DNA of 64,000 nucleotides from Pseudoxanthomonas sp. X-1. GTDB taxonomy: Bacteria > Pseudomonadota > Gammaproteobacteria > Xanthomonadales > Xanthomonadaceae. The stretch lies in contig NZ_CP083376.1 in the NCBI RefSeq assembly GCF_020042665.1, positions 4,233,501-4,297,500 of the forward strand, given 5' to 3'. Shown here one piece after another: positions 1 to 64,000 of the stretch. Under the pieces are notes generated by a model that was given only the letters and a program-made list of their open reading frames with translations, had not been told where the DNA came from and did not search any database. A program made the translations under genes and the position numbers. Position 1 is the first letter of the stretch; each line of letters begins with the position of its first letter.

Positions 1-2836
<2,836 letters not shown>

Positions 2837-3002
2837 CGAAAGGTTCCAGGCCAGTCCCCCTGCCCTGCGCCGGAGCATAGCGCGACGCGGGCGCGATCCG
2901 GTGTCCGGAAAACAGCGACGCCGGCCCCCCACGGACCGGCGTCGGTGCGGGCCGGCGATCTTCGCCCGCCCTAGGGCCCGTGGGCCCTGCCCCTCCCGGG
3001 GA

Positions 3003-4664
3003 CTACTTGGTGATATCCACGTCCTTGGTCTCGCGCAGGAAGATCGCGCCGATCACCAGGGTCATCAGCGCGATGCCGATCGGATACCACAGGCCGTAGT
3101 ACATGTTGCCGGTCGCCGCGACCAGGCCGAAGGAAATGGTCGGCAGGAAGCCGCCGAACCAGCCGTTGCCGATGTGGTACGGCAGCGACATGGAGGTGTA
3201 GCGGATGCGGGTCGGGAACAGCTCGACCAGCCAGGCCGCGATCGGCGCATAGACCATGGTCACGAACAGCGCCAGGACGAACAGCACCGCGATCACCATC
3301 GGCTTGTTGATGCGCGCCGGGTCGGCCTTCTCCGGATAGCCGGCGCCGGTCAGCGCGCCCTTGAGCTGCTTGCCGAAGGCATCGGCCTTGGCCTTGCCTT
3401 CTTCCTTGGACAGCCCGCCGCCCTCGTAGGAATTGATCTGGTTGCTGCCCACGTTGACCGTGGCGATGGTGCCCGGCGGCGCGGCCTTGACGGTGTAGGG
3501 CACGCCGGCCTTGGTCAGCGCGGTGGCGACGATGTCGCAGGAGCTGGTGAAGGTCTTCTTGCCGACCGGGTCGAACTGGAAGCTGCAGGTGTCCGGATCG
3601 GCGGTGATCACCACCGGCGAGCTGGTGCGGGCCTCCTCGATGGCCGGGTTGGCGTAGTGGGTCAGCGCCTTGAACATCGGGATGTACAGCAGCGCGGCCA
3701 GCAGGCAGCCGCCCAGCACGATGACCTTGCGGCCGGTGCGGTCGGACAGCCAGCCGAAGAACAGGAAGAACGGCGTGGCCAGCGCCAGCGCGCCGGCGAT
3801 CAGCAGCGCGCCGGTGGTGGCATCCACCTTGAGCGCCTGGGTCAGGAAGAACAGCGCGTAGAACTGGCCGCCGTACCACACCACGGCCTGGCCAGCGGTG
3901 GCGCCCAGCAGCACCAGCAGCATCAGCTTGAAGTTGCCGCCCTTGAGGCTGTCGCGGAACGGGGTCTTGGAGCCCTTGCCCTCGGCCTTCATCTGCTGGA
4001 ACAGCGGCGACTCGCTCAGCTGCAGGCGGATCCACACCGACACGCCCAGCAGGATGATCGAGACCAGGAACGGGATGCGCCAGCCCCAGGCCTCGAAGGC
4101 CTCGTTGCCCAGCGCGCTGCGGCAGGCCAGGATGATCAGCAGCGACAGGAACAGGCCGATGGTCGCAGTGCACTGGATGAAGCTGGTGTAGAAGCCGCGC
4201 TTGTTGGCCGGCGCGTGCTCGGCCACGTAGGTCGCCGCACCGCCGTACTCGCCGCCCATCGCCAGGCCCTGGGCCAGGCGCAGGCAGATCAGGATCACCG
4301 GCGCAGCCACGCCGATGGTGGCGTACGAGGGCAGCACGCCCACCAGGAAGGTGGACAGGCCCATGATCAGGATCGTCACCAGGAAGGTGTACTTGCGGCC
4401 GATGCGATCGCCCAGGCTGCCGAAGAAGGCCGCGCCGAAGGGCCGCACGAAGAAGCCGGCGGCGAAGGCCAGCAGCGCGAAGATAAAGGCCGTGGTCTCG
4501 TTGACGCCGCTGAAGAACTGCTTGGCGATGATCGCCGCCAGCGAGCCGTACAGGAAGAAGTCGTACCACTCGAACACGGTGCCCAGGGACGAAGCGAGGA
4601 TGACCCGCTTGTGGCCCTGGGTGAGTCCGGCCGGCTGGCCGGCGGTGACGTTGACGCTGGACAT
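3003..4664 (-). CDS. MFS transporter, metabolite:H+ symporter (MHS) type, with a large periplasmic loop
   Basis: Predicted inner-membrane permease of 553 residues. The N-terminus (VFEWYDFFLYG) and the cytoplasmic loop motifs GSLGDRIGRK and FGWLSDRTGRK are typical of the MHS branch (ProP, ShiA, KgtP relatives), which import small organic acids or osmolytes with protons. About 120 hydrophilic residues interrupt the second half, after the segment GGCLLAALLYIPMF (about residues 335-455). By topology this insert is periplasmic, and it holds two cysteines that could form a disulfide. Ordinary family members are about 430-500 residues. It lies 123 bp downstream of a porin gene on the same strand and is divergent from acs, so a carboxylate substrate is plausible, but the sequence does not name it. 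Confidence 0.88.
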   Translation of the reverse strand: MSSVNVTAGQPAGLTQGHKRVILASSLGTVFEWYDFFLYGSLAAIIAKQFFSGVNETTAFIFALLAFAAGFFVRPFGAAFFGSLGDRIGRKYTFLVTILIMGLSTFLVGVLPSYATIGVAAPVILICLRLAQGLAMGGEYGGAATYVAEHAPANKRGFYTSFIQCTATIGLFLSLLIILACRSALGNEAFEAWGWRIPFLVSIILLGVSVWIRLQLSESPLFQQMKAEGKGSKTPFRDSLKGGNFKLMLLVLLGATAGQAVVWYGGQFYALFFLTQALKVDATTGALLIAGALALATPFFLFFGWLSDRTGRKVIVLGGCLLAALLYIPMFKALTHYANPAIEEARTSSPVVITADPDTCSFQFDPVGKKTFTSSCDIVATALTKAGVPYTVKAAPPGTIATVNVGSNQINSYEGGGLSKEEGKAKADAFGKQLKGALTGAGYPEKADPARINKPMVIAVLFVLALFVTMVYAPIAAWLVELFPTRIRYTSMSLPYHIGNGWFGGFLPTISFGLVAATGNMYYGLWYPIGIALMTLVIGAIFLRETKDVDITK

Positions 4665-4787
4665 GGGAGCTTTCCCTCGAAGCTGGATGCCGTGGTGCTG
4701 GCGTGGATGTCAGTTGGCCATGGAGCAGCCGTGGGTCTCGCGCCGGAAGGCGAGCCCCTCCGGCGCGTGGCAGGCAGGTGCAGCGCC

Positions 4788-6212
4788 CTAGAAGGTGTAC
4801 TGGGCGCTGACGCTGACCTGGTTGCCGCTTTCGGTGGTGGTGTTGGCGGTGTTGCCGACGGTGTGTTCGAGCTTGTCGTGCATCGCCTCCAGGCCCAGCT
4901 TGTACGGCCCGTTGGCGTAGATCAGATTGAGCGCGGCCTGGCGGTTGCCCAGCAGGCCGACGGCGGTGCCGCGCCAGCGCAGCACGTCGTCCTTGTCCGG
5001 GTTGTCCACCGCGTAGAACGCGTTGACGCTCCAGTTCTTGTTGAAGCTGTAGCCCACCTGGGCGTAGCCGCCGGTTTCGGAAATGTCGCCGAACTGCGAG
5101 AGCGCGCCGAAGTTCTGGCCCATGCCGTTGCCGGTGAAGGCGAACGCCTTGATGTTCCAGTTGCCCGGCTTGACCATGCCGCCCACTTCGAAGGCGGTGC
5201 TGTCGATCTTCGAACGGATCGGCGTGGGCGTGGCGCCGTCGACGCCGCTCAGGTCGATCTTGGAGTAGTGCCCCGCGGCGTAGGCCACCCAGTTGCTGCC
5301 GGCCACGCGCACGCGGGCCTCCAGCTGCGGGTTGAAGCCGGCGTTGCCGCCGGTGAGGTAGTTGGTGGTGCTGCCCGGGCCGGACCAGTTGCCGCTGAAG
5401 GCGCCCACGTCCAGGCGCCACTTCGGGCCATCCGAACCGTGGTTGAGGTCCTGCATGACCACCACGCCCGGATAGCGCCAGCCGATCATGCCGGCGCCGA
5501 AGCCGAGCGGGAAGGCCACGTGGGCGACCGAGTCGGGCACGTTGTCCAGCGGGAACATCAGCGTCCACTGCTGGCCCACGCGCACCTTGGTGCCGGTGGC
5601 GGCGTTGTCCATGTCCAGGTAGGCCTGGCGCAGGCGCGGGACCGGCTGCTGGCCGCTGTAGGCGCCGGTGCCGTTGTTGCCGCCGAAGAAGTCCATCTCC
5701 AGGCGCGCGCCGCCGGTCCAGTGCTCGCCCATCTTCGCGCCGGTGATGTCCACCCAGAAGCGGGTGTTGCGGATGTCCACGCCGCTCAGGTCGCCCTCGC
5801 CGCCGGGCGTGGGCCATTCGGCGTTCTGGCCGTTGCCGAAGTTGAACGGCCGCGACTGCTGGAAGGCGGTGGCGTTGATGAAGCCATGGAACGCGACCGA
5901 CATGCCCGGCGCGGTGGTGAACTGCGGCGCGGCGGCCGGCTTGGCCGTGGCCTTGACCTGGTCCAGCTCGGTCCTGGCGTCGGCGACCTGGGTCTGGGTC
6001 TGACTCACCTGGCTCTGGGTCTGCACCACCTGCGCCTGGGTCTGCTGCTGCGCCGACAGCAGCTGCTGCACCTGCGCCTCCAGCTGGGCGACGCGCGCCT
6101 CGAGCGCCTTCTCCTTCTTCGACTGCGCCAAGGCCATGCCGGGCGCCATCAAGGCGACCATCATGGCGAGCGCCAACGGGCGACGCGCCATCGTTGCGAT
6201 GCGTGTGGTCAT
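4788..6212 (-). CDS. DcaP-family trimeric outer-membrane porin
   Basis: A protein of 474 residues with a signal peptide (MMVALMAPGMALAQ) and then a Gln-rich coiled coil (about residues 30-95, heptads of the type LEARVAQLEAQVQQL). The rest alternates beta strands and ends in YTF, a typical outer-membrane barrel terminus. A periplasmic coiled coil followed by a barrel is the DcaP architecture, known for uptake of negatively charged small molecules such as dicarboxylates. ATG at 6212 was chosen because GAGAGGGGAGC lies directly upstream; an in-frame TTG 15 bp earlier is less likely. With the downstream MHS permease it forms an outer/inner-membrane uptake pair, probably one transcript, divergent from acs. 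Confidence 0.85.
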   Translation of the reverse strand: MTTRIATMARRPLALAMMVALMAPGMALAQSKKEKALEARVAQLEAQVQQLLSAQQQTQAQVVQTQSQVSQTQTQVADARTELDQVKATAKPAAAPQFTTAPGMSVAFHGFINATAFQQSRPFNFGNGQNAEWPTPGGEGDLSGVDIRNTRFWVDITGAKMGEHWTGGARLEMDFFGGNNGTGAYSGQQPVPRLRQAYLDMDNAATGTKVRVGQQWTLMFPLDNVPDSVAHVAFPLGFGAGMIGWRYPGVVVMQDLNHGSDGPKWRLDVGAFSGNWSGPGSTTNYLTGGNAGFNPQLEARVRVAGSNWVAYAAGHYSKIDLSGVDGATPTPIRSKIDSTAFEVGGMVKPGNWNIKAFAFTGNGMGQNFGALSQFGDISETGGYAQVGYSFNKNWSVNAFYAVDNPDKDDVLRWRGTAVGLLGNRQAALNLIYANGPYKLGLEAMHDKLEHTVGNTANTTTESGNQVSVSAQYTF

Positions 6213-6345
6213 GCTCCCCTCTCCCAAGAGTCCGGTGGTTCACGCGGGTGCGCGCCCTCCCCTTCCGAAGGCGCGATGTGGGCCGCAGATTGCGCACGCA
6301 TGACAGCGCCCACCATTCGCCTTTGGTCTCAAAACAAGGGCTTTA

Positions 6346-6357
6346 AGACCATGGTCT
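6346..6357. promoter_or_regulatory. Perfect 12-bp palindrome in the porin/acs divergent spacer
   Basis: AGACCATGGTCT is a perfect dyad, flanked by TTA and AAG. A further GGTCT half-site lies about 20 bp to the left (6325-6329). It sits in the 272-bp spacer between the divergent porin and acs genes and has the form of a dimeric regulator's operator. The regulator is unknown. No clear sigma-54 or CRP-type site was seen in this spacer. Confidence 0.45.
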
Positions 6358-6484
6358 AAGCCAGCTGCTGCACTGCGCAAACGGTGGATCGGTCAAACTT
6401 CAAGGCCTCGACAAGTCACTGGCCGCACCCCGCACCGGTTGGTCCATCCGCCACGTTCTACGCAAGATGAGGTAAGGAGATTCC

Positions 6485-8428
<1,944 letters not shown>

Positions 8429-8545
8429 GACGCGGTGGCGGCCGTGGGCAACGAAGCGTCGAAAGCCGATCGCCTGGTCTGGCACTATGCCGGTCGTCAG
8501 GCGCACGACGCGTCCGACGCCTCCGTCCCCACGCGCCCCGCCTCC

Positions 8546-9214
8546 ATGACCACACTGCTCATCGCCGACGACCATCCGCTGTTCCGGGAGGCCCTGCGCG
8601 GCGCCGTGCAGCGCGTGCTGCCCGGCGTGTCCCTGCACGAGGCCGACAGCGTCGATGCGCTGTACGCGCTGGTCGAGGCCAATCCCGACGCCGACCTGCT
8701 GCTGCTGGACCTCAACATGCCCGGCGCGCACGGCTTCAACGCGCTGGTCCACCTGCGCGCGCTGCACCCACAGCTGCCGGTGGTGGTGGTGTCGGCGCGC
8801 GAGGAGCCGGCGGTGATGCGGCGCGCGCTGGACCACGGCGCCCTGGGCTTCATCCCCAAGTCGGCCGATTCGGACACCATCGGCGAGGCCATCGGCCTGG
8901 TGCTGGACGGCGAGCGCTGGGCGCCGGAGGAGGCGCACAACGCGCCGGCCATCGGCCGCGACGAGCAGGAGGTCGCCCAGCGCCTGCGCGACCTGACCCC
9001 GCAGCAGTTCCGCGTGCTGCAGATGCTCGGCGCCGGCCGGCTCAACAAGCAGATCGCCTACGATCTGGGCGTGTCCGAGGCCACCATCAAGGCGCACGTC
9101 ACCGCGATCCTGCGCAAGCTCGGCGTCACCAACCGCACCCAGGCGGTGCTGATGGCCGGGCGCCTGTCGGTGGACCCCGATGGCCTGACGCCGCCGCCGG
9201 AAGACCAGGAGTGA
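8546..9214 (+). CDS. NarL/LuxR-family response regulator (CrbR/ErdR-like), next to acs
   Basis: A two-component regulator of 222 residues. The receiver domain (1-125) starts TTLLIADDHPLFREAL and has phospho-acceptor Asp in LLLLDLNMPG and the conserved Lys in IPKSAD. A LuxR-type helix-turn-helix (about 150-215) contains LTPQQFRVLQML and NKQIAYDLGVSEATIKAHV. ATG at 8546 was chosen because the receiver begins there; an earlier GTG would add an unrelated tail. In Vibrio and Pseudomonas, CrbSR (MxtR/ErdR) controls acs transcription through a regulator of this class, and its place 117 bp after acs suggests the same job here (inference). No cognate sensor kinase is in the window. Confidence 0.9.
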   Translation: MTTLLIADDHPLFREALRGAVQRVLPGVSLHEADSVDALYALVEANPDADLLLLDLNMPGAHGFNALVHLRALHPQLPVVVVSAREEPAVMRRALDHGALGFIPKSADSDTIGEAIGLVLDGERWAPEEAHNAPAIGRDEQEVAQRLRDLTPQQFRVLQMLGAGRLNKQIAYDLGVSEATIKAHVTAILRKLGVTNRTQAVLMAGRLSVDPDGLTPPPEDQE

Positions 9215-9335
9215 GGCGCGGGGGCGAGTGAAGGGGAACGGGCAACGGGTGCAAGTCGGAGCGGCGCCGCCGCGATACAGGCGCGCTCCTACCCGCTCCT
9301 CGTTGCGCTCGACCCGCTCCTAGCGCCCAGGCTGC

Positions 9336-11042
9336 ATGGACGACGCCGCCGCCTACGCCAGCCTGATCGACGAGGCCTTCGCCGACTACCACGCGCGCTT
9401 CGCGCAGATCACCCGGCGGGCCAAGACGCGCTTCGAGCAGCGCGACTGGAACGGCGCGCGCGACGACGCGGTCGAGCGCATCGCGCTCTACGACGCCTGC
9501 GTGGACGAATGCCGGCTGCGCCTGCAGGCGGTGATGGGCCAGCGCGCGTTCGACCGCACCCTGTGGCACGCCATCCGCGCGCGCTACGCCGCGCTGATCG
9601 ACACCCAGATCGACCGCGAGCTGTACAAGACCTTCTACAACACCCTGACCCGGCGCTTCTTCCGCACCCAGGGCGTGGATGCGCAGGTCGAGTTCGTCGC
9701 GCTGGACATCGCGCCGACCGAGGCCATCACCCACCCGGTCGCTCGGCACAACTATCTGGTCTCCCAGACCCGGCCGATGGACACCTTCGCCCGGCTGCTG
9801 GGCGACTACGTGTTCGCCGTGCCGTATGCGCACCAGGCGCGCTGCGCGGCCGCCATCGCCGTGCGCCTGCACGACGACCTGGCCGGCTGGGGCGAGCCGG
9901 TGCGCGCGGTGGAGCTGCTGGACACCGTGTTCTACCGCGAACGCCGCGCCTACCTGGTCGGCCGCGTGCTGGGCGAGACGCGCTTCGCCCCGTGCATGAT
10001 CGCGCTGATCCACGACGAGGCCGGCCTGCGCGTGGACGCGGTGCTGACCCGGCGCGCGGACGTGGCCCAGCTGTTCGGCATCTCGCGCAGCTACTTCCAC
10101 GCCGACCTGCCCACGGTGGGCGATGCGGTGGTGTTCCTGCGCACGCTGCTGCCGCACAAGCCCATCGACGAGCTGTACACCGTGCTGGGCCGCGCCAAGC
10201 AGGGCAAGACCGAGCGCTTCCGCACCTTCTACCACCACTTCAACGACCATCCCGGCGAGCAGCTGATCCAGGCCGAGGGCACGCGCGGCCTGGTGATGGC
10301 GGTGTTCACCCTGCCCAGCTATCCGCTGGTGTTCAAGCTGATCCGCGACCGCTTCGCCGAGACCAAGCAGGTCACGCGCCAGGACGTGGAGGACCGCTAC
10401 GCGCTGGTGTTCAACCGCGATCGCGTCGGCCGCCTGCTCGATGCACAGCCGTACCGCTCGCTGCGCTTCCCGCTGGCGCGCTTCGCCCCGGCGCTGCTGG
10501 AGGAGCTGCAGCAGACCTGCGCCGGCAGCCTGAGCTTCGAGGGCGAGGACGTGATCATCGCCCTGTGCTACGTGCAGCGCCGGCTGCGCCCGCTCAACCT
10601 GTACCTGCGCGAGCAGCCGGCCGAGGCCGCGCGGGCGGCGGCGCTGGACTATGGCCAGGCCATCGTCGACATGGCGCGCAACAACATCTTCCCCGGCGAC
10701 ATGCTGCTGAAGAATTTCGGCGTCTCGCGCCATGGGCGGGTGGTGTTCTACGACTACGACGAGGTGCGGCTGATCACCGACTGCCGCTTCCGCGACTGGC
10801 CCAAGGCGCAGAGCTACGAGGAACAGATGGCCGACGAGCCCTGGTTCCATGTCGCGCCGGGCGATGTCTTCCCCGAGCGCTTCGCGCAGTTCATGGGCCT
10901 GCCCGCCGCGCTGACCGAGGCCGTGCGCGCGGTGCATGGCCAGCTGTTCGACCCGGCCTGGTGGCGCGAACTGCAGGCCGCGCTGGCGCAGGACCGCTAT
11001 CCCGACACGCCGCCCTATCCGCCGTCGCTGCGGGTGGCCTGA
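9336..11042 (+). CDS. aceK: Isocitrate dehydrogenase kinase/phosphatase
   Basis: Bifunctional cytoplasmic enzyme that phosphorylates isocitrate dehydrogenase to inactivate it, diverting isocitrate into the glyoxylate bypass during growth on acetate, and reverses the change when better carbon appears. Length (568 residues) matches E. coli AceK (about 578). Family hallmarks include [15 protein letters not shown], the regulatory-to-catalytic stretch [13 protein letters not shown] carrying the ATP-contacting lysine, and [27 protein letters not shown] with catalytic Asp/Asn residues. In E. coli it sits in aceBAK; here aceB and aceA are absent and it follows acs and its regulator. The ATG at 9336 has no strong Shine-Dalgarno sequence. 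Confidence 0.96.
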
Positions 11043-11281
11043 ACGCCGCACACACCGGCCGTGCCTGGTCGCGAGAAAGTGGTTGACGCTTCCAGGACAC
11101 AGGCACAGACTTCCGCCCGCCCGGCGCAGGCCACAGCGCGCCGGTCCCTTTCGTGAAGCTTTCCTCCTCATGCCCAGCGACCCTTCCAGTCGATCTTGTC
11201 TGCCGTCAACGGTGGCTGCGCGCTGAGTCCTGATCGGGTTCGGCCAGGCGGCCGTTGCGGCTGCCCAACCAGGCCGTCCCG

Positions 11282-12664
11282 ATGAACCTGAAGCACTTCT
11301 CCTTCAAGACCACCGACCCGGTGGCCGCCCAGCTGGACGCGCTGCGTCCGCTCAACACCGCCGACGTGGTCGAGCGGCTCAACAAGCTCAAGCCCGCCCT
11401 GGCCGATGCGACCTTCGCCGGGCTGTCCGACGAGCGCGCGATCAACGTGCTCGAAGCGCCCGAACTGCTGCGCGCCCCGCAGCTGCTGCAGGCGCTGCCG
11501 CGGCCGCGCCGGGCGCGCGTGCTCGAAGGCATGGCCGACGACCGCGCCGCCGACGTGGTGCAGGCGCTGGAGCTGACCGACCAGGCCGCGGTCCTGGCCG
11601 ACCTGGCCGCGTGCGCCCCGGCCAGCGCGCACGCGGTGCAGAAGCTGATGCGCTACCGCCCGCGCACCGCCGGCGCGCTGATGACCACCGAATACGTCGG
11701 CGTGCCCGCCGACTGGACCGTGGCCCAGACCCTGGACCACGTGCGCGAGGTCGAGCGCAAGCGCGAGACCGTCTACGCCATCTACGTGCTCGCCCCCGGC
11801 AGCGACGTGCTGCAGCAGGTGGTGACCCTGCGCCGGCTGATCACCGGCGCGCCGGCCGACAACATCCTCACCGTCGCCCAGGTCAATCCGCCGGTCACCG
11901 TCTCGCCGCTGACCGACCAGCAGGAGGTCGCGCGCCTGATCCGCCGCCACGACCTGCTCTCGCTGGCCGTGGTCGACGAGCAGCGCCGCATGCTGGGCAT
12001 CGTCACCGTGGACGACATCATCGATACGATGATGGAGGAGAGCACCGAGGACGCGCACAAGTTCGGCGGCATGGAGGCGCTGGACGCGCCGTACATGCAG
12101 ATCGGCTTCTGGCGGATGATCCGCAAGCGCGCCGGCTGGCTGTGCGCGCTGTTCCTGGGCGAGATGCTCACCGCCAGCGCGATGCAGCACTTCGAGGGCG
12201 AACTGGACAAGGCGCTGGTGCTGACCTTGTTCATCCCGCTGATCATGAGCTCGGGCGGCAACTCCGGCTCGCAGGCGACCTCGCTGCTGATCCGCGCCCT
12301 GGCCCTGGGCGAGCTGCGCCTGCGCGACTGGTGGAAGGTGGCCGTGCGCGAACTACCCACCGGCATGCTGCTCGGCGCGATCCTGGGCGTGATCGCCATC
12401 GTGCGCGTGGTGGCCTGGCAGAAGCTCGGCATCTACGACTACGGTCCGCACTGGCCGCTGGTGGCGCTGACCGTGGGCGCGGCACTGGTGGGCATCGTGA
12501 CCTTCGGTTCGCTGGCCGGCTCGATGCTGCCGTTCGTGCTGCAGCGGCTGCGCTTCGACCCGGCCAGCGCCTCGGCGCCGTTCGTGGCCACCCTGGTGGA
12601 CGTCACCGGCCTGGTCATCTACTTCAGCATCGCCTTGCTGATCCTGCGCGGGACACTGCTTTAA
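11282..12664 (+). CDS. mgtE: Magnesium transporter MgtE
   Basis: Inner-membrane Mg2+ channel of about 460 residues. Order: an N-terminal helical MgtE domain with repeated short motifs (LRPLNTADVVERLNKL, MADDRAADVVQALEL, about 10-135), a CBS pair (about 140-260; MTTEYVGVPADWTVAQTL, VVDEQRRMLGIVTVDDIIDT), a connecting helix and five membrane segments (about 280-460) with the pore motif SSGGNSGSQA. In the family, Mg2+ binding at the CBS/N domain interface closes the pore. ATG at 11282 was preferred to an in-frame TTG 27 bp upstream. The 239-bp gap before it shows no M-box that I recognise. It ends at a palindromic repeat. Confidence 0.95.
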   Translation: MNLKHFSFKTTDPVAAQLDALRPLNTADVVERLNKLKPALADATFAGLSDERAINVLEAPELLRAPQLLQALPRPRRARVLEGMADDRAADVVQALELTDQAAVLADLAACAPASAHAVQKLMRYRPRTAGALMTTEYVGVPADWTVAQTLDHVREVERKRETVYAIYVLAPGSDVLQQVVTLRRLITGAPADNILTVAQVNPPVTVSPLTDQQEVARLIRRHDLLSLAVVDEQRRMLGIVTVDDIIDTMMEESTEDAHKFGGMEALDAPYMQIGFWRMIRKRAGWLCALFLGEMLTASAMQHFEGELDKALVLTLFIPLIMSSGGNSGSQATSLLIRALALGELRLRDWWKVAVRELPTGMLLGAILGVIAIVRVVAWQKLGIYDYGPHWPLVALTVGAALVGIVTFGSLAGSMLPFVLQRLRFDPASASAPFVATLVDVTGLVIYFSIALLILRGTLL

Positions 12665-12695
12665 GCGACCGCGGTCGCGGAGCGGGGCCCGCTTT

Positions 12696-12762
12696 GGTGG
12701 GAGCCGCGATGGCGGCGAGGGGCTTTTACCGGGAAAGCCTCATCGCCGCCGTGGCTCCCACC
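12696..12762. repeat. Extragenic palindromic repeat (REP-like), copy 1
   Basis: An imperfect inverted repeat of 67 bp. The left arm begins GGTGGGAGCCGCGATGGCGG, the right arm ends CGCCGCCGTGGCTCCCACC, and the centre is about GGCTTTTACCGGGAAAGCC. The same left arm and centre recur at 46459-46546, so this is a dispersed family. It lies just after mgtE, where it could act as a terminator or mRNA-end stabiliser. Confidence 0.8.
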
Positions 12763-12877
12763 GGAGGGCTCGCTGGGGACCACGGGATTCGGGCCCGCGC
12801 GGCGCGTCATGCGGGGGCGGCGCCGGGGCGTGTAACGTGTGGCCGATGTCCCGCCCCCAGGCCACCGCCGCCCGCGC

Positions 12878-15583
12878 ATGAGCACCTACCGCCTCAAGTC
12901 CGTGTTCTCGCCGAGCTCGATCGCCATCATCGGTGGCAGCCCGCGCGATCGCTCGGCCGGGCGCGCGGTGGTGCGCAACCTGCGCGCGGCCGGCTTTCCC
13001 GGGCGGATCGCCTGGATCAATGCCCGCTACAAGCGCATCGACGAGGTCGACACCGTGCCGCGGCTGTCCGACCTGGACTACGTGCCGGACCTGGTGATCG
13101 TCACCACCCCGGCCCAGACCGTGCCCAAGGTCGTGGCCAACGCCGCCCAGCGCGGCGTGGCCGCGGCCATCATCCTCACCGCCGGGCTCGGCCACGGCAG
13201 CGGTTCGCTGGCCGAGGCGACCGAGCGCGCCGCGCGCGCCCACGGCCTGCGCCTGCTCGGCCCGCACTGCCTGGGCGTGATCGCCCCGCATGCGCGGCTC
13301 AACGCCAGCATCGCCGCGCACACGCCGATGGCCGGCGACCTGGCGCTGATCTCCGAGTCCTCGGCCATCGCCGCGGCGCTGGTCGAATGGGGCGTGCAGC
13401 ACCAGGTCGGGTTCTCGGCGGTGGTGTCGCTGGGCGATGCGATCGACGTGGACTTCAGCGACCTGCTGGACCACTTCGCCATCGACCACCGCACCCGCGC
13501 GATCCTGCTCTACGTCGAATCGGTCCGCGACGCGCGCAAGTTCATGTCCGCCGCACGCGCGGCCGCGCGCGCCAAGCCGGTGGTGGTGGTCAAGTCGGGC
13601 GTGGCCCGCGCCGGTGGCGGCGAGGACACCCACAGCCAGTCGCTGGCCCGGCCCGACGCGATCTACGACGCGGCCTTCCGCCGCGCGGGGCTGCTGCGCG
13701 TGGGCGCGCTGGACGAGCTGTTCGCCGCCGCGCAGACGCTGGGCCGGCTGGGCACCTTCCCCGGACGGCGCCTGGCGATCCTGTCCAACGGCGGCGGCGT
13801 CGGCGCACTGGCGCGCGACCAGCTGGCCCTGCTCGGCGGCAGCCTGGCCACGCTGTCGCCGGCCACGGTGCAGCGCCTGGACGGCGTGCTGCCGCACGGG
13901 TGGACGCGCGAGAACCCGGTGGACATCGTGGTCGACGCCGACGGCGAGCGCTATGCGACCGCGGTCGAGGCGCTGCTGGCCGACCCCGACAACGACGCCC
14001 TGCTGGTGGTCAACGTGCCGACGGCGTTCACCTCCTCGGCCGATGCCGCCAGCGCGCTGGTGCGCAGCGCCGGCACGCGCCCGCGCCACAGCCACGCCAA
14101 GCCGGTGTTCGCGGTGTGGCTGGGCGGCGGTGAGGCGGCGCTGTCCACGCTCAATGCGGCGCAGATTCCCAGCTACGCCACCGAGGCCGACGCGGTCGCC
14201 GGCTTCATGCACCTGGTGCGCTACCGCCAGGCGCAGACCGCCCTGATGGAGACCCCGCCCAGCCTGCCCGAGGACTTCGTGGTCGACGCGGCGGCCGCGC
14301 GCGCGCGGGTCGAACAGGCCCTGCGCGAGGGCCGCCGTTACCTGGACCCGGTGGCGGCCAACGAGGTGCTGCGCGCCTACGGCATCCCGACCGCGCAGCT
14401 GTGGGTGGCGGCCGACGCCGAGGCCGCGGTGCGCTTCGCCCAGCCGCTGCTGGAGCAGGGCCTGCCGGTGGCGCTGAAGGTGCTCTCGCCGGACATCCCC
14501 AACAAGTCCGATGTCGACGGCGTGCGCCTGAACCTGGTCTCCGCCGAGGCGGTGCACATGGCCGCGCAGACGCTGCTCGAGCGCGCCGCGCGGCTGCGTC
14601 CGGACGCGCGCCTCGACGGGGTGGTGGTACAGGCGACGGTGCTGCGGCCGAAGGCGCGCGAGCTGATCGCCGGCATCGCCGACGACGCGGTGTTCGGCCC
14701 GGTGATCGTGTTCGGCCGCGGCGGCACCGCGGCCGAGGTGATCGACGATGTGGCCCTGGCGCTGCCGCCGCTGGACCTGCGCCTGGCCCACGAGCTGATC
14801 GGCCGCACCCGCGTCTCGCGCATCCTCAAGGCCTACCGCGACGTGCCCGCCGCCGACGAACGCGCCGTGGCCCTGGTGCTGGTCAAGCTGGCGCAGCTGG
14901 CCGCCGACCTGCCCGAGATCCGCAGCCTGGACATCAACCCGCTGCTGGCCGACGCCACCGGCGTGGTGGCGGTGGACGCGCGCATCGCCGTGGCGCCCTC
15001 GCGCGCGCTGCACAAGGGCCGCGGGCATCCGCGCTTCGCCGTGTTCCCCTATCCGAAGGAATGGGAGCGCACCCTGGCCCTGAGCGACGGCGGCAGCGTA
15101 TTCGTGCGGCCGGTGCGGCCGGAGGACGATGCGCTGTTCCGCGCGTTCTTCGCCCGGGTCACCGACGAGGACCTGCGCCTGCGCTTCTTCCAGTCGGTCA
15201 AGCATTTCAGCCACGAGTTCATCGCCCGCCTGACCCAGCTGGACTACGCGCGCTCGATCGCGCTGGTGGCCATCGACCCGCCCACCGGCGAGATGCTCGG
15301 CGCGGTGCGGCTGCTGGCCGACGCCGATTACGATCGCGGCGAGTACGGCATCCTGGTGCGTTCGGACCAGAAGGGCGCCGGCCTGGGCTGGCAGCTGATG
15401 CGGATCATGATCGAGTACGCGCACTGGCTGGGCCTGCGCCAGGTCGAGGGTCAGGTGCTGCGCGAGAACCGCACCATGCTGGCCATGTGCCAGCAGCTGG
15501 GCTTCAACCTCAGGCCCGATCCGGACGATCCGTCCATCGTCAATGTCACCCTGCCGATCCAGAGCGCCCGCGCGCAGACCTGA
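12878..15583 (+). CDS. Acyl-CoA synthetase (ADP-forming)-like / GNAT acetyltransferase fusion (Pat-like protein lysine acetyltransferase)
   Basis: Large cytoplasmic protein of 901 residues. Order: CoA-binding Rossmann domain (about 5-130, FSPSSIAIIGGSPRDRSAG), succinyl-CoA-ligase-like domains (about 140-460), ATP-grasp domain (about 475-700, PVALKVLSPDIPNKSDVDGV) and a C-terminal GNAT domain (about 725-890) with the acetyl-CoA loop SDQKGAGLGWQLM. This is the Pat/PatZ architecture; Pat in Salmonella acetylates and inactivates Acs on its C-terminal lysine, and in that enzyme the synthetase-like part is thought to regulate rather than ligate. Here it lies 4.4 kb after acs on the same strand, so Acs is the obvious candidate target (inference). 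ATG 12878 was chosen over an in-frame upstream start because family N-termini begin near MSTYRLKSVF. Confidence 0.92.
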   Translation: MSTYRLKSVFSPSSIAIIGGSPRDRSAGRAVVRNLRAAGFPGRIAWINARYKRIDEVDTVPRLSDLDYVPDLVIVTTPAQTVPKVVANAAQRGVAAAIILTAGLGHGSGSLAEATERAARAHGLRLLGPHCLGVIAPHARLNASIAAHTPMAGDLALISESSAIAAALVEWGVQHQVGFSAVVSLGDAIDVDFSDLLDHFAIDHRTRAILLYVESVRDARKFMSAARAAARAKPVVVVKSGVARAGGGEDTHSQSLARPDAIYDAAFRRAGLLRVGALDELFAAAQTLGRLGTFPGRRLAILSNGGGVGALARDQLALLGGSLATLSPATVQRLDGVLPHGWTRENPVDIVVDADGERYATAVEALLADPDNDALLVVNVPTAFTSSADAASALVRSAGTRPRHSHAKPVFAVWLGGGEAALSTLNAAQIPSYATEADAVAGFMHLVRYRQAQTALMETPPSLPEDFVVDAAAARARVEQALREGRRYLDPVAANEVLRAYGIPTAQLWVAADAEAAVRFAQPLLEQGLPVALKVLSPDIPNKSDVDGVRLNLVSAEAVHMAAQTLLERAARLRPDARLDGVVVQATVLRPKARELIAGIADDAVFGPVIVFGRGGTAAEVIDDVALALPPLDLRLAHELIGRTRVSRILKAYRDVPAADERAVALVLVKLAQLAADLPEIRSLDINPLLADATGVVAVDARIAVAPSRALHKGRGHPRFAVFPYPKEWERTLALSDGGSVFVRPVRPEDDALFRAFFARVTDEDLRLRFFQSVKHFSHEFIARLTQLDYARSIALVAIDPPTGEMLGAVRLLADADYDRGEYGILVRSDQKGAGLGWQLMRIMIEYAHWLGLRQVEGQVLRENRTMLAMCQQLGFNLRPDPDDPSIVNVTLPIQSARAQT

Positions 15584-15700
15584 GCGGCAAAACGCGCCCG
15601 GTGTCACCTTCCACGCGCCGGCCCCTGTCGCGATGGCGCGGCCACGCGTTAGGCTCGACCCATGCGCCGGCGGCGCGGATGAAGCAACAGGGGGCGTGAC

Positions 15701-16666
15701 GTGGTGCGGGTGGCGATCGTGGGTTCGGATGTCCAGACCGAAGTGGCGCTGATGCGTCGCCTGCAGCGCATTGCCGCCCTGCCCGCCGACGGCCTGACGC
15801 TGGTCCAGGACCCGGGCGCCTGCGACCTGCTGGTGCTGCACGAGGTACGGACCACGCGCCAGGCGGGAACGCGCCTGGCCCAGCAACGGCCGGAGAGACC
15901 GCTGTGGCTGATCGATGCCGGCGGACGCCTGTCCGATCCCCGCCAGGGCGCCGCGCCGCTGCACGAGCAGGCGATCCGGGAGGTGCTGCAGGCCCTGCAC
16001 GCCCCGCATGCCGACGCCGATGGCGCTCCGGCCGGTCCCGCGCTCCCCTTTGTCGAGCAGGTCCGCGAACTGCTCCAGGCCCGGCGCGGGCAGGCGGTGC
16101 TGTCGCTGGACGGCGTGGACGTGCTGCACCTGGACTTCGCCGCGGGCCAGGCCGTGCCGCTGCACAGCGCGCGCCAGGCGGTGGAGAACGTGCCGGGGCT
16201 GCTGGGCCCGGGCTTCGACCGGCTGGTGCTGCGCCAGGTCCCGACGGTGCCGGCCAGCCAGGCGCCGCGCCTGCCGCTGACCCCGCTGCTGTGGCAGACG
16301 GCGCTGCGCATGCGCATGGTGCCGCGGCTGATCGCGCCGCTGACCGAGGCCACCGCCCTGCGCATGCGCCAGTGGCCGGACTTCCGCGTGCTGGCCCACC
16401 GCCATGACGACTTCCGCCTGTGCTCGCTGCTGCTCAAGCAGGCCATGACCGCCACCGAGGCGGCCGCGCAGCTGGACATGGACCCGGGCGCGGCGCGCGC
16501 CTTCTTCAACGCCGCCTACCTCAGCGGCCACGCCGTGCTGGAAGGCGAAGCGGACGCGCTGGGCGCCGCCTCCGCCGACGCGCCGCCTCCGCCGCCCGGC
16601 ACCTCGCCCCTGGCGCGGCTGTGGCAGCGCCTGCGCGGCAACGCCCGCCGCCGCGCAGGCGACTGA
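15701..16666 (+). CDS. Uncharacterised protein, possible degenerate receiver-like N-terminus
   Basis: I do not recognise this 321-residue family. The start is GTG (GTGGTGCGG), 117 bp after the Pat-like gene. Residues 1-50 (VRVAIVGSD then CDLLVLHE) resemble the first strands of a receiver fold, but the usual acidic pair and phospho-Asp are missing. The middle (about 105-180) has alternating hydrophobic residues (QAVLSLDGVDVLHLDFAAG) like a small alpha/beta domain. The end (about 235-285) looks helix-turn-helix-like (ATEAAAQLDMDPGAARAFFNAAYLSG), followed by a Pro-rich, Arg-rich tail. No signal peptide or membrane span is seen. Composition matches its neighbours. It may be a regulatory or scaffold protein; function unknown. 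Confidence 0.7.
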   Translation: MVRVAIVGSDVQTEVALMRRLQRIAALPADGLTLVQDPGACDLLVLHEVRTTRQAGTRLAQQRPERPLWLIDAGGRLSDPRQGAAPLHEQAIREVLQALHAPHADADGAPAGPALPFVEQVRELLQARRGQAVLSLDGVDVLHLDFAAGQAVPLHSARQAVENVPGLLGPGFDRLVLRQVPTVPASQAPRLPLTPLLWQTALRMRMVPRLIAPLTEATALRMRQWPDFRVLAHRHDDFRLCSLLLKQAMTATEAAAQLDMDPGAARAFFNAAYLSGHAVLEGEADALGAASADAPPPPPGTSPLARLWQRLRGNARRRAGD

Positions 16667-16748
16667 GCCGCCGCACAGGCCGACCCGGGCGCGCTGCGAT
16701 CGCCACGCGCCCGGGGCCACGCTCCATCCCGCGACACCCTCTACCGTC

Positions 16749-16770
16749 TTCCGCGTTCGCGGGAATGACG
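16749..16770. repeat. Short extragenic palindrome remnant (CGCGTTCGCGGGAATGACG type)
   Basis: TTCCGCGTTCGCGGGAATGACG closely matches 41513-41535 (TTCCCGCGTTCGCGGGAACG plus ACG). It lies in the convergent gap between the unknown gene and the hydrolase gene and looks like a partial copy of a dispersed short palindrome. Confidence 0.5.
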
Positions 16771-16818
16771 AATTCGGCAAGCCGTCCCGGCGACGCGCAA
16801 CGCGCGTCAGCATCCCGA

Positions 16819-18237
16819 TCAGTGCACCAGATCCCCAGCCGGACGCTCGCCGCGCTCCACCCACGTGTGCAGCGCATTCCATGCCGCCACCGTCTGCGCC
16901 GGATCGAAGCCGCAGTGCGTATAGCCCACCACCCCGCCGATCGGCAGCGCCATCTTCACCCCCGGCACGGTGAACTGCACCAGGCGCGCGTCGTTGCCGG
17001 CCTGGTGCACGATGCGACCCAGCCCCTGCGACTGCGCATAGGGCACCAGCGAATCGATCCGGTTGTGCAGCGTCACCAGCGGCACCTGGAAGCGGCCGGT
17101 GGCCTGGTGCCAGCGTCGCGCGTAGGCGATGGCCGCCGGGTCGGCGCCGAAGCGCTGCACCTGCCGGTTGAACACGGCCTGCTCCTTCGCGCTCATGCCC
17201 GGCACGCGATAGACCTTGCCCTGGGTGCCGTACAGCTGGCCGCCCATGGTCTGGCGCAGGTCGTCCGCGCCCAGGGCGAGGGTGAGCAGCGGGTAGGCGA
17301 CCGAGGCCGGCTCGTTCTCGAAGCCGCCGATCGCCGCCACCTGCCGCGCGATGCGCGCCTCGGGCCCGTCGGGATGTTCCTGCGCCGCCTTGAACAGCGC
17401 CAGCACCGGCGTGGCGAGGCGGGTCATCTGCACCCCGCGGAACTGCTCCGGATCGGTCGCATCGCCCGGCGGCGGCAGCGGGGGCAGCGCGGTGCGCAGC
17501 GCGTCCTGTTCGCCAGGCAGGGCGTAGGGCGTGCCACGGGTCAGCTGGTTCCAGGCCACGCGCATGTCGAACAGCTGCGCGAACAGCGGCTCCCAGCCCT
17601 CGGTCACCCCGCACATCGCCAGTCCGCCGGCGAAGGCCTGCGGGTGCTGCTCCAGCAGCGAGAGCACGATGTTGCCGCCCATCGAGCTGCCGCTGACATA
17701 GACCTTGTCCGCGCCCAGGCGCACCAGGAAATCGCGCAGCCGCAGCGTGTTGACCGTCGCGGTCTCCACGCCCATGCCGGCCTTGGCATAGGCGCTGTGA
17801 CCGGCCGCCAGGCCCGCGTCGTAGGCGGCCTTCAGCACCCCGGTCGCGCCGGTGCCCGGGGCGGTGGGGTCATCGAGCACGTTCACGGGGCTGCCCGGCG
17901 TGGAGTACCCATGCGCGTAGAGCAGCGCGTCGCGGTTCCATTGCGCCGGAATGGCGACGGCGAACTGGTCGCCGCCGAGCTTGCCGCCCAGCAGCAGGCC
18001 GCCGTCCGGGCCAGGCACGGCGCTGACTTCGGTCGCGCCAAGCGCGGTGGCATGCGCGGCCAGGGCTCGCTGCGCGCTGGTCAGCCCGGTTGGCGCCTTG
18101 GGCGAGGCGGTTGCGGAGGTATCCACCGCGGGGGGCGCGGCCGTGACGGCCTGGTGCGTGACACCGCAGGCGGATATCAGTGTCATGGTCAGCAGCGTCA
18201 TGGTCATGCCGCGCGCACGCCGTGTGATCGCATTCAT
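16819..18237 (-). CDS. Secreted alpha/beta-hydrolase lipoprotein
   Basis: A protein of 472 residues with a lipoprotein signal peptide ending in LISAC (Cys near residue 23), so probably anchored to a membrane facing the periplasm. The hydrolase fold is shown by YAHGYSTPG (oxyanion region), the nucleophile elbow VSGSSMGGN, and late residues TLHNRIDSLVPYAQS (Asp) and YTHCGFD (His), which fits a Ser-Asp-His triad. Similarity to tannase/feruloyl-esterase-like or peptidase S9-type hydrolases is possible; the substrate cannot be read from sequence. ATG 18237 is preceded by GGGAGGTTCCGC, a good ribosome site. It is divergent from the next hydrolase gene. Confidence 0.8.
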   Translation of the reverse strand: MNAITRRARGMTMTLLTMTLISACGVTHQAVTAAPPAVDTSATASPKAPTGLTSAQRALAAHATALGATEVSAVPGPDGGLLLGGKLGGDQFAVAIPAQWNRDALLYAHGYSTPGSPVNVLDDPTAPGTGATGVLKAAYDAGLAAGHSAYAKAGMGVETATVNTLRLRDFLVRLGADKVYVSGSSMGGNIVLSLLEQHPQAFAGGLAMCGVTEGWEPLFAQLFDMRVAWNQLTRGTPYALPGEQDALRTALPPLPPPGDATDPEQFRGVQMTRLATPVLALFKAAQEHPDGPEARIARQVAAIGGFENEPASVAYPLLTLALGADDLRQTMGGQLYGTQGKVYRVPGMSAKEQAVFNRQVQRFGADPAAIAYARRWHQATGRFQVPLVTLHNRIDSLVPYAQSQGLGRIVHQAGNDARLVQFTVPGVKMALPIGGVVGYTHCGFDPAQTVAAWNALHTWVERGERPAGDLVH

Positions 18238-18443
18238 GCGGAACCTCCCTCGAATGACCGGCCGAGTGTATGGCCTTGCAGAGGACTCCCTCCATGGACA
18301 TGCCGCGACCCGCTTCCGGCGAGAGGCCATGGGCAGGACCGGTCTGGACAAGGGCCCTGTGCGGCGCAGCATGACCCGGCGCAGGCGATCAGGCAGCGTG
18401 GCGGGGACAGGAATGCGTCCCTTCCATCCGCTGGAGCACCGCG

Positions 18444-19520
18444 TTGAGAACCGCCATCCTTTCTTGTGGAACCCTGCTCGCGCTGTTCGCCTCGATATGG
18501 ACCGTGCAGGCGGGCGAGACGCCCGATCCGCGCGTGCCGCTCAACGGCGTGCAGGTGCCGCTGTCGGCCTTCGCCTCGCCCGAGGCGCGCGTACGCCTCC
18601 AGGAGATGCTCGATGCGCAGGCGCGCGGCGAGGGGCCGGGCCAGGACATCGCCGCGGCGCGCGCGTTCTACGACGCGCAGAACAGCGACCGCGTGGCGCG
18701 CATGCGCAAACTGTGGCCGGTGCGCACCAGCGAGCAGCGCTTCGACGGCGTGCTGGCCGACGTGGCGGAACCGGCCGACGGCATCGCGCCGGCCAACAAG
18801 GGGCGCGTGCTGATCAACCTGCACGGCGGCGCCTTCCTGTGGGGCGCGCGCAGCGGCGCGCTGGCCGAGGCCATCCCGATCGCGGGCGTGGGCAGGATCA
18901 AGGTGGTCTCGGTGGATTACCGGCAAGGGCCCGAGTACGCCTTCCCCGCCGCCAGCGAGGACGTGGAGACCGTCTACCGCGCGCTGCTGCGCGACCATCG
19001 CCCGCAGGACATCGGCATCTACGGCTGCTCGGCCGGCGGCTATCTCACCGCGCAGGCGGTGGCGCGCCTGATCTCGAAGAAGCTGCCGCTGCCCGGTGCG
19101 ATCGGCACCTTCTGCGGCGCGCTGGCCGCGCCCGATGGCGACTCCATCTACACCTCGCCCGCGCTGGAAGGGCAGAAGGTGCCCGCCGGCCCGCCCAGAT
19201 TGTCGGACTATCCCTACTTCCGCGGCGCCGACCTGTCCGATCCGCTGGTGTTCCCGGCCAATTCACCGGCCCTCCTCGCCCGCTTCCCGCCGACGCTGCT
19301 GATCAGCGGCAGCCGCGACTTCGCCCTGAGCTCGGTGCTGCGCAGCCATGCGCTGCTCGACGCGGCCGGCGTCGACGCCGAGCTGCATGTGTGGGACGGC
19401 ATGTGGCATGCATTCTTCGTCGACCCCGAACTGCCCGAGTCGCGCCAGGCGTATGCGGTGATCTGGCGCTTCTTCGATCGCCATCTCGGCCAGGCGCCGA
19501 TCGCGGGCAAAGGGCGCTAG
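18444..19520 (+). CDS. Exported alpha/beta-hydrolase, hormone-sensitive-lipase (esterase) type
   Basis: A protein of 358 residues with a signal peptide (LLALFASIWTVQAGE). The HSL-type oxyanion motif HGGAF (about residue 131) is followed by the elbow GCSAGG (about 194-199), an Asp in ISGSRDFALS and a His in WDGMWHAFF, which complete a catalytic triad. This group cleaves short acyl esters or amides of small molecules. The start is TTG with GGAG 8 bp upstream; no better start precedes the signal peptide. It ends 2 bp before an acyl-CoA ligase gene, so the two are probably cotranscribed. That suggests an ester is cleaved and the freed acid is activated with CoA (inference). Confidence 0.82.
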   Translation: MRTAILSCGTLLALFASIWTVQAGETPDPRVPLNGVQVPLSAFASPEARVRLQEMLDAQARGEGPGQDIAAARAFYDAQNSDRVARMRKLWPVRTSEQRFDGVLADVAEPADGIAPANKGRVLINLHGGAFLWGARSGALAEAIPIAGVGRIKVVSVDYRQGPEYAFPAASEDVETVYRALLRDHRPQDIGIYGCSAGGYLTAQAVARLISKKLPLPGAIGTFCGALAAPDGDSIYTSPALEGQKVPAGPPRLSDYPYFRGADLSDPLVFPANSPALLARFPPTLLISGSRDFALSSVLRSHALLDAAGVDAELHVWDGMWHAFFVDPELPESRQAYAVIWRFFDRHLGQAPIAGKGR

Positions 19521-19522
19521 CC

Positions 19523-21175
19523 GTGGCCCTGCGCTACGCCACCCCGGCCGAAGGCCATTACGACTACCCGCTGCACGTGGGCCAACTGCTGCGCAGCGCG
19601 CTGGAGACGCGCAGCGGCCAGTCCATCCTCGGCAGCGACGGGCGCCGCCACGACTATCCCGAGTTCGGCCGGCGCGTGCATCGCCTGGCCAACGTCCTGA
19701 CCGCGCTGGGGGTGTCGCCAGGCGATGTGGTCGCGGTGATGGACTGGGACAGCCACCGCTACCAGGAGTGCTACTTCGCCATCCCGATGCTGGGCGCGGT
19801 GCTGCAGACGGTCAATGTGCGTCTGTCGCCCGAGCAGATCGCCTACACGCTGCGCGATACCGGCGCGCGCGTGGTGCTCTTCCACGCCGACTTCGCCGCG
19901 CTGGTGGCGCAGCTGGCCGCGCAGCTGCCGCAGCTGGAGCGCTTCGTGCTGACCCATGACGGCCAGCCGCCGGCCTCGCTGCCGCTGGCCGTCGCAGGCG
20001 AGTACGAGGCGCTGCTGGCCGCGGCCGAGGATCGGCACGCCTTCGTCGACATCGACGAGCGCGCGCTGGCCACCACCTTCCACACCACCGGCACCACCGG
20101 CGAGCCGAAGGCGGTGGCCTTCTCGCACCGCCAGCTGGTGCTGCACACCCTGGCCGTCGGCACCACGCTGGGCACCCAGCCCGAGGGCCAGGGGCTGCGT
20201 CACGGCGATGTCTACATGCCGGTGACGCCGATGTTCCACGTGCATGCCTGGGGCCTGCCGTACCTGGCCACGCTGCTGGGCCTCAAGCAGGTCTATCCGG
20301 GCCGCTACGTGCCGGCGCAGCTGCTGCGGCTGCGGCGCGAGGAGGGCGTGACCTTCTCCCACTGCGTGCCGACCATCCTGCAGATGCTGCTGGACGCCTT
20401 CGGCCCCGAGGACCCGGTCGACCGGCGCTGGACCATCATCGTCGGCGGCTCGGTCCAGCCGCGCGCGCTGCACCGCGCCGCGGCCGCCAAGGGGATCACG
20501 GCACTGTCCGGCTACGGCATGTCCGAGACCGCGCCGGTGCTGAGCATCGCGCGCTCGTTCGCGGCGCCGGGCGCGCAGCGCGAGACCGAGCTGTGCAGCG
20601 CCGGGCACCCGGTCCCGCTGGCGCAGCTGCGCGTGGTCGACCCGGCCGGGCAGGCGCTGCCGGCCGATGGCCAGCACCAGGGCGAGCTGGTCGCGCGCAC
20701 GCCGTGGCTGACGGCCAGCTACGGCAGCAACGTCCAGGCCGGCGAGGCCCTGTGGCGGGGCGGCTGGCTGCACACCCAGGACGTGGCCACCATCGCCGCC
20801 GATGGCCGGGTGGTGATCCGCGACCGGCTCAAGGACGTGATCAAGACCGGCGGCGAGTGGGTGTCCTCGGCCGAGATGGAGGACCTGACCGTGGCCGGCC
20901 CCGGCATCTGCGCGGCCTCGTACGTGGGCGTGGCCGATCCGCGCTGGGGCGAGCGGCCGGTGGCCTTCGTGGTGCCCGCCGAGGGCGCGCAGGTCTCGCT
21001 GGAGGGCGTGCGCGCGCACCTGCAGCAGCACGTGGACAGCGGCGCGATCAGCCGCTATGCCCTGCCCGACGAGCTGATCGTGGTCGAGGAGCTGCCGCGC
21101 ACCAGCGTGGGCAAGATCGACAAGAAGGCCCTGCGCGCGCGCCTGGCGCAGCGCGACGCCTTCCAGCGCGATTGA
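19523..21175 (+). CDS. Fatty-acid--CoA ligase (AMP-forming, medium-chain / AlkK-like)
   Basis: A protein of 550 residues in the ANL adenylating superfamily. It activates a carboxylic acid as acyl-AMP and then acyl-CoA. Signatures: HTTGTTGEPKAV (about residues 187-198), the A5-type motif GYGMSETAP, DRLKDVIKTGGEWVSS and the C-terminal catalytic lysine in SVGKIDKKALR (about 530). The adenylation loop and length fit the medium-chain AlkK-like group, but chain length is not certain. The start is GTG at 19523, 2 bp after the stop of the esterase gene, with AAGGGCG overlapping that stop. The pair forms a two-gene operon. Confidence 0.9.
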   Translation: MALRYATPAEGHYDYPLHVGQLLRSALETRSGQSILGSDGRRHDYPEFGRRVHRLANVLTALGVSPGDVVAVMDWDSHRYQECYFAIPMLGAVLQTVNVRLSPEQIAYTLRDTGARVVLFHADFAALVAQLAAQLPQLERFVLTHDGQPPASLPLAVAGEYEALLAAAEDRHAFVDIDERALATTFHTTGTTGEPKAVAFSHRQLVLHTLAVGTTLGTQPEGQGLRHGDVYMPVTPMFHVHAWGLPYLATLLGLKQVYPGRYVPAQLLRLRREEGVTFSHCVPTILQMLLDAFGPEDPVDRRWTIIVGGSVQPRALHRAAAAKGITALSGYGMSETAPVLSIARSFAAPGAQRETELCSAGHPVPLAQLRVVDPAGQALPADGQHQGELVARTPWLTASYGSNVQAGEALWRGGWLHTQDVATIAADGRVVIRDRLKDVIKTGGEWVSSAEMEDLTVAGPGICAASYVGVADPRWGERPVAFVVPAEGAQVSLEGVRAHLQQHVDSGAISRYALPDELIVVEELPRTSVGKIDKKALRARLAQRDAFQRD

Positions 21176-21384
21176 CCCGGCAACGCGGGATGCGCCGGCG
21201 CTGCCGGCTCGGCCTTGGGCACCCCGGCGGCGTGCAGACGCCGGCACGCACCGTCGCGGACCGGCAGCGCCCCGGCCAGCCTGGGTTTAACGCGCGGCTG
21301 CTAGCGTGCGCGGGTGATCCTTGCCGGCCCACTGGCCAGACGGCCTCCACCGGGCAACGGACACGCACCGCAAGGTCCGCCGCC

Positions 21385-21861
21385 ATGAAATCCATCGCCG
21401 TTGTCTCCCTGCTGCTGCTCTGCGCCCCGCTGGCCGCGCTGGCCCAGACCCAGCCGCTGAACCTCAAGCTCAAGGACGACACCAGCTTCTCCGGCGCGGG
21501 CGATCCGCCCGGCACCTATTACGGCGACCACGGCGGGCCGGTCGTGGACACCGATCCGGCGCGGCCGGTGTCCGAGCTGGACGACGGCAAGGCCCACGTG
21601 CATGGCGCCTTCACCACCGGGATCGGCTATTCCAAGGGCTACGGCAGCAGCACCTACAACGCGGCCGACCTGAGCGTGGCCAAGGCCTTCACCAGCGACG
21701 AAGGCCGCACCAGCGTGATGCGCATGGACATCCACGTCAGCAAGAGCGACGGCCCGTTCGGCGGCGGCCCCTACGGCGGCTATTACGGTCGGGCGTATCC
21801 AGGCCCGCGCTCGGCCTCGGGCGCGGCGATGCGCTGGTCGGCCGCCGATGACTCGCCGTGA
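21385..21861 (+). CDS. Small exported protein of unknown function
   Basis: A protein of 158 residues with a clear signal peptide (AVVSLLLLCAPLAALAQ), so probably periplasmic. The mature part is polar and Gly/Asp-rich (TYYGDHGGPVVDTDPARP, GIGYSKGYGSSTYNAADL) and ends in a Gly/Tyr-rich stretch. I recognise no domain. It stands alone between the acyl-CoA ligase and the manganese riboswitch, with about 210 bp before it that hold no gene. Confidence 0.7.
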   Translation: MKSIAVVSLLLLCAPLAALAQTQPLNLKLKDDTSFSGAGDPPGTYYGDHGGPVVDTDPARPVSELDDGKAHVHGAFTTGIGYSKGYGSSTYNAADLSVAKAFTSDEGRTSVMRMDIHVSKSDGPFGGGPYGGYYGRAYPGPRSASGAAMRWSAADDSP

Positions 21862-21909
21862 CAATGCGGACAGAACCCGCCTGATCTGAACGCCCGCTCA
21901 GCTTGAGCG

Positions 21910-21939
21910 TTGACCCGGTGCGTTCGGCACCGCGACAAT
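21910..21939 (+). promoter_or_regulatory. Sigma-70-type promoter of the Mn riboswitch / alx transcript
   Basis: TTGACC (21910-21915) and GACAAT (21934-21939) are separated by 18 bp. Transcription would start about 7 bp on, just before the riboswitch core. Confidence 0.6.
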
Positions 21940-21944
21940 CCCTG

Positions 21945-22085
21945 CCAGAAGGGGAGTAGCTCCCACGCGCTGCGATCGTCATGACGGGCTTCACGCCCCG
22001 GTCCAGCGGCAACCGGCCCACTGCCAGGGCCGGCTGTGAGCGAGACCTTCGCCGCAACGGCGAAGGTGTATGTGTCCCGGATCTC
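21945..22085 (+). promoter_or_regulatory. yybP-ykoY manganese riboswitch
   Basis: The invariant loop GGGGAGTAGC lies at 21951-21960. It is followed by stems that include ATGACGGGCTTCACGCCCC, and then the second conserved loop region GTGAGCGAGACC (22036-22047) and a strong hairpin TTCGCCGCAACGGCGAA. This is the yybP-ykoY aptamer, which senses Mn2+ at the junction of its two conserved loops. It is followed about 75 bp on by a TerC-family gene, the classic downstream partner (E. coli alx). High Mn2+ is expected to switch expression on. Confidence 0.88.
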
Positions 22086-22161
22086 CTTCTTTCCCGGATT
22101 CCGTGCGCTTCACTGGACTCGTCGCAGCCTTCGTCCCTTGGCTTACGCGTGGAGCATTCGC

Positions 22162-23127
22162 ATGCAGACAATTGCAAACCCCTGGCTGTGGGGTGGATTC
22201 GTGGTGGTGGTGATCGCCGCCCTGCTGGCCGACCTGGTGCTGATGCGCCACGGCGGCCCGCACAAGGTCACTTTCAAGGAAGCGCTGTGGTGGTCGATCG
22301 GCTGGGTCGCCCTGGCCCTGGCCTTCAACGCCGGCCTGTGGTGGTACCTGCACCAGACCATCGACGCGGCCAACGCCAACCGCATCAGCCTGGAATTCCT
22401 GACCGGCTACCTGGTCGAGAAGTCGCTGGCGGTGGACAACATCTTCGTGTTCCTGATGGTGATGTCCTACTTCGCCGTGCCCGAGGAGCAGCGCCAGCGC
22501 GTGCTGGTGATCGGCGTGCTGGGCGCGATCTTCCTGCGCGCGATCATGATCTTCGCCGGCGCCGCGCTGCTGACCAAGTTCCACTGGCTGCTGTACGTGT
22601 TCGGCGCGTTCCTGCTGTTCACCGGCATCAAGATGTGGTTCTCGGCCGGCGCCGAGCCCGACCTGGAGGCCAATCCGGCGCTGAAGTTCATGCGCAGGCA
22701 CCTGCGCCTGACCGACGGCTACGTCGGCCACGACCTGTCGGTGAAGCGCGATGGCAAACGCTGGTTCACGCCGCTGTTCGTGGTGCTGATCCTGATCGCG
22801 GTGACCGACGTGATCTTCGCGGTCGACTCGATCCCGGCGATCTTCGCCATCACCACCGACCCGTTCATCGTGCTGACCTCCAACGTGTTCGCGGTGCTGG
22901 GCCTGCGCGCGATGTTCTTCCTGCTGGCCGGCATGGCCGACCGCTTCCACCTGCTGCCCTACGGCCTGGCGGTGGTGCTGGTCTACATCGGCGCCAAGAT
23001 GCTGCTGATCGACGTGGTCAAGATCCCGGTGCTGGTGTCGCTGGGTGTGGTGTTCGGCATCCTGGCGGTCACGGTGTGGCTGAGCCTGGTGCGCCCGGCC
23101 AAGCCGGCGTCAGACCCGAAGACCTGA
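22162..23127 (+). CDS. alx: TerC/Alx-family integral membrane protein (manganese-linked exporter)
   Basis: An inner-membrane protein of 321 residues, the same length as E. coli Alx. About nine hydrophobic segments are visible, with the family's acidic membrane motifs VEKSLAVDNIFVF (about residue 87) and DVIFAVDSIPAIFAIT (about residue 216), whose Asp residues are thought to bind metal. TerC/Alx proteins are linked to Mn2+ efflux and, in some bacteria, to metal loading of secreted enzymes. The ATG at 22162 is the first with the correct N-terminus; an upstream in-frame start would lie inside the riboswitch. Control by the preceding Mn riboswitch supports a manganese role. Confidence 0.92.
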   Translation: MQTIANPWLWGGFVVVVIAALLADLVLMRHGGPHKVTFKEALWWSIGWVALALAFNAGLWWYLHQTIDAANANRISLEFLTGYLVEKSLAVDNIFVFLMVMSYFAVPEEQRQRVLVIGVLGAIFLRAIMIFAGAALLTKFHWLLYVFGAFLLFTGIKMWFSAGAEPDLEANPALKFMRRHLRLTDGYVGHDLSVKRDGKRWFTPLFVVLILIAVTDVIFAVDSIPAIFAITTDPFIVLTSNVFAVLGLRAMFFLLAGMADRFHLLPYGLAVVLVYIGAKMLLIDVVKIPVLVSLGVVFGILAVTVWLSLVRPAKPASDPKT

Positions 23128-23222
23128 CCCTGGCTCATCGGTAACACCCACGCCGCGGCGTTCCATGCATGGGACGTCGCGGCGCGCTTGTTTTCGCACC
23201 CTGGCGGCGCCATCGAAGCGGG

Positions 23223-24023
23223 ATGGACGCCTACCACCCCGACGATCCGCGCTACGACGCGCAGGCCCAGGCCCGCGCCGACCGGCGCCGTCTGCTGCGC
23301 GCCTTCAACGCGTCGCTGGCCTTCGTGCTGCTGCTGGTGCTGTGCTACTGGATGCAGTCCAGCTTCGACTGGCGGGCGCTGGCGATCGCGCCGCACCGCG
23401 CGGCCGGGCTGATCGGCGTGCTGACCGCGCCGCTGCTGCACGGCTCGGTCGAACACATCGCCTCCAACGCCATCGCCCTGCTGATGCTGGGCACGCTGGC
23501 CGGCAGCGTGTACCCGAAGGCCACGCTGCGCGCGTGGCCGCTGCTGTGGCTGGGCTCGGGCCTGGGGGCGTGGTGGCTGGGCGATGTCGGCACGCGCCAC
23601 CTGGGCGCCAGCGGGCTGGGCCACGGGCTGATGTTCCTGGTGATCGGGCTGGGCCTGCTGCGCCGCGACCGCGCGGCGATCGCCGCCGGCCTGATCGCCT
23701 TCCTGTTCTACGGCGGCATGCTGCTGACCGTGCTGCCGCGCGAGCCCGGCGTGTCCTGGCAGGCGCATCTGGGCGGCGCGGTGGCCGGGCTGCTGGCGGC
23801 GTGGTGGCTGCGCCGCGCCGATCCGCCATTGCCGCGCAAGCGCTACAGCTGGGAAGACGAGGAGCTGGCCGCGCAGGGGCTGGACGAGGACGCCAGCACG
23901 TTTGAACCTCCTTCGCCGCGCGAGGTGCCGGTGCTCTGGCAACCGGCCCCGCCGCGCAATGGCACGGTGCTGGCCTTCCCGCCCCGGCCGCCCCGGGACG
24001 CACCGGACCAGCGGATAGACTAG
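23223..24023 (+). CDS. Rhomboid-family intramembrane serine protease
   Basis: A protein of 266 residues with six predicted membrane segments. The catalytic dyad is visible: the nucleophile Ser in GASGLGHG (about residue 130) and the His in WQAHLGGAVAGLL (about residue 182). The family motif HGSVEHIASN occurs earlier (about 75). Rhomboids cut membrane proteins within or near their transmembrane segments; the substrate is unknown. The C-terminal 60 residues are a polar, Pro-rich cytoplasmic tail. ATG 23223 follows GAAGCGGG closely; a longer version would add an Arg-rich start. Confidence 0.9.
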   Translation: MDAYHPDDPRYDAQAQARADRRRLLRAFNASLAFVLLLVLCYWMQSSFDWRALAIAPHRAAGLIGVLTAPLLHGSVEHIASNAIALLMLGTLAGSVYPKATLRAWPLLWLGSGLGAWWLGDVGTRHLGASGLGHGLMFLVIGLGLLRRDRAAIAAGLIAFLFYGGMLLTVLPREPGVSWQAHLGGAVAGLLAAWWLRRADPPLPRKRYSWEDEELAAQGLDEDASTFEPPSPREVPVLWQPAPPRNGTVLAFPPRPPRDAPDQRID

Positions 24024-24048
24024 CCGGCCGTCCGCTGCCGGCCCCGCC

Positions 24049-25236
24049 ATGCGCTCAATCGCCCTCTCCGGCCTGCCGGCCATGCTGGCCTGCCTGCTGG
24101 CCATCGCCGGCTGCGCCAGCACCCCGACGCCGGCACCCGCGCCTGATCCACGCCCGCCGCTGACGCTGGTCGGCTACGTCACCGCCGGCGAGCCGGTCCG
24201 CGCCAGCGCCGCCGCTGAACTGGACGTGGCCAACTTCGCCTTCGCCGCACCCGATGCCGCGCACCGGGTCAGCCTGGGCACGGCGCAGAACGCCGCCGCG
24301 CTGTCGGAGCTGGTGCGCCTGCGCCAGCAGGCGCCCGGCCTGCGCGTGGTGCTGTCCATCGGCGGCTGGGGCGCCGGACATTTCTCCGAGGCGGCGGCCA
24401 CGCCGCAGGCGCGCGCGGTCTTCGTCGACAGCGCCATGGCGCTGCTGCGCCAGTACGACCTGGACGGGCTGGACATCGACTGGGAATACCCGACGCTGGC
24501 CGATGCCGGCATCAGCGCCAGCGCCGACGACAAGGCGCACTTCACCGCGCTGCTGTCCGACCTGCGCGCGGCGCTGGATGCGCAGGGCGCGCGCGACGGG
24601 CGCCGCTACCTGTTGACCATCGCCGCGGCCGAGGGCCGCCTGGCCTCGGGCCTGGACCTGCCGGCGATCGCGCCGCTGCTGGACTGGATCAACCTGATGA
24701 CCTACGACTTCTACGGCAGCCTGACCCCGACCACCGGGCACGCTGCCGCGCTGGGGCGTTCGCGGCTGGCGCCGGCCGAGGCGCGCACCACCGAAACGGC
24801 GGTGGACAGCTTCCTGTGCGCCGGCGTACCGGCGGCCAAGCTGCATGTGGGCATGGCGTTCTACGGGCGCCGCTTCGGCGAGGTCGCGCCGCGGCAGGCG
24901 GGGCTGCTGCAGCCCTACCGCAGCGATGGCGGCTTCATTTCCTATCGCCAGATCGTGGAAGGCGACCTGACCGGCAGCGGCGGCTTCGAGTCCCACTGGG
25001 ATCCGCAGGCGCGCGCGGCCTGGCTGTGGAATCCGCGCAGCGCGCAGATGGTCAGCTACGAGGATCCGCGCGCCCTGCGCGAGAAGGTGGCCTACGCCCG
25101 CGCCCAGGGCCTGGGCGGGGTGATGTTCTGGGAGCTGCACCAGGACCACGGCCAGGACCTGCTGGACGTGGTGCGCCAGGCGATCGACGCGCCGGCGCCG
25201 GCCGCTGCCACTTCCGCCCTCACCCCTGCGCGCTAG
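24049..25236 (+). CDS. Glycoside hydrolase family 18 (chitinase-like) lipoprotein
   Basis: A protein of 395 residues. The signal peptide ends in LAIAGC, a lipobox, so the enzyme is probably anchored in the cell envelope. The GH18 active-site motif DGLDIDWE (about residues 139-146) is intact, with E146 as the acid. SIGGWG and NLMTYDFYG, also typical of GH18, are present, and a late Trp (VMFWELHQD) matches the barrel's last strand. The family cleaves beta-1,4 N-acetylglucosamine linkages in chitin or peptidoglycan-like sugars. There is no separate chitin-binding domain, so the natural polymer is uncertain. It starts 25 bp after the rhomboid gene and overlaps the convergent thioesterase gene by 17 bp. 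Confidence 0.9.
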   Translation: MRSIALSGLPAMLACLLAIAGCASTPTPAPAPDPRPPLTLVGYVTAGEPVRASAAAELDVANFAFAAPDAAHRVSLGTAQNAAALSELVRLRQQAPGLRVVLSIGGWGAGHFSEAAATPQARAVFVDSAMALLRQYDLDGLDIDWEYPTLADAGISASADDKAHFTALLSDLRAALDAQGARDGRRYLLTIAAAEGRLASGLDLPAIAPLLDWINLMTYDFYGSLTPTTGHAAALGRSRLAPAEARTTETAVDSFLCAGVPAAKLHVGMAFYGRRFGEVAPRQAGLLQPYRSDGGFISYRQIVEGDLTGSGGFESHWDPQARAAWLWNPRSAQMVSYEDPRALREKVAYARAQGLGGVMFWELHQDHGQDLLDVVRQAIDAPAPAAATSALTPAR

Positions 25237-25636
25237 CCGCCGGCAGCGGCGGCGCCGCGGTCGGCCGTCCCAGCGGATCAAGGGCGATCATCACGAAGCG
25301 CCCGCGCGTGCACAGCTTGCGTTCGCCGCTGAGCAGGTCCTCGGTGACCACTTCCACGTCGACGTTCATCGAGCTGCGCCCGACCTTGACGATGGTGGCG
25401 ATGACCTCGACCAAGTCGCCCTTGCGGATCGGCTGGTTGAAGTCCACCTGCTCCGAGCGCGCGGTGACGACCGTGGTGCGCGCATAGCGCGAGGCGACGA
25501 TGAAGGCGGCCATGTCCATCCAGGCCAGCGCCTGGCCGCCGAACAGCGTGCCCAGATGGTTGGTGTGGTCGGGAAAGACCATCTGCAGCAGGCGCGCCTC
25601 GGTGGGGCGGGCTTCGGCGACGGGGGCCTCGGACAT
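25220..25636 (-). CDS. Acyl-CoA thioesterase, hotdog fold (YciA/acyl-CoA hydrolase type)
   Basis: A cytoplasmic protein of 138 residues that hydrolyses acyl-CoA to free acid and CoA. Family features are VFPDHTNHLGTLFGGQALAWMD, with the catalytic Asp/Asn region (HTNHLGTLFGG) of the hotdog helix, followed by VDFNQPIRKGDLVEV and RSSMNVDVEV. The length is normal. The 3' end overlaps the convergent GH18 gene by 17 bp. Substrate chain length cannot be read from the sequence. Confidence 0.9.
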   Translation of the reverse strand: MSEAPVAEARPTEARLLQMVFPDHTNHLGTLFGGQALAWMDMAAFIVASRYARTTVVTARSEQVDFNQPIRKGDLVEVIATIVKVGRSSMNVDVEVVTEDLLSGERKLCTRGRFVMIALDPLGRPTAAPPLPAASAQG

Positions 25637-25720
25637 GCGGACAAACTCCTGGTGGGGGGACCGGGCACACCTGGGTGGGGCCGGGCCGCCATTGTCGCGC
25701 GGCGGGCGGGCGCGCGGCGA

Positions 25721-28693
25721 TCAGGCCAGGGCCGGGGCCGAGCCGGAAGCCGGGCCGCTGCTGGTGGCGCCTTCGCCTGCGGCCACCACCACGCGGTTGC
25801 GACCCTCGCGCTTGGCCTGGTAGAGCGCGCGGTCGGCGCGCCGCAGCAGCTCGTTGGGCGTCTCGCCCGGCTGCAGCCACGCCACGCCGATGGAGCAGGT
25901 CACGTGCAGCGACAGGCCATCGATGATCAGCGGCCGCGCGCCCACCGCGTCGTGCAGGGCCTGCAGCCGCTCGCTGGCGGGCGGCTGCAGGCCGGGCATC
26001 AGGCCGAGCAGTTCCTCGCCGCCGTAGCGGCCGATGGTGTCCGAGCCGCGCATGTTGTTGGCCAGGCGATCGGCCACGCCGGAGAGCACCACGTCGCCGA
26101 CCTGATGCCCGTGGGTGTCGTTGACCTGCTTGAAGTGGTCCAGGTCCAGCAGCGCCACCGCCAGCTGCAGGTCGGCGGCGCGGGCGCGCAGGGTCTCGCG
26201 CTCGAGCTGCTCCATGATGCTGGTGCGGTTGTGCAGGCCGGTCAGCCCATCGTGGGTCGCCTGCACCTGCAGCGCGGTGCGGGCCAGTTCCAGCGCGCGC
26301 TTGTCGGCTTCCAGCTCGGCGGTGCGCGCGGCGACCAGGCGCTCGAGCTGCTGCTTGTGCTTGACGATGGCGTGCACGCGCCAGCGCCAGAGGCTGCCGA
26401 CCAGCGCGACCGCCGCCACGCCCCACAGCAGCAGCATCAGCGGCGAGCGCCACCACGGCGGGCGTACCTCGAAGCTGAAGGTCACCACGTCCGACTGCGC
26501 GCGCCGGCCGACGTCCAGCGCCTGCACCTCGATCACCTGGCTGCCAGAACCCAGCAGCGGGAAGTCCAGCGTGCGCGAGTTGGTCTCGATCCACGCGTCC
26601 TGGCGATCGCGCAGGCGGTAGCGGAACTTCAGCATGTCGGTCCCGGCCAGGCTGCCGGGCGTGGACAGGGTGATGCGCACCGGCAGCTGTTCCCACGGCA
26701 GCACCGCGCCGGACTCGATGCGCTGGCCGCCGCGTTCGACCCGGGCGATGCGCAGCGTCACCGGCGCGCGCGCCAGCAGCTGGTCCGGATGCAGCAGGTG
26801 GCTGACGCCGCGCGAGGTGCCGATCCAGACCGAGCCGTCGGCGTCCTCGAAGAACGCGCCTTCGGAGATGTCCTCGCTGATCAGGCCGTTGGCCTCGTGC
26901 AGCCGCGTCCACTTGCCGTCCTGCAGGACGTCCAGGCCCATGCTGCCACCGACCCACAGCCGGCCGGCGCGGTCGTGGCGGATGAAATACGGGATCGCGT
27001 CGCGCAGCAGCGGGTCTTCGACTTCCTTGATGGTCAGCGTGTCGCCCTGGCCGATCGGCCCGCGGAACAGGCCGGCGTCGTCCACGCTGAGCCACAGGGT
27101 GCCATCGCGCCCGATCGAGAGCTTGTCGAACAGCTGGTTGGGCATGTCCCCGCGCACGCGGATCGGCGTGACCCGGTCGTCGCGCTCCAGCCGCATCACC
27201 CCGGCCTTGCCGGCGAACCACAGCCGCCCCTGCGCATCCTGCTCGACATCGCCGAAGCTCACCGCCGGCAGCGCCTCGAAGCGCCTGGCGACCGGATGGG
27301 CGAGGTCGTCGATCAGGTACACGCCTTCGGTCGTGCAGAGCCACAGGCGGTGGCGATCGTCGAAGAAGATGCGGCGCAGCTTGGCCGGCAGGGTCGCGGC
27401 GACCTTGAGTTCGTCGCCCTGCAGGCGCAGCAGCTGGCCGCGATACAGCGCCACCCACACCGCCTTGTCCGGGCCGAGGGTCAGCGCGAACACATCGCGC
27501 ACCGGCTCGCCCAGGGGATTGTGCAGGGTCTCGATGCGGCCGCCGCCCGCCGGCAGGCGGTGCAGGTCGCGCTCGTTGCCGAACAGCATCGCGCCCTGCG
27601 CATCGCGCGCCAGCGACCAGTTGGGCATGCCCGCCAGGCCGTTGGCCGGGCCCCAGTTCTCCACCCCGGCATAGCCGCGCCAGCGCAGCACGCCCAGGCC
27701 ACCGTAGGACATCCACAGTTCGCCGTTGCGGCTGGCCAGCAACGCGTTGGGTGGCACGTCGGGCAGCCCGTTGTGGGCATCGAAGCGCTGCCAGCGGCCG
27801 TCCCAGCGCAGCGTGCCGCCATCGCTGCGGGTCAGCACGCGGCCCTGGCTGTCTTCGGTCAGGTCGAGGTGGCGCGTGGTGGTGGCCAGCATCGACGGCG
27901 GCGGCACCGGGCGCTCGTCGAAGCGCGTCGCGCCCGGCGTCAGCACCAGGATGTGGCGCGGGCTGCGCGCCCACAGCGTGCCGTGGCGGTCGCGCAGGAA
28001 CGCGGTCCAGGCATCGCGCGGCACGCCGTCGCCGGTGCCGTACACGCGCACCTGGCCATCGTCGGCGCGGCGACAGATGGTCTGGCCGCAGCCGAACCAC
28101 AGCGCCTGGCCATCCCGATAGACCGCGCCCAGCTCGGCCAGCTCGGGATGGGCCTGTTCGGCGGCACGGTCGAACAGCGCGCGCGTGCGCCAGGCGCCGC
28201 CGGCGTCGCGGGTCGCGCGCAGGGCGCGGCTGTGGCTCAGCGCCACCGCGCCATCGGCCAGCGCCGCGACGTTGTGGCCGACCTCGAAGGGCACCGGCGC
28301 CCCGCTCGGGTCCAGCACGCGGACGGCCTTGTCGCCGTCCCAGAAGTACAGGTTGGCCGCGGTGGCCACCCACAGCCCGCGCCCGTCCGGCGCCGGGGAG
28401 GCGTTCATCACATAGGCGTCGTCCAGGCCGGCATTGGCCCCGACGCGTTCGAAGCGCTCGCCCTCATAGCGGTACAGGCCGCCGTAGGTGCAGGCGTAGA
28501 CGTTGGCCTGCGGATCCTCGACCAGGCAGTCGGCGCCCAGGCTGCGCAGGCCATCGGCCGTGCCGTAGACCCGCAGCGAGGCCACCTGCGCCGCCGCCGG
28601 CCCGACCAGGCACAGCACCGCCAGCGCCGCGCCGAAGGCGCGGGCGGACCGGAGCTTGGCGATGGCTCGCGCCGGGGCGCGACGGGCGTGCAT
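25721..28693 (-). CDS. Membrane diguanylate cyclase with periplasmic beta-propeller sensor
   Basis: A protein of 990 residues. A signal or first membrane segment (about 15-35) precedes a long periplasmic region (about 36-710) of repeating blades with motifs such as GLYRYEGERFERV, LWFAGKAGVMRL and VWIGTSRGVSHLL, the two-component-regulator propeller. A Y_Y_Y-type domain, a second membrane span (about 745-765), a coiled coil and a GGDEF domain (about 815-975) follow. The active site reads RYGGEEL, which fits an active cyclase making c-di-GMP from two GTP. RGSD five residues before it is an allosteric I-site for product inhibition. There is no EAL domain. The ligand sensed is unknown. Confidence 0.92.
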   Translation of the reverse strand: MHARRAPARAIAKLRSARAFGAALAVLCLVGPAAAQVASLRVYGTADGLRSLGADCLVEDPQANVYACTYGGLYRYEGERFERVGANAGLDDAYVMNASPAPDGRGLWVATAANLYFWDGDKAVRVLDPSGAPVPFEVGHNVAALADGAVALSHSRALRATRDAGGAWRTRALFDRAAEQAHPELAELGAVYRDGQALWFGCGQTICRRADDGQVRVYGTGDGVPRDAWTAFLRDRHGTLWARSPRHILVLTPGATRFDERPVPPPSMLATTTRHLDLTEDSQGRVLTRSDGGTLRWDGRWQRFDAHNGLPDVPPNALLASRNGELWMSYGGLGVLRWRGYAGVENWGPANGLAGMPNWSLARDAQGAMLFGNERDLHRLPAGGGRIETLHNPLGEPVRDVFALTLGPDKAVWVALYRGQLLRLQGDELKVAATLPAKLRRIFFDDRHRLWLCTTEGVYLIDDLAHPVARRFEALPAVSFGDVEQDAQGRLWFAGKAGVMRLERDDRVTPIRVRGDMPNQLFDKLSIGRDGTLWLSVDDAGLFRGPIGQGDTLTIKEVEDPLLRDAIPYFIRHDRAGRLWVGGSMGLDVLQDGKWTRLHEANGLISEDISEGAFFEDADGSVWIGTSRGVSHLLHPDQLLARAPVTLRIARVERGGQRIESGAVLPWEQLPVRITLSTPGSLAGTDMLKFRYRLRDRQDAWIETNSRTLDFPLLGSGSQVIEVQALDVGRRAQSDVVTFSFEVRPPWWRSPLMLLLWGVAAVALVGSLWRWRVHAIVKHKQQLERLVAARTAELEADKRALELARTALQVQATHDGLTGLHNRTSIMEQLERETLRARAADLQLAVALLDLDHFKQVNDTHGHQVGDVVLSGVADRLANNMRGSDTIGRYGGEELLGLMPGLQPPASERLQALHDAVGARPLIIDGLSLHVTCSIGVAWLQPGETPNELLRRADRALYQAKREGRNRVVVAAGEGATSSGPASGSAPALA

Positions 28694-28745
28694 GGCGAAG
28701 GGGCGCGGTCTGCGGGGACGGATGTCCCCCGGACTAACGGCCGCT

Positions 28746-28768
28746 CCGCCGGCAACTTAAGCCGGCGG
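28746..28768 (-). terminator. Possible terminator after nrdB
   Basis: CCGCCGGC and GCCGGCGG form a perfect 8-bp stem around AACTTAA, 82 bp beyond the nrdB stop. There is no clear T-run, so the call is tentative. Confidence 0.45.
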
Positions 28769-28849
28769 TCGCCTGAAACGCCCCAATGGCGCCGGTTTCC
28801 GCCCGGAAACGCTTCCAACCCAGACACGGCCCGGGTGTGGATGCTGCCT

Positions 28850-29869
28850 TCAGAAGGCGTGGTCGAACCCGACCTCGCCCTGCACGCCGACCTGGTAGGA
28901 CGACACCCGCCGCTCGAAGAAGTTGGTCAGCTCCTGCACGTCCTGCAGCTCCATGAAGGGCAGCGGATTGCGCACGTTGTACCTGCGCGCCATGCCCAGC
29001 TTGGCGAAATGGTTGTCCGCGCAGTGCTGCAGGTACTGGCGCATGTCGCGGGTGGAGATGCCCGCCACGCCGCCGGACAGCACGTCCTCGGCGAACTGCA
29101 GTTCGCACTCGATCGCCTCCTCCAGCATGTCGTAGACCTGCTGCTGCATCTCCGCGTCGAACAGGTCCGGCTCCTCCTCGCGCACCACGCGCACGCCCTC
29201 GAAGGCGAAGGCCATGTGGCAGCTCTCGTCGCGGAACACCCAGTTGGTGCCCGAGGCCAGGCCCGGCAGCAGACCGCGCGAGCGGAAGTAGTACACGTAG
29301 GCGAAGGCGGCGAAGAAGAACAGGCCCTCGATGCAGGCGGCGAAGCAGATCTGGTTGAGCAGGAACTGGCGGCGGTGCGCGCGCGTCTCCAGGCGCTTGA
29401 GGTCCTGGATGGTGTCCATCCACTTGAAGCAGAACTCGGCCTTCTTCCTGATCGAGGGGATGTTCTCCACCGCGGCGAAGGCCTTGGCGCGCTCGCCCGG
29501 ATCCGGCAGGTAGTTGTCCAGCAGCGTCAGGTAGAACTGCACGTGCAGCGCTTCCTCGTACAGCTGGCGCGACAGGTACATGCGCGCTTCCGGCGCGTTG
29601 ATGTGCTGGTAGAGGTTCAGCACCAGGTTGTTGGACACGATCGAATCGCCGGTGGCGAAGAAGGCGACCAGGCGGTGGATCAGGTGGCGATCGGCCGGGG
29701 TCATCTTCGCATGCAGATCGGTGATGTCGATCTGGAAGTTGATCTCGTCCACCGTCCAGGTGTTCTTGATGGCGTCGCGATACATGTCATAGAACTGCGG
29801 ATAGCGCATCGGGCGCAGGGTCAGTTCGAAACCGGGATCGAGCAGCATCTGACGGGGTTGAGCGGACAT
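28850..29869 (-). CDS. nrdB: Ribonucleoside-diphosphate reductase, beta subunit (class I)
   Basis: The 339-residue radical-generating subunit of class I ribonucleotide reductase. It houses the di-iron centre and passes the radical to NrdA. Metal ligands are visible: D75 (ATGDSI), E106 and H109 (YEEALHVQFY), and Glu/His in RDESCHMAF. Y113, four residues after H109, is at the usual tyrosyl-radical position, so it is a radical-type NrdB and not a Tyr-less variant. The C-terminal end is short (GEVGFDHAF). ATG 29869 was chosen from the family N-terminus. It lies 172 bp downstream of nrdA, separated by a strong hairpin repeat. Confidence 0.95.
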   Translation of the reverse strand: MSAQPRQMLLDPGFELTLRPMRYPQFYDMYRDAIKNTWTVDEINFQIDITDLHAKMTPADRHLIHRLVAFFATGDSIVSNNLVLNLYQHINAPEARMYLSRQLYEEALHVQFYLTLLDNYLPDPGERAKAFAAVENIPSIRKKAEFCFKWMDTIQDLKRLETRAHRRQFLLNQICFAACIEGLFFFAAFAYVYYFRSRGLLPGLASGTNWVFRDESCHMAFAFEGVRVVREEEPDLFDAEMQQQVYDMLEEAIECELQFAEDVLSGGVAGISTRDMRQYLQHCADNHFAKLGMARRYNVRNPLPFMELQDVQELTNFFERRVSSYQVGVQGEVGFDHAF

Positions 29870-30009
29870 GGTGTGTTGCCTTTTTCTTGATCCCTTCTCC
29901 CACCGGGACCGGGGCCCCTGGGGTCGAAGGTGGCGCGAAGCGCCGGATGAGGGTTCGGCGAGCGCACGGGCACGGAGCGTTTGACGGCTCCGCCGTACGC
30001 TCACCCCAA

Positions 30010-30032
30010 CCCCTCTCCCGTCGGGAGAGGGG
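30010..30032. repeat. Hairpin repeat in the nrdA-nrdB gap
   Basis: CCCCTCTCCC and GGGAGAGGGG pair perfectly across a 3-base loop (GTC). It sits between the nrdA stop and nrdB. Similar CCTCTCCC palindromes are common extragenic repeats in this bacterial family. It could reduce nrdB read-through or protect the nrdA message. Confidence 0.65.
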
Positions 30033-30041
30033 CTCGCGACA

Positions 30042-32459
30042 TTACTGGCAGGCCTCGCAGGCTTCCGGGTTTTCCAGCGAGCAGCTGACCGCCTCGACCG
30101 GGGTGTAGGCCGGCTTGGGGGCCTCGCTGGCGCCGTGGCTGATGGTGGCCTTGGCGATGCGGGTGGCCGGGCGCGAACGCAGGTAGTAGGTGGTCTTGAT
30201 GCCCTGCTTCCACGCGTACATGTACATGGAGGACAGCGCGCCGATGTTCGGGCTCTCCATGAACAGGTTGAGCGAGGCGGACTGGTCGATGAAGGCGCCG
30301 CGGTCGGCGGCCATGTCGATCAGCGAGCGCATCGGCAGCTCCCAGGCGGTGCGGTAGACCAGGCGCAGGGCCTCGGGGATCTCCGCCACGCCCTGGATCG
30401 AGCCTTCGGCCAGCTTGATGGCATCGCGCATCTCCGGCGTCCACAGGCCGAGCTTCTTCAGCTCGTCCACCAGGTAGCGGTTGACCTGCAGGAAGTCGCC
30501 GGACAGCGTTTCGCGCTTGAACAGGTTGGACACCTGCGGCTCGATGCACTCGTAGCAGCCGGCGATCGAGGCGATGGTCGCGGTCGGGGCGATGGCGATC
30601 AGCAGCGAGTTGCGCAGGCCGTGCTGCTGGATGCGCTCGCGCAGCGCGTCCCAGCGCGCGGTGTCCTCGGGCACCACGCCCCAGGCGTCGAACTGCAGCT
30701 CGCCCTGGGCGGCGCGCGTATCGGCGAAGGACGGATGCCTGCCGCGCTCCTGCGCCAGCTCGCACGAGGTCTCCAGCGCGTGGAAGTAGATCGTCTCGGC
30801 GATCTTCCTGCTGATCGCGCGCGCCTCGGCGCTGTCGAAGGCCAGGCGCTTGCGGAAGAACACGTCCTGCAGGCCCATGCAGCCCAGGCCGACCGGGCGC
30901 CAGCGCAGGTTGCCGCGGCGCGCGGTCTCGATCGGGTAGAAGTTCAGGTCGATCACGCGGTCCAGCTGGCGCACGGCCAGGCGCACGGTCTCGGCCAGCT
31001 TGTCGTAATCGAAGTCGCCGTACTCGTCGAAGTGGCGGCCCAGGTTGATCGAGCCCAGGTTGCACACCGCGGTCTCCTCGTTGGAGGTGACCTCCAGGAT
31101 CTCGGTGCACAGGTTGGACAGGTGGATCACGTTGCCCGGGCGCAGGGTCTGGTTGGACGCCTTGTTGCACTTGTCCTTGAAGGTCATCCAGCCGTTGCCG
31201 GTCTCGGCCAGGGTGCGCATCATCCGCGCGTACAGCTTGCGCGCCGGCACGGTCTTGCTGGCCTTGCCCTGGGCCTCGGCCTGCTCGTAGGCGCGCTCGA
31301 AGGCCTCGCCGTACAGGTCGGTCAGTTCCGGCACCGCCTTGGGATCGAACAGCGACCACGGCTTGTCCGCTTCCACGCGCGCCATGAACAGGTCCGGCAC
31401 CCAGTTGGCCAGGTTGAGGTTGTGGGTGCGGCGCGCGTCGTCGCCGGCGTTGTCGCGCAGCTCGAGGAAGTCGTCGATGTCCGCGTGCCAGGTCTCCAGG
31501 TAGACGCAGGCCGCGCCCTTGCGCTTGCCGCCCTGGTTGACCGCCGCCACCGAGGAATCCAGCGTCTTCAGCCACGGCACGATGCCGTTGGAATGGCCGT
31601 TGGTGGACTTGATCAGCGAGCCGCGCGCACGCACGCGCGAGTAGCTCACGCCGATGCCGCCGGAGAACTTGGACAGCTGGGCGATGTCGCCGTACTTGGC
31701 GTAGATCGACTCCAGCGAATCCTGCGGCGAGTCCAGCAGGAAGCAGCTGGAGAGCTGCTCGTGCGTGGTGCCGGAATTGAACAGCGTCGGGCTGGACGGC
31801 AGGTAGTCCAGGTGCGCCATGCGCTGGTACAGCGCCAGGGCCTCGGGCACGTCCTCGCTCAGCGCGCTGGCGATGCGCAGGAAGAACTGCTGCGGGGTCT
31901 CGATCACCTTGCGGCTGTGCGGGTGGCGCAACAGGTAGCGGTCGTACAGGGTGCGCAGGCCGAAGTACTCGAACTCGCGGTCCAGGCCGGCGTCGACGGC
32001 GTCGTTGAGCTTGCGCGCGTTGACCTGCACGAAGTTCAGCAGGCGGTCGTTGATCAGCCCGACCTCATGGCCGCGGGCGACCGACTGGGAGAAGGCGTGG
32101 ATCTCCTGGCCGGAGACCTCCTTGGCGATGAAGTTGGCCAGCAGGCGCGCGGCCAGGCGGCCGTACTCGGGCTCCTCGCCGATCAGCAGCGCGGCGGTGC
32201 GGATGGACAGCTCGTCCAGCTCCTGCGTGGTGGCGCCGTCGTACAGGCCGGAGATGGTGCGCGTGGCCACGCGCATCGGATCGACCGCATGCAGGCCTTC
32301 GGCGCAGCGCTGCACGGCGCGCACGATCTTGTTCAGGTCCACAGCCTCGCTGCCGCCGTTGCGCTTGGTCACGCGCATGGCCGTGGCGGTGGGCGGCGGG
32401 GTCAGCGAGAAGGCGGCGTCGGCCGGGCGCTGGGCCACGGCGGAATCGGTCTGGGTCAC
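30042..32459 (-). CDS. nrdA: Ribonucleoside-diphosphate reductase, alpha subunit (class I)
   Basis: Catalytic subunit (805 residues) reducing ribonucleotides to deoxyribonucleotides. An ATP-cone domain (about 25-115, MRVTKRNGGSEAVDLNKIV) gives allosteric activity control. The catalytic barrel shows SSCFLLDSP and the active-site loop NLCTEI. The C-terminus carries the redox pair CEAC, which passes electrons from thioredoxin or glutaredoxin. It is oxygen-dependent and B12-independent. The start is GTG at 32459 with GGAGAG 8 bp upstream; longer versions read back into leader RNA. Two layers of control lie upstream: tandem NrdR boxes on the promoter and a cobalamin riboswitch in the leader. Confidence 0.95.
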   Translation of the reverse strand: MTQTDSAVAQRPADAAFSLTPPPTATAMRVTKRNGGSEAVDLNKIVRAVQRCAEGLHAVDPMRVATRTISGLYDGATTQELDELSIRTAALLIGEEPEYGRLAARLLANFIAKEVSGQEIHAFSQSVARGHEVGLINDRLLNFVQVNARKLNDAVDAGLDREFEYFGLRTLYDRYLLRHPHSRKVIETPQQFFLRIASALSEDVPEALALYQRMAHLDYLPSSPTLFNSGTTHEQLSSCFLLDSPQDSLESIYAKYGDIAQLSKFSGGIGVSYSRVRARGSLIKSTNGHSNGIVPWLKTLDSSVAAVNQGGKRKGAACVYLETWHADIDDFLELRDNAGDDARRTHNLNLANWVPDLFMARVEADKPWSLFDPKAVPELTDLYGEAFERAYEQAEAQGKASKTVPARKLYARMMRTLAETGNGWMTFKDKCNKASNQTLRPGNVIHLSNLCTEILEVTSNEETAVCNLGSINLGRHFDEYGDFDYDKLAETVRLAVRQLDRVIDLNFYPIETARRGNLRWRPVGLGCMGLQDVFFRKRLAFDSAEARAISRKIAETIYFHALETSCELAQERGRHPSFADTRAAQGELQFDAWGVVPEDTARWDALRERIQQHGLRNSLLIAIAPTATIASIAGCYECIEPQVSNLFKRETLSGDFLQVNRYLVDELKKLGLWTPEMRDAIKLAEGSIQGVAEIPEALRLVYRTAWELPMRSLIDMAADRGAFIDQSASLNLFMESPNIGALSSMYMYAWKQGIKTTYYLRSRPATRIAKATISHGASEAPKPAYTPVEAVSCSLENPEACEACQ

Positions 32460-32654
32460 GGTCGGAACTCTCCATGCGTGGATGCACGCGTCGCGCCCTC
32501 CCACGAGGGAGCGACAGGGGCCGGGCGACCGAGGGTGGAAGGGCGGCGTCGCAGAAACCGCGACCGCACGGACGTGTCCGTGGTCGGGCCTTGCGTCAAC
32601 AGCCATCTCTCCCTCGAAAGACACCGCGGCCGGTGCCGCGCGGTGTGCGTGCGC

Positions 32655-32935
32655 GCGGCTGTCGGCAGGTCTTCGGACTGAAGGGCGTGAAGCGCGCAAC
32701 GCGTGGTGAGGAACAAGGGACGAGTGAATGCGCGACGCGCCACTCCCGTTTCTCGTTTCTCCCAACGCGCTCCTGCTTCTCCTAACCCACCGCTTCCCAA
32801 GGCCACGGGGGCCTCAGTGCAGATGGCGGGGTCGTTCCCAATCACCGCTGCGGGGCAGTGCCGGACTGGGCCGCGAGGCCGCACCGGCTTCCCTTTTGAT
32901 CCTCGCGGCTTGGGGCCGCAAGGAACCGACGACCC
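32655..32935 (-). promoter_or_regulatory. Cobalamin (B12) riboswitch upstream of nrdA
   Basis: Read on the minus strand, the conserved blocks occur in order: GGTTCC near the 5' end, AAAAGGGAAGCCGGTG, CTGCCCCGCAGCGGT, the B12-box region TGCACTGAGG with TTGGGAAGCGG, and 3' CAGTCCGAAGACCTGCC (32664-32680). GTCGG (32926-32930) can pair with CCGAC (32661-32665) to close the P1 stem. The aptamer ends about 200 nt before the nrdA start. Bound adenosylcobalamin should lower nrdA expression. This fits the known logic of B12 repressing B12-independent isozymes. Confidence 0.92.
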
Positions 32936-32980
32936 CAAGATAGTGGGGTCATCCGCGCCCGTCAACGCCAAATGTAGTGA
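32933..32980 (-). promoter_or_regulatory. nrdA promoter with tandem NrdR boxes
   Basis: On the minus strand, TCACTACATTTGGCGT (32965-32980) and CCCCACTATCTTGGGG (32933-32948) both fit the NrdR-box pattern (ACACWATATATWGTGT with tolerated changes). Their starts are 32 bp apart, close to the usual spacing. A sigma-70 promoter is interleaved: TTGACG (32960-32965), 17 bp, TATCTT (32937-32942), with the -10 inside the second box. NrdR bound to both boxes would block RNA polymerase when dATP/ATP signals are high. Confidence 0.8.
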
Positions 32981-33174
32981 CAAAAGGGAAGGTGCTGATG
33001 CCATGCGGGTTTCACGGATTTCGCCCCGTGGAGCATCGCCGGACGGTGTGCGCTGCGGCACGGTTGACGCGCCCTTGCCCACCGGTGTCCGATGTTGGGC
33101 AGGCACCTTCGGTCCCGTTGCGGACAACGGCACCCGAGCGCACGCGCGCCCCTACCGTCCACGAAGCCCCTGCC

Positions 33175-34083
33175 ATGCACGATCACACCCTGTCCCCCCC
33201 GTCCGCGCTGCGACGCCTGCTGCCGTGGCTGCTGGCGCTGGCCGCCCTGCTGCTGGGCGCCTGGCTGCTGCAGGCGGTCCTGGCCCAATGGCCGCATCGG
33301 CCGGGCCTGCGCCAGGCGCTGCGCGACGGCCTGGTCTGCGCCGCGGCCACCGCCGCCGGCGCGCTGCCGGTGCTGGCGGTGCGGCGCCTGCCGCAGACGC
33401 TGGCCGACGGCCTGATGGGCTTCGGCGCCGGCGTGATGCTGGCGGCCACCGCCTTCTCATTGATCGTGCCCAGCCTGCAGGCGGCCAAGGACCAGGGCTA
33501 CGGCGGGCTGGGCGCCGGCGGGCTGGTCAGCGTCGGCATCTGCCTGGGCGTGGCGATGATGCTGACGATGGACCGGGTGATCCCGCACGCGCATCTGGAC
33601 CAGCAGGGCCAGACCACGCGCGTGGGCGGCCTGCACCAGTGGCTGCCGCCGCAGGTGACCCTGTTCGTGCTGGCCATCACCCTGCACAACATTCCCGAAG
33701 GCATGGCGGTGGGCGTGGCCTCCGGCTCGGGCATGGCCAACGCCGAGCCCTTCAGCCTGGCCATCGCGCTGCAGGACATCCCCGAAGGCCTGGTGATCGC
33801 GCTCTCGCTGGCCACGGCCGGCGTGCGCCGCGGGCGCGCGGTGCTGATCGGCGCGGCCTCGGGGCTGGTGGAGCCGCTGGGCGCGCTCGTGGCGGCGGTG
33901 GCGGTGGGCGCGTTCTCCACCCTGCTGCCGTGGGGGCTGGCGTTCGCGGCCGGGGCGATGCTGTTCGCGGTCAGCCACGAGGTCATCCCCGAGTCGCACC
34001 GCAACGGCCACGAGACCCTGGCGACCATCGGCCTGACCCTGGGCTTCTGCCTGATGATGGTGATGGACACCGGGCTGGGCTGA
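33175..34083 (+). CDS. ZIP-family metal transporter (GufA-like)
   Basis: An inner-membrane protein of 302 residues with about eight membrane segments. The metal-site motifs of the GufA branch are visible: LHNIPEGMAVG (TM4) and LQDIPEGLVIAL (TM5). A short His-bearing loop, IPHAHLDQQ, precedes them. Family members import Zn2+ and related divalent metals. ATG 33175 was chosen; the upstream in-frame stretch is Arg/Pro-rich leader. Its promoter must lie in the 715-bp gap shared with nrdA. I saw no clear Zur or Fur box there. It ends directly against the convergent sterol-desaturase gene. Confidence 0.88.
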   Translation: MHDHTLSPPSALRRLLPWLLALAALLLGAWLLQAVLAQWPHRPGLRQALRDGLVCAAATAAGALPVLAVRRLPQTLADGLMGFGAGVMLAATAFSLIVPSLQAAKDQGYGGLGAGGLVSVGICLGVAMMLTMDRVIPHAHLDQQGQTTRVGGLHQWLPPQVTLFVLAITLHNIPEGMAVGVASGSGMANAEPFSLAIALQDIPEGLVIALSLATAGVRRGRAVLIGAASGLVEPLGALVAAVAVGAFSTLLPWGLAFAAGAMLFAVSHEVIPESHRNGHETLATIGLTLGFCLMMVMDTGLG

Positions 34084-34938
34084 TCAGCCGCCCGGCCCGA
34101 GCCCCGGCGGGCCGAACAGCGTCCGCAGCGCCTGCCGGGGCGAGCGCACCCGGCGCAGGTCGGCCCACAGCCCCAGCCAGCCGTGCAGGGCGATCCGCAC
34201 CGGATGGTGGCTGTGCAGCGGTTCGACCAGGCCGTAGCGCGGCGGCACGCCCGGCAACTGCGCGCGGAAGCTGCCGAACAGCCGGTCGAACACGATCAGC
34301 ACCCCGCCGTAGTTGCAGTCCAGATACTCCGGGTTGCTGGCGTGGTGCACGCGGTGGTGCGCCGGGGTGTTGAAGACGTATTCGATCCAGCGCGGCAGCA
34401 CGCCGATCAGTTCGGTATGCAGCCAGAACTGGTAGAGCAGGTTCAGCGCCAGCGCGCCGAGCACCGCCGGCACCGGGAAGCCCAGCCATACCAGCGGGGC
34501 GAAGAACAGCGCCTGCCCGGTGAGCTGCGCGGTCCAGCCCAGCCGGTACGCCGAGGCCAGGGTGTACTGCCCGGGCGAGTGGTGCACGCAGTGGTTGACC
34601 CAGAACCAGCGGATCCGGTGGTCGGCGCGATGCATGGCGTAGTAGCAGGCCTCCTGGCCGACGAACAGCAGCGCCCAGTGCCAGGGCGCGTCCATCGTCA
34701 GGCTCGTCAGGCGCACCTGGTGCACCGCCAGCAGCACCGCGCCGGCCACGCCGGTGCCGAGCAGGCGCCCGACCAGCCCGCGACCGACCGCATCCCCCAG
34801 CGACGCCCAGTAGCTCTTCCAGTCGTAGGCCAGGCCGCGGCGCAGGCGCAGCCAGGCTTCGAGCGCCGCCAGCAGCGGCAGCGCCAGCGGGACCCACCTC
34901 AGCCAGGGCAGGTGCGGGGCCAGCGCGGACAGGACCAT
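34084..34938 (-). CDS. Sterol desaturase / fatty-acid hydroxylase family membrane enzyme
   Basis: A protein of 284 residues with several membrane segments. The histidine clusters that bind a di-iron centre are visible in order: HRADH (about 103-107), HCVHH (about 116-120) and HHRVHH (about 194-199). The family hydroxylates or desaturates lipids, sterols or carotenoids using O2. The bacterial substrate is not predictable from these motifs. The stop abuts the stop of the convergent ZIP gene with no gap, so the two transcripts probably overlap at their ends. Confidence 0.88.
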   Translation of the reverse strand: MVLSALAPHLPWLRWVPLALPLLAALEAWLRLRRGLAYDWKSYWASLGDAVGRGLVGRLLGTGVAGAVLLAVHQVRLTSLTMDAPWHWALLFVGQEACYYAMHRADHRIRWFWVNHCVHHSPGQYTLASAYRLGWTAQLTGQALFFAPLVWLGFPVPAVLGALALNLLYQFWLHTELIGVLPRWIEYVFNTPAHHRVHHASNPEYLDCNYGGVLIVFDRLFGSFRAQLPGVPPRYGLVEPLHSHHPVRIALHGWLGLWADLRRVRSPRQALRTLFGPPGLGPGG

Positions 34939-34950
34939 GGCCTTGGCCGC

Positions 34951-35247
34951 TTAGCGGCCCGAGCCGCTTCGGGCGGCGGACAGCGCCCGCCCGGCCGCGC
35001 GCAGTTCCTCGCGGGACAGCGCGCCGTCGTGGTCGGCGTCCAGCGCGTCGAAGTGCGCGTAGAGACGCGGTAAGCTGGCCTGGGCTTCGCCGCGCTGGAT
35101 CAGGCCATCGCCGTTGGCGTCGGTGGCCTTGAGCTTCTGTGCCATCTGCTGACGGCCAGACGACGCGCCGCCGCCGGTGGCCTGCTGCGCGGACAGGGAG
35201 ACGGGCGCCAGCGCGAGCAGCGCCAGCGCGGGGAGAAGGTGCTTCAT
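34951..35247 (-). CDS. Exported EF-hand calcium-binding protein
   Basis: A 98-residue protein with a signal peptide (MKHLLPALALLALAPVSLSAQ). Two EF-hand loops are visible: DANGDGLIQRGE (about 43-54) and DADHDGALSREE (about 70-81), each with Asp/Glu at the coordinating positions. It probably binds Ca2+ in the periplasm. Partner and role are unknown. It lies 12 bp past the start of the sterol-desaturase gene and 52 bp beyond the stop of the Gly/Ser-rich exported protein gene, all on the minus strand. Confidence 0.85.
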   Translation of the reverse strand: MKHLLPALALLALAPVSLSAQQATGGGASSGRQQMAQKLKATDANGDGLIQRGEAQASLPRLYAHFDALDADHDGALSREELRAAGRALSAARSGSGR

Positions 35248-35299
35248 GGGCGGGCCTCGATCGAAAGGGCGCGCCGCCGACACGGCGACGCGCGGGGGG

Positions 35300-35833
35300 T
35301 CACTTGCGACAGGCCACGACCTGGCCGCTGCTGTCCGTGCAGGTGCCGGTGTGGCTGACATTGCCGTCCTGCACCGTGGTCGAACCGGTATAGGACGCGC
35401 CACCGGCGGTGGTCGCGCTGGTGCTGCGCGCGCCGTTGACGCTGCCGTCGGCATCGCGACTGATGCCGCCGCTGGTGGTGAGGCTGCCGCCGGCGGCGCT
35501 GGTCGCGCTGGCGGTGCCCTGGCGCCCGGCGCTGTCGTCGGCGTTGCGGTACCAGCTGCCGCTGCGACGCGCGCTGCCGCCATCGGTGCCCTGCACGGCC
35601 GCGCCGCTGCGGCCGGTGGTATTGCCGTCGGCATCGGTGCGGCTGCCGTGGCCGCGCACATAGGCGCCGTTGGCGTTGCGTCCGGCGGCGGCCGTGCCGC
35701 GGACCTGGGCGCCATCGGCGGTGTGGCCGGCGCCGTGGACGCGCACTCGGCCGGCCCAGGCGTCGGACGGAACGGTGGACAGCGCGCCGCCGACGGCGAG
35801 CGCGGACAGGAGCAGCAGGGAAGTCGTACGCAT
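35300..35833 (-). CDS. Exported low-complexity Gly/Ser/Thr-rich protein
   Basis: A 177-residue protein with a signal peptide (LLLLSALAVGGALSTV...AWA). The mature part is rich in Gly, Ser, Thr and Asp with repeated DADG/NADG-like turns (RTDADGNTTG, YRNADDSAG, SRDADGSVNG), which suggests a repetitive, perhaps calcium-touching or disordered, surface protein. It ends with two Cys (GTCTDSSGQVVACRK) that may be oxidised. No known domain recognised. It lies upstream of an EF-hand gene and is divergent from an OmpR-type regulator gene (about 175 bp). Confidence 0.72.
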   Translation of the reverse strand: MRTTSLLLLSALAVGGALSTVPSDAWAGRVRVHGAGHTADGAQVRGTAAAGRNANGAYVRGHGSRTDADGNTTGRSGAAVQGTDGGSARRSGSWYRNADDSAGRQGTASATSAAGGSLTTSGGISRDADGSVNGARSTSATTAGGASYTGSTTVQDGNVSHTGTCTDSSGQVVACRK

Positions 35834-36008
35834 GATCGGTTCCTCGCGATGGGATGGAACGGCGTCGAGCGCCGTACCGCCATGGTGGAAGGGCCGGGCG
35901 CGCGAGGTGTTTCGTCTCTGCCAGCGGATGTGTCCGCCGGGCGCCCCTGAAACACCTGCTTACAAACCGCGTTGTCGGCACCCGGCGCCGGACGCCATAG
36001 TGCGCCGC

Positions 36009-36728
36009 ATGAGCGAGATCACCGCCAAGCTGCTGCTGGTCGACGACGACGTGCGCCTGCGCGAGCTGCTGCAGCGCTATCTGGAAGGCGAGGGCTTCGC
36101 CGTCAAGGCGGTGGGCGACGGGGGGCAGATGCGCCAGGCGCTGGACCGCGGCCATTTCGATCTGATCGTGCTGGACCTGATGCTGCCGGGCGAGAGCGGG
36201 CTGGAGCTGTGCCGGCGCCTGCGCGGCCAGGGCGACGACACGCCGGTGGTGATGCTCACCGCCAAGGGCGATGAGATCGACCGCATCGTCGGGCTGGAGA
36301 TCGGCGCCGACGACTACCTGCCCAAGCCGGTCAATCCGCGCGAGCTGCTGGCCCGCATCCGCTCGGTGCTGCGCCGCACGCAGGCCATGCCGGGCGCGCC
36401 GCAGGCCGAGGGCGGGGTCGTCGCCTTCGGCCCATGGCGGCTGGACCTGGGCAGCCGTCAACTGAGCCGCCAGGGACGCGCGGTGAAGCTGACCAGCGGC
36501 GAGTTCGCGGTGCTGGCGGTGCTGGTGCGGCATCCACGCCAGCCGCTGTCGCGCGACCGGCTGATGAGCCTGGCGCGCGGCCGCGAGCACGAGGCCTTCG
36601 AGCGCAGCATGGACGTGACCATCGCCCGGCTGCGCAAGCTGCTGGAGGACGACGCGCGCAATCCGACCATCGTGCAGACGGTCTGGGGCGTGGGCTATGT
36701 GTTCGTGCCGCCGGAGGAGGCCGCGTGA
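36009..36728 (+). CDS. OmpR-family response regulator
   Basis: A protein of 239 residues. The receiver domain (1-120) has acidic residues in LLLVDDDVRL, phospho-Asp in IVLDLMLPG and conserved Thr and Lys in MLTAK and PKPVNP. A winged-helix DNA-binding domain (about 140-235) reads LTSGEFAVLAVLV, ERSMDVTIARLRKLL and VQTVWGVGYVF. These are OmpR/PhoB features. The stop overlaps the GTG start of the histidine kinase gene by 4 bp, so the two are one operon. Target genes are unknown; the divergent exported-protein gene is a candidate. Confidence 0.93.
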   Translation: MSEITAKLLLVDDDVRLRELLQRYLEGEGFAVKAVGDGGQMRQALDRGHFDLIVLDLMLPGESGLELCRRLRGQGDDTPVVMLTAKGDEIDRIVGLEIGADDYLPKPVNPRELLARIRSVLRRTQAMPGAPQAEGGVVAFGPWRLDLGSRQLSRQGRAVKLTSGEFAVLAVLVRHPRQPLSRDRLMSLARGREHEAFERSMDVTIARLRKLLEDDARNPTIVQTVWGVGYVFVPPEEAA

Positions 36729-37981
36729 GGCGCGCGCCGGGGATGTTCGCCCAGCTGGCGCTGGTCATCGCCCTGGTGCTGGCCGGCGCCGGCGTGCTGG
36801 CCGTGGTGCTGGGGCGCGAACTGGCCGTCGCCCCGGCCGCCGACCAGCTGGTGCGGGCCATGCGCGGCTTCGCCGGCCTGGCCGAGGAACTGGATCGCAC
36901 CAGCGGCCATGCCGCGACCCTGGGCTACCTGCGGCAGGCCGGGATGGACGTGCGCGACACCGCGCCGGCGACCGATGCGCGGGGGTTCGCGCCGTTCCTG
37001 CGCGGCCTGCGCCAGCGCGCGGCGCGCGCGCTGGGGAGCGACCGTGCCGTCGTGCTGTCGCGCGACGGCGAAGGCGACCGGCTGTGGATGCAGCTGCGCA
37101 CCAGCCCAAGGCTGTGGATCTCCTTCGGCGCCAAGCCGGCGCGCGGCAGCCGGCGGTTCACCATGGCCCTGCTGCTGGGCTGCGTCGGCCTGACCTGGCT
37201 GGCGGCGGCGTACTGCGCCCAGCGCCTGGTCGGCCCGCTGCGCCAGCTGGCCCAGGCCGCGCCCGGGCTGGTGCGCGGCGAGGCGCCGCGGCTGGACGTG
37301 CGCGGCCCGCGCGAGGTGCGCGAACTGGCCGACGCGCTGGAGCAGGCCAGCGAGGACGTGCGCAGCGCCGCCGACGAGCGCGCGCTGATGCTGGCCGGCA
37401 TCTCGCACGATCTGCGCACGCCGCTGACCCGGGTGCAGTTCGCCACCGCGCTGCTGCCCGAGACCGATCCGACGCTGCGGGCCGGCATCGACCGCGACAT
37501 CGCCGAGATCGACGCGATCCTGTCGCAGTTCATCGCCTACGCCCGCGACGGCCGCGACGAGGCGGCCGAGCCGATGGACCTGGCCCAGGTCTGCCGCGAG
37601 GTGCTCGATGCCGCGGGCGGGCCATGGGAGGTGCAGTGCCCGGAGGCCGCGCCGCTGCGCGGGCGGCCCATCGCCCTGCGCCGCGCGCTGGAAAACCTGG
37701 TGGCCAACGCGCAGCGGCATGGCGCCGCGCCGTTCGCACTGCGCCTGGTCGGCACCGGCGATGGCGCCTGGCAGGTCACCGTGTGCGACCACGGCCCGGG
37801 CATGGACGCGGCGCAGGCGCAGCGCGCGCTGCAGCCGTTCGTGCACGACCCGGCCGGTGGCGGCAGCGGGCTGGGCCTGGCCATCGTCGACCGCGTGGCG
37901 CGCCAGCACGGTGGCGCGCTGCAGCTGCTGCCCAATCCGCCGCGCGGCCTGCGCGCGGTCCTGCGCCTGCGCGGCGCCTGA
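36725..37981 (+). CDS. Sensor histidine kinase (EnvZ-like)
   Basis: A protein of 418 residues, partner of the preceding regulator. A membrane span (about 8-28), a periplasmic sensor of about 120 residues, a second span (about 142-162, MALLLGCVGLTWLAAAYC), a HAMP linker (about 163-215), a dimerisation/phospho-acceptor helix with His in LAGISHDLRTPLTRV (about 226) and an ATPase domain with N box NLVANAQRHG, G1 DHGPGMD and G2 GGGSGLGLAI. The kinase-phosphatase layout is EnvZ-like. The start is GTG inside the regulator's stop codon. The signal is unknown. Confidence 0.92.
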   Translation: MRRAPGMFAQLALVIALVLAGAGVLAVVLGRELAVAPAADQLVRAMRGFAGLAEELDRTSGHAATLGYLRQAGMDVRDTAPATDARGFAPFLRGLRQRAARALGSDRAVVLSRDGEGDRLWMQLRTSPRLWISFGAKPARGSRRFTMALLLGCVGLTWLAAAYCAQRLVGPLRQLAQAAPGLVRGEAPRLDVRGPREVRELADALEQASEDVRSAADERALMLAGISHDLRTPLTRVQFATALLPETDPTLRAGIDRDIAEIDAILSQFIAYARDGRDEAAEPMDLAQVCREVLDAAGGPWEVQCPEAAPLRGRPIALRRALENLVANAQRHGAAPFALRLVGTGDGAWQVTVCDHGPGMDAAQAQRALQPFVHDPAGGGSGLGLAIVDRVARQHGGALQLLPNPPRGLRAVLRLRGA

Positions 37982-38002
37982 CGTTCAACCGGAACCTTCG
38001 CC

Positions 38003-38899
38003 ATGCGTGTCCGCTCCGCCTGCTGTGCCCTGCTGCTGTGCCTCCCGCTGCTGGCCTGCGCACAGTCGCGCGGCGAACGCCTGCGCCACCTGCTCGGCCA
38101 GCGCCAGGCCGATGCCAGCCAAAGCCAATCGCTGCCGCCCGGCGCGCGCGTGCTGCGCGAGGTCGCCTACGGCCACGATCCGGCGCAGCGCTACGACGTG
38201 TATGCGCCGCCCGGCGCGCACGGCCTGCCGATCATCGCGATGGTCCACGGCGGCGGCTGGAGCAACGGCGACAAGGACAACCCGGGCCTGGCCACGCCGA
38301 AGGCGGCGTACTGGCTGCCGCGCGGCTACGTGCTGGTGTCGATCAACTACCGCATGCTGCCCGATGCCGATCCGGCGCTGCAGGCGCGCGACGTGGCCGC
38401 GGCCGTCGCCCATCTGCAGCAGCACGCGCGGGACTGGGGCGGCGATCCGACGCGCACGGTGCTGATGGGGCATTCGGCCGGCGCGCACCTGGTCGCGCTG
38501 CTCGGCGCCGATGTGGCGGCGCTGGCCCAGGCCGGCGCGCAGCGCCCGCGGGCGGTGATCGCCCTGGACAGCGCGGCCATGAATGTCGTGCAGATCATGC
38601 AGGCGCGCCACTTCCCGCTGTACGACCGTGCCTTCGGCGACGATCCCCGGAGCTGGAGCGCGGTTTCGCCCTGGCATCACCTCTCGCGCGATTCGCTGCC
38701 GATGCTGGCGGTGTGCTCGTCGCGGCGCGAGGACAGCTGCGCGCAGGCCCGCGGCCTGGCGCAGCGCGCGCGGACCTTCGGTGTCGCCGTCCAGGTGCTG
38801 CCCGAGGACCTGTCGCACATGCAGATCAACCGGTCGCTGGGCGAGCCTTCCGACTACACCCGCGCGGTCGATGCGTATCTGGCCGGCGCGGTGAAGTAA
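38003..38899 (+). CDS. Exported alpha/beta-hydrolase (esterase-like), probable lipoprotein
   Basis: A protein of 298 residues. The N-terminus ALLLCLPLLACAQ has a lipobox (LLAC), so it is probably a lipoprotein. The carboxylesterase-type oxyanion motif MVHGGGW (about 79-85) is followed by the elbow LMGHSAGAHL (Ser about 155), Asp in the DDPRSW or SSRRED region and a late His in LSHMQIN. It lies 22 bp after the kinase gene and is probably cotranscribed with the two-component pair. The substrate is unknown; acetyl- or feruloyl-type sugar esters are typical for the family. Confidence 0.82.
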   Translation: MRVRSACCALLLCLPLLACAQSRGERLRHLLGQRQADASQSQSLPPGARVLREVAYGHDPAQRYDVYAPPGAHGLPIIAMVHGGGWSNGDKDNPGLATPKAAYWLPRGYVLVSINYRMLPDADPALQARDVAAAVAHLQQHARDWGGDPTRTVLMGHSAGAHLVALLGADVAALAQAGAQRPRAVIALDSAAMNVVQIMQARHFPLYDRAFGDDPRSWSAVSPWHHLSRDSLPMLAVCSSRREDSCAQARGLAQRARTFGVAVQVLPEDLSHMQINRSLGEPSDYTRAVDAYLAGAVK

Positions 38900-38991
38900 G
38901 CGGCGCACCGCGCGCCTTCTCTCTGACGACTTTGTCATCGCGCGCAGCGGTGTGCGCTGCGTCCTGATGCGCCCGCGTGCCCGTGTGTGGC

Positions 38992-39020
38992 TTGTCCGAT
39001 ATTTGAGAATCATTTACATT
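38992..39020 (+). promoter_or_regulatory. Fur-box promoter of siderophore receptor gene
   Basis: TTGTCC (38992-38997) and TACATT (39015-39020) are 17 bp apart. The spacer and -10 hold TTTGAGAATCATTTACA, which resembles the Fur consensus (GATAATGATAATCATTATC). Iron-loaded Fur would cover the promoter, so expression is expected in low iron. Confidence 0.7.
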
Positions 39021-39173
39021 TGCGCGCCGCAGGCACCCGCGCCAACGCCCGCCTGCCTGGTCATCGGACGACCCTCGCCAGCCCGCCGCCTGGGCAAGCC
39101 TCCCACCTGATCCCCCGCCGTGCGTTCGCCTTCGCAGCGCGCGGCGTGCCCGCCTGCGCCTTCGAGGAACCCC

Positions 39174-41411
39174 ATGTCCGCTGCCGTTCTCCGCGCTTCC
39201 ACCGCGCCGACCCACTCCCCGCTCGCCGCGGCCCTGCTGCTGGGGCTGGGCCTGTGCGCCTCGCCCGCGCACGCCGCTGGCGGGGAGAGCGCCGAGGAGC
39301 AGGCGCGCCGCCACACGCCCAAGACGCTGGACAACGTGCGGGTCACCGGCGCGCGCGCCGAGCCGTCCACCACCACGCGCCTGCCCATCAGCATCCAGGA
39401 CACGCCGCAGTCGGTGAGCGTGATCGGCCTGCAGCGGCTGGAAGACGAGTCGATGTTCAGCATCAACGATGTGATGCGCAACATCACCGGCGTCAACGTG
39501 TCCTTCTGGGACACCCAGCGTCCGCTGTACTTCGCGCGCGGCTTCCAGATCACCGACTTCCAGGTCGACAGCCTGCCGACCTACAGCGGCTCGACCAACC
39601 AGGAATACGACACCGCCTTCTACGACCGCATCGAGGTCATCCGCGGCGCCAACGGCCTGCTCAGCGGCGCCGGCATCCCCTCGGCCACGGTCAACCTGCT
39701 GCGCAAGCGCCCGGGCCGCGACTTCGATGCGGCGGTCACCGCCAGCGTGGGCAGCTGGGACTTCCGCCGCGCGCAGGCCGACGTCAACCTGCCGCTGACC
39801 AAAGACGGGCGCTTCCGCAGCCGCTGGGTCGGCGCCTGGACCGACCGCGACTATTACTACGACCGCTACGAAGAGAACAAGAAGGCCGGCATGGCCGTGC
39901 TGGAAGGCGACCTGACCGACAGCACGACGGTCACGGTCGGCTACCAGATCCAGGACAACAACCCGACCGGTTCGACCTGGGGCACGGTGCCGTTCTTCAC
40001 CGCCGATGGCGCCAGCGCCCACCTCTCGCGCTCGACCAACTTCTCGCCGGCCTGGACGCGCTGGCAGCGCCAGACCCGCACCGCCTTCGCCAATCTGGAG
40101 CAGCGCTTCGGCGAGGACTGGCTGCTGAGGGTGAACTCGGCGCACACCAAGGGCCAGGTGCAGAGCCTGCGCGTCTACGGCAGCGGCTACCCGGACCCGG
40201 TCACCGGCGCCGGCACCTATCTGCAGGCCAGCGCCGGCGAAACGAACGACACCCGCGATGCGCTGGACGTGTATCTGTCGGGCAAGTTCGCGCTGTTCGG
40301 CCGGACCCACGATGTGGTGGTCGGCGGCAGCTGGCAGGATCTGCAGTCCACCACGCCCGGCGTCGCTTTGGTGTATCCGAGCGACTGGCAGATGATCGCC
40401 ACGCCGTATGGCGATGCGATGGGCTTCAACGTGCCCGATCTGTACGACTGGGACGGCAGCGCCGGCGCACTGACCTATCGCCGCACCGGCGCCTGGCGCC
40501 AGGCCCGCACCACCCAGCGCGGCGTCTACGCCTCGGCGCGACTGCGCCTGGCAGAGCCGCTGTCGCTGATCGCCGGCGCGCGCCTGAGCTCGTGGGAAAC
40601 GCGCACCCGCGCCTACAACGCCGCCGGCGCTTACGCCGGCACCAGCGGCCGCTACAAGGTCAGCGACGAGGTCACGCCCTACGTGGGCCTGGTGTACGAC
40701 CTGGCGCCGGACGTGTCGCTCTACGCCAGCTACACCGAGATCTTCAATCCGCAGAACTACAAGGACAGGAACGACAACCTGCTGGCGCCGGTGCAGGGCT
40801 CCAACCTGGAAGCCGGCCTCAAGGCGCAGCTGTTCGACGGCCGCGCCATGGCGACCGCCGCGGTGTTCGAGGCCAAGCAGGACAACTACGCGGTTTTGGA
40901 CACCACCCAGCCGCCGAACTCGCTGCCCGACGGCAGTTCGGCCTACATCGGCGTCAACGGCACCAAGAGCCGCGGCTGGGAAGTGGACTTCAACGGCGAG
41001 CTGCTGCCCGGCTGGACGCTCAACGCCGGCTACACCCACGTCAAGGTGACCCGCGCGCCGACCGACGCCATCTACGCCAACCTGCCCGAGGACTATCTGC
41101 AGCTGTCCACGCAGTGGCGCCTGCCGGGCCGCTGGGATCGCCTGAGCCTGGGCGGCGGCGTGAGCTGGCAGAGCAAGGTGCAGGGCTTCAACATCGAGCG
41201 TCCCAACGGCGACGGCAGCACCACGCCGGTGACGGTCACCCAGGGCGCCTACACGCTGGTCCACCTCAACGCCAACCTGCGCATCAACGCGCAGTGGACC
41301 GCGACACTGTCGGTGCGCAACGCGCTGGACAAGACCTACTGGGCCAACCTGGACTACAACAACTACGGCGAGCCGCGCTTCGTCTCGGCGAGCCTGCGGT
41401 GGCGGTTCTGA
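39174..41411 (+). CDS. TonB-dependent siderophore receptor
   Basis: A 745-residue outer-membrane receptor. After a signal peptide (LLLGLGLCASPAHA) comes a TonB-box-like stretch, a plug domain (about 55-170; IQDTPQSVSVIG, IEVIRGANGLLSG) and a 22-strand barrel ending in SASLRWRF with C-terminal Phe. The plug and barrel pattern matches the ferric-siderophore family (FpvA/FhuE/PupA type). It has no N-terminal signalling extension. GAGG precedes the ATG at 39174. The upstream Fur box supports an iron role. The specific siderophore cannot be read. Confidence 0.92.
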   Translation: MSAAVLRASTAPTHSPLAAALLLGLGLCASPAHAAGGESAEEQARRHTPKTLDNVRVTGARAEPSTTTRLPISIQDTPQSVSVIGLQRLEDESMFSINDVMRNITGVNVSFWDTQRPLYFARGFQITDFQVDSLPTYSGSTNQEYDTAFYDRIEVIRGANGLLSGAGIPSATVNLLRKRPGRDFDAAVTASVGSWDFRRAQADVNLPLTKDGRFRSRWVGAWTDRDYYYDRYEENKKAGMAVLEGDLTDSTTVTVGYQIQDNNPTGSTWGTVPFFTADGASAHLSRSTNFSPAWTRWQRQTRTAFANLEQRFGEDWLLRVNSAHTKGQVQSLRVYGSGYPDPVTGAGTYLQASAGETNDTRDALDVYLSGKFALFGRTHDVVVGGSWQDLQSTTPGVALVYPSDWQMIATPYGDAMGFNVPDLYDWDGSAGALTYRRTGAWRQARTTQRGVYASARLRLAEPLSLIAGARLSSWETRTRAYNAAGAYAGTSGRYKVSDEVTPYVGLVYDLAPDVSLYASYTEIFNPQNYKDRNDNLLAPVQGSNLEAGLKAQLFDGRAMATAAVFEAKQDNYAVLDTTQPPNSLPDGSSAYIGVNGTKSRGWEVDFNGELLPGWTLNAGYTHVKVTRAPTDAIYANLPEDYLQLSTQWRLPGRWDRLSLGGGVSWQSKVQGFNIERPNGDGSTTPVTVTQGAYTLVHLNANLRINAQWTATLSVRNALDKTYWANLDYNNYGEPRFVSASLRWRF

Positions 41412-41754
41412 GATGTGGTGATGTGGGTTGAGGAGGGGCGGTAAGCGACGCTCGTCGCTCCTGCGAACGCGGCCTCGCGTGCCCTTGGCTTTCCCTCGCG
41501 AAAGTCCCTGGGTTCCCGCGTTCGCGGGAACGACGATAGAAATAGCGTCTCCATAGGCAACCAAGCCTTGCTTCTGCCCCACCCTTTCGCGCAGCGAAGG
41601 GGAGCTCGAAGTCGCGCACGAGCGACTGAGGGGCAGGGGTCGCGCTTGCTTCTGCCTCTCGCTGGCGCGCAGTCTCGCTCAGGGAACTACTCGCAGTACC
41701 GAGTTCGACCGGATGAAAGCCCTATCCGGCCTCAGTAACGACACGCGCCATCAC
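41412..41754. other. 343-bp gap between convergent genes with degenerate repeat fragments
   Basis: No gene is seen. It holds one short palindrome (TTCCCGCGTTCGCGGGAACG plus ACG, 41513-41535) and CTCGCTGGCGCG- and AGCGACTGAGGGG-like fragments that resemble worn extragenic repeats. No tRNA fold or clear regulatory RNA is visible. Confidence 0.6.
41513..41535. repeat. Short extragenic palindrome (TTCCCGCGTTCGCGGGAACGA type)
   Basis: A short dyad with TTCCCGCG and CGCGGGAA arms in the 343-bp gap between the siderophore receptor and patatin genes. It matches the copy at 16749-16770. Confidence 0.6.
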
Positions 41755-42768
41755 TCACTTCGCCGGGCAAGGCGTCCCGCGGAACGTCAGTCGCTGCAGT
41801 CGCGTAGGCTCCACGCACGGCGCCGGCTTCGGCGCCGCGGCCGCCGCCGCGGCAGCCGCGCGTTCGTGCTGCAGCTGGGCCAGGCGCGCCTTGATCTGCG
41901 GCATCACCGCCAGCGCGGCCTTCTCGCCTTCCAGGATGGCCGCGTTGCGCTGGCTGAAATCGGCCGCGCCGATCTCGTTGACCTTGGGCCGCACCACCAC
42001 GTCGGCGCGCGCAAGTTCCTGCTGGCCGGCGCGCTGGCCCATGATGGTGATCGACTGGTTGAGCGTGCCCAGCAGGTCGCCCGGATTCTTGCCGCTGGCC
42101 TTGCTGGAGATGTCCACGGCGATGACGAAGTCCGCGCCCAGTTGCCTGGCCGCATCCACCGGCACCGGGCTGACCACGCCGCCATCGACGTAGTGCCACT
42201 TGCCGATCTCCACCGGCTCGAACACGCCCGGCACACTGCTCGACGCACGCACCGCCTGGCCGGTGTCGCCGCGGTTGAACATCGTGCGCTCGCCGTCCTC
42301 CAGGCGCGTGGCGACCGCGACGAAAGGCTTCTTCAGCTTCTGGATCGGCGCCTTGCCCACCTGCGCATTGACGTAGTCCTGCAGCGCGCGCCCCTGCACC
42401 AGGCCGCCGGAGAACAGGCGCACATCGCGGATGGTCGATTCGTCCAGCGCCACCGCCTTGCTCTGCATCTGGAACACGTCCATGCCGCTTGCGTACAGCG
42501 CGCCGACCACGCTGCCGGCGCTGGTGCCGGCGACCACGTCGGGGCGGATGCCGTTGGCCTCCAGCATCTTGATCACGCCGATGTGCGCGAAGCCCTTGGC
42601 CGCCCCGCCGCCCAGCGCGATGCCGATCACCACCGGCCTGGCGGTGACCGCCGGCGGCGGCACCACGGTGGTGGCCGGCGGCGGCGTCTTGACCGCCTCG
42701 CCGCCGCAGGCCGAAAGCAGGGTGACGCAGACGGTCAGCAGCAGGCAGGTCAGGCGCGAAGCAGGCAT
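41755..42768 (-). CDS. Patatin-like phospholipase lipoprotein (RssA-like)
   Basis: A 337-residue protein with a lipobox LLSAC, then a Pro/Val-rich linker and a patatin domain (about 45-260). The oxyanion motif GGGAAKGFAHIG, nucleophile GTSAG (GTSAGSVVGALYASG) and the Asp of the dyad in DGGVVSPVP are intact, so it should act as a Ser-Asp lipid acyl hydrolase facing the periplasm. The C-terminal part has an Ala-rich stretch and a Pro/Cys tail. ATG 42768 gives the lipobox near residue 22; longer versions start in an Arg-rich leader. It lies 123 bp downstream of arsB, on the same strand. Confidence 0.9.
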   Translation of the reverse strand: MPASRLTCLLLTVCVTLLSACGGEAVKTPPPATTVVPPPAVTARPVVIGIALGGGAAKGFAHIGVIKMLEANGIRPDVVAGTSAGSVVGALYASGMDVFQMQSKAVALDESTIRDVRLFSGGLVQGRALQDYVNAQVGKAPIQKLKKPFVAVATRLEDGERTMFNRGDTGQAVRASSSVPGVFEPVEIGKWHYVDGGVVSPVPVDAARQLGADFVIAVDISSKASGKNPGDLLGTLNQSITIMGQRAGQQELARADVVVRPKVNEIGAADFSQRNAAILEGEKAALAVMPQIKARLAQLQHERAAAAAAAAAPKPAPCVEPTRLQRLTFRGTPCPAK

Positions 42769-42891
42769 GGCACGCAGGGCGTTGGGGAAAGTGCGCAGCT
42801 TAGTCAGCCGATGCCAAACGGCGGGCAACTTGTGGCGAGCCGGCCACATCGAGCGGCGGCCCCGAGGCGCGTCGGCCCCGGGCGCCACCGC

Positions 42892-44202
42892 TCAGTGCCC
42901 GCGCACGACCGGGAGCCAGAGCCACAGGGCCAAGAGGGTGGCCAGCAGCACGGGAGGCGTCAGGACAAGCCCGACCTTCATGTACTGCGCCCACGTGATC
43001 CGCTGGCCCTTGCCGGCCAGCACGTGCAGCCACAGCAGGGTCGCCAGCGAGCCGATCGGCGTGAGCTTGGGCCCCAGATCGTTGCCGACCACGCTGGCGT
43101 AGATCATCAGCTCGCGCGTCTGCGCGGGGACATTGGCCGCGTCGATGGCCAGCGCGCTGACCAGCGTCGCCGGCATGTTGTTCATGAGCGAGGCGAGCCC
43201 GGCCACGGCGAAGCCCGTGCCGACCGTGGCCACGAACGTGCCTTGCGCCGCCAGCCACACCAGGAGCGCGCGCGCCGCCTCCGTGAGCCAGGCACGGCCC
43301 AGGCCGTAGACGATCAGATACATACCGAGCGAGAACAGCACGATCTGCCACGGCGCACCGCGCAGCACCTTGCCCAGCGCGACCGTCGCGCCGCGACCGC
43401 CGGACGCCCAGCGGCCAGCGATCGCCAGGAGCAGCAGTGCCGCGGCGCCGGTGACCAGCGCGACCGGCACGCCCAGCGGGCCGGTGACGAAATAGGCCAG
43501 AAGCAGCAGGGCCAGCAGCGGGAAGGCGGCGCGGAACACCACTTCGTCGCGGATCGCCTGGCGCGGCGGCTCCAGACGATCGATGCCGTACGTGGCGGGC
43601 ATGTCGCGTCGGCACCACAGCCACAGCACCCCCAGCGTGGCACCGACCGAGACCAGGTTCACCGGCACCATCACGGCGGCGTAGCGACCGAACGCGATCT
43701 CGAAGTAGGTGGCCGTGACGATGTTGACCAGGTTGGACACCACCAGCGGCAGGCTTGCCGTGTCGGCGATGAAGCCGCAGGCCACGGTGAAGGCCAGCGC
43801 GCCGGCTGGCGGGAAGTCCAGCCGCAGTAGGATCGCCAGCACGATTGGCGTCAGCAGCAGCGCCGCACCATCGTTGGCGAACACCGCGGCGATTGCCGCC
43901 CCGAGCAGCACGACCAGCGGAAACAGCCTGCGGCCAGCGCCGCCGCCCCAGCGGGCGACATGCAGCGCCGCCCAGGCGAAGAACCCGGCCTCGTCCATGA
44001 GCAGCGAGATCACGATCAGAGCGACGAAGGTGAAGGTCGCGTCCCACACGATGCCCCAGACCGTGCCGACGTCGTGCCAGCCGACCACGCCGGTGGCCAA
44101 CGCGACGGTGGCGCCGGCGAGCGCGGACCAGCCGATCCCCAGCCCGCGCGGCTGCCAGATCACAAGGACGAGGGTGACGACGAAGATCGCGAGGGCAAGC
44201 AT
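42892..44202 (-). CDS. arsB: Arsenite efflux pump (ArsB-type ion transporter)
   Basis: A 436-residue inner-membrane protein with about 12 hydrophobic segments, close to E. coli ArsB length (429). Family features include NDGAALLLTPIV and the second-half motif LMNNMPATLVSALAID, the paired loops typical of ArsB/NhaD anion transporters. It pumps arsenite and antimonite out. It is the last gene of an arsRCB cluster, 189 bp after arsC. A gap of that size shows no gene, so cotranscription with arsC is likely but not proved. Confidence 0.92.
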   Translation of the reverse strand: MLALAIFVVTLVLVIWQPRGLGIGWSALAGATVALATGVVGWHDVGTVWGIVWDATFTFVALIVISLLMDEAGFFAWAALHVARWGGGAGRRLFPLVVLLGAAIAAVFANDGAALLLTPIVLAILLRLDFPPAGALAFTVACGFIADTASLPLVVSNLVNIVTATYFEIAFGRYAAVMVPVNLVSVGATLGVLWLWCRRDMPATYGIDRLEPPRQAIRDEVVFRAAFPLLALLLLAYFVTGPLGVPVALVTGAAALLLLAIAGRWASGGRGATVALGKVLRGAPWQIVLFSLGMYLIVYGLGRAWLTEAARALLVWLAAQGTFVATVGTGFAVAGLASLMNNMPATLVSALAIDAANVPAQTRELMIYASVVGNDLGPKLTPIGSLATLLWLHVLAGKGQRITWAQYMKVGLVLTPPVLLATLLALWLWLPVVRGH

Positions 44203-44391
44203 GGGGCGCTCCGGCGCGCGTCAGAGGGAGCGCCGATCCGGCGCCGGTGCGAGCGCCTGGGCGCGCTTCAGGCGCTCGGGAAGATTGCTCGATGGAAGGG
44301 GTCGCACCATGACGCGCGGTGCGGTCAGCGCGCGGGCCCGGACGGGATGGCGCGCGCGGCGCCGATGTCCGGCGGACACCGCGCATGCGCC

Positions 44392-44805
44392 TCATGCCGG
44401 CGTCGTGGGCACGGTCACGACCTCTCCGTCTTCCTTGGTGAAGCGAGCGACGGGATTGGCCAGCAGCGCCAGCACGCGCTCGGAAGGCCGACACAGCGCC
44501 ACGCCCTTCTCGCTGACCACGATGGGCCGATTGATCAGGATGGGATGCGCCATCATCGCGTCCAGGAGCTGGTCGTCGGTCAGCGACGGTTCGTCTAGGC
44601 CGAGCTCGGCGTAGGGCGTGCCCTTCTCGCGCAGCAGCGCACGCGGGCTGATGTCCATGGCCGCGATCAGCGCAACCAGCGCCTCGCGCGTGGGCGGTGT
44701 CCGCAGGTACTCGATGACCTCGGGCGTCTCGCCCGACTCCCGGATCATGGCCAGCGTGTTGCGCGAAGTGCCGCAGGCCGGGTTGTGGTAGATGGTGATG
44801 CGCAT
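44392..44805 (-). CDS. arsC: Arsenate reductase, glutaredoxin-dependent
   Basis: A 137-residue cytoplasmic enzyme that reduces arsenate to arsenite, using glutathione and glutaredoxin. The thioredoxin-like fold begins ITIYHNPACGTSRNTL, with the catalytic Cys in PACGTS (about residue 12). Arg residues that bind the oxyanion lie in the EYLRTPP and NRPIVV regions, matching E. coli-type ArsC. The start codon ATG 44805 gives the canonical N-terminus. It lies 47 bp after arsR. Confidence 0.94.
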   Translation of the reverse strand: MRITIYHNPACGTSRNTLAMIRESGETPEVIEYLRTPPTREALVALIAAMDISPRALLREKGTPYAELGLDEPSLTDDQLLDAMMAHPILINRPIVVSEKGVALCRPSERVLALLANPVARFTKEDGEVVTVPTTPA

Positions 44806-44852
44806 GGGCTTATGAGGTCCGGAAGAAGGTTCGGGGCACATGCTCCGCTCGC

Positions 44853-45200
44853 TCACGCGCGGCGCTGCGGGGTGCAGGCAGACGCAAGCCCGAGCAGGTC
44901 GCCGCAGATGGCCGGGTTGCCGGAGCAGCAGTCGTCGGTGAGAAAGGCCAGCAGCTGGCGCATGTCCTCGTAGCTGGCCGCGTAGCGCACGCGCCGACCG
45001 TCGCGCCACGCGCGCACCAGGCCGGCCCGCTCCAGCGTCGCCAGGTGGAAACTCATGCGCGTGGGCGGGATGGACAGCGCTTCGGCGATGTCTCCGGACG
45101 CCACGCCTTCCGGACCGGCTTTCACCAGTAGGCGGAAGGCGGTCAATCGATCGGCATGCGCTAGGGCAGCCAGGGCGGAAACGGCGGAATCATCGTTCAT
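44853..45200 (-). CDS. arsR: ArsR-family arsenic-responsive repressor
   Basis: A 115-residue winged-helix regulator. The helix-turn-helix is around GVASGDIAEALSIPPTRMSFHLATLERAGLV (about 30-60). It lacks the usual ELCVCDL cysteine motif in the recognition region; instead, Cys residues cluster near the C-terminus (LTDDCCSGNPAICG), as in several proteobacterial ArsR proteins that sense As(III) there. It heads the arsRCB operon and should repress it until arsenite binds. The ATG lies about 7 bp after a predicted -10, so the mRNA may be leaderless. Confidence 0.92.
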   Translation of the reverse strand: MNDDSAVSALAALAHADRLTAFRLLVKAGPEGVASGDIAEALSIPPTRMSFHLATLERAGLVRAWRDGRRVRYAASYEDMRQLLAFLTDDCCSGNPAICGDLLGLASACTPQRRA

Positions 45201-45206
45201 GCCACA

Positions 45207-45234
45207 ACTCTACAAGGATATTTGCAGAGTGCAA
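45207..45234 (-). promoter_or_regulatory. ars promoter and ArsR operator dyad
   Basis: CTCTACAA and TTGCAGAG form an inverted repeat (45208-45229). It overlaps a promoter-like pair, TTGCAC (45229-45234) and TAGAGT (45207-45212), 16 bp apart. A dyad over the promoter, next to arsR, is the expected ArsR operator. Confidence 0.65.
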
Positions 45235-45360
45235 GGGAAAGCGGTCCTCACGGCGCATGAGCTTGCGCTCGACGCACCCGCCGACGGCGCTCAATGCCTG
45301 CCGATGCCGGCGGCAGCCTCCGCTTCTTGATCGCCTCCCTCGGCGGGAGGCGACACGGAA

Positions 45361-46371
45361 TCAGAAGTTGTTGTCCCCATCCAGGATGCGACCCAGCCCG
45401 CCCAGCACCGAGCCTTCGCCGCGGGCCTGGCCGCCGCCCTGCGGGGCCGCCTGCAGCATGCGGCCGGCCATGCGCGAGAACGGCAGCGACTGCAGCCAGA
45501 CCTTGCCCGGGCCGGTCAGCGTGGCCAGGAACACGCCCTCGCCACCGAAGAACATGCTCTTGATGCCCGCGACGCGGCGGATGTCCATGTCCACGCCACC
45601 GTGGTAGGCGACCACGCAGCCGGTGTCCACGTCTATGCGCTCGCCGGCGGCCAGTTCGCGTTCGACCACCGTGCCGCCGGCGTGGACGAACACCCAGCCG
45701 TCGCCCTCGAGCTTCTGCATGATGAAGCCCTCGCCGCCGAACAGGCCGGTGAGGATCTTGCGCTGGAAGGCGATGCCCAGCGACACCCCGCGCGCGCCGG
45801 CCAGGAAGCTGTCCTTCTGGCAGATCAGGCGACCGCCGTGTTCAGACAGCTTCAGCGGCACCACGGTGCCGGGATACGGCGCGGCGAAGGCGACCTTGGC
45901 CTTGCCGCTGCCGGTGTGCGTGTAGACGGTGGTGAACAGGCTTTCGCCGGTGACCACGCGCTTGCCCGCGGCCAGCAGCTTGTCCATGAAGCCGCCGCCG
46001 GCGCCGCTGGTGCGGCCATCGCCGAAGACCGTGTCCATCTGCACCGACGCGTCCTTGAACATCAGCGCGCCGGCCTCGGCCACCGCGCTCTCGCCCGGGT
46101 CCAGCTCCACTTCGACGAACTGCATGTCGTGGCCGACGATGCGGAAATCGATGTCGTCCGAACGCCCTGCCCCGGTCGGCGGCGGCGGCATGTTCGACGG
46201 CGAGGCGCTGCCGCCCAGTTCGGCCAGGGTCCCGACCGGCTGCCAACCCGACAGGCCCTCGCGCCAGGCCAGCGCGGACGGGTTGCCGCGGGCGAAGGCC
46301 TGCGCGGCCGCATCGTCGAACGGGCCCGAGCGGGTCTGCTCGGTGCCGGTGAGGAAGTACCAGCTGCTCAT
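45361..46371 (-). CDS. AIM24/TIGR00266-family protein with N-terminal GYF_2-type domain
   Basis: A 336-residue protein. Residues 1-50 (MSSWYFLTGTEQTRSGPFDDAA...GLSGWQPVGTLAEL) have the pattern of a GYF_2 domain (W-x-Y...GP...W). A Pro-rich linker and an AIM24 beta-rich domain (about 75-300; GGEGFIMQKLEGDGWVFVHAGG, FGGEGVFLATLTGPGKVWLQS) follow. AIM24-like proteins form trimeric beta-prism rings; their function in bacteria is unclear. The C-terminus is Gly-rich. It is a likely membrane-surface or cytoplasmic protein; no signal peptide is seen. Confidence 0.82.
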   Translation of the reverse strand: MSSWYFLTGTEQTRSGPFDDAAAQAFARGNPSALAWREGLSGWQPVGTLAELGGSASPSNMPPPPTGAGRSDDIDFRIVGHDMQFVEVELDPGESAVAEAGALMFKDASVQMDTVFGDGRTSGAGGGFMDKLLAAGKRVVTGESLFTTVYTHTGSGKAKVAFAAPYPGTVVPLKLSEHGGRLICQKDSFLAGARGVSLGIAFQRKILTGLFGGEGFIMQKLEGDGWVFVHAGGTVVERELAAGERIDVDTGCVVAYHGGVDMDIRRVAGIKSMFFGGEGVFLATLTGPGKVWLQSLPFSRMAGRMLQAAPQGGGQARGEGSVLGGLGRILDGDNNF

Positions 46372-46458
46372 GGCGCACACCTGTCTGCGAAAGAGTGTGC
46401 CGAGTCTAGCGTCAGCCCCTGACGGCCGCGCCCGTGCCCAAGGTCATGCGCGGCGTGG

Positions 46459-46546
46459 GGTGGGAGCCGCCACGGCGGCGATGAGGCTTTCCCGGGAAAG
46501 CGCCATCGCCGCCATTGGCCAAAAAGGCCACAAGGCCGGCTCCCGC
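46459..46546. repeat. Extragenic palindromic repeat (REP-like), copy 2
   Basis: It starts GGTGGGAGCCGCCACGGCGG with the centre GGCTTTCCCGGGAAAGC, matching the copy at 12696-12762. The right arm carries an inner palindrome TGGCCAAAAAGGCCA before GGCTCCCGC. It lies just beyond the TonB-receptor stop and upstream of the AIM24 gene. Confidence 0.75.
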
Positions 46547-46560
46547 AGGTGCCTCGCGCG

Positions 46561-48780
46561 TCAGAAGCCCGCGCGGAACTGCGCGCCGATGATACGCGGG
46601 TCGTTGATGAAACCGGTCAGGTTGTCGAAGTCGATCGCGCCGGTGGCCCGGATCTGGTTGGTGCAGTTGCGGCAGAACACCGAGGCCTCGTACTTGCCGT
46701 CGGCCCAGGTGTAGCCGATCTTCAGGCCGCCCTCGGTCAGCGGCTGGCCGATGAACTCGCGCGACTGGTACAGGAAGAAGTTCACCTCGCTGCGGTACGA
46801 CCAGTCGGTGTAGAAGAACAGCTCGCCGTCGGCGCCCATCGGCACGCCGTAGCGCAGGTTGACGTTGCCGATCCACTTGGCCGCCTGCGGCAGCGGGTTG
46901 CCGTCGATGCGGGCGAAGCCGTTGGCGTCGACCGGGTCGGTCACCGTGCACACCCACGACGAGCAGGTCGAGGTGGCCAGATCCTTGTCCTTGATCTCGG
47001 TGTGGTTGTAGCTGCCGTTGAGGCCGAAGCGCAGGTTCTCGGTCAGCAGCAGGTCGAAGTCCAGCTCGGCGCCGTAGGCCTGGCTCTTCTTGGCGTTGAT
47101 CAGCTGCACCGCGTTGGAGGTGCCGCCGACCGCGGTCAGCTGCTGGTCCTTGATGTCCATGCTGTAGATGTCGAAGGCCAGCCGGCCGCGGCGCTCCCAC
47201 AGGTCGGCCTTGATGCCCAGCTCGTAGGAATCCACCGTCTCGGGGCGGGCCACGGTCACCGGCACGCCGGTGGACGGCGGGCCGAAGCTGGCGCCGCGAT
47301 AGCCGCGCGCGGCACGCGCGTACAGGTTGACCGCATCGCTCAGCGCCCAGGTCGCGGCGACGTCGCCGGTGACCTTGGAGCCGCTGGTGTCACCGCCGAT
47401 CGGCGGCGGCGAGCTGCGGTCCCACTCCAGGATGTCGAAGGTCTTGTGGTCGTGCGTGTAGCGGATGCCGGCGCGCAGGTTGAGCACGTCGGTGGCCTGG
47501 TAATTGAGCGAGGCGAACGCCGCCCACGAGCTGGTCTTCTGCTTGGTCAGGTCGTAGCCCGTCAGCGCGCCACCGCCGATGGTGTCGTAGTCGTAAGCCT
47601 CGCCCTGCACGTTGTCGTAGAAGTAGTACAGGCCACCCTGCCAGTTGAGCGGGCCAGCGTAGTTCGACTCGGCGCGCAGCTCCTGGGTGAACTGGTCCAG
47701 CGACTTGATGCCGCCAGCGGTCTCCACCGAGAACGGGATGAAGCCCGGGCCGGACGGCGCGGCCGGGTCCACGAACGCGCCCGGGCCGTAGCCGCCGTCG
47801 ATGTCGCCGCGGCTGTAGTACTTGGAGATGCCCTCGTAGCCGGTGATCGAGTGGAAGGTCACATCGCCCGAGCTGAAGGTCAGGTTGGCGCTGCCGCCGT
47901 AGGTGGTCAGTTCCTGCGCGTTGTGGCCGTCGATGTAGGCCTTGTCCTCGTCGAAGCCGTCGACCAGGTTGTTGTTGCCCGACTGGATGATGTTGGCGCG
48001 GAACAGGCGCGCGGTGCCGTTGAGCTTGCGCGCGTGGGCGTTGAACAGCGCGTTGAAGTCCTCCGAGGGCTGGAACAGCGCCTGCAGCCGCAGGGCCGTG
48101 TCGTCGTAGCCTTCCAGCTTCTGCCCGCTGATCTGGCTGGTCACCCAGTCGTCGCGGTGCTGCTGCAGCAGCGAGATGCGCGCGGCCCAGTCGCTGCCCA
48201 TCGGCAGGTTGAGCGCGCCTTCGACCGAACTGGTGGCGTGGGTGCCGTAGGACACGCTGGCATAGCCGGAGGTCTCGCCCAGCACCGGGCGCACCGAGTT
48301 GAACTTGACCACGCCGCCGGGGGTGTTGCGGCCGAACTGGGTGCCCTGCGGGCCGCGCAGCACTTCGACGCTGGCCAGGTCGAACATCGGGAAGCCCTTG
48401 ATGAAGGCGTTCTCGTAGACCACGTCGTCGTACACCAGCGACACCGGCTGCGAGGCGTAGGTGGTGAAGTCGGTGTTGCCGTAGCCGCGGATGTAGAAGC
48501 GCGGGAACACGCGGCCGTTGGAGGACTCCACGTTGAGGCTGGGCGACTTGCCGGCCAGCACGCGCACGTCCGAGGCGCTGGTGGAGATCGCGTCCAGGTA
48601 CTCCGGGCGCAGCACGGTGGCCGAGACCGGCACGTCCTTGGCGTTCTCGGCGCGGCGGTCGGCGGTGACGGTGACCGCATCCAGCGCCACCGGCGTCTGC
48701 TGCGCCAAGGCGACGGTCGCGACGGCGGCATTGATGGCGATGGCGAGCGTGGCGTGACGCAGCGACCTGCTGGCGGACAT
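46561..48780 (-). CDS. TonB-dependent outer-membrane receptor
   Basis: A 739-residue receptor. Order: signal peptide (AIAINAAVATVALAQ), TonB-box-like segment (DAVTVTADRR), plug (about 40-150; LRGPQGTQFGRNTPGG) and barrel, ending AQFRAGF with C-terminal Phe. This NTPGG-type plug belongs to the iron-complex/outer-membrane receptor group that also takes up sugars and other ligands. A Cys pair lies in an extracellular loop (TCSSWVC) and another near the end (FCRNC). The ligand is unknown and no Fur box was seen upstream. A good promoter precedes it at 48842-48870. Confidence 0.9.
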   Translation of the reverse strand: MSASRSLRHATLAIAINAAVATVALAQQTPVALDAVTVTADRRAENAKDVPVSATVLRPEYLDAISTSASDVRVLAGKSPSLNVESSNGRVFPRFYIRGYGNTDFTTYASQPVSLVYDDVVYENAFIKGFPMFDLASVEVLRGPQGTQFGRNTPGGVVKFNSVRPVLGETSGYASVSYGTHATSSVEGALNLPMGSDWAARISLLQQHRDDWVTSQISGQKLEGYDDTALRLQALFQPSEDFNALFNAHARKLNGTARLFRANIIQSGNNNLVDGFDEDKAYIDGHNAQELTTYGGSANLTFSSGDVTFHSITGYEGISKYYSRGDIDGGYGPGAFVDPAAPSGPGFIPFSVETAGGIKSLDQFTQELRAESNYAGPLNWQGGLYYFYDNVQGEAYDYDTIGGGALTGYDLTKQKTSSWAAFASLNYQATDVLNLRAGIRYTHDHKTFDILEWDRSSPPPIGGDTSGSKVTGDVAATWALSDAVNLYARAARGYRGASFGPPSTGVPVTVARPETVDSYELGIKADLWERRGRLAFDIYSMDIKDQQLTAVGGTSNAVQLINAKKSQAYGAELDFDLLLTENLRFGLNGSYNHTEIKDKDLATSTCSSWVCTVTDPVDANGFARIDGNPLPQAAKWIGNVNLRYGVPMGADGELFFYTDWSYRSEVNFFLYQSREFIGQPLTEGGLKIGYTWADGKYEASVFCRNCTNQIRATGAIDFDNLTGFINDPRIIGAQFRAGF

Positions 48781-48841
48781 GGGGCGACTCCGGGCGTGGG
48801 AAAGGGGCTTGGCGTGCTGTGGCGCAGCAAATTTAACGCAA

Positions 48842-48870
48842 AATACACGCTTTGGACCCGGAGTTGTCAA
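48842..48870 (-). promoter_or_regulatory. Sigma-70-type promoter of the TonB receptor gene
   Basis: TTGACA (48865-48870) and TGTATT (48842-48847) are spaced 17 bp apart on the minus strand, about 60 bp before the start codon. Confidence 0.6.
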
Positions 48871-48912
48871 ACCCGCGAGCGCCGCCTCGATCCCGAGGCA
48901 TCGATCACGCTT

Positions 48913-49539
48913 TCAGCGGATCGCGATCCCCGCCTCCTGCAGCGCGGCGCGGGTGGGCGCGTCGCCGTCGGGCGTGACCGGACGCGTCAGCTCCCAGAGG
49001 AACGTCACGCCGAACCCCTCGGCACGCGCGTCCTGCGCCGTCCACAGCACGCAGACATCGCGCGCCAGCCCGCACACGTGCACCTGCGCGATGCCGCGTT
49101 CGCGCAGCCAGCCGGCCAGGCCGGTACTGGGACGCCGGCCGTCCGGGCCGTGGTTCTCGCGGAACGCGCTGTAGGAATCGACCTGCGGATGGGTGCCTTT
49201 GCGCAGGATGAGGTCGGCCGGCGTCCAGTCCACGCGCGGGTCCAGCGCCGCCCCCGGCGTGCCCTGCACGCAGTGCGCCGGCCACAGCGTCTGCGGCTGG
49301 CCGTGCAGGTCGATCACCTCGAATGGCCCATGCCCCGGATGCTGCGCGGCGAAGGAAGCATGCGTCCCTGGATGCCAGTCCTGCGTGGCCACGACCGTGC
49401 CGTAGACGCGCGAGGCCAGCAGCTGCGCGATGCCCGGCACGATCGCATCGCCCTCGAAGCAGGCCAGCGCGCCGCCCGGCATGAAGTCCGGCTGCAGGTC
49501 GACCACGATCAGCGCGGTATCGGAGGGCATCTCGGTCAT
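48913..49539 (-). CDS. pncA: Nicotinamidase (nicotinamide deamidase)
   Basis: A 208-residue cytoplasmic enzyme that hydrolyses nicotinamide to nicotinate and ammonia in NAD salvage. The catalytic triad is visible: Asp in VVDLQPDF (about residue 14), Lys in LRKGTH and nucleophile Cys in GLARDVCV (about 159). The metal-binding region DWHPGTHASFA is present. The length and motif order match PncA. The start is ATG 49539; an internal ATG 9 bp later is also possible. It is divergent from the MgtC-like gene. Confidence 0.92.
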   Translation of the reverse strand: MTEMPSDTALIVVDLQPDFMPGGALACFEGDAIVPGIAQLLASRVYGTVVATQDWHPGTHASFAAQHPGHGPFEVIDLHGQPQTLWPAHCVQGTPGAALDPRVDWTPADLILRKGTHPQVDSYSAFRENHGPDGRRPSTGLAGWLRERGIAQVHVCGLARDVCVLWTAQDARAEGFGVTFLWELTRPVTPDGDAPTRAALQEAGIAIR

Positions 49540-49696
49540 CGAAGCGGCCAGCGGCGTGGGGAAGCGCAGCCTAGCCACGCGCGCCATCGGCCTCAAGCCA
49601 GCGCGGCCTTGAGCCCACCTTGATCGCCATGGGGCTAGGCTCACCGGCGTTGCCAGTGCGCGCATCGCACCGGCCACCTGCAAGGAGACCGCAGAC

Positions 49697-50392
49697 ATGC
49701 TCGACACCTGGGAGATCGCCCTGCGCCTGCTGCTGGCCGCGCTGCTGGGCGGCATCATCGGCGCCGACCGTGGCCGGCTGGAGTGGGCCGCCGGCCTGCG
49801 CACGCACATGCTGGTCTGCGTCGGCGCGGCCCTGGCGATCATCGTCTCGGCGTTCGGCTTCAGCGAGGCGCTGACCCAGCCGCACGTGGTGCTCGATCCC
49901 TCGCGCATCGCCGCCCAGGTGATCAGCGGCGTGGGCTTCCTCGGCGCGGGCACCATCCTGTTCCTGCAGCGCGAGCAGGTGATCCGCGGCCTCACCACCG
50001 CGGCCGGGCTGTGGGCGGTGGCCTCGATCGGGCTGGCCGTCGGCAGCGGCCTGTACGCGGCCGCGGTGCTGGCCACCGCGCTGCTGTGGATCATCCTGGC
50101 CCTGCTCAAGCCGCTGGAGCGCCGCTATCTGCGCCGCCGCCGCGCCTCGATGCCGGGCCTGAAGCTGGTGCTGTCGCGGCACGCGCCGCTGGGCCAGATC
50201 CAGCAGCAGCTGGAGCGCAGCGGCCTGCCGGTGCAGCGCATGATCCTCAAGCCGCGAACGCCGCAGACCGACCTGCTCGATGTGCGCTGCGAAGCGAGCG
50301 TGCCGCAGGCGGCCTTGCTGCAAGCCCTCGAGGATTTGCGCGGGGTCGCCGGCGTCGAACAGGTCGACCTGCGCGGCAGCGTCGGCCGGTAG
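49697..50392 (+). CDS. MgtC/SapB-family membrane protein
   Basis: A 231-residue protein. The MgtC domain (about 5-140) has four to five membrane segments with the conserved start LLLAALLGGIIGADRGRLEWAAGLRTH and SGVGFLGAGTI. A C-terminal ACT-like cytoplasmic domain (about 150-225) follows. In pathogens MgtC inhibits F-type ATP synthase and helps survival in low Mg2+; the role here is not known. A plain ATG with AAGGAGA upstream (49681-49687) supports the start. It precedes a convergent TauE-type gene. Confidence 0.88.
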   Translation: MLDTWEIALRLLLAALLGGIIGADRGRLEWAAGLRTHMLVCVGAALAIIVSAFGFSEALTQPHVVLDPSRIAAQVISGVGFLGAGTILFLQREQVIRGLTTAAGLWAVASIGLAVGSGLYAAAVLATALLWIILALLKPLERRYLRRRRASMPGLKLVLSRHAPLGQIQQQLERSGLPVQRMILKPRTPQTDLLDVRCEASVPQAALLQALEDLRGVAGVEQVDLRGSVGR

Positions 50393-50419
50393 CACCACCG
50401 ACGCGGCGCACGCGCCTGC

Positions 50420-51163
50420 TCAGCCGCGCCACGCCAGCTCCACCCCCAGCAGCAGCAGGCAAATCAGGAAGCCGGCGCGGAACGCGGCGGGACTGATGCG
50501 CCGGCGCAGGCGTTGGCCCAGCCACATGCCCGCCAGCGCCGGCAGCACGGCGATCAGCGACGGCAGCACGTGGCTGGCCGGCAGCGCGCCGTGCAGCGCC
50601 AGGCCCGCGGCAAGCGCGAGCGTCGACACGGTGAAGGACAGGCCCAGCGCCTGCACCAGCGCATCGCGCTGCAGGCCCAGCGCCTGCAGGAACGGCACGG
50701 CCGGAATCACGAACACGCCGGTCATGCCCGTCACCACGCCGGTGACGCCGCCGACCAGCGGCGCGAGCACCCGCTCCAGCGCCGGCGGCACGCGGAACGG
50801 CCGCGACAGCAGGGTCACCAGCGCGTACAGCGCCAGCGCGACGCCGAGCAGGCGCGCCGTGCCGTGCGCCGCTTCGCCGGCCAGCCAGGCCGAGGCCAGC
50901 ACGGTGCCCGCAACCACCGCCAGCTGCATCGGCCACAGCCGTCGCAGCAGCGGCCGCAGCTGTCCGCCGCTGAGGAGCTGCAGGACATTGGTCACCAGCG
51001 ATGGCAGCAACAGCAGGGCAGCCGCCAGGGCGGGCTGCATCAGCGCGCCCAGCACGCCCATGGCCACGGTCGGCAGGCCCATGCCGGTGATGCCTTTCAC
51101 GCCGCCGGCCACGAAGAACGTGCCGAGCACGAGGAGCCACCACAGTTCGTTGGAGATCTGCAT
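50420..51163 (-). CDS. TauE/SafE-family permease (sulfite exporter-like)
   Basis: A 247-residue inner-membrane protein with eight hydrophobic segments and the family's GGVKGITGMGLPTVAMGVL (TM1) and GGVTGVVTGMTGVFVIPAVPFLQ (TM5) repeats. TauE/SafE proteins export sulfite, sulfoacetate or related organic acids, though the substrate here is unknown. ATG 51163 starts the hydrophobic core directly. It is divergent from a LysR gene across 84 bp, a typical regulator-target pair. Confidence 0.88.
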   Translation of the reverse strand: MQISNELWWLLVLGTFFVAGGVKGITGMGLPTVAMGVLGALMQPALAAALLLLPSLVTNVLQLLSGGQLRPLLRRLWPMQLAVVAGTVLASAWLAGEAAHGTARLLGVALALYALVTLLSRPFRVPPALERVLAPLVGGVTGVVTGMTGVFVIPAVPFLQALGLQRDALVQALGLSFTVSTLALAAGLALHGALPASHVLPSLIAVLPALAGMWLGQRLRRRISPAAFRAGFLICLLLLGVELAWRG

Positions 51164-51247
51164 GCGGCCATCAGACCGGGCGGCGCGCGCATGCACAATG
51201 CGGGATCGCCGATGCCGGCCTTCGGGCCAGCCGAAGAAGGAGTCGCC

Positions 51248-52147
51248 GTGCGCTTCGATCTGCCCGACCTGCGCCTGTTCCTTGCCGTCCTGGAGGCCGG
51301 CAGCATCACCGCGGGCGCCGGGCGCGCGCACCTGTCGCTGGCCGCCGCCAGCGAGCGCCTGCGCGCGATGGAAGACCACGCCGGCGTCGCGCTGCTCGAG
51401 CGCCTGCCCAAGGGGATACGGCCCACGACGGCGGGTGAGGCGCTGGCCCATCACGCGCGGTCGATCCTGCGGCAGTCGACGCTGCTGCGCAACGAACTGG
51501 CCGAACACGCCCGCGGCACGCGCGGGCGCGTGCGCCTGATGGTCAATACCGCCGCCATGAGCGAGGCGCTGCCGGACGCGCTGGCGCCGTGGCTGGCGGC
51601 CCATCCGCGGATCGATGTGGACCTGCTGGAGCGCAGCAGCGAGGAGATCGCCAGGGCGGTGGAGGCCGGCGTGGTGGAACTGGGCCTGCTGTCCGAGGCC
51701 GCGGTCACGCAAGGCCTGCAACGCCAGTTCTTCGCGCACGACACCCTGGTGGCGCTGCTGCCGCGCGATCAGGCGCAGGACGATGCACGGGCGCTGCGCC
51801 TGGCCGACCTGGCGGCACGGCCGCTGATCGGCCTGCCCGCGGACAGCGCCCTGCAGCAGCACCTGGAGGCGCAGGCCGCGGCGCTGGGCCTGCGCCTGTC
51901 CTATCGCGTGCGGTTGCGCACGTTCGAGGCCATCGGGGCGATGGTCGCCGCTGGTGCCGGCGTGGCGGTGGTGCCGGCCGCCGCGCTGGCGCGGCTTGGG
52001 GCGTGCGTTCGCGGCGTTGCGCTGCACGAGCCGTGGGCGCAGCGACGCCTGTGCCTGTGCTGGGACGGCGCGCGCCCGCTGTCGCCGACCGCGCAGGCCT
52101 TGCGCAGTCACCTGGCCGACTGGGCCGGCCGCGCCGCCGATCGTTGA
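51248..52147 (+). CDS. LysR-family transcriptional regulator
   Basis: A 299-residue regulator. The winged HTH is at the N-terminus (LRLFLAVLEAGSITAGAGRAHLSLAAASERLRAME, about 8-42), followed by the helix and a periplasmic-binding-like effector domain (about 90-290). GTG 51248 is preceded by GAAGGAG with an 8-bp gap, which settles the start. It is divergent from the TauE-family permease gene, which it likely controls in response to a small molecule (inference). Confidence 0.9.
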   Translation: MRFDLPDLRLFLAVLEAGSITAGAGRAHLSLAAASERLRAMEDHAGVALLERLPKGIRPTTAGEALAHHARSILRQSTLLRNELAEHARGTRGRVRLMVNTAAMSEALPDALAPWLAAHPRIDVDLLERSSEEIARAVEAGVVELGLLSEAAVTQGLQRQFFAHDTLVALLPRDQAQDDARALRLADLAARPLIGLPADSALQQHLEAQAAALGLRLSYRVRLRTFEAIGAMVAAGAGVAVVPAAALARLGACVRGVALHEPWAQRRLCLCWDGARPLSPTAQALRSHLADWAGRAADR

Positions 52148-52177
52148 GGCCGCCCTGCCTGGGCCCTTGAAACGCAA

Positions 52178-52201
52178 CAGGCCCCGCCGAAGCGGGGCCT
52201 G
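52178..52201. terminator. Bidirectional hairpin terminator between lysR and fba
   Basis: CAGGCCCCGC and GCGGGGCCTG form a perfect 10-bp stem with loop CGAA. On the minus strand it is followed by TTGCGTTT. It lies 25 bp beyond the aldolase stop. Confidence 0.8.
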
Positions 52202-52225
52202 CATGGATCGCCCTGCCTGCGTCGA

Positions 52226-53119
52226 TCAGGCGATCGAGGCGCGGTAGATCGACTCGATGGTGGCATCGAGCGTCTTGTTGAACTCCTCGTCGCTCTGCTG
52301 CGCGCTCAGGCCCTCGGTCAGCGCGCGGCTGAAGCTGGCGATGATGCCGGGGTTCCGCGCCAGCTTGGCGTTGGCCTCGTCGCGGCTGTAGCCGCCGGAC
52401 AGCGCCACCACCTTGAGCACGCTGGGGTGGTCGACCAGTTCCTTGAAGAAGCCATCGACGCTGGGCAGGGTCAGCTTGAGCACGACCGGCGTGGCCGCAT
52501 CGATCTTGTCCAGGCGCTCGAGCAGGCCCTGCTTCAGCGTGGTCTCGATCGCGGCCTTGTCGGCGGCCTTGATGTCCACCTCCGGCTCGATGATCGGCAC
52601 CAGGCCGGCGTCCAGCACCTGCTGGCCCAGTTCGAACTGCTGGTCCAGCACCGCGGCGATGCCGCCGGCGTTGTTGGCCTTGATGACCGAGCGCTCCTTG
52701 GTACCGAACACGCCCTTGGCCTTGGCCTTGGCCAGCAGCTCGGCCAGGCCGGGAATGGGCTTGAGCAGCTGCACGCCGTTGGCCTCGTCCTCCAGGCCCT
52801 TGTCGATCTTCAGGAACGGCACGACCTGCTTGACGTTCCACAGGTAGTGCGCGGCTTCTTCGCCTGCGAAGCGATCGTCCAGCGTGCGCTCGAACAGGAT
52901 CGCGCCGACCACGCGCTCGCCGGTGAACGCCGGGCTGGTGACGATGCGCTCGCGCATCTGGTGGACCAGCGCGAACATCTCCGCATCGTTGGAATAGGCC
53001 GATTCCTCGACGCCGTAGAGCTTGAGCGCCTTGGGCGTGCTGCCGCCGCTCTGGTCGAGTGCGGCGATGAAGCCCTGGCCGGAGGCAATCTTGTCCCGCT
53101 GTTCCTGGTTGATCGACAC
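52226..53119 (-). CDS. Fructose-bisphosphate aldolase, class I
   Basis: A 297-residue enzyme that splits fructose-1,6-bisphosphate into two triose phosphates, and runs in reverse for gluconeogenesis. It belongs to the class I (Schiff-base) family: ALDQSGGSTPKAL near the start, then IDKGLED, IIEPEVD and the Lys region VVLKLTLPS. No metal-binding class II motif is seen. The start is GTG (VSINQEQRDK) with AGGA about 10 bp upstream. It ends at a strong hairpin. It lies 149 bp downstream of metE on the same strand but need not share its transcript. Confidence 0.93.
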   Translation of the reverse strand: MSINQEQRDKIASGQGFIAALDQSGGSTPKALKLYGVEESAYSNDAEMFALVHQMRERIVTSPAFTGERVVGAILFERTLDDRFAGEEAAHYLWNVKQVVPFLKIDKGLEDEANGVQLLKPIPGLAELLAKAKAKGVFGTKERSVIKANNAGGIAAVLDQQFELGQQVLDAGLVPIIEPEVDIKAADKAAIETTLKQGLLERLDKIDAATPVVLKLTLPSVDGFFKELVDHPSVLKVVALSGGYSRDEANAKLARNPGIIASFSRALTEGLSAQQSDEEFNKTLDATIESIYRASIA

Positions 53120-53268
53120 GGTCGGCAAGTCCTGTGAAAGATGGGGGAGCCAGAGTGTACGCAAGCCCCGCGTCGCTGGCAGCCGTGAAAACGTTATCCG
53201 CTGCAGACGGTTTCAGCGGGGTACACGCCGAAGTGCCGCGCCCGCAGCGCAGGCGCGGCACGCGCGGA

Positions 53269-55560
53269 TCAGGCCGCCTGGGCCAGATCCGCACGCAGGC
53301 GGCGTGCGGCCTCCACCATCTGCTCCAGCGCATGGCGCGTTTCCTCCCAGCCACGGGTCTTCAGGCCGCAGTCCGGGTTGACCCACAGCTGCTGCGGGCT
53401 GAGCACCGCCCGCGCCTTGCGCAGCAGTTCCACCATTTCCTCCACCGAGGGCACGCGCGGGGAGTGGATGTCGTACACGCCCGGGCCGATGCCGTTGGGA
53501 TAGCGGAACCGCACGAACGCATCGAGCAGCTCCATGCGCGAGCGCGAGGTCTCGATCGAGATCACATCCGCATCCATCGCCGCCACCGCATCGATGATGT
53601 CGTTGAACTCCGAGTAGCACATGTGGGTGTGGATCTGGGTCGTATCGCCCACGCCGCTGGCGCAGATGCGGAAGGCCTCGATCGCCCAGTTCAGGTAATC
53701 CGACCACGCATCGCGGCGCAGCGGCAGACCCTCTCGGATGGCGGGCTCGTCGATCTGGATGATGCCGATGCCGGCGGCCTCCAGGTCGTTGACCTCATCG
53801 CGCAGGGCCAGCGCGATCTGGCGGCAGGTCTCGCTGCGGGCCTGGTCGTCGCGCACGAACGACCACTGCAGCACCGTGACCGGGCCGGTCAGCATGCCCT
53901 TCATCGGCCGCCGGGTCAGCGACTGGGCGTAGCGCGACCAGCGCACCGTCATCGGCTTCGGGCGCACCACGTCGCCGAAGATGATCGGCGGTTTGACGCA
54001 GCGGCTGCCGTAGCTCTGCACCCAGCCCAGCTTGGTGAAGGCGAAGCCGTCCAGCTGCTCGCCGAAGTACTCGACCATGTCGTTGCGCTCATACTCGCCA
54101 TGCACCAGCACGTCCAGGCCGATGCGTTCCTGGAAGCGCACGCAGCGCTCGGTCTCGGCTTCCAGGAAGGTCTCGTAGTCGGCATCTGACAGCTTGCCCG
54201 CCTTGTGCTGGGCGCGTGCCTGGCGCACCTGCCGGGTCTGCGGGAACGAGCCGATGGTGGTGGTCGGGTACACGGGCAGCGCGAACGCCTGCTCCTGCAG
54301 CACGCGGCGCTGGGCGTAGGGCGAGGCGCGCCGGCTGTCGGCCTCGCTCAGCGTGGCCAGGCGCCGGGCCACCTCGGGCCGATGCACGCGCGCCGACTGA
54401 CGGCGCGATTCCAGGCGGGCGCGCTGCTGCGCCAGCCGGCCTTCCGCGCCTTCGCGTCCGTCCAGCGCGTCGGCCAGCACGCGCAGCTCGCCCAGCTTCT
54501 GCCGGGCGAAGGACAGCCAGGATTTGAGTTCGGCGTCGAGCGCCTTCTCCTGCTCCAGGTCCACCGGCACGTGCAGCAGCGCGCACGACGGCGCCAGCCA
54601 CAGGTTGTCCGCGCCGACGTGCCCTTGCGCATAGCGCGCCAGCGTCAGCGCGTTGTCCAGGTTGGTGCGCCAGACATTGCGCCCGTTGACCAGGCCAGCC
54701 GAGAGCACGCGGCCCTTGGGCCAGGCCTGCAGCACCGCGTCGAGCTGTTCCGGCGCACGCACCAGGTCCACGTGCAGGCCCTCGACCTGCAGCCGCGCGA
54801 CCAGGTCCAGGTTGTCGCCCAGCGCGCCGAAGTAGGTGGTCAGCAGCAGCCTGGAGCGCGGCGCCTGGGCCAGAAACGCATAGGCCCGGGCGAAGGCCGC
54901 CCTGGCCGCCTCGTCCAGGTCCAGCACCAGCGTGGGTTCGTCGATCTGCACCCAGGCCGCGCCCGCGGCATGCAGGCGTTCGAGCAGCTGCGCGTACACC
55001 GGCAGCAGGCGCTCGAGCAGCGCCAGCCGGTCGCTGCCATCGGTGGTCTTGGACAGCAGCAGGAAGCTCACCGGCCCCAGCAGCACCGGCCGCGTGTCGA
55101 AGCTGGCGGCTTTGGCTTCGAGGAACTGCGCCACGGGCTTGTCGCCGCGCAGGGCGAAGTCCTGGCCGGCGTGCAGTTCCGGGACGATGTAGTGGTAGTT
55201 GGTGTCGAACCACTTGGTCATCTCCAGCGCGCGCAGGTCGATGCCGCCGGTCTGCACGCCGCGCGCCATGGCGAAGTAGCCGGCCAGCGGGTCGGCATCG
55301 GCCAGGGCGCGATAGCGCTGCGGGAGGGCGTCGAACAGGAACGCCGTGTCCAGCACATGGTCGTAGAGCGAGAAGTCGTTGCTGGGCAGCACGTCGGCGC
55401 CGGCCCGCCGCTGCAGCTGCCAGTGCTGCGCGCGCAGGGCCGCGGCGGTGGCCTGCAGCGTGTCGGCGCTGTCCTCGCCCTTCCAGTAGCGCTCCAGGGC
55501 GTGCTTGAGTTCGCGGCGTGGTCCGATGCGCGGAAAGCCGAGGTTGGTGACGCTGGTCAT
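53269..55560 (-). CDS. metE: Cobalamin-independent methionine synthase
   Basis: A 763-residue cytoplasmic enzyme that moves the methyl of 5-methyltetrahydropteroyl-triglutamate to homocysteine to give methionine, without B12. Zinc ligands appear in HTHMCYSEFND (His, Cys), a Glu between them and NPDCGLKTRGW (Cys). The N-terminal half holds the folate-like domain (TNLGFPRIGPRRELKHALE). Length matches E. coli MetE (about 753). The ATG at 55560 follows AGGATCC. A cobalamin riboswitch lies 245 bp upstream in the leader, giving the expected B12 repression. Confidence 0.96.
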   Translation of the reverse strand: MTSVTNLGFPRIGPRRELKHALERYWKGEDSADTLQATAAALRAQHWQLQRRAGADVLPSNDFSLYDHVLDTAFLFDALPQRYRALADADPLAGYFAMARGVQTGGIDLRALEMTKWFDTNYHYIVPELHAGQDFALRGDKPVAQFLEAKAASFDTRPVLLGPVSFLLLSKTTDGSDRLALLERLLPVYAQLLERLHAAGAAWVQIDEPTLVLDLDEAARAAFARAYAFLAQAPRSRLLLTTYFGALGDNLDLVARLQVEGLHVDLVRAPEQLDAVLQAWPKGRVLSAGLVNGRNVWRTNLDNALTLARYAQGHVGADNLWLAPSCALLHVPVDLEQEKALDAELKSWLSFARQKLGELRVLADALDGREGAEGRLAQQRARLESRRQSARVHRPEVARRLATLSEADSRRASPYAQRRVLQEQAFALPVYPTTTIGSFPQTRQVRQARAQHKAGKLSDADYETFLEAETERCVRFQERIGLDVLVHGEYERNDMVEYFGEQLDGFAFTKLGWVQSYGSRCVKPPIIFGDVVRPKPMTVRWSRYAQSLTRRPMKGMLTGPVTVLQWSFVRDDQARSETCRQIALALRDEVNDLEAAGIGIIQIDEPAIREGLPLRRDAWSDYLNWAIEAFRICASGVGDTTQIHTHMCYSEFNDIIDAVAAMDADVISIETSRSRMELLDAFVRFRYPNGIGPGVYDIHSPRVPSVEEMVELLRKARAVLSPQQLWVNPDCGLKTRGWEETRHALEQMVEAARRLRADLAQAA

Positions 55561-55804
55561 TGATGGATCCTCATTGCGTGTGGGCATTGAGGAACGAAGG
55601 AACCGCACGCCACGCCTCACGGCCCTGCGGCTGCGACGTGCCATGCCAGCGACCTTCGCCCCCCGCGGGCGAACCGGCCCCGTGCGCGGAAACCTCCACA
55701 CGCGCACGCACGCGGCACCGGGCCTTGCGCCCGCCGCATCACGCGCCCGTGCCGCTCCCGCGAGCGGTGCCAGGTCGAAGCGGAAGACCCGTTGGCGGGT
55801 CCTC

Positions 55805-56092
55805 CGGCCGGGGCCGGTCTTCGGGCTCATGGACTTGGGGCGGGAAACGAGGGGAGAGAACGGGGACGAGTCAAGCCGGAACCATCCGCTTGTCACGCAT
55901 CCCTGTTCCTCCCCACGCGTTCCCGGGCCCTGGACCTAGCCGTCGCTTCCCAGGGACAGGCCCCAGTGCAGATGACGGGTTCGTTTCCAGTTACCGCTGC
56001 GGGGCAGCTCCGGAATGGACGCGCACACGGCGCGCCTTCACCGGATTCCCGTTTAATCCATCGCTTCATGTGGATGAAGCGATGGAACCACG
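55805..56092 (-). promoter_or_regulatory. Cobalamin (B12) riboswitch upstream of metE
   Basis: On the minus strand: GGTTCC, a perfect 12-bp hairpin (CCATCGCTTCAT, loop CCAC), AAACGGGAATCCGGTG, GAGCTGCCCCGCAGCGGTAA, B12-box region TGCACTGGGG with TGGGAAGCGACGG, and 3' ATGAGCCCGAAGACCGGCC (55812-55830). All the main conserved blocks occur in order. A likely role is to cut metE expression when B12 is bound. The downstream leader (about 245 nt to the ATG) contains GACCCG/CGGGTC and GC-rich stems that could form the expression platform. Confidence 0.92.
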
Positions 56093-56100
56093 ACGAGCGC

Positions 56101-56130
56101 ACCTTACGCGCCGGTAGCCGGGCGCGTCAA
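56101..56130 (-). promoter_or_regulatory. metE promoter
   Basis: TTGACG (56125-56130) and TAAGGT (56101-56106) are 18 bp apart, just upstream of the riboswitch 5' end. The -10 is a weak match. Confidence 0.5.
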
Positions 56131-56161
56131 GGCGACACGGCTCGGGCCAGCAGGAACGACA

Positions 56162-56181
56162 AAGGCCCCTCGCGGGGCCTT
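56162..56181 (-). terminator. Rho-independent terminator of the LOV kinase operon
   Basis: AAGGCCCC and GGGGCCTT pair around TCGC. On the minus strand the stem is followed by TTGTCGTT, 39 bp past the kinase stop. Confidence 0.8.
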
Positions 56182-56219
56182 GTCGTCGTGCCTGCAGGCG
56201 GACCGTTCGTTGCCGCGGC

Positions 56220-57839
56220 TCAGCCCACGCCGGTCGGGCCGTCCAGCACCTGACGGACCAGCTTGAGCAGGTCGCGCTGGGTGTAGGGCTTGTTGATCAC
56301 GTCGAACTGCGCGCCCTCCGCGTCGCTGCGCGCCAGCGTGTTCTCGGCGTAGCCGGTGGTGAGGATGACCTTGGTCGCGGGGCTGCGTCGCTGCACTTCG
56401 TGGGCCAGGACCACGCCATTCATGTCGCCGGGCATGATCAGGTCGGTGAACAGCAGGTCGTACGATCCGCCGGCCCTGATCAGTTCCAGCGCCTGGGTCG
56501 CGTTGCTGGCCACGTCGGTCTGGTAGCCGACGGCTTCCAGGAACATCTGCGCCACCGCGGCCACGTCCTCGCGGTCCTCCACGATCAGGATCCGCTCGCT
56601 GCCGCCACGACCGCTGGCGCGCGGTTCGGGCAGCTGCGGCTTGCCGCCCTCGCCCGCCTGGGCCGGGAAGTACAGCCGGATGGTGGTGCCCCGGTCCACC
56701 TCGGAATAGATGCGCACCGCGCCGCCGGACTGCTTGACGAAGCCGTACACCATGCTCATGCCCAGCCCCGTGCCCTTGCCCTCCTCCTTGGTGGTGAAGA
56801 AGGGTTCGAGCACGCGCTGCTGGATCTCCGGGGACATGCCGCAGCCGGTATCGGTCACGGCCACGCTGACGTACTTTCCGACCGCCAGGTGGTGGAAGTC
56901 GGGACTGCTCAGGTCGCTCTGGTCCACCTCGACATTGGCGGTCTCGATGGTGACCTGCCGCTGCGCCCGCCCCTCCATCGCATCGCGCGCATTGAGCAGG
57001 ATGTTCAGCAGCGCCACCTCGGCCTGGGTGCTGTCCAGCTTGGCGTTCCACAGCGAGGCGTCGAGCTGGGTCACCAGTTCGACATCGTCGCCCAGCGAGC
57101 GATGCGCCAGATCGACCATGCCCGACACCAGCGTGTTGAGGTTGGTGGTGCGACCCTCCAGCCGCTGGCGGCGTGCGAAGGCCAGCAGCTGCTGGGTCAG
57201 CGTGGCGGCCTTCTTCGCCGCGGCCTGGGCGCGCTGGATGCCGGCCTCGATGCGCGCCCGGTCCGGCTTCTCGGCGCTGTTGAGCATCCCGAGCAGTTCC
57301 AGATGGCCGCTCATGACCTGCAGCAGGTTGTTGAAGTCGTGCGCGATGCCGCCGGTCAGCTGGCCGACCGCCTCCATCTTCTGCGCCTGGCGCAACGCGT
57401 CCTCCGCATCGCGACGGCGGCTGACGTCCAGCTGCGAGCCGAAGAAGAAGATCAGCTTGCCGTTCTCGTCGAACACCGGCGAGGTGAACAGCGCATTCCA
57501 GAACGAGGTGCCGTCCTTGCGGTAGTTCAGGATCTCGGCGGCGAACTCGCGGTTCTGCGCGATCGACTCGCGTACCGCCGCGACCGTGGCGCGGTCGGTG
57601 TCCTTGCCCTGCAGGAAGCGGCAGTTGCGCCCGATCAGCTCTTCCGAGCTGTAACCGGTCATCTCGATGAAGGCGCGATTGGCGAAGACGATCGGGTTGT
57701 CGGGCTGATGCGGGTCGGTCACGATCATCGGCATGCGCGTGGTTTCCACCGCCGCGAAGAAGATGTCGGACTTGTGGCTCTTCAAGCGCAGATCGTCGAT
57801 GGCCGGAGACTTGAAGCCGGGTGCGGGTTCCTGGGGCAA
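56220..57839 (-). CDS. LOV-domain hybrid sensor histidine kinase (blue-light receptor type)
   Basis: A 539-residue protein. Order: a LOV/PAS domain (about 25-140) with the flavin-adduct motif GRNCRFLQG (Cys73) and the late FFFGSQLD with Gln136, as in functional LOV photoreceptors; a HisKA domain with phospho-His in [13 protein letters not shown] (His167); an ATPase domain (N box [12 protein letters not shown]1 DTGCGMS, G2 [11 protein letters not shown]); and a C-terminal receiver with Asp466 in [10 protein letters not shown]. Known Xanthomonas LOV kinases of this type sense blue light and affect motility and virulence. It is probably cytoplasmic. The start is a TTG at 57839, chosen from AAGGA 6 bp before it; this start is uncertain. 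Confidence 0.92.
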
Positions 57840-57876
57840 GCGCAATCCTTGGAAGAGTGGAGGGACTCGCCGTGCC

Positions 57877-58626
57877 TCAAGCCGCCACGGCCGCCGGATC
57901 GGCCGCCGCACGCTCCACCGGCTGCGGCTGCTCCACGGGCGCCAGGCGGAAGCCGAAGCTCAGGTGGGTATGCAGCAGCGGCCTGTCGAAGGGCTTGTCG
58001 ATGATCTTGCGCAGATTGTAGATGTGACTGCGCAGCGTGTCCGAATCGGGCAGGTCGTTGCCCCAGATCTCCCGCTCCAGCTGCGCGCGGGTGACGATCG
58101 CGGGTGAATGCCGCATCAGCACCGCCAGCAGCTGGAACTGGATCGGCGAGAGGGACAGACGCTGGCCGGCGCGCCTGACGGTGTAGTTCCCGGTTTCCAG
58201 CGTCAGGTCGCCGACCACCAGCTGCGTGCCGGCCAGCTGGCGGCGCTGGCGCTTGATCAGCGCGGTCAGGCGCGCCTGCAGTTCCGGCAGCGCATAGGGT
58301 TTGACCAGATAGTCATCGGCGCCGGCCTCGATGCCGGTCACGCGGTCCTCCACCCGCTCGCGGCCGGACAGGAAGATGATCGGCGTGCTGCGCTTGACCT
58401 CGCGGCGGAAGGCGCGGCACACGTCCAGCCCGTCCATGCGCGGCATCTTGCCGTCCAGCAGGATCACGTCGTAATGCTGCTCGCTGGCCAGACGCAGTCC
58501 CTCGACGCCGTCATGGGCGTAGTCGACGTCGTAGCCGATGGATTCGAGATATTCGCCGGTGGCCGAAGCGATCGCATAGTCGTCATCGACCAGCAGCAGG
58601 GTATGCCGTTGTTGGAAGGCGCGCAT
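57877..58626 (-). CDS. OmpR-family response regulator, next to the LOV kinase
   Basis: A 249-residue regulator. Receiver (about 5-120) with [10 protein letters not shown], phospho-Asp in [13 protein letters not shown] and Lys in [11 protein letters not shown] winged-helix domain follows (about 140-235: [32 protein letters not shown]). The Pro/Ala-rich tail is short. ATG 58626 is the first codon that fits the receiver start. The LOV kinase starts 37 bp downstream on the same strand, so the two form one operon and probably one signal path, with a phosphotransfer link still to be shown. Confidence 0.92.
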
Positions 58627-58924
58627 GTGGGCAGGTCCTGGAAGTGTGCCGCTACCATCGCTTCGCCGATGCCCATGCCGAGTGAAGGCGGCGCGGCAAG
58701 CCATCACGCGCGATGCACGCGTTTTCCCTTCGCTCAGTGTTGTCGTGCATGAGTCAGCGGGAGATGCACGCATCAGGCCGTGCGAGGGATCATGCAGCCG
58801 AGGCATGTTGTCTGCTTTCGCTCAGCAGCGCCCCGGCCTTTCGTGCAAGGCGCGGAAGATGCAACGCGCGATCGAACGGGAATCCGGTCATCGCGATCAC
58901 GGGGTGCAAGTGCACCGCCCGGCC

Positions 58925-59479
58925 TCATCCCACCTGCTGGGCGAAGGAACCAACGCGCGTGTCGGAATCCAGCCCGGCACGCGCGCGGGCTGCGGCATCG
59001 GCCAACACCAGCAGCGCGTTGGCGTAGTCCGACGCCGAATAGGTCACGGTGGCCCGCGTGGCCGCCGCGCTCCCCTGCAGCATCGGCGTGCGCTCCACCA
59101 TCACCGCGATCTGCGCCAGTTCGTCCGCAAGGCCGATCACCCGGAACAGGTTCAGCGCTTCGCCACGCTGGCCGCCGATCGACTCCCAGTCCAGTGCATC
59201 CAGCAGCGACGCCGGTGGGTCGAGCGTGCGCCATTGCAGCGCGTAACGCACATCGCCCCAATGCCCCAGGCGCAGCGATGTGGCCAGGACGCGCAGGTCG
59301 GCCGTCCACTGGGCCAGGTCCCCAGCCAGCTGCTGGCGCTCCAGCTCCCAGTCTTCACTACCGGCCGCCGGCTTGGCACCGCCGAAGAAGGGATACACCA
59401 GCAGGACGAGGACGGCGGCCAGAAGCGCCGCCAGCAGGACGGCGACAAGAACGTCGGATGGCGCGGCAAAAGCGAGCAT
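58925..59479 (-). CDS. Small membrane-anchored protein of unknown function
   Basis: A 184-residue protein. A single strong hydrophobic segment (about 8-30, VLVAVLLAALLAAVLVLLVYPFF) near the N-terminus and a polar, helical remainder (residues 35-184) without Cys motifs. I recognise no domain. ATG 59479 puts the membrane segment near the start; a GTG 30 bp upstream is an alternative. It lies about 170 bp from the katE stop and is separated from the response regulator by 298 bp that contain no gene. Confidence 0.65.
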   Translation of the reverse strand: MLAFAAPSDVLVAVLLAALLAAVLVLLVYPFFGGAKPAAGSEDWELERQQLAGDLAQWTADLRVLATSLRLGHWGDVRYALQWRTLDPPASLLDALDWESIGGQRGEALNLFRVIGLADELAQIAVMVERTPMLQGSAAATRATVTYSASDYANALLVLADAAARARAGLDSDTRVGSFAQQVG

Positions 59480-59598
59480 GGGTCGAGGCGGCAGGGATGC
59501 GTGCCTCACATGTAAGGGTCGGCCTGTGATGGCCGCGCAGTGAATCGCTGAACAGGCGTGGACGCCGACTTGCAGTGCTCACCGTCTCGATGGAACCA

Positions 59599-59626
59599 GG
59601 GCACGCCGGCAGCGGCCGGCGTGCCC
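59599..59626 (-). terminator. Probable terminator of katE
   Basis: GGGCACGCCG and CGGCGTGCCC pair perfectly around an 8-base loop, 21 bp beyond the katE stop on the minus strand, followed by TGGTTCC. Confidence 0.6.
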
Positions 59627-59647
59627 ATCCGCCCGCTTGGCAGGACT

Positions 59648-61741
59648 TCAGGCCAGCATGCGCAGCTTCGGCTCGCGCGCCCATTGGCGCGTCTTGGCGG
59701 CGGCGATGAAGGCCTTGGTGTCGGCCGCATCCACGATGCCCGCGTCCTTGCCGACGTTGCCGGCCTTCAGCAGGGGCGCTGCGCCCGCGTCGCTGGCGAT
59801 GGCCTTCAGATGCGCCCACGCATTGCTGACGAAGTCGATGGCGGCCGATTCCTTCGCCAGCGCCTTGCCGGCCTCGGCCGTCAGCACCACCGCGACCGCA
59901 TCGAACACGAACGACGGCGTACCCGCCAGCTGGCCGTCGGCGCTGACCTTCTTGCCGTCGGACAGCGTGACGCCCAGCTTCGGCGCCACCAGCTTGACCG
60001 TCGCGCCCGCGTCCCTGGCCGCCTTCTGCAGCGCCTTGACCGTGCCCACGTCCGACCCGTCGTGCACCAGGATGCCGACCGTGCGGCCCTTGAGCGTGTC
60101 CTTCATCCTGCCGATCAGCTGCAGCGCCGGCGAAAGCGGCATGTCGATCGGTTCGACCCTGGCCTGCGCCGGCGGCGGCAGCACATCCAGGCCCAGGCCG
60201 TTGGCCACGCGCTGGGCAAGTTCGGGATCGACGTGGCGCAGGTGACCCACGACCGCTTCACGCACATGCGCGGTCTCGACCTTGGACAGTTCGAACACCA
60301 GCGCCGAGGCCAGGTGCGCCTGCTCGGGCTTGGTCTGGCTGCGGTAGAACAGCCGCGCCTGGCTGTAATGGTCGGCGAAACTTTCCGGCCGCACCCGGCC
60401 CTTGGCGCCATCGTCGACCGTGGCGTGGCTGCGGAAGCCGGCCGGCGTTTCGCGCGGGCTGTCGCCTTGCAGCGAAGAGGGCTCGTAGGCCACGCGCCCC
60501 TTCGGCACGCCCATCTGCATGTGTCCGTCGCGCTGGTTGTTGTGGAACGGACACTTGGGCGCGTTGATCGGCAGCTGGTGGAAGTTGGGCGAGCCCAGCC
60601 GCGAGAGCTGGGTGTCCAGGTAGGAGAACAAGCGCCCCTGCAGCAGCGGATCATTGGAGAAATCGATGCCCGGCACGATGTTGGCCGGGCAGTAGGCCAC
60701 CTGCTCGGTCTCGGCGAAGAAGTTGTCCGGCCAGCGGTCCAGCACCATGCGCCCGATGATCTGCAGCGGAATGGTCTCCTCCGGGATCAGCTTGGTCGGG
60801 TCCAGGTGGTCGAACGGGAACTGCGCGGCCTGTTCCTCGGTGAACAGCTGTACGCCCAGCTCCCACTCGGGGAAGTCGCCGGCGGTGATGGCCTCGAACA
60901 TGTCGCGGCGCTGGAAGTCCGGATCGGCGCCGGCCACCTTCACCGCCTCGTCCCAGACGTGGGACTGCAGGCCCAGCTTGGGGCGCCAGTGGAACTTCAC
61001 GAAGGTGCTGTTGCCCTGCGCATCGAGCAGGCGGAAGCTGTGGATGCCGAAGCCTTCGATCATGCGCAGCGAACGCGGGATGGCGCGGTCGCTCATCGCC
61101 CACATGATCATGTGCATCGACTCGGGCGTGAGCGAGATGAAGTCCCAGAACGTGTCGTGCGCGCTGGCCGCCTGCGGGAAGCCGCGGTCCGGCTCCATCT
61201 TCACCGAGTGGATCAGGTCGGGGAACTTGATCGCATCCTGGATGAAGAACACCGGGATGTTGTTGCCCACCAGGTCCCAGTTGCCCTCCTTGGTGTAGAA
61301 CTTGACCGCGAAGCCGCGCACGTCGCGCGGCGTGTCCACCGAACCCGCGCCGCCGGCGACGGTCGAGAAGCGCGTGAACACCGGCGTCTTCACCCCGGTC
61401 TCGGTCAGCAGCTTGGCGGTGGTGTACTTGGCCAGCGACTTGGTCAGCTCGAAATAGCCGTGCGCCGCGGTGCCGCGCGCATGCACGATGCGCTCGGGAA
61501 TGCGCTCGTGATCAAAGTGGGTGATCTTCTCGCGCAGGATGAAGTCTTCCAGCAGCGTCGGGCCGCGCGGTCCGGCCTTGAGCGAGTTCTGGTTGTCGCT
61601 GACCGGGATGCCCTGGTTGGTGGTCAGCACCGGATGGGTGCCGCCGGCCTGCTGATGCAGCTCATCGCCCTGCCCGCGCGCGGCGCTGTCTTCGGAAGTG
61701 GGAGGAGTGGCGGATTTGGCGGAAGCTTTGCGAGCGGCCAT
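59648..61741 (-). CDS. katE: Catalase HPII (monofunctional, large-subunit heme catalase)
   Basis: A 697-residue enzyme that breaks H2O2 into water and oxygen. Catalytic His in [15 protein letters not shown] (about residue 88), Asn in [11 protein letters not shown] and heme-ligand Tyr in [14 protein letters not shown] are present. The extra C-terminal flavodoxin-like domain (about 545-690, [16 protein letters not shown]) is the hallmark of the large-subunit type. The N-terminus is polar and extended. ATG 61741 is preceded by GGAG at 9 bp. It diverges from the YdcF-like gene by 159 bp. Confidence 0.95.
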
Positions 61742-61900
61742 GGCGTGATGCTCCAGGTGGCGGGCGAGGGAGTCGGGGATGCTGGTCGCCGTCGCGTCAA
61801 CCGATTGTGGAGTAACGCTCGCACCGCCTTCACGCGACGTTCCCGGTATGCCACCGCGATCTGCGACCATGGGCGGGTTCATCCAAGGACAACGTGCCCG

Positions 61901-62719
61901 ATGTCGCTGCTGCTGCTCGCCGTTGGCGTCCTGCTGACGGCCCTGTTGTTCCGCCTGCGTCGCCCGCGTGCCGCACGCTGCGTAGGCGTGGTCTGGTTCG
62001 TCCTCTTCTGGCTGCTGGGCAACGGCCTCCTGGCCGGCCGGATCGTCGATGCCACGCAGGCCGGCCAACGCGCGCCCGCGCGCGTGGTCTGGCAGCCGGG
62101 CGCGGTGATCATCGTGCTGGGCATGGGCATGCAACGGCTGCCGCACGAAGGCGGGATCGAACCGCAATCGCTGGCCTACAGCCGCATCCTGCGCGCGGTG
62201 CAGCTGTTCGACGCATGCAAGGCCGCCACGCAGGGCTGCAAGGTGCTGGTCTCCGGCGGCGACCCGGCCGGCCTGGGCAACAGCGAAGCCGAGCTCTATG
62301 CCTCGCTCATCGAAGAGGCCGGCGTCCCGGCCGCCGACGTGTGGAAGGAGGAGGCTTCGCGCAACACCTGGGAGAACGCCAAGTTCACCGCGCGCCTGCT
62401 GTCGAGCAGGCCTCACGGGCCGCTGGTGCTGGTCACCTCGGGCCTGCATATGCGCCGCAGCCTGCTGTACTTCCGCCATTTCGGCCTGCAGCCCACCCCC
62501 GAACGCAGCGACTACACCACGCCCTTCGCCTCGTGGCTGCCCAACAGCTACAACCTGCTGATCAGCGACTTGGCGGCCGTCGAGTGGCTCGGCATCGCCC
62601 GCTACCACTGGTACAACTGGCTGGGCCGCAACGATCCGCCGATCGAGCCCGCGCCCGAGGGCTCCTCCGCCCATCCGCTCCTGCGCGACCGGCCGGTGAC
62701 GCTTCCTCCCGCGCAGTAA
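61901..62719 (+). CDS. YdcF/ElyC-family membrane protein (DUF218)
   Basis: A 272-residue protein. Two membrane segments at the N-terminus (about 1-20 and 27-48) precede a periplasmic DUF218 domain (about 65-230) with [18 protein letters not shown] and [18 protein letters not shown], then [12 protein letters not shown]. This family includes ElyC and SanA, which affect envelope polymers and carrier-lipid use; its enzyme role is not settled. ATG 61901 is the first Met before the membrane segment. It diverges from katE. Confidence 0.88.
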
Positions 62720-63186
62720 GGGAGCCGAAAGCCTCACGGAATGGGTCGCACGGCCGGGGCGTGGCGTTGTTCGATGAGATGGGTGTCGCAGCGCCGCGAC
62801 TTCGCATCCAATGACGCCGCGTGTCGACGCCGCGTGGGTGGAAGCTCCACGGAATCCGGCTTCGCACGCCGACGTCGACCAGTGGGGTACGCGCAACTCC
62901 GGTCACTGCACCCGTGCCATTGAAGCCGCGGACTTTCAGTGCACCGCGCTCGTAAGCGAGCAGGCAGCGCTCAGGCTGCCGGCCTTGCAGCGGCCTAATT
63001 CTTCATTCTGACCGCGACGGCCGTCCACGTCCTGCGTGGCGCGTCCTTCAACCGAGCAGGCTTGGTGTCTCGCACGCCACCAGATGCCAATGCCTCGCTT
63101 CCCGATCACCGCGCGCCGCCAGGTGCTGCGCCCCGATTAGGGCGGGGCCTTGCCGAGGCTCTGGTGCATTTATTTCCCGCAAAAGA
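62720..63186. other. 467-bp gap before the rRNA terminator
   Basis: No gene, tRNA or regulatory RNA was recognised. It contains a few weak inverted repeats, e.g. GCCCCG...CGGGGC near 63130-63150 (possible transcript end for the YdcF gene), but no convincing family repeat. Confidence 0.55.
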
Positions 63187-63220
63187 AGACCCCCTCGGAT
63201 CGCGAGATCCGAGGGGGTCT
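63187..63220 (-). terminator. rRNA operon terminator
   Basis: AGACCCCCTCGGATC and GATCCGAGGGGGTCT form a perfect 15-bp stem with a 4-base loop, followed on the minus strand by TCTTTT. It lies 9 bp beyond the 5S end. Confidence 0.95.
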
Positions 63221-63229
63221 GGGGTAAGA

Positions 63230-63344
63230 CCCTGGCGATGACCTACTCTTGCATGGCTTAAGCCACACTACCATCGGCGCAGCTGCGTTTCACTTCCGAG
63301 TTCGGGATGGGATCGGGTGGGACCACAGCGCTAATTTCACCAGG
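63230..63344 (-). rRNA. rrf: 5S ribosomal RNA
   Basis: About 115 nt. It starts CCTGGTGAAATTAGCG and contains the conserved CCGAACTCGGAAGTGAAACG and the 3' end GTAGGTCATCGCCAGGG. Ends were set by pairing of the first and last stem. It is transcribed from the minus strand after 23S rRNA. Confidence 0.95.
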
Positions 63345-63536
63345 GAGACGGTTGGAGCGTCGCCAGTGTTTGCTTTCCTTGAGGAGTCCGCACATGGAAG
63401 TGCGGGCTTCTGCGAAGGGAAGCGCATACGGCGCTCAGTCTCGCGTAGTTACTTGTGATGTAGAGAGTGTTTAGTGAGCACCGACGTGCGTCGAGGCTAA
63501 GTTGGTCTTCGCTTGGGCGAAGCCACTTGAGGTTAT

Positions 63537-64000
<464 letters not shown>

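Follow-up and report, generated by a model that had tools for sequence, protein, structure and literature searches.

The nrdAB locus and its leader

The window analyzed here is a 64,000-nucleotide stretch of the Pseudoxanthomonas sp. X-1 genome, in which the minus strand carries nrdA and nrdB behind a leader of several parts. The features discussed below are as follows.

28850..29872, minus strand: nrdB, class I ribonucleotide reductase small subunit
30042..32459, minus strand: nrdA, class I ribonucleotide reductase large subunit, 805 aa, B12-independent
32460..32646, minus strand: rest of the leader, presumed expression platform
32468..32473, minus strand: ribosome-binding sequence GGAGAG preceding the GTG start, read by eye
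32647..32945, minus strand: cobalamin riboswitch aptamer (RF00174 match)
32693..32770, minus strand: hairpin insert in the variable arm of the nrdA aptamer (ends approximate)
32933..32948, minus strand: predicted NrdR box 2, CCCCACTATCTTGGGG, containing the whole -10 hexamer
32937..32942, minus strand: -10 hexamer TATCTT, spacer of 17
32960..32965, minus strand: -35 hexamer TTGACG
32965..32980, minus strand: predicted NrdR box 1, TCACTACATTTGGCGT, just 5' of the -35 hexamer and overlapping its first base
53269..55560, minus strand: metE, B12-independent methionine synthase
55795..56107, minus strand: second cobalamin riboswitch of the window, upstream of metE

The NrdA protein is 100% identical (802 kept columns) to that of the nearest relative, Pseudoxanthomonas winnipegensis NML 130738 (L010), which places the genome in this species or close to it. 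The divergent frame upstream of nrdA matches the ZupT transporter model below its cut-off.

Predicted paired NrdR boxes on the nrdA promoter

The original prediction had described two NrdR-box-like 16-mers, 32 bp apart, flanking or overlapping TTGACG-N17-TATCTT, and the arrangement was found as described. This promoter is the sole sigma-70-like site in 32300-33200 (mean of 0.0 in 50 shuffles), and transcription would start near position 32930 on the minus strand. The two boxes are offset by exactly 32 bp, which leaves a spacer of 16 bp between two palindromes of about 16 bp each and falls within the first of the two spacer classes looked for (14 to 17 or 24 to 27 bp); the NrdRs of four bacteria are reported to bind boxes with a spacer of 14 to 17 bp (PMC12051234). 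In a weighted scoring of box pairs, with a consensus and weights of our own after Rodionov and Gelfand 2005, the nrdA pair reached 32.25, and the runner-up in the 64-kb window reached 25.0 (offset 31 to 33, both strands). The nrdA pair exceeds the best pair of all 100 whole-window shuffles (at most 29.75, mean 26.6), and 100 shuffles of the 900-nt upstream stretch gave at most 27.25.

A scan with the strict 14-base NrdR consensus, allowing up to 3 mismatches, gave 4 matches, which is chance level (mean 3.13) and includes neither box; it was replaced by the weighted pair score with shuffles. By itself, neither predicted box is a close match to the published consensus as applied here, and C4 and G13 of the 16-mer are present in both. 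Because the strict scan missed them, the single boxes are not striking and the pair is. Each putative site is only moderately good, and what carries the claim is the pairing together with its spacing and conservation. Part of the 32-bp offset follows from the spacing of the promoter, since the -10 lies in box 2 and the -35 begins in box 1.

Conservation was assessed in 81 nrdA leaders, namely, the window and the best 80 of 588 relatives, a sample that represents near kin because of this selection. The search covered about 900 nt upstream (1,242 nt for the window, less at contig ends) and allowed offsets of 26 to 42. The best pair had an offset of 32 in 70 leaders, 31 in 4, and 33 in 5, with outliers at 34 and 37 (1 leader each). 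An offset of 31 to 33 was thus found in 79/81 leaders, in at least 3 of which (L034, L049, and L053) the best pair differs from the promoter pair and has its second member inside the aptamer.

The genome holds one match to NrdR (177 aa; TIGR00244, 192.7 bits), with a Zn ribbon and an ATP cone (PF22811 and PF03477), so the prediction does not fall for want of the regulator. Its sequence has R12, D15, R17, R26-R29, and R37, which are the residues named as DNA contacts in the reported Streptomyces coelicolor NrdR (PMC9110341). The gene sits behind glyA, which was named from sequence reading.

A complete cobalamin aptamer in the nrdA leader

The leader was also said to begin with a complete cobalamin aptamer, a claim that a low covariance-model score would have undone. 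RF00174 matches at 80.5 bits, far above the gathering cut-off of 31.5, and does so end to end (model positions 1-189 of 189). The aptamer lies on the same strand and 5' of a gene with a B12-dependent alternative, the class I reductase starting at 32459. Its P1 stem would pair 32930-32925 (GTCGGT) with 32666-32661 (GCCGAC); with P1 starting at about 32930, the first 15 positions of the Rfam match therefore fall in the promoter.

No conserved intrinsic terminator was seen in the nrdA leader downstream of the aptamer, in the window or in the aligned relatives. A candidate at 32640-32625 (minus strand) was rejected as a weak site whose T run is lost in relatives. This part of the leader has conserved stems, and no clear sequestration of the ribosome site was seen in it. 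Our guess is that an off-switch by B12 would act through translation or Rho rather than through an intrinsic terminator. By eye, we also noted that the CCCC loop of P5 might form a kissing contact with the loop of a hairpin further downstream, which reads GGGG in many relatives and GAGG here.

The nrdA start at 32459 is kept in 18/18 aligned leaders by eye, as GTG in 14 and as ATG in 4 (L033, L034, L036, and L040). An ATG at 32606 with a good ribosome site was rejected as the nrdA start, being kept in 11 of the 18 leaders and missing in 7; P. winnipegensis has ACG in its place. It could conceivably serve as a second start.

A repeat-like insert in the variable arm

Within its variable arm, the nrdA aptamer carries a hairpin insert of about 70 nt, not mentioned in the original prediction, that the P. 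winnipegensis leader lacks. The folding energy of the arm is -45.1 kcal/mol (z of -3.9), and the insert is related to a palindromic repeat, CTCGTTCCTCGTTCC, that is dispersed through the genome; its half-sites were found 22 times with up to 2 mismatches, including the nrdA one, and 0 times with the reversed control. The arm of the metE aptamer is similarly long (55826-55942, a 117-nt stretch, z of -3.6), so that both cobalamin riboswitches of the window bear long palindromic arms.

The size of arm inserts in relatives was gauged by the RF00174 span only. Among 58 nrdA-linked RF00174 matches (this genome and 57 from the best 80 of 588 relatives), 17 span at least 280 nt and the others 204 to 261 nt, as read by eye. 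In some other species, a different repeat, of the AGGAGCGGC type, seemingly occupies the same aptamer arm, again by eye. Automatic sorting of the inserts into two repeat families was abandoned as too loose: L007, L033, L057, and L069 were assigned to family B and are family A-like by eye, and some lengths also disagree. Among the papers listed on riboswitches and palindromic repeats, we recognized none on this arm insert. The near-identical nrdA loci with and without it make its effect on the riboswitch directly testable.

B12-dependent and B12-independent isozymes in the genome

The B12-dependent reductase that the original prediction presumed is present: nrdJ, encoding the class II enzyme, matches at 587 bits in an open frame. 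The genome also holds matches to metH in two pieces with one TGA (G000:C1:2224345-2228646), which may represent a split gene or a broken frame. B12-dependent and B12-independent enzymes are thus found side by side for both functions (nrdJ and nrdAB; metH, in two pieces, and metE). Three cobalamin riboswitches were found in the genome, and they lead a BtuB-like receptor (named from reading of the sequence), metE, and nrdA. The sole marker of B12 synthesis tried, cobB/cbiA, had no match in the genome; with this, and with a riboswitch of its own on the BtuB-like receptor, the B12 signal is probably one of uptake.

Upstream of nrdJ, this genome has GCCCAAGATGTAGCGA and CCCCAAGCGGTAGGGT, 32 bp apart, as a predicted NrdR box pair (L005, 1166-1181 and 1198-1213). 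Their score of 28.5 lies within the range of the shuffled 64-kb window (maximum of 29.75), and the pair is weaker than that of nrdA. When offsets of 30 to 34 and 40 to 43 were allowed in this genome and in 20 of the 54 relatives holding both nrdJ and the nrdA aptamer, the best pair was offset by 31 to 33 in 19 of the 21 sequences and by 34 in 2. The first box is well kept, and the second is weaker and lacks the central AT. The argument for NrdR control of nrdJ, which we consider probable, is this conservation. When all of the 21 nrdJ loci except L108 were scanned with Rfam (20 loci), nothing exceeded the gathering cut-offs and no riboswitch was seen.

The conserved nrdJ leader (L005 1166-1213 and L090-L109) also has a box-like element, CCCAAGC-N-GGG, which is followed in some species by its own inverted repeat; this element may represent NrdR box 2, a small RNA element, or a hairpin arm. 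In a separate observation, an in-frame stretch of about 1 kb interrupts nrdJ near model position 281 in the genomes of L015, L046, L051, L065, L077, and L083, as an intein would do.

Distribution of the aptamer and nrdJ among relatives

The aptamer and nrdJ were compared across 79 genomes (40 and 39) from the best 80 of 588 relatives, with L058 left out and RF00174 matches assigned to nrdA by position, by eye. The nrdA aptamer was found in 57 of these 79 genomes, 54 of which hold nrdJ over the cut-off. Among the 22 without it, nrdJ was found in 2 (L015 and L082), and the contig of L082 extends just 644 nt upstream of nrdA. In two aptamer-bearing genomes nrdJ is damaged or partial: L048, a metagenome-assembled genome, has it in two overlapping pieces with an apparently broken frame, and L072 has a fragment. 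The third aptamer-bearing row without nrdJ over the cut-off, L063, is a record of the cyanobacterium Tolypothrix with a Xanthomonad-like nrdA and aptamer, probably a contaminating contig.

On the nrdA tree, with 77 of 81 rows scored (L058, L048, L072, and L063 dropped) and presence labels set by hand, the aptamer and nrdJ changed 3 times each; a sign test on the 3 independent pairs that result was not significant (median p of 0.5). The counts of 54/57 and 2/22 are not independent evidence, because there are only these 3 changes each. Among the relatives examined, the nrdA aptamer appears to go with nrdJ, an association that rests on few events.

All 18 aptamer-less Stenotrophomonas rows among the best 80 of 588 keep the NrdR boxes and the promoter, with box 2 as CCCCACTATCTTGTGG in 18 and box 1 as TCACTACATTTGGCGT in 14 and as close variants in 4. 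In S. chelatiphaga (L029), the nrdA leader retains a broken aptamer (2674-2817; 21.9 bits, below the cut-off, E = 0.18), whereas a scan of 8 aptamer-less loci gave no RF00174 match up to E = 5 in the remaining 7. When 8 aptamer-less leaders were aligned with 4 intact ones, remnants of P1, P2, or the downstream hairpins were visible in others, most clearly in L009, L012, L015, and L016. The broken copy and these remnants hint at aptamer decay as the direction of change. These nrdJ-less species, with NrdR boxes retained, the aptamer gone, and one broken copy in place, amount to a natural experiment.

A second, weakly NrdJ-like large-subunit reductase was observed in 16 of the 17 Stenotrophomonas genomes that have neither aptamer nor nrdJ (e.g., L009, L013, and L018), mostly at about 150 bits with a second piece.

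Proposed control of nrdAB at two successive steps

We propose that nrdAB is controlled at two successive steps, by NrdR at the promoter and then by the cobalamin riboswitch in the leader, and we place the probability of this reading at roughly 87%. When deoxynucleotides are plentiful, NrdR would be loaded with dATP/ATP and bind both boxes, three helical turns apart across the -35 and -10, and initiation would be blocked. Transcripts that escape NrdR would fold the cobalamin aptamer at their 5' end; binding of adenosylcobalamin would then lower nrdA output through the downstream leader, and the B12-dependent NrdJ would take over. The analysis establishes the sequence elements, their conservation, and the presence of nrdR, nrdJ, metE, metH (in two pieces), and a BtuB-like gene; NrdR binding, the start site, and the sign and mechanism of the B12 response are inferred. 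The original prediction, that nrdA answers both the demand for deoxynucleotides and the presence of a B12-dependent reductase, is supported at the level of sequence, and our addition is that the nucleotide signal seems common to both enzymes and the B12 signal particular to nrdA. Because the box pair of nrdJ is weaker and a riboswitch is lacking there, NrdR can be read as a common throttle and the riboswitch as the chooser: NrdR, probably also acting at nrdJ, would set the total supply, and the riboswitch would pick the enzyme.

The evidence bears unequally on other explanations. If the riboswitch alone were functional, the box-like 16-mers would be ordinary promoter sequence that happens to look palindromic; the strict consensus search did miss both, and with box 2 centered on the -10 and box 1 touching the -35, promoter selection alone would preserve part of them. 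However, box 1 is preserved whether or not a leader has the aptamer, although it lies almost entirely outside the hexamers, the pair scores above all 100 shuffles, and an NrdR with the DNA-reading residues is present, which together make this explanation improbable. Slightly less probable still is that NrdR works but the aptamer, its arm enlarged by a repeat, is a remnant or no longer switches. The approximately 70 extra nucleotides relative to P. winnipegensis would fit such a history, and a relative shows that decay of the element is possible, but the RF00174 match is complete and scores 80.5 bits, the genome has nrdJ in an open frame, and long arms are common, as 17 of the 58 nrdA-linked matches reach at least 280 nt.

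It is also conceivable, at a very low probability, that the riboswitch raises nrdA expression or senses another cobamide state, given that the sign of the response and the platform are matters of inference only. Against this, the aptamer sits on the B12-independent isozyme beside a B12-dependent one, as does the metE riboswitch, and B12 repression has been reported or proposed in such pairs (PMC545781, PMC2211319, and PMC3848588).

Control by NrdR and then by the riboswitch might extend to a wider scheme, which we offer as tentative and rather doubtful. Across the Lysobacterales, NrdR would be the shared throttle and the riboswitch the sole chooser, the riboswitch would decay upon loss of nrdJ, and the boxes would stay. 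As part of the same scheme, dispersed palindromic repeats would have landed repeatedly in the variable arm of this riboswitch and may adjust it from strain to strain.

Comparison with known systems

In searches of open-access papers, we recognized none on double control by NrdR and a riboswitch in Lysobacterales. Rodionov 2003 may already list Xanthomonads.

A cobalamin riboswitch on the B12-independent isozyme where the B12-dependent one is in the genome is a reported pattern (PMC545781 and PMC2211319), and shut-off of the B12-independent isozyme by B12 has been treated as a regulon category (PMC3766115). The B12-element on the B12-independent isozyme is reported for nrdDG in delta-proteobacteria and for metE; the reductase genes under it there are nrdDG, whereas here they are nrdAB, and the accounts consulted mention no NrdR layer. 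In Pseudomonas aeruginosa, NrdR is reported to control nrdA, nrdJ, and nrdD, as judged from an nrdR mutant and box-mutant fusions, with NrdR boxes on class I and class II genes, as predicted for our genome; the word riboswitch has 0 occurrences in the main text of that report, whereas the element is present here (PMC4409342).

The closest parallels come from S. coelicolor and Propionibacterium (Cutibacterium) acnes. The class Ia nrdABS of S. coelicolor is described with a cobalamin riboswitch (PMC4991794) and NrdR boxes (PMC9110341); as here, nrdJ is also in the genome, and its operon is reported to have NrdR boxes. In that actinobacterium nrdR and nrdJ form one operon, whereas here nrdR lies behind glyA and nrdJ elsewhere. 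In P. acnes, nrdAB is reported with a promoter NrdR box and a leader cobalamin riboswitch, with nrdRJ in the genome, much of the transcription stops in the leader, and the authors argue for the same control logic (PMC3848588); a single box is reported there, in contrast to the pair found here. Double control is therefore known in principle from S. coelicolor and P. acnes, and the Pseudoxanthomonas locus adds a clear example from the gammaproteobacteria of a central gene that would answer first to a transcription factor and then to a riboswitch, each with its own input.
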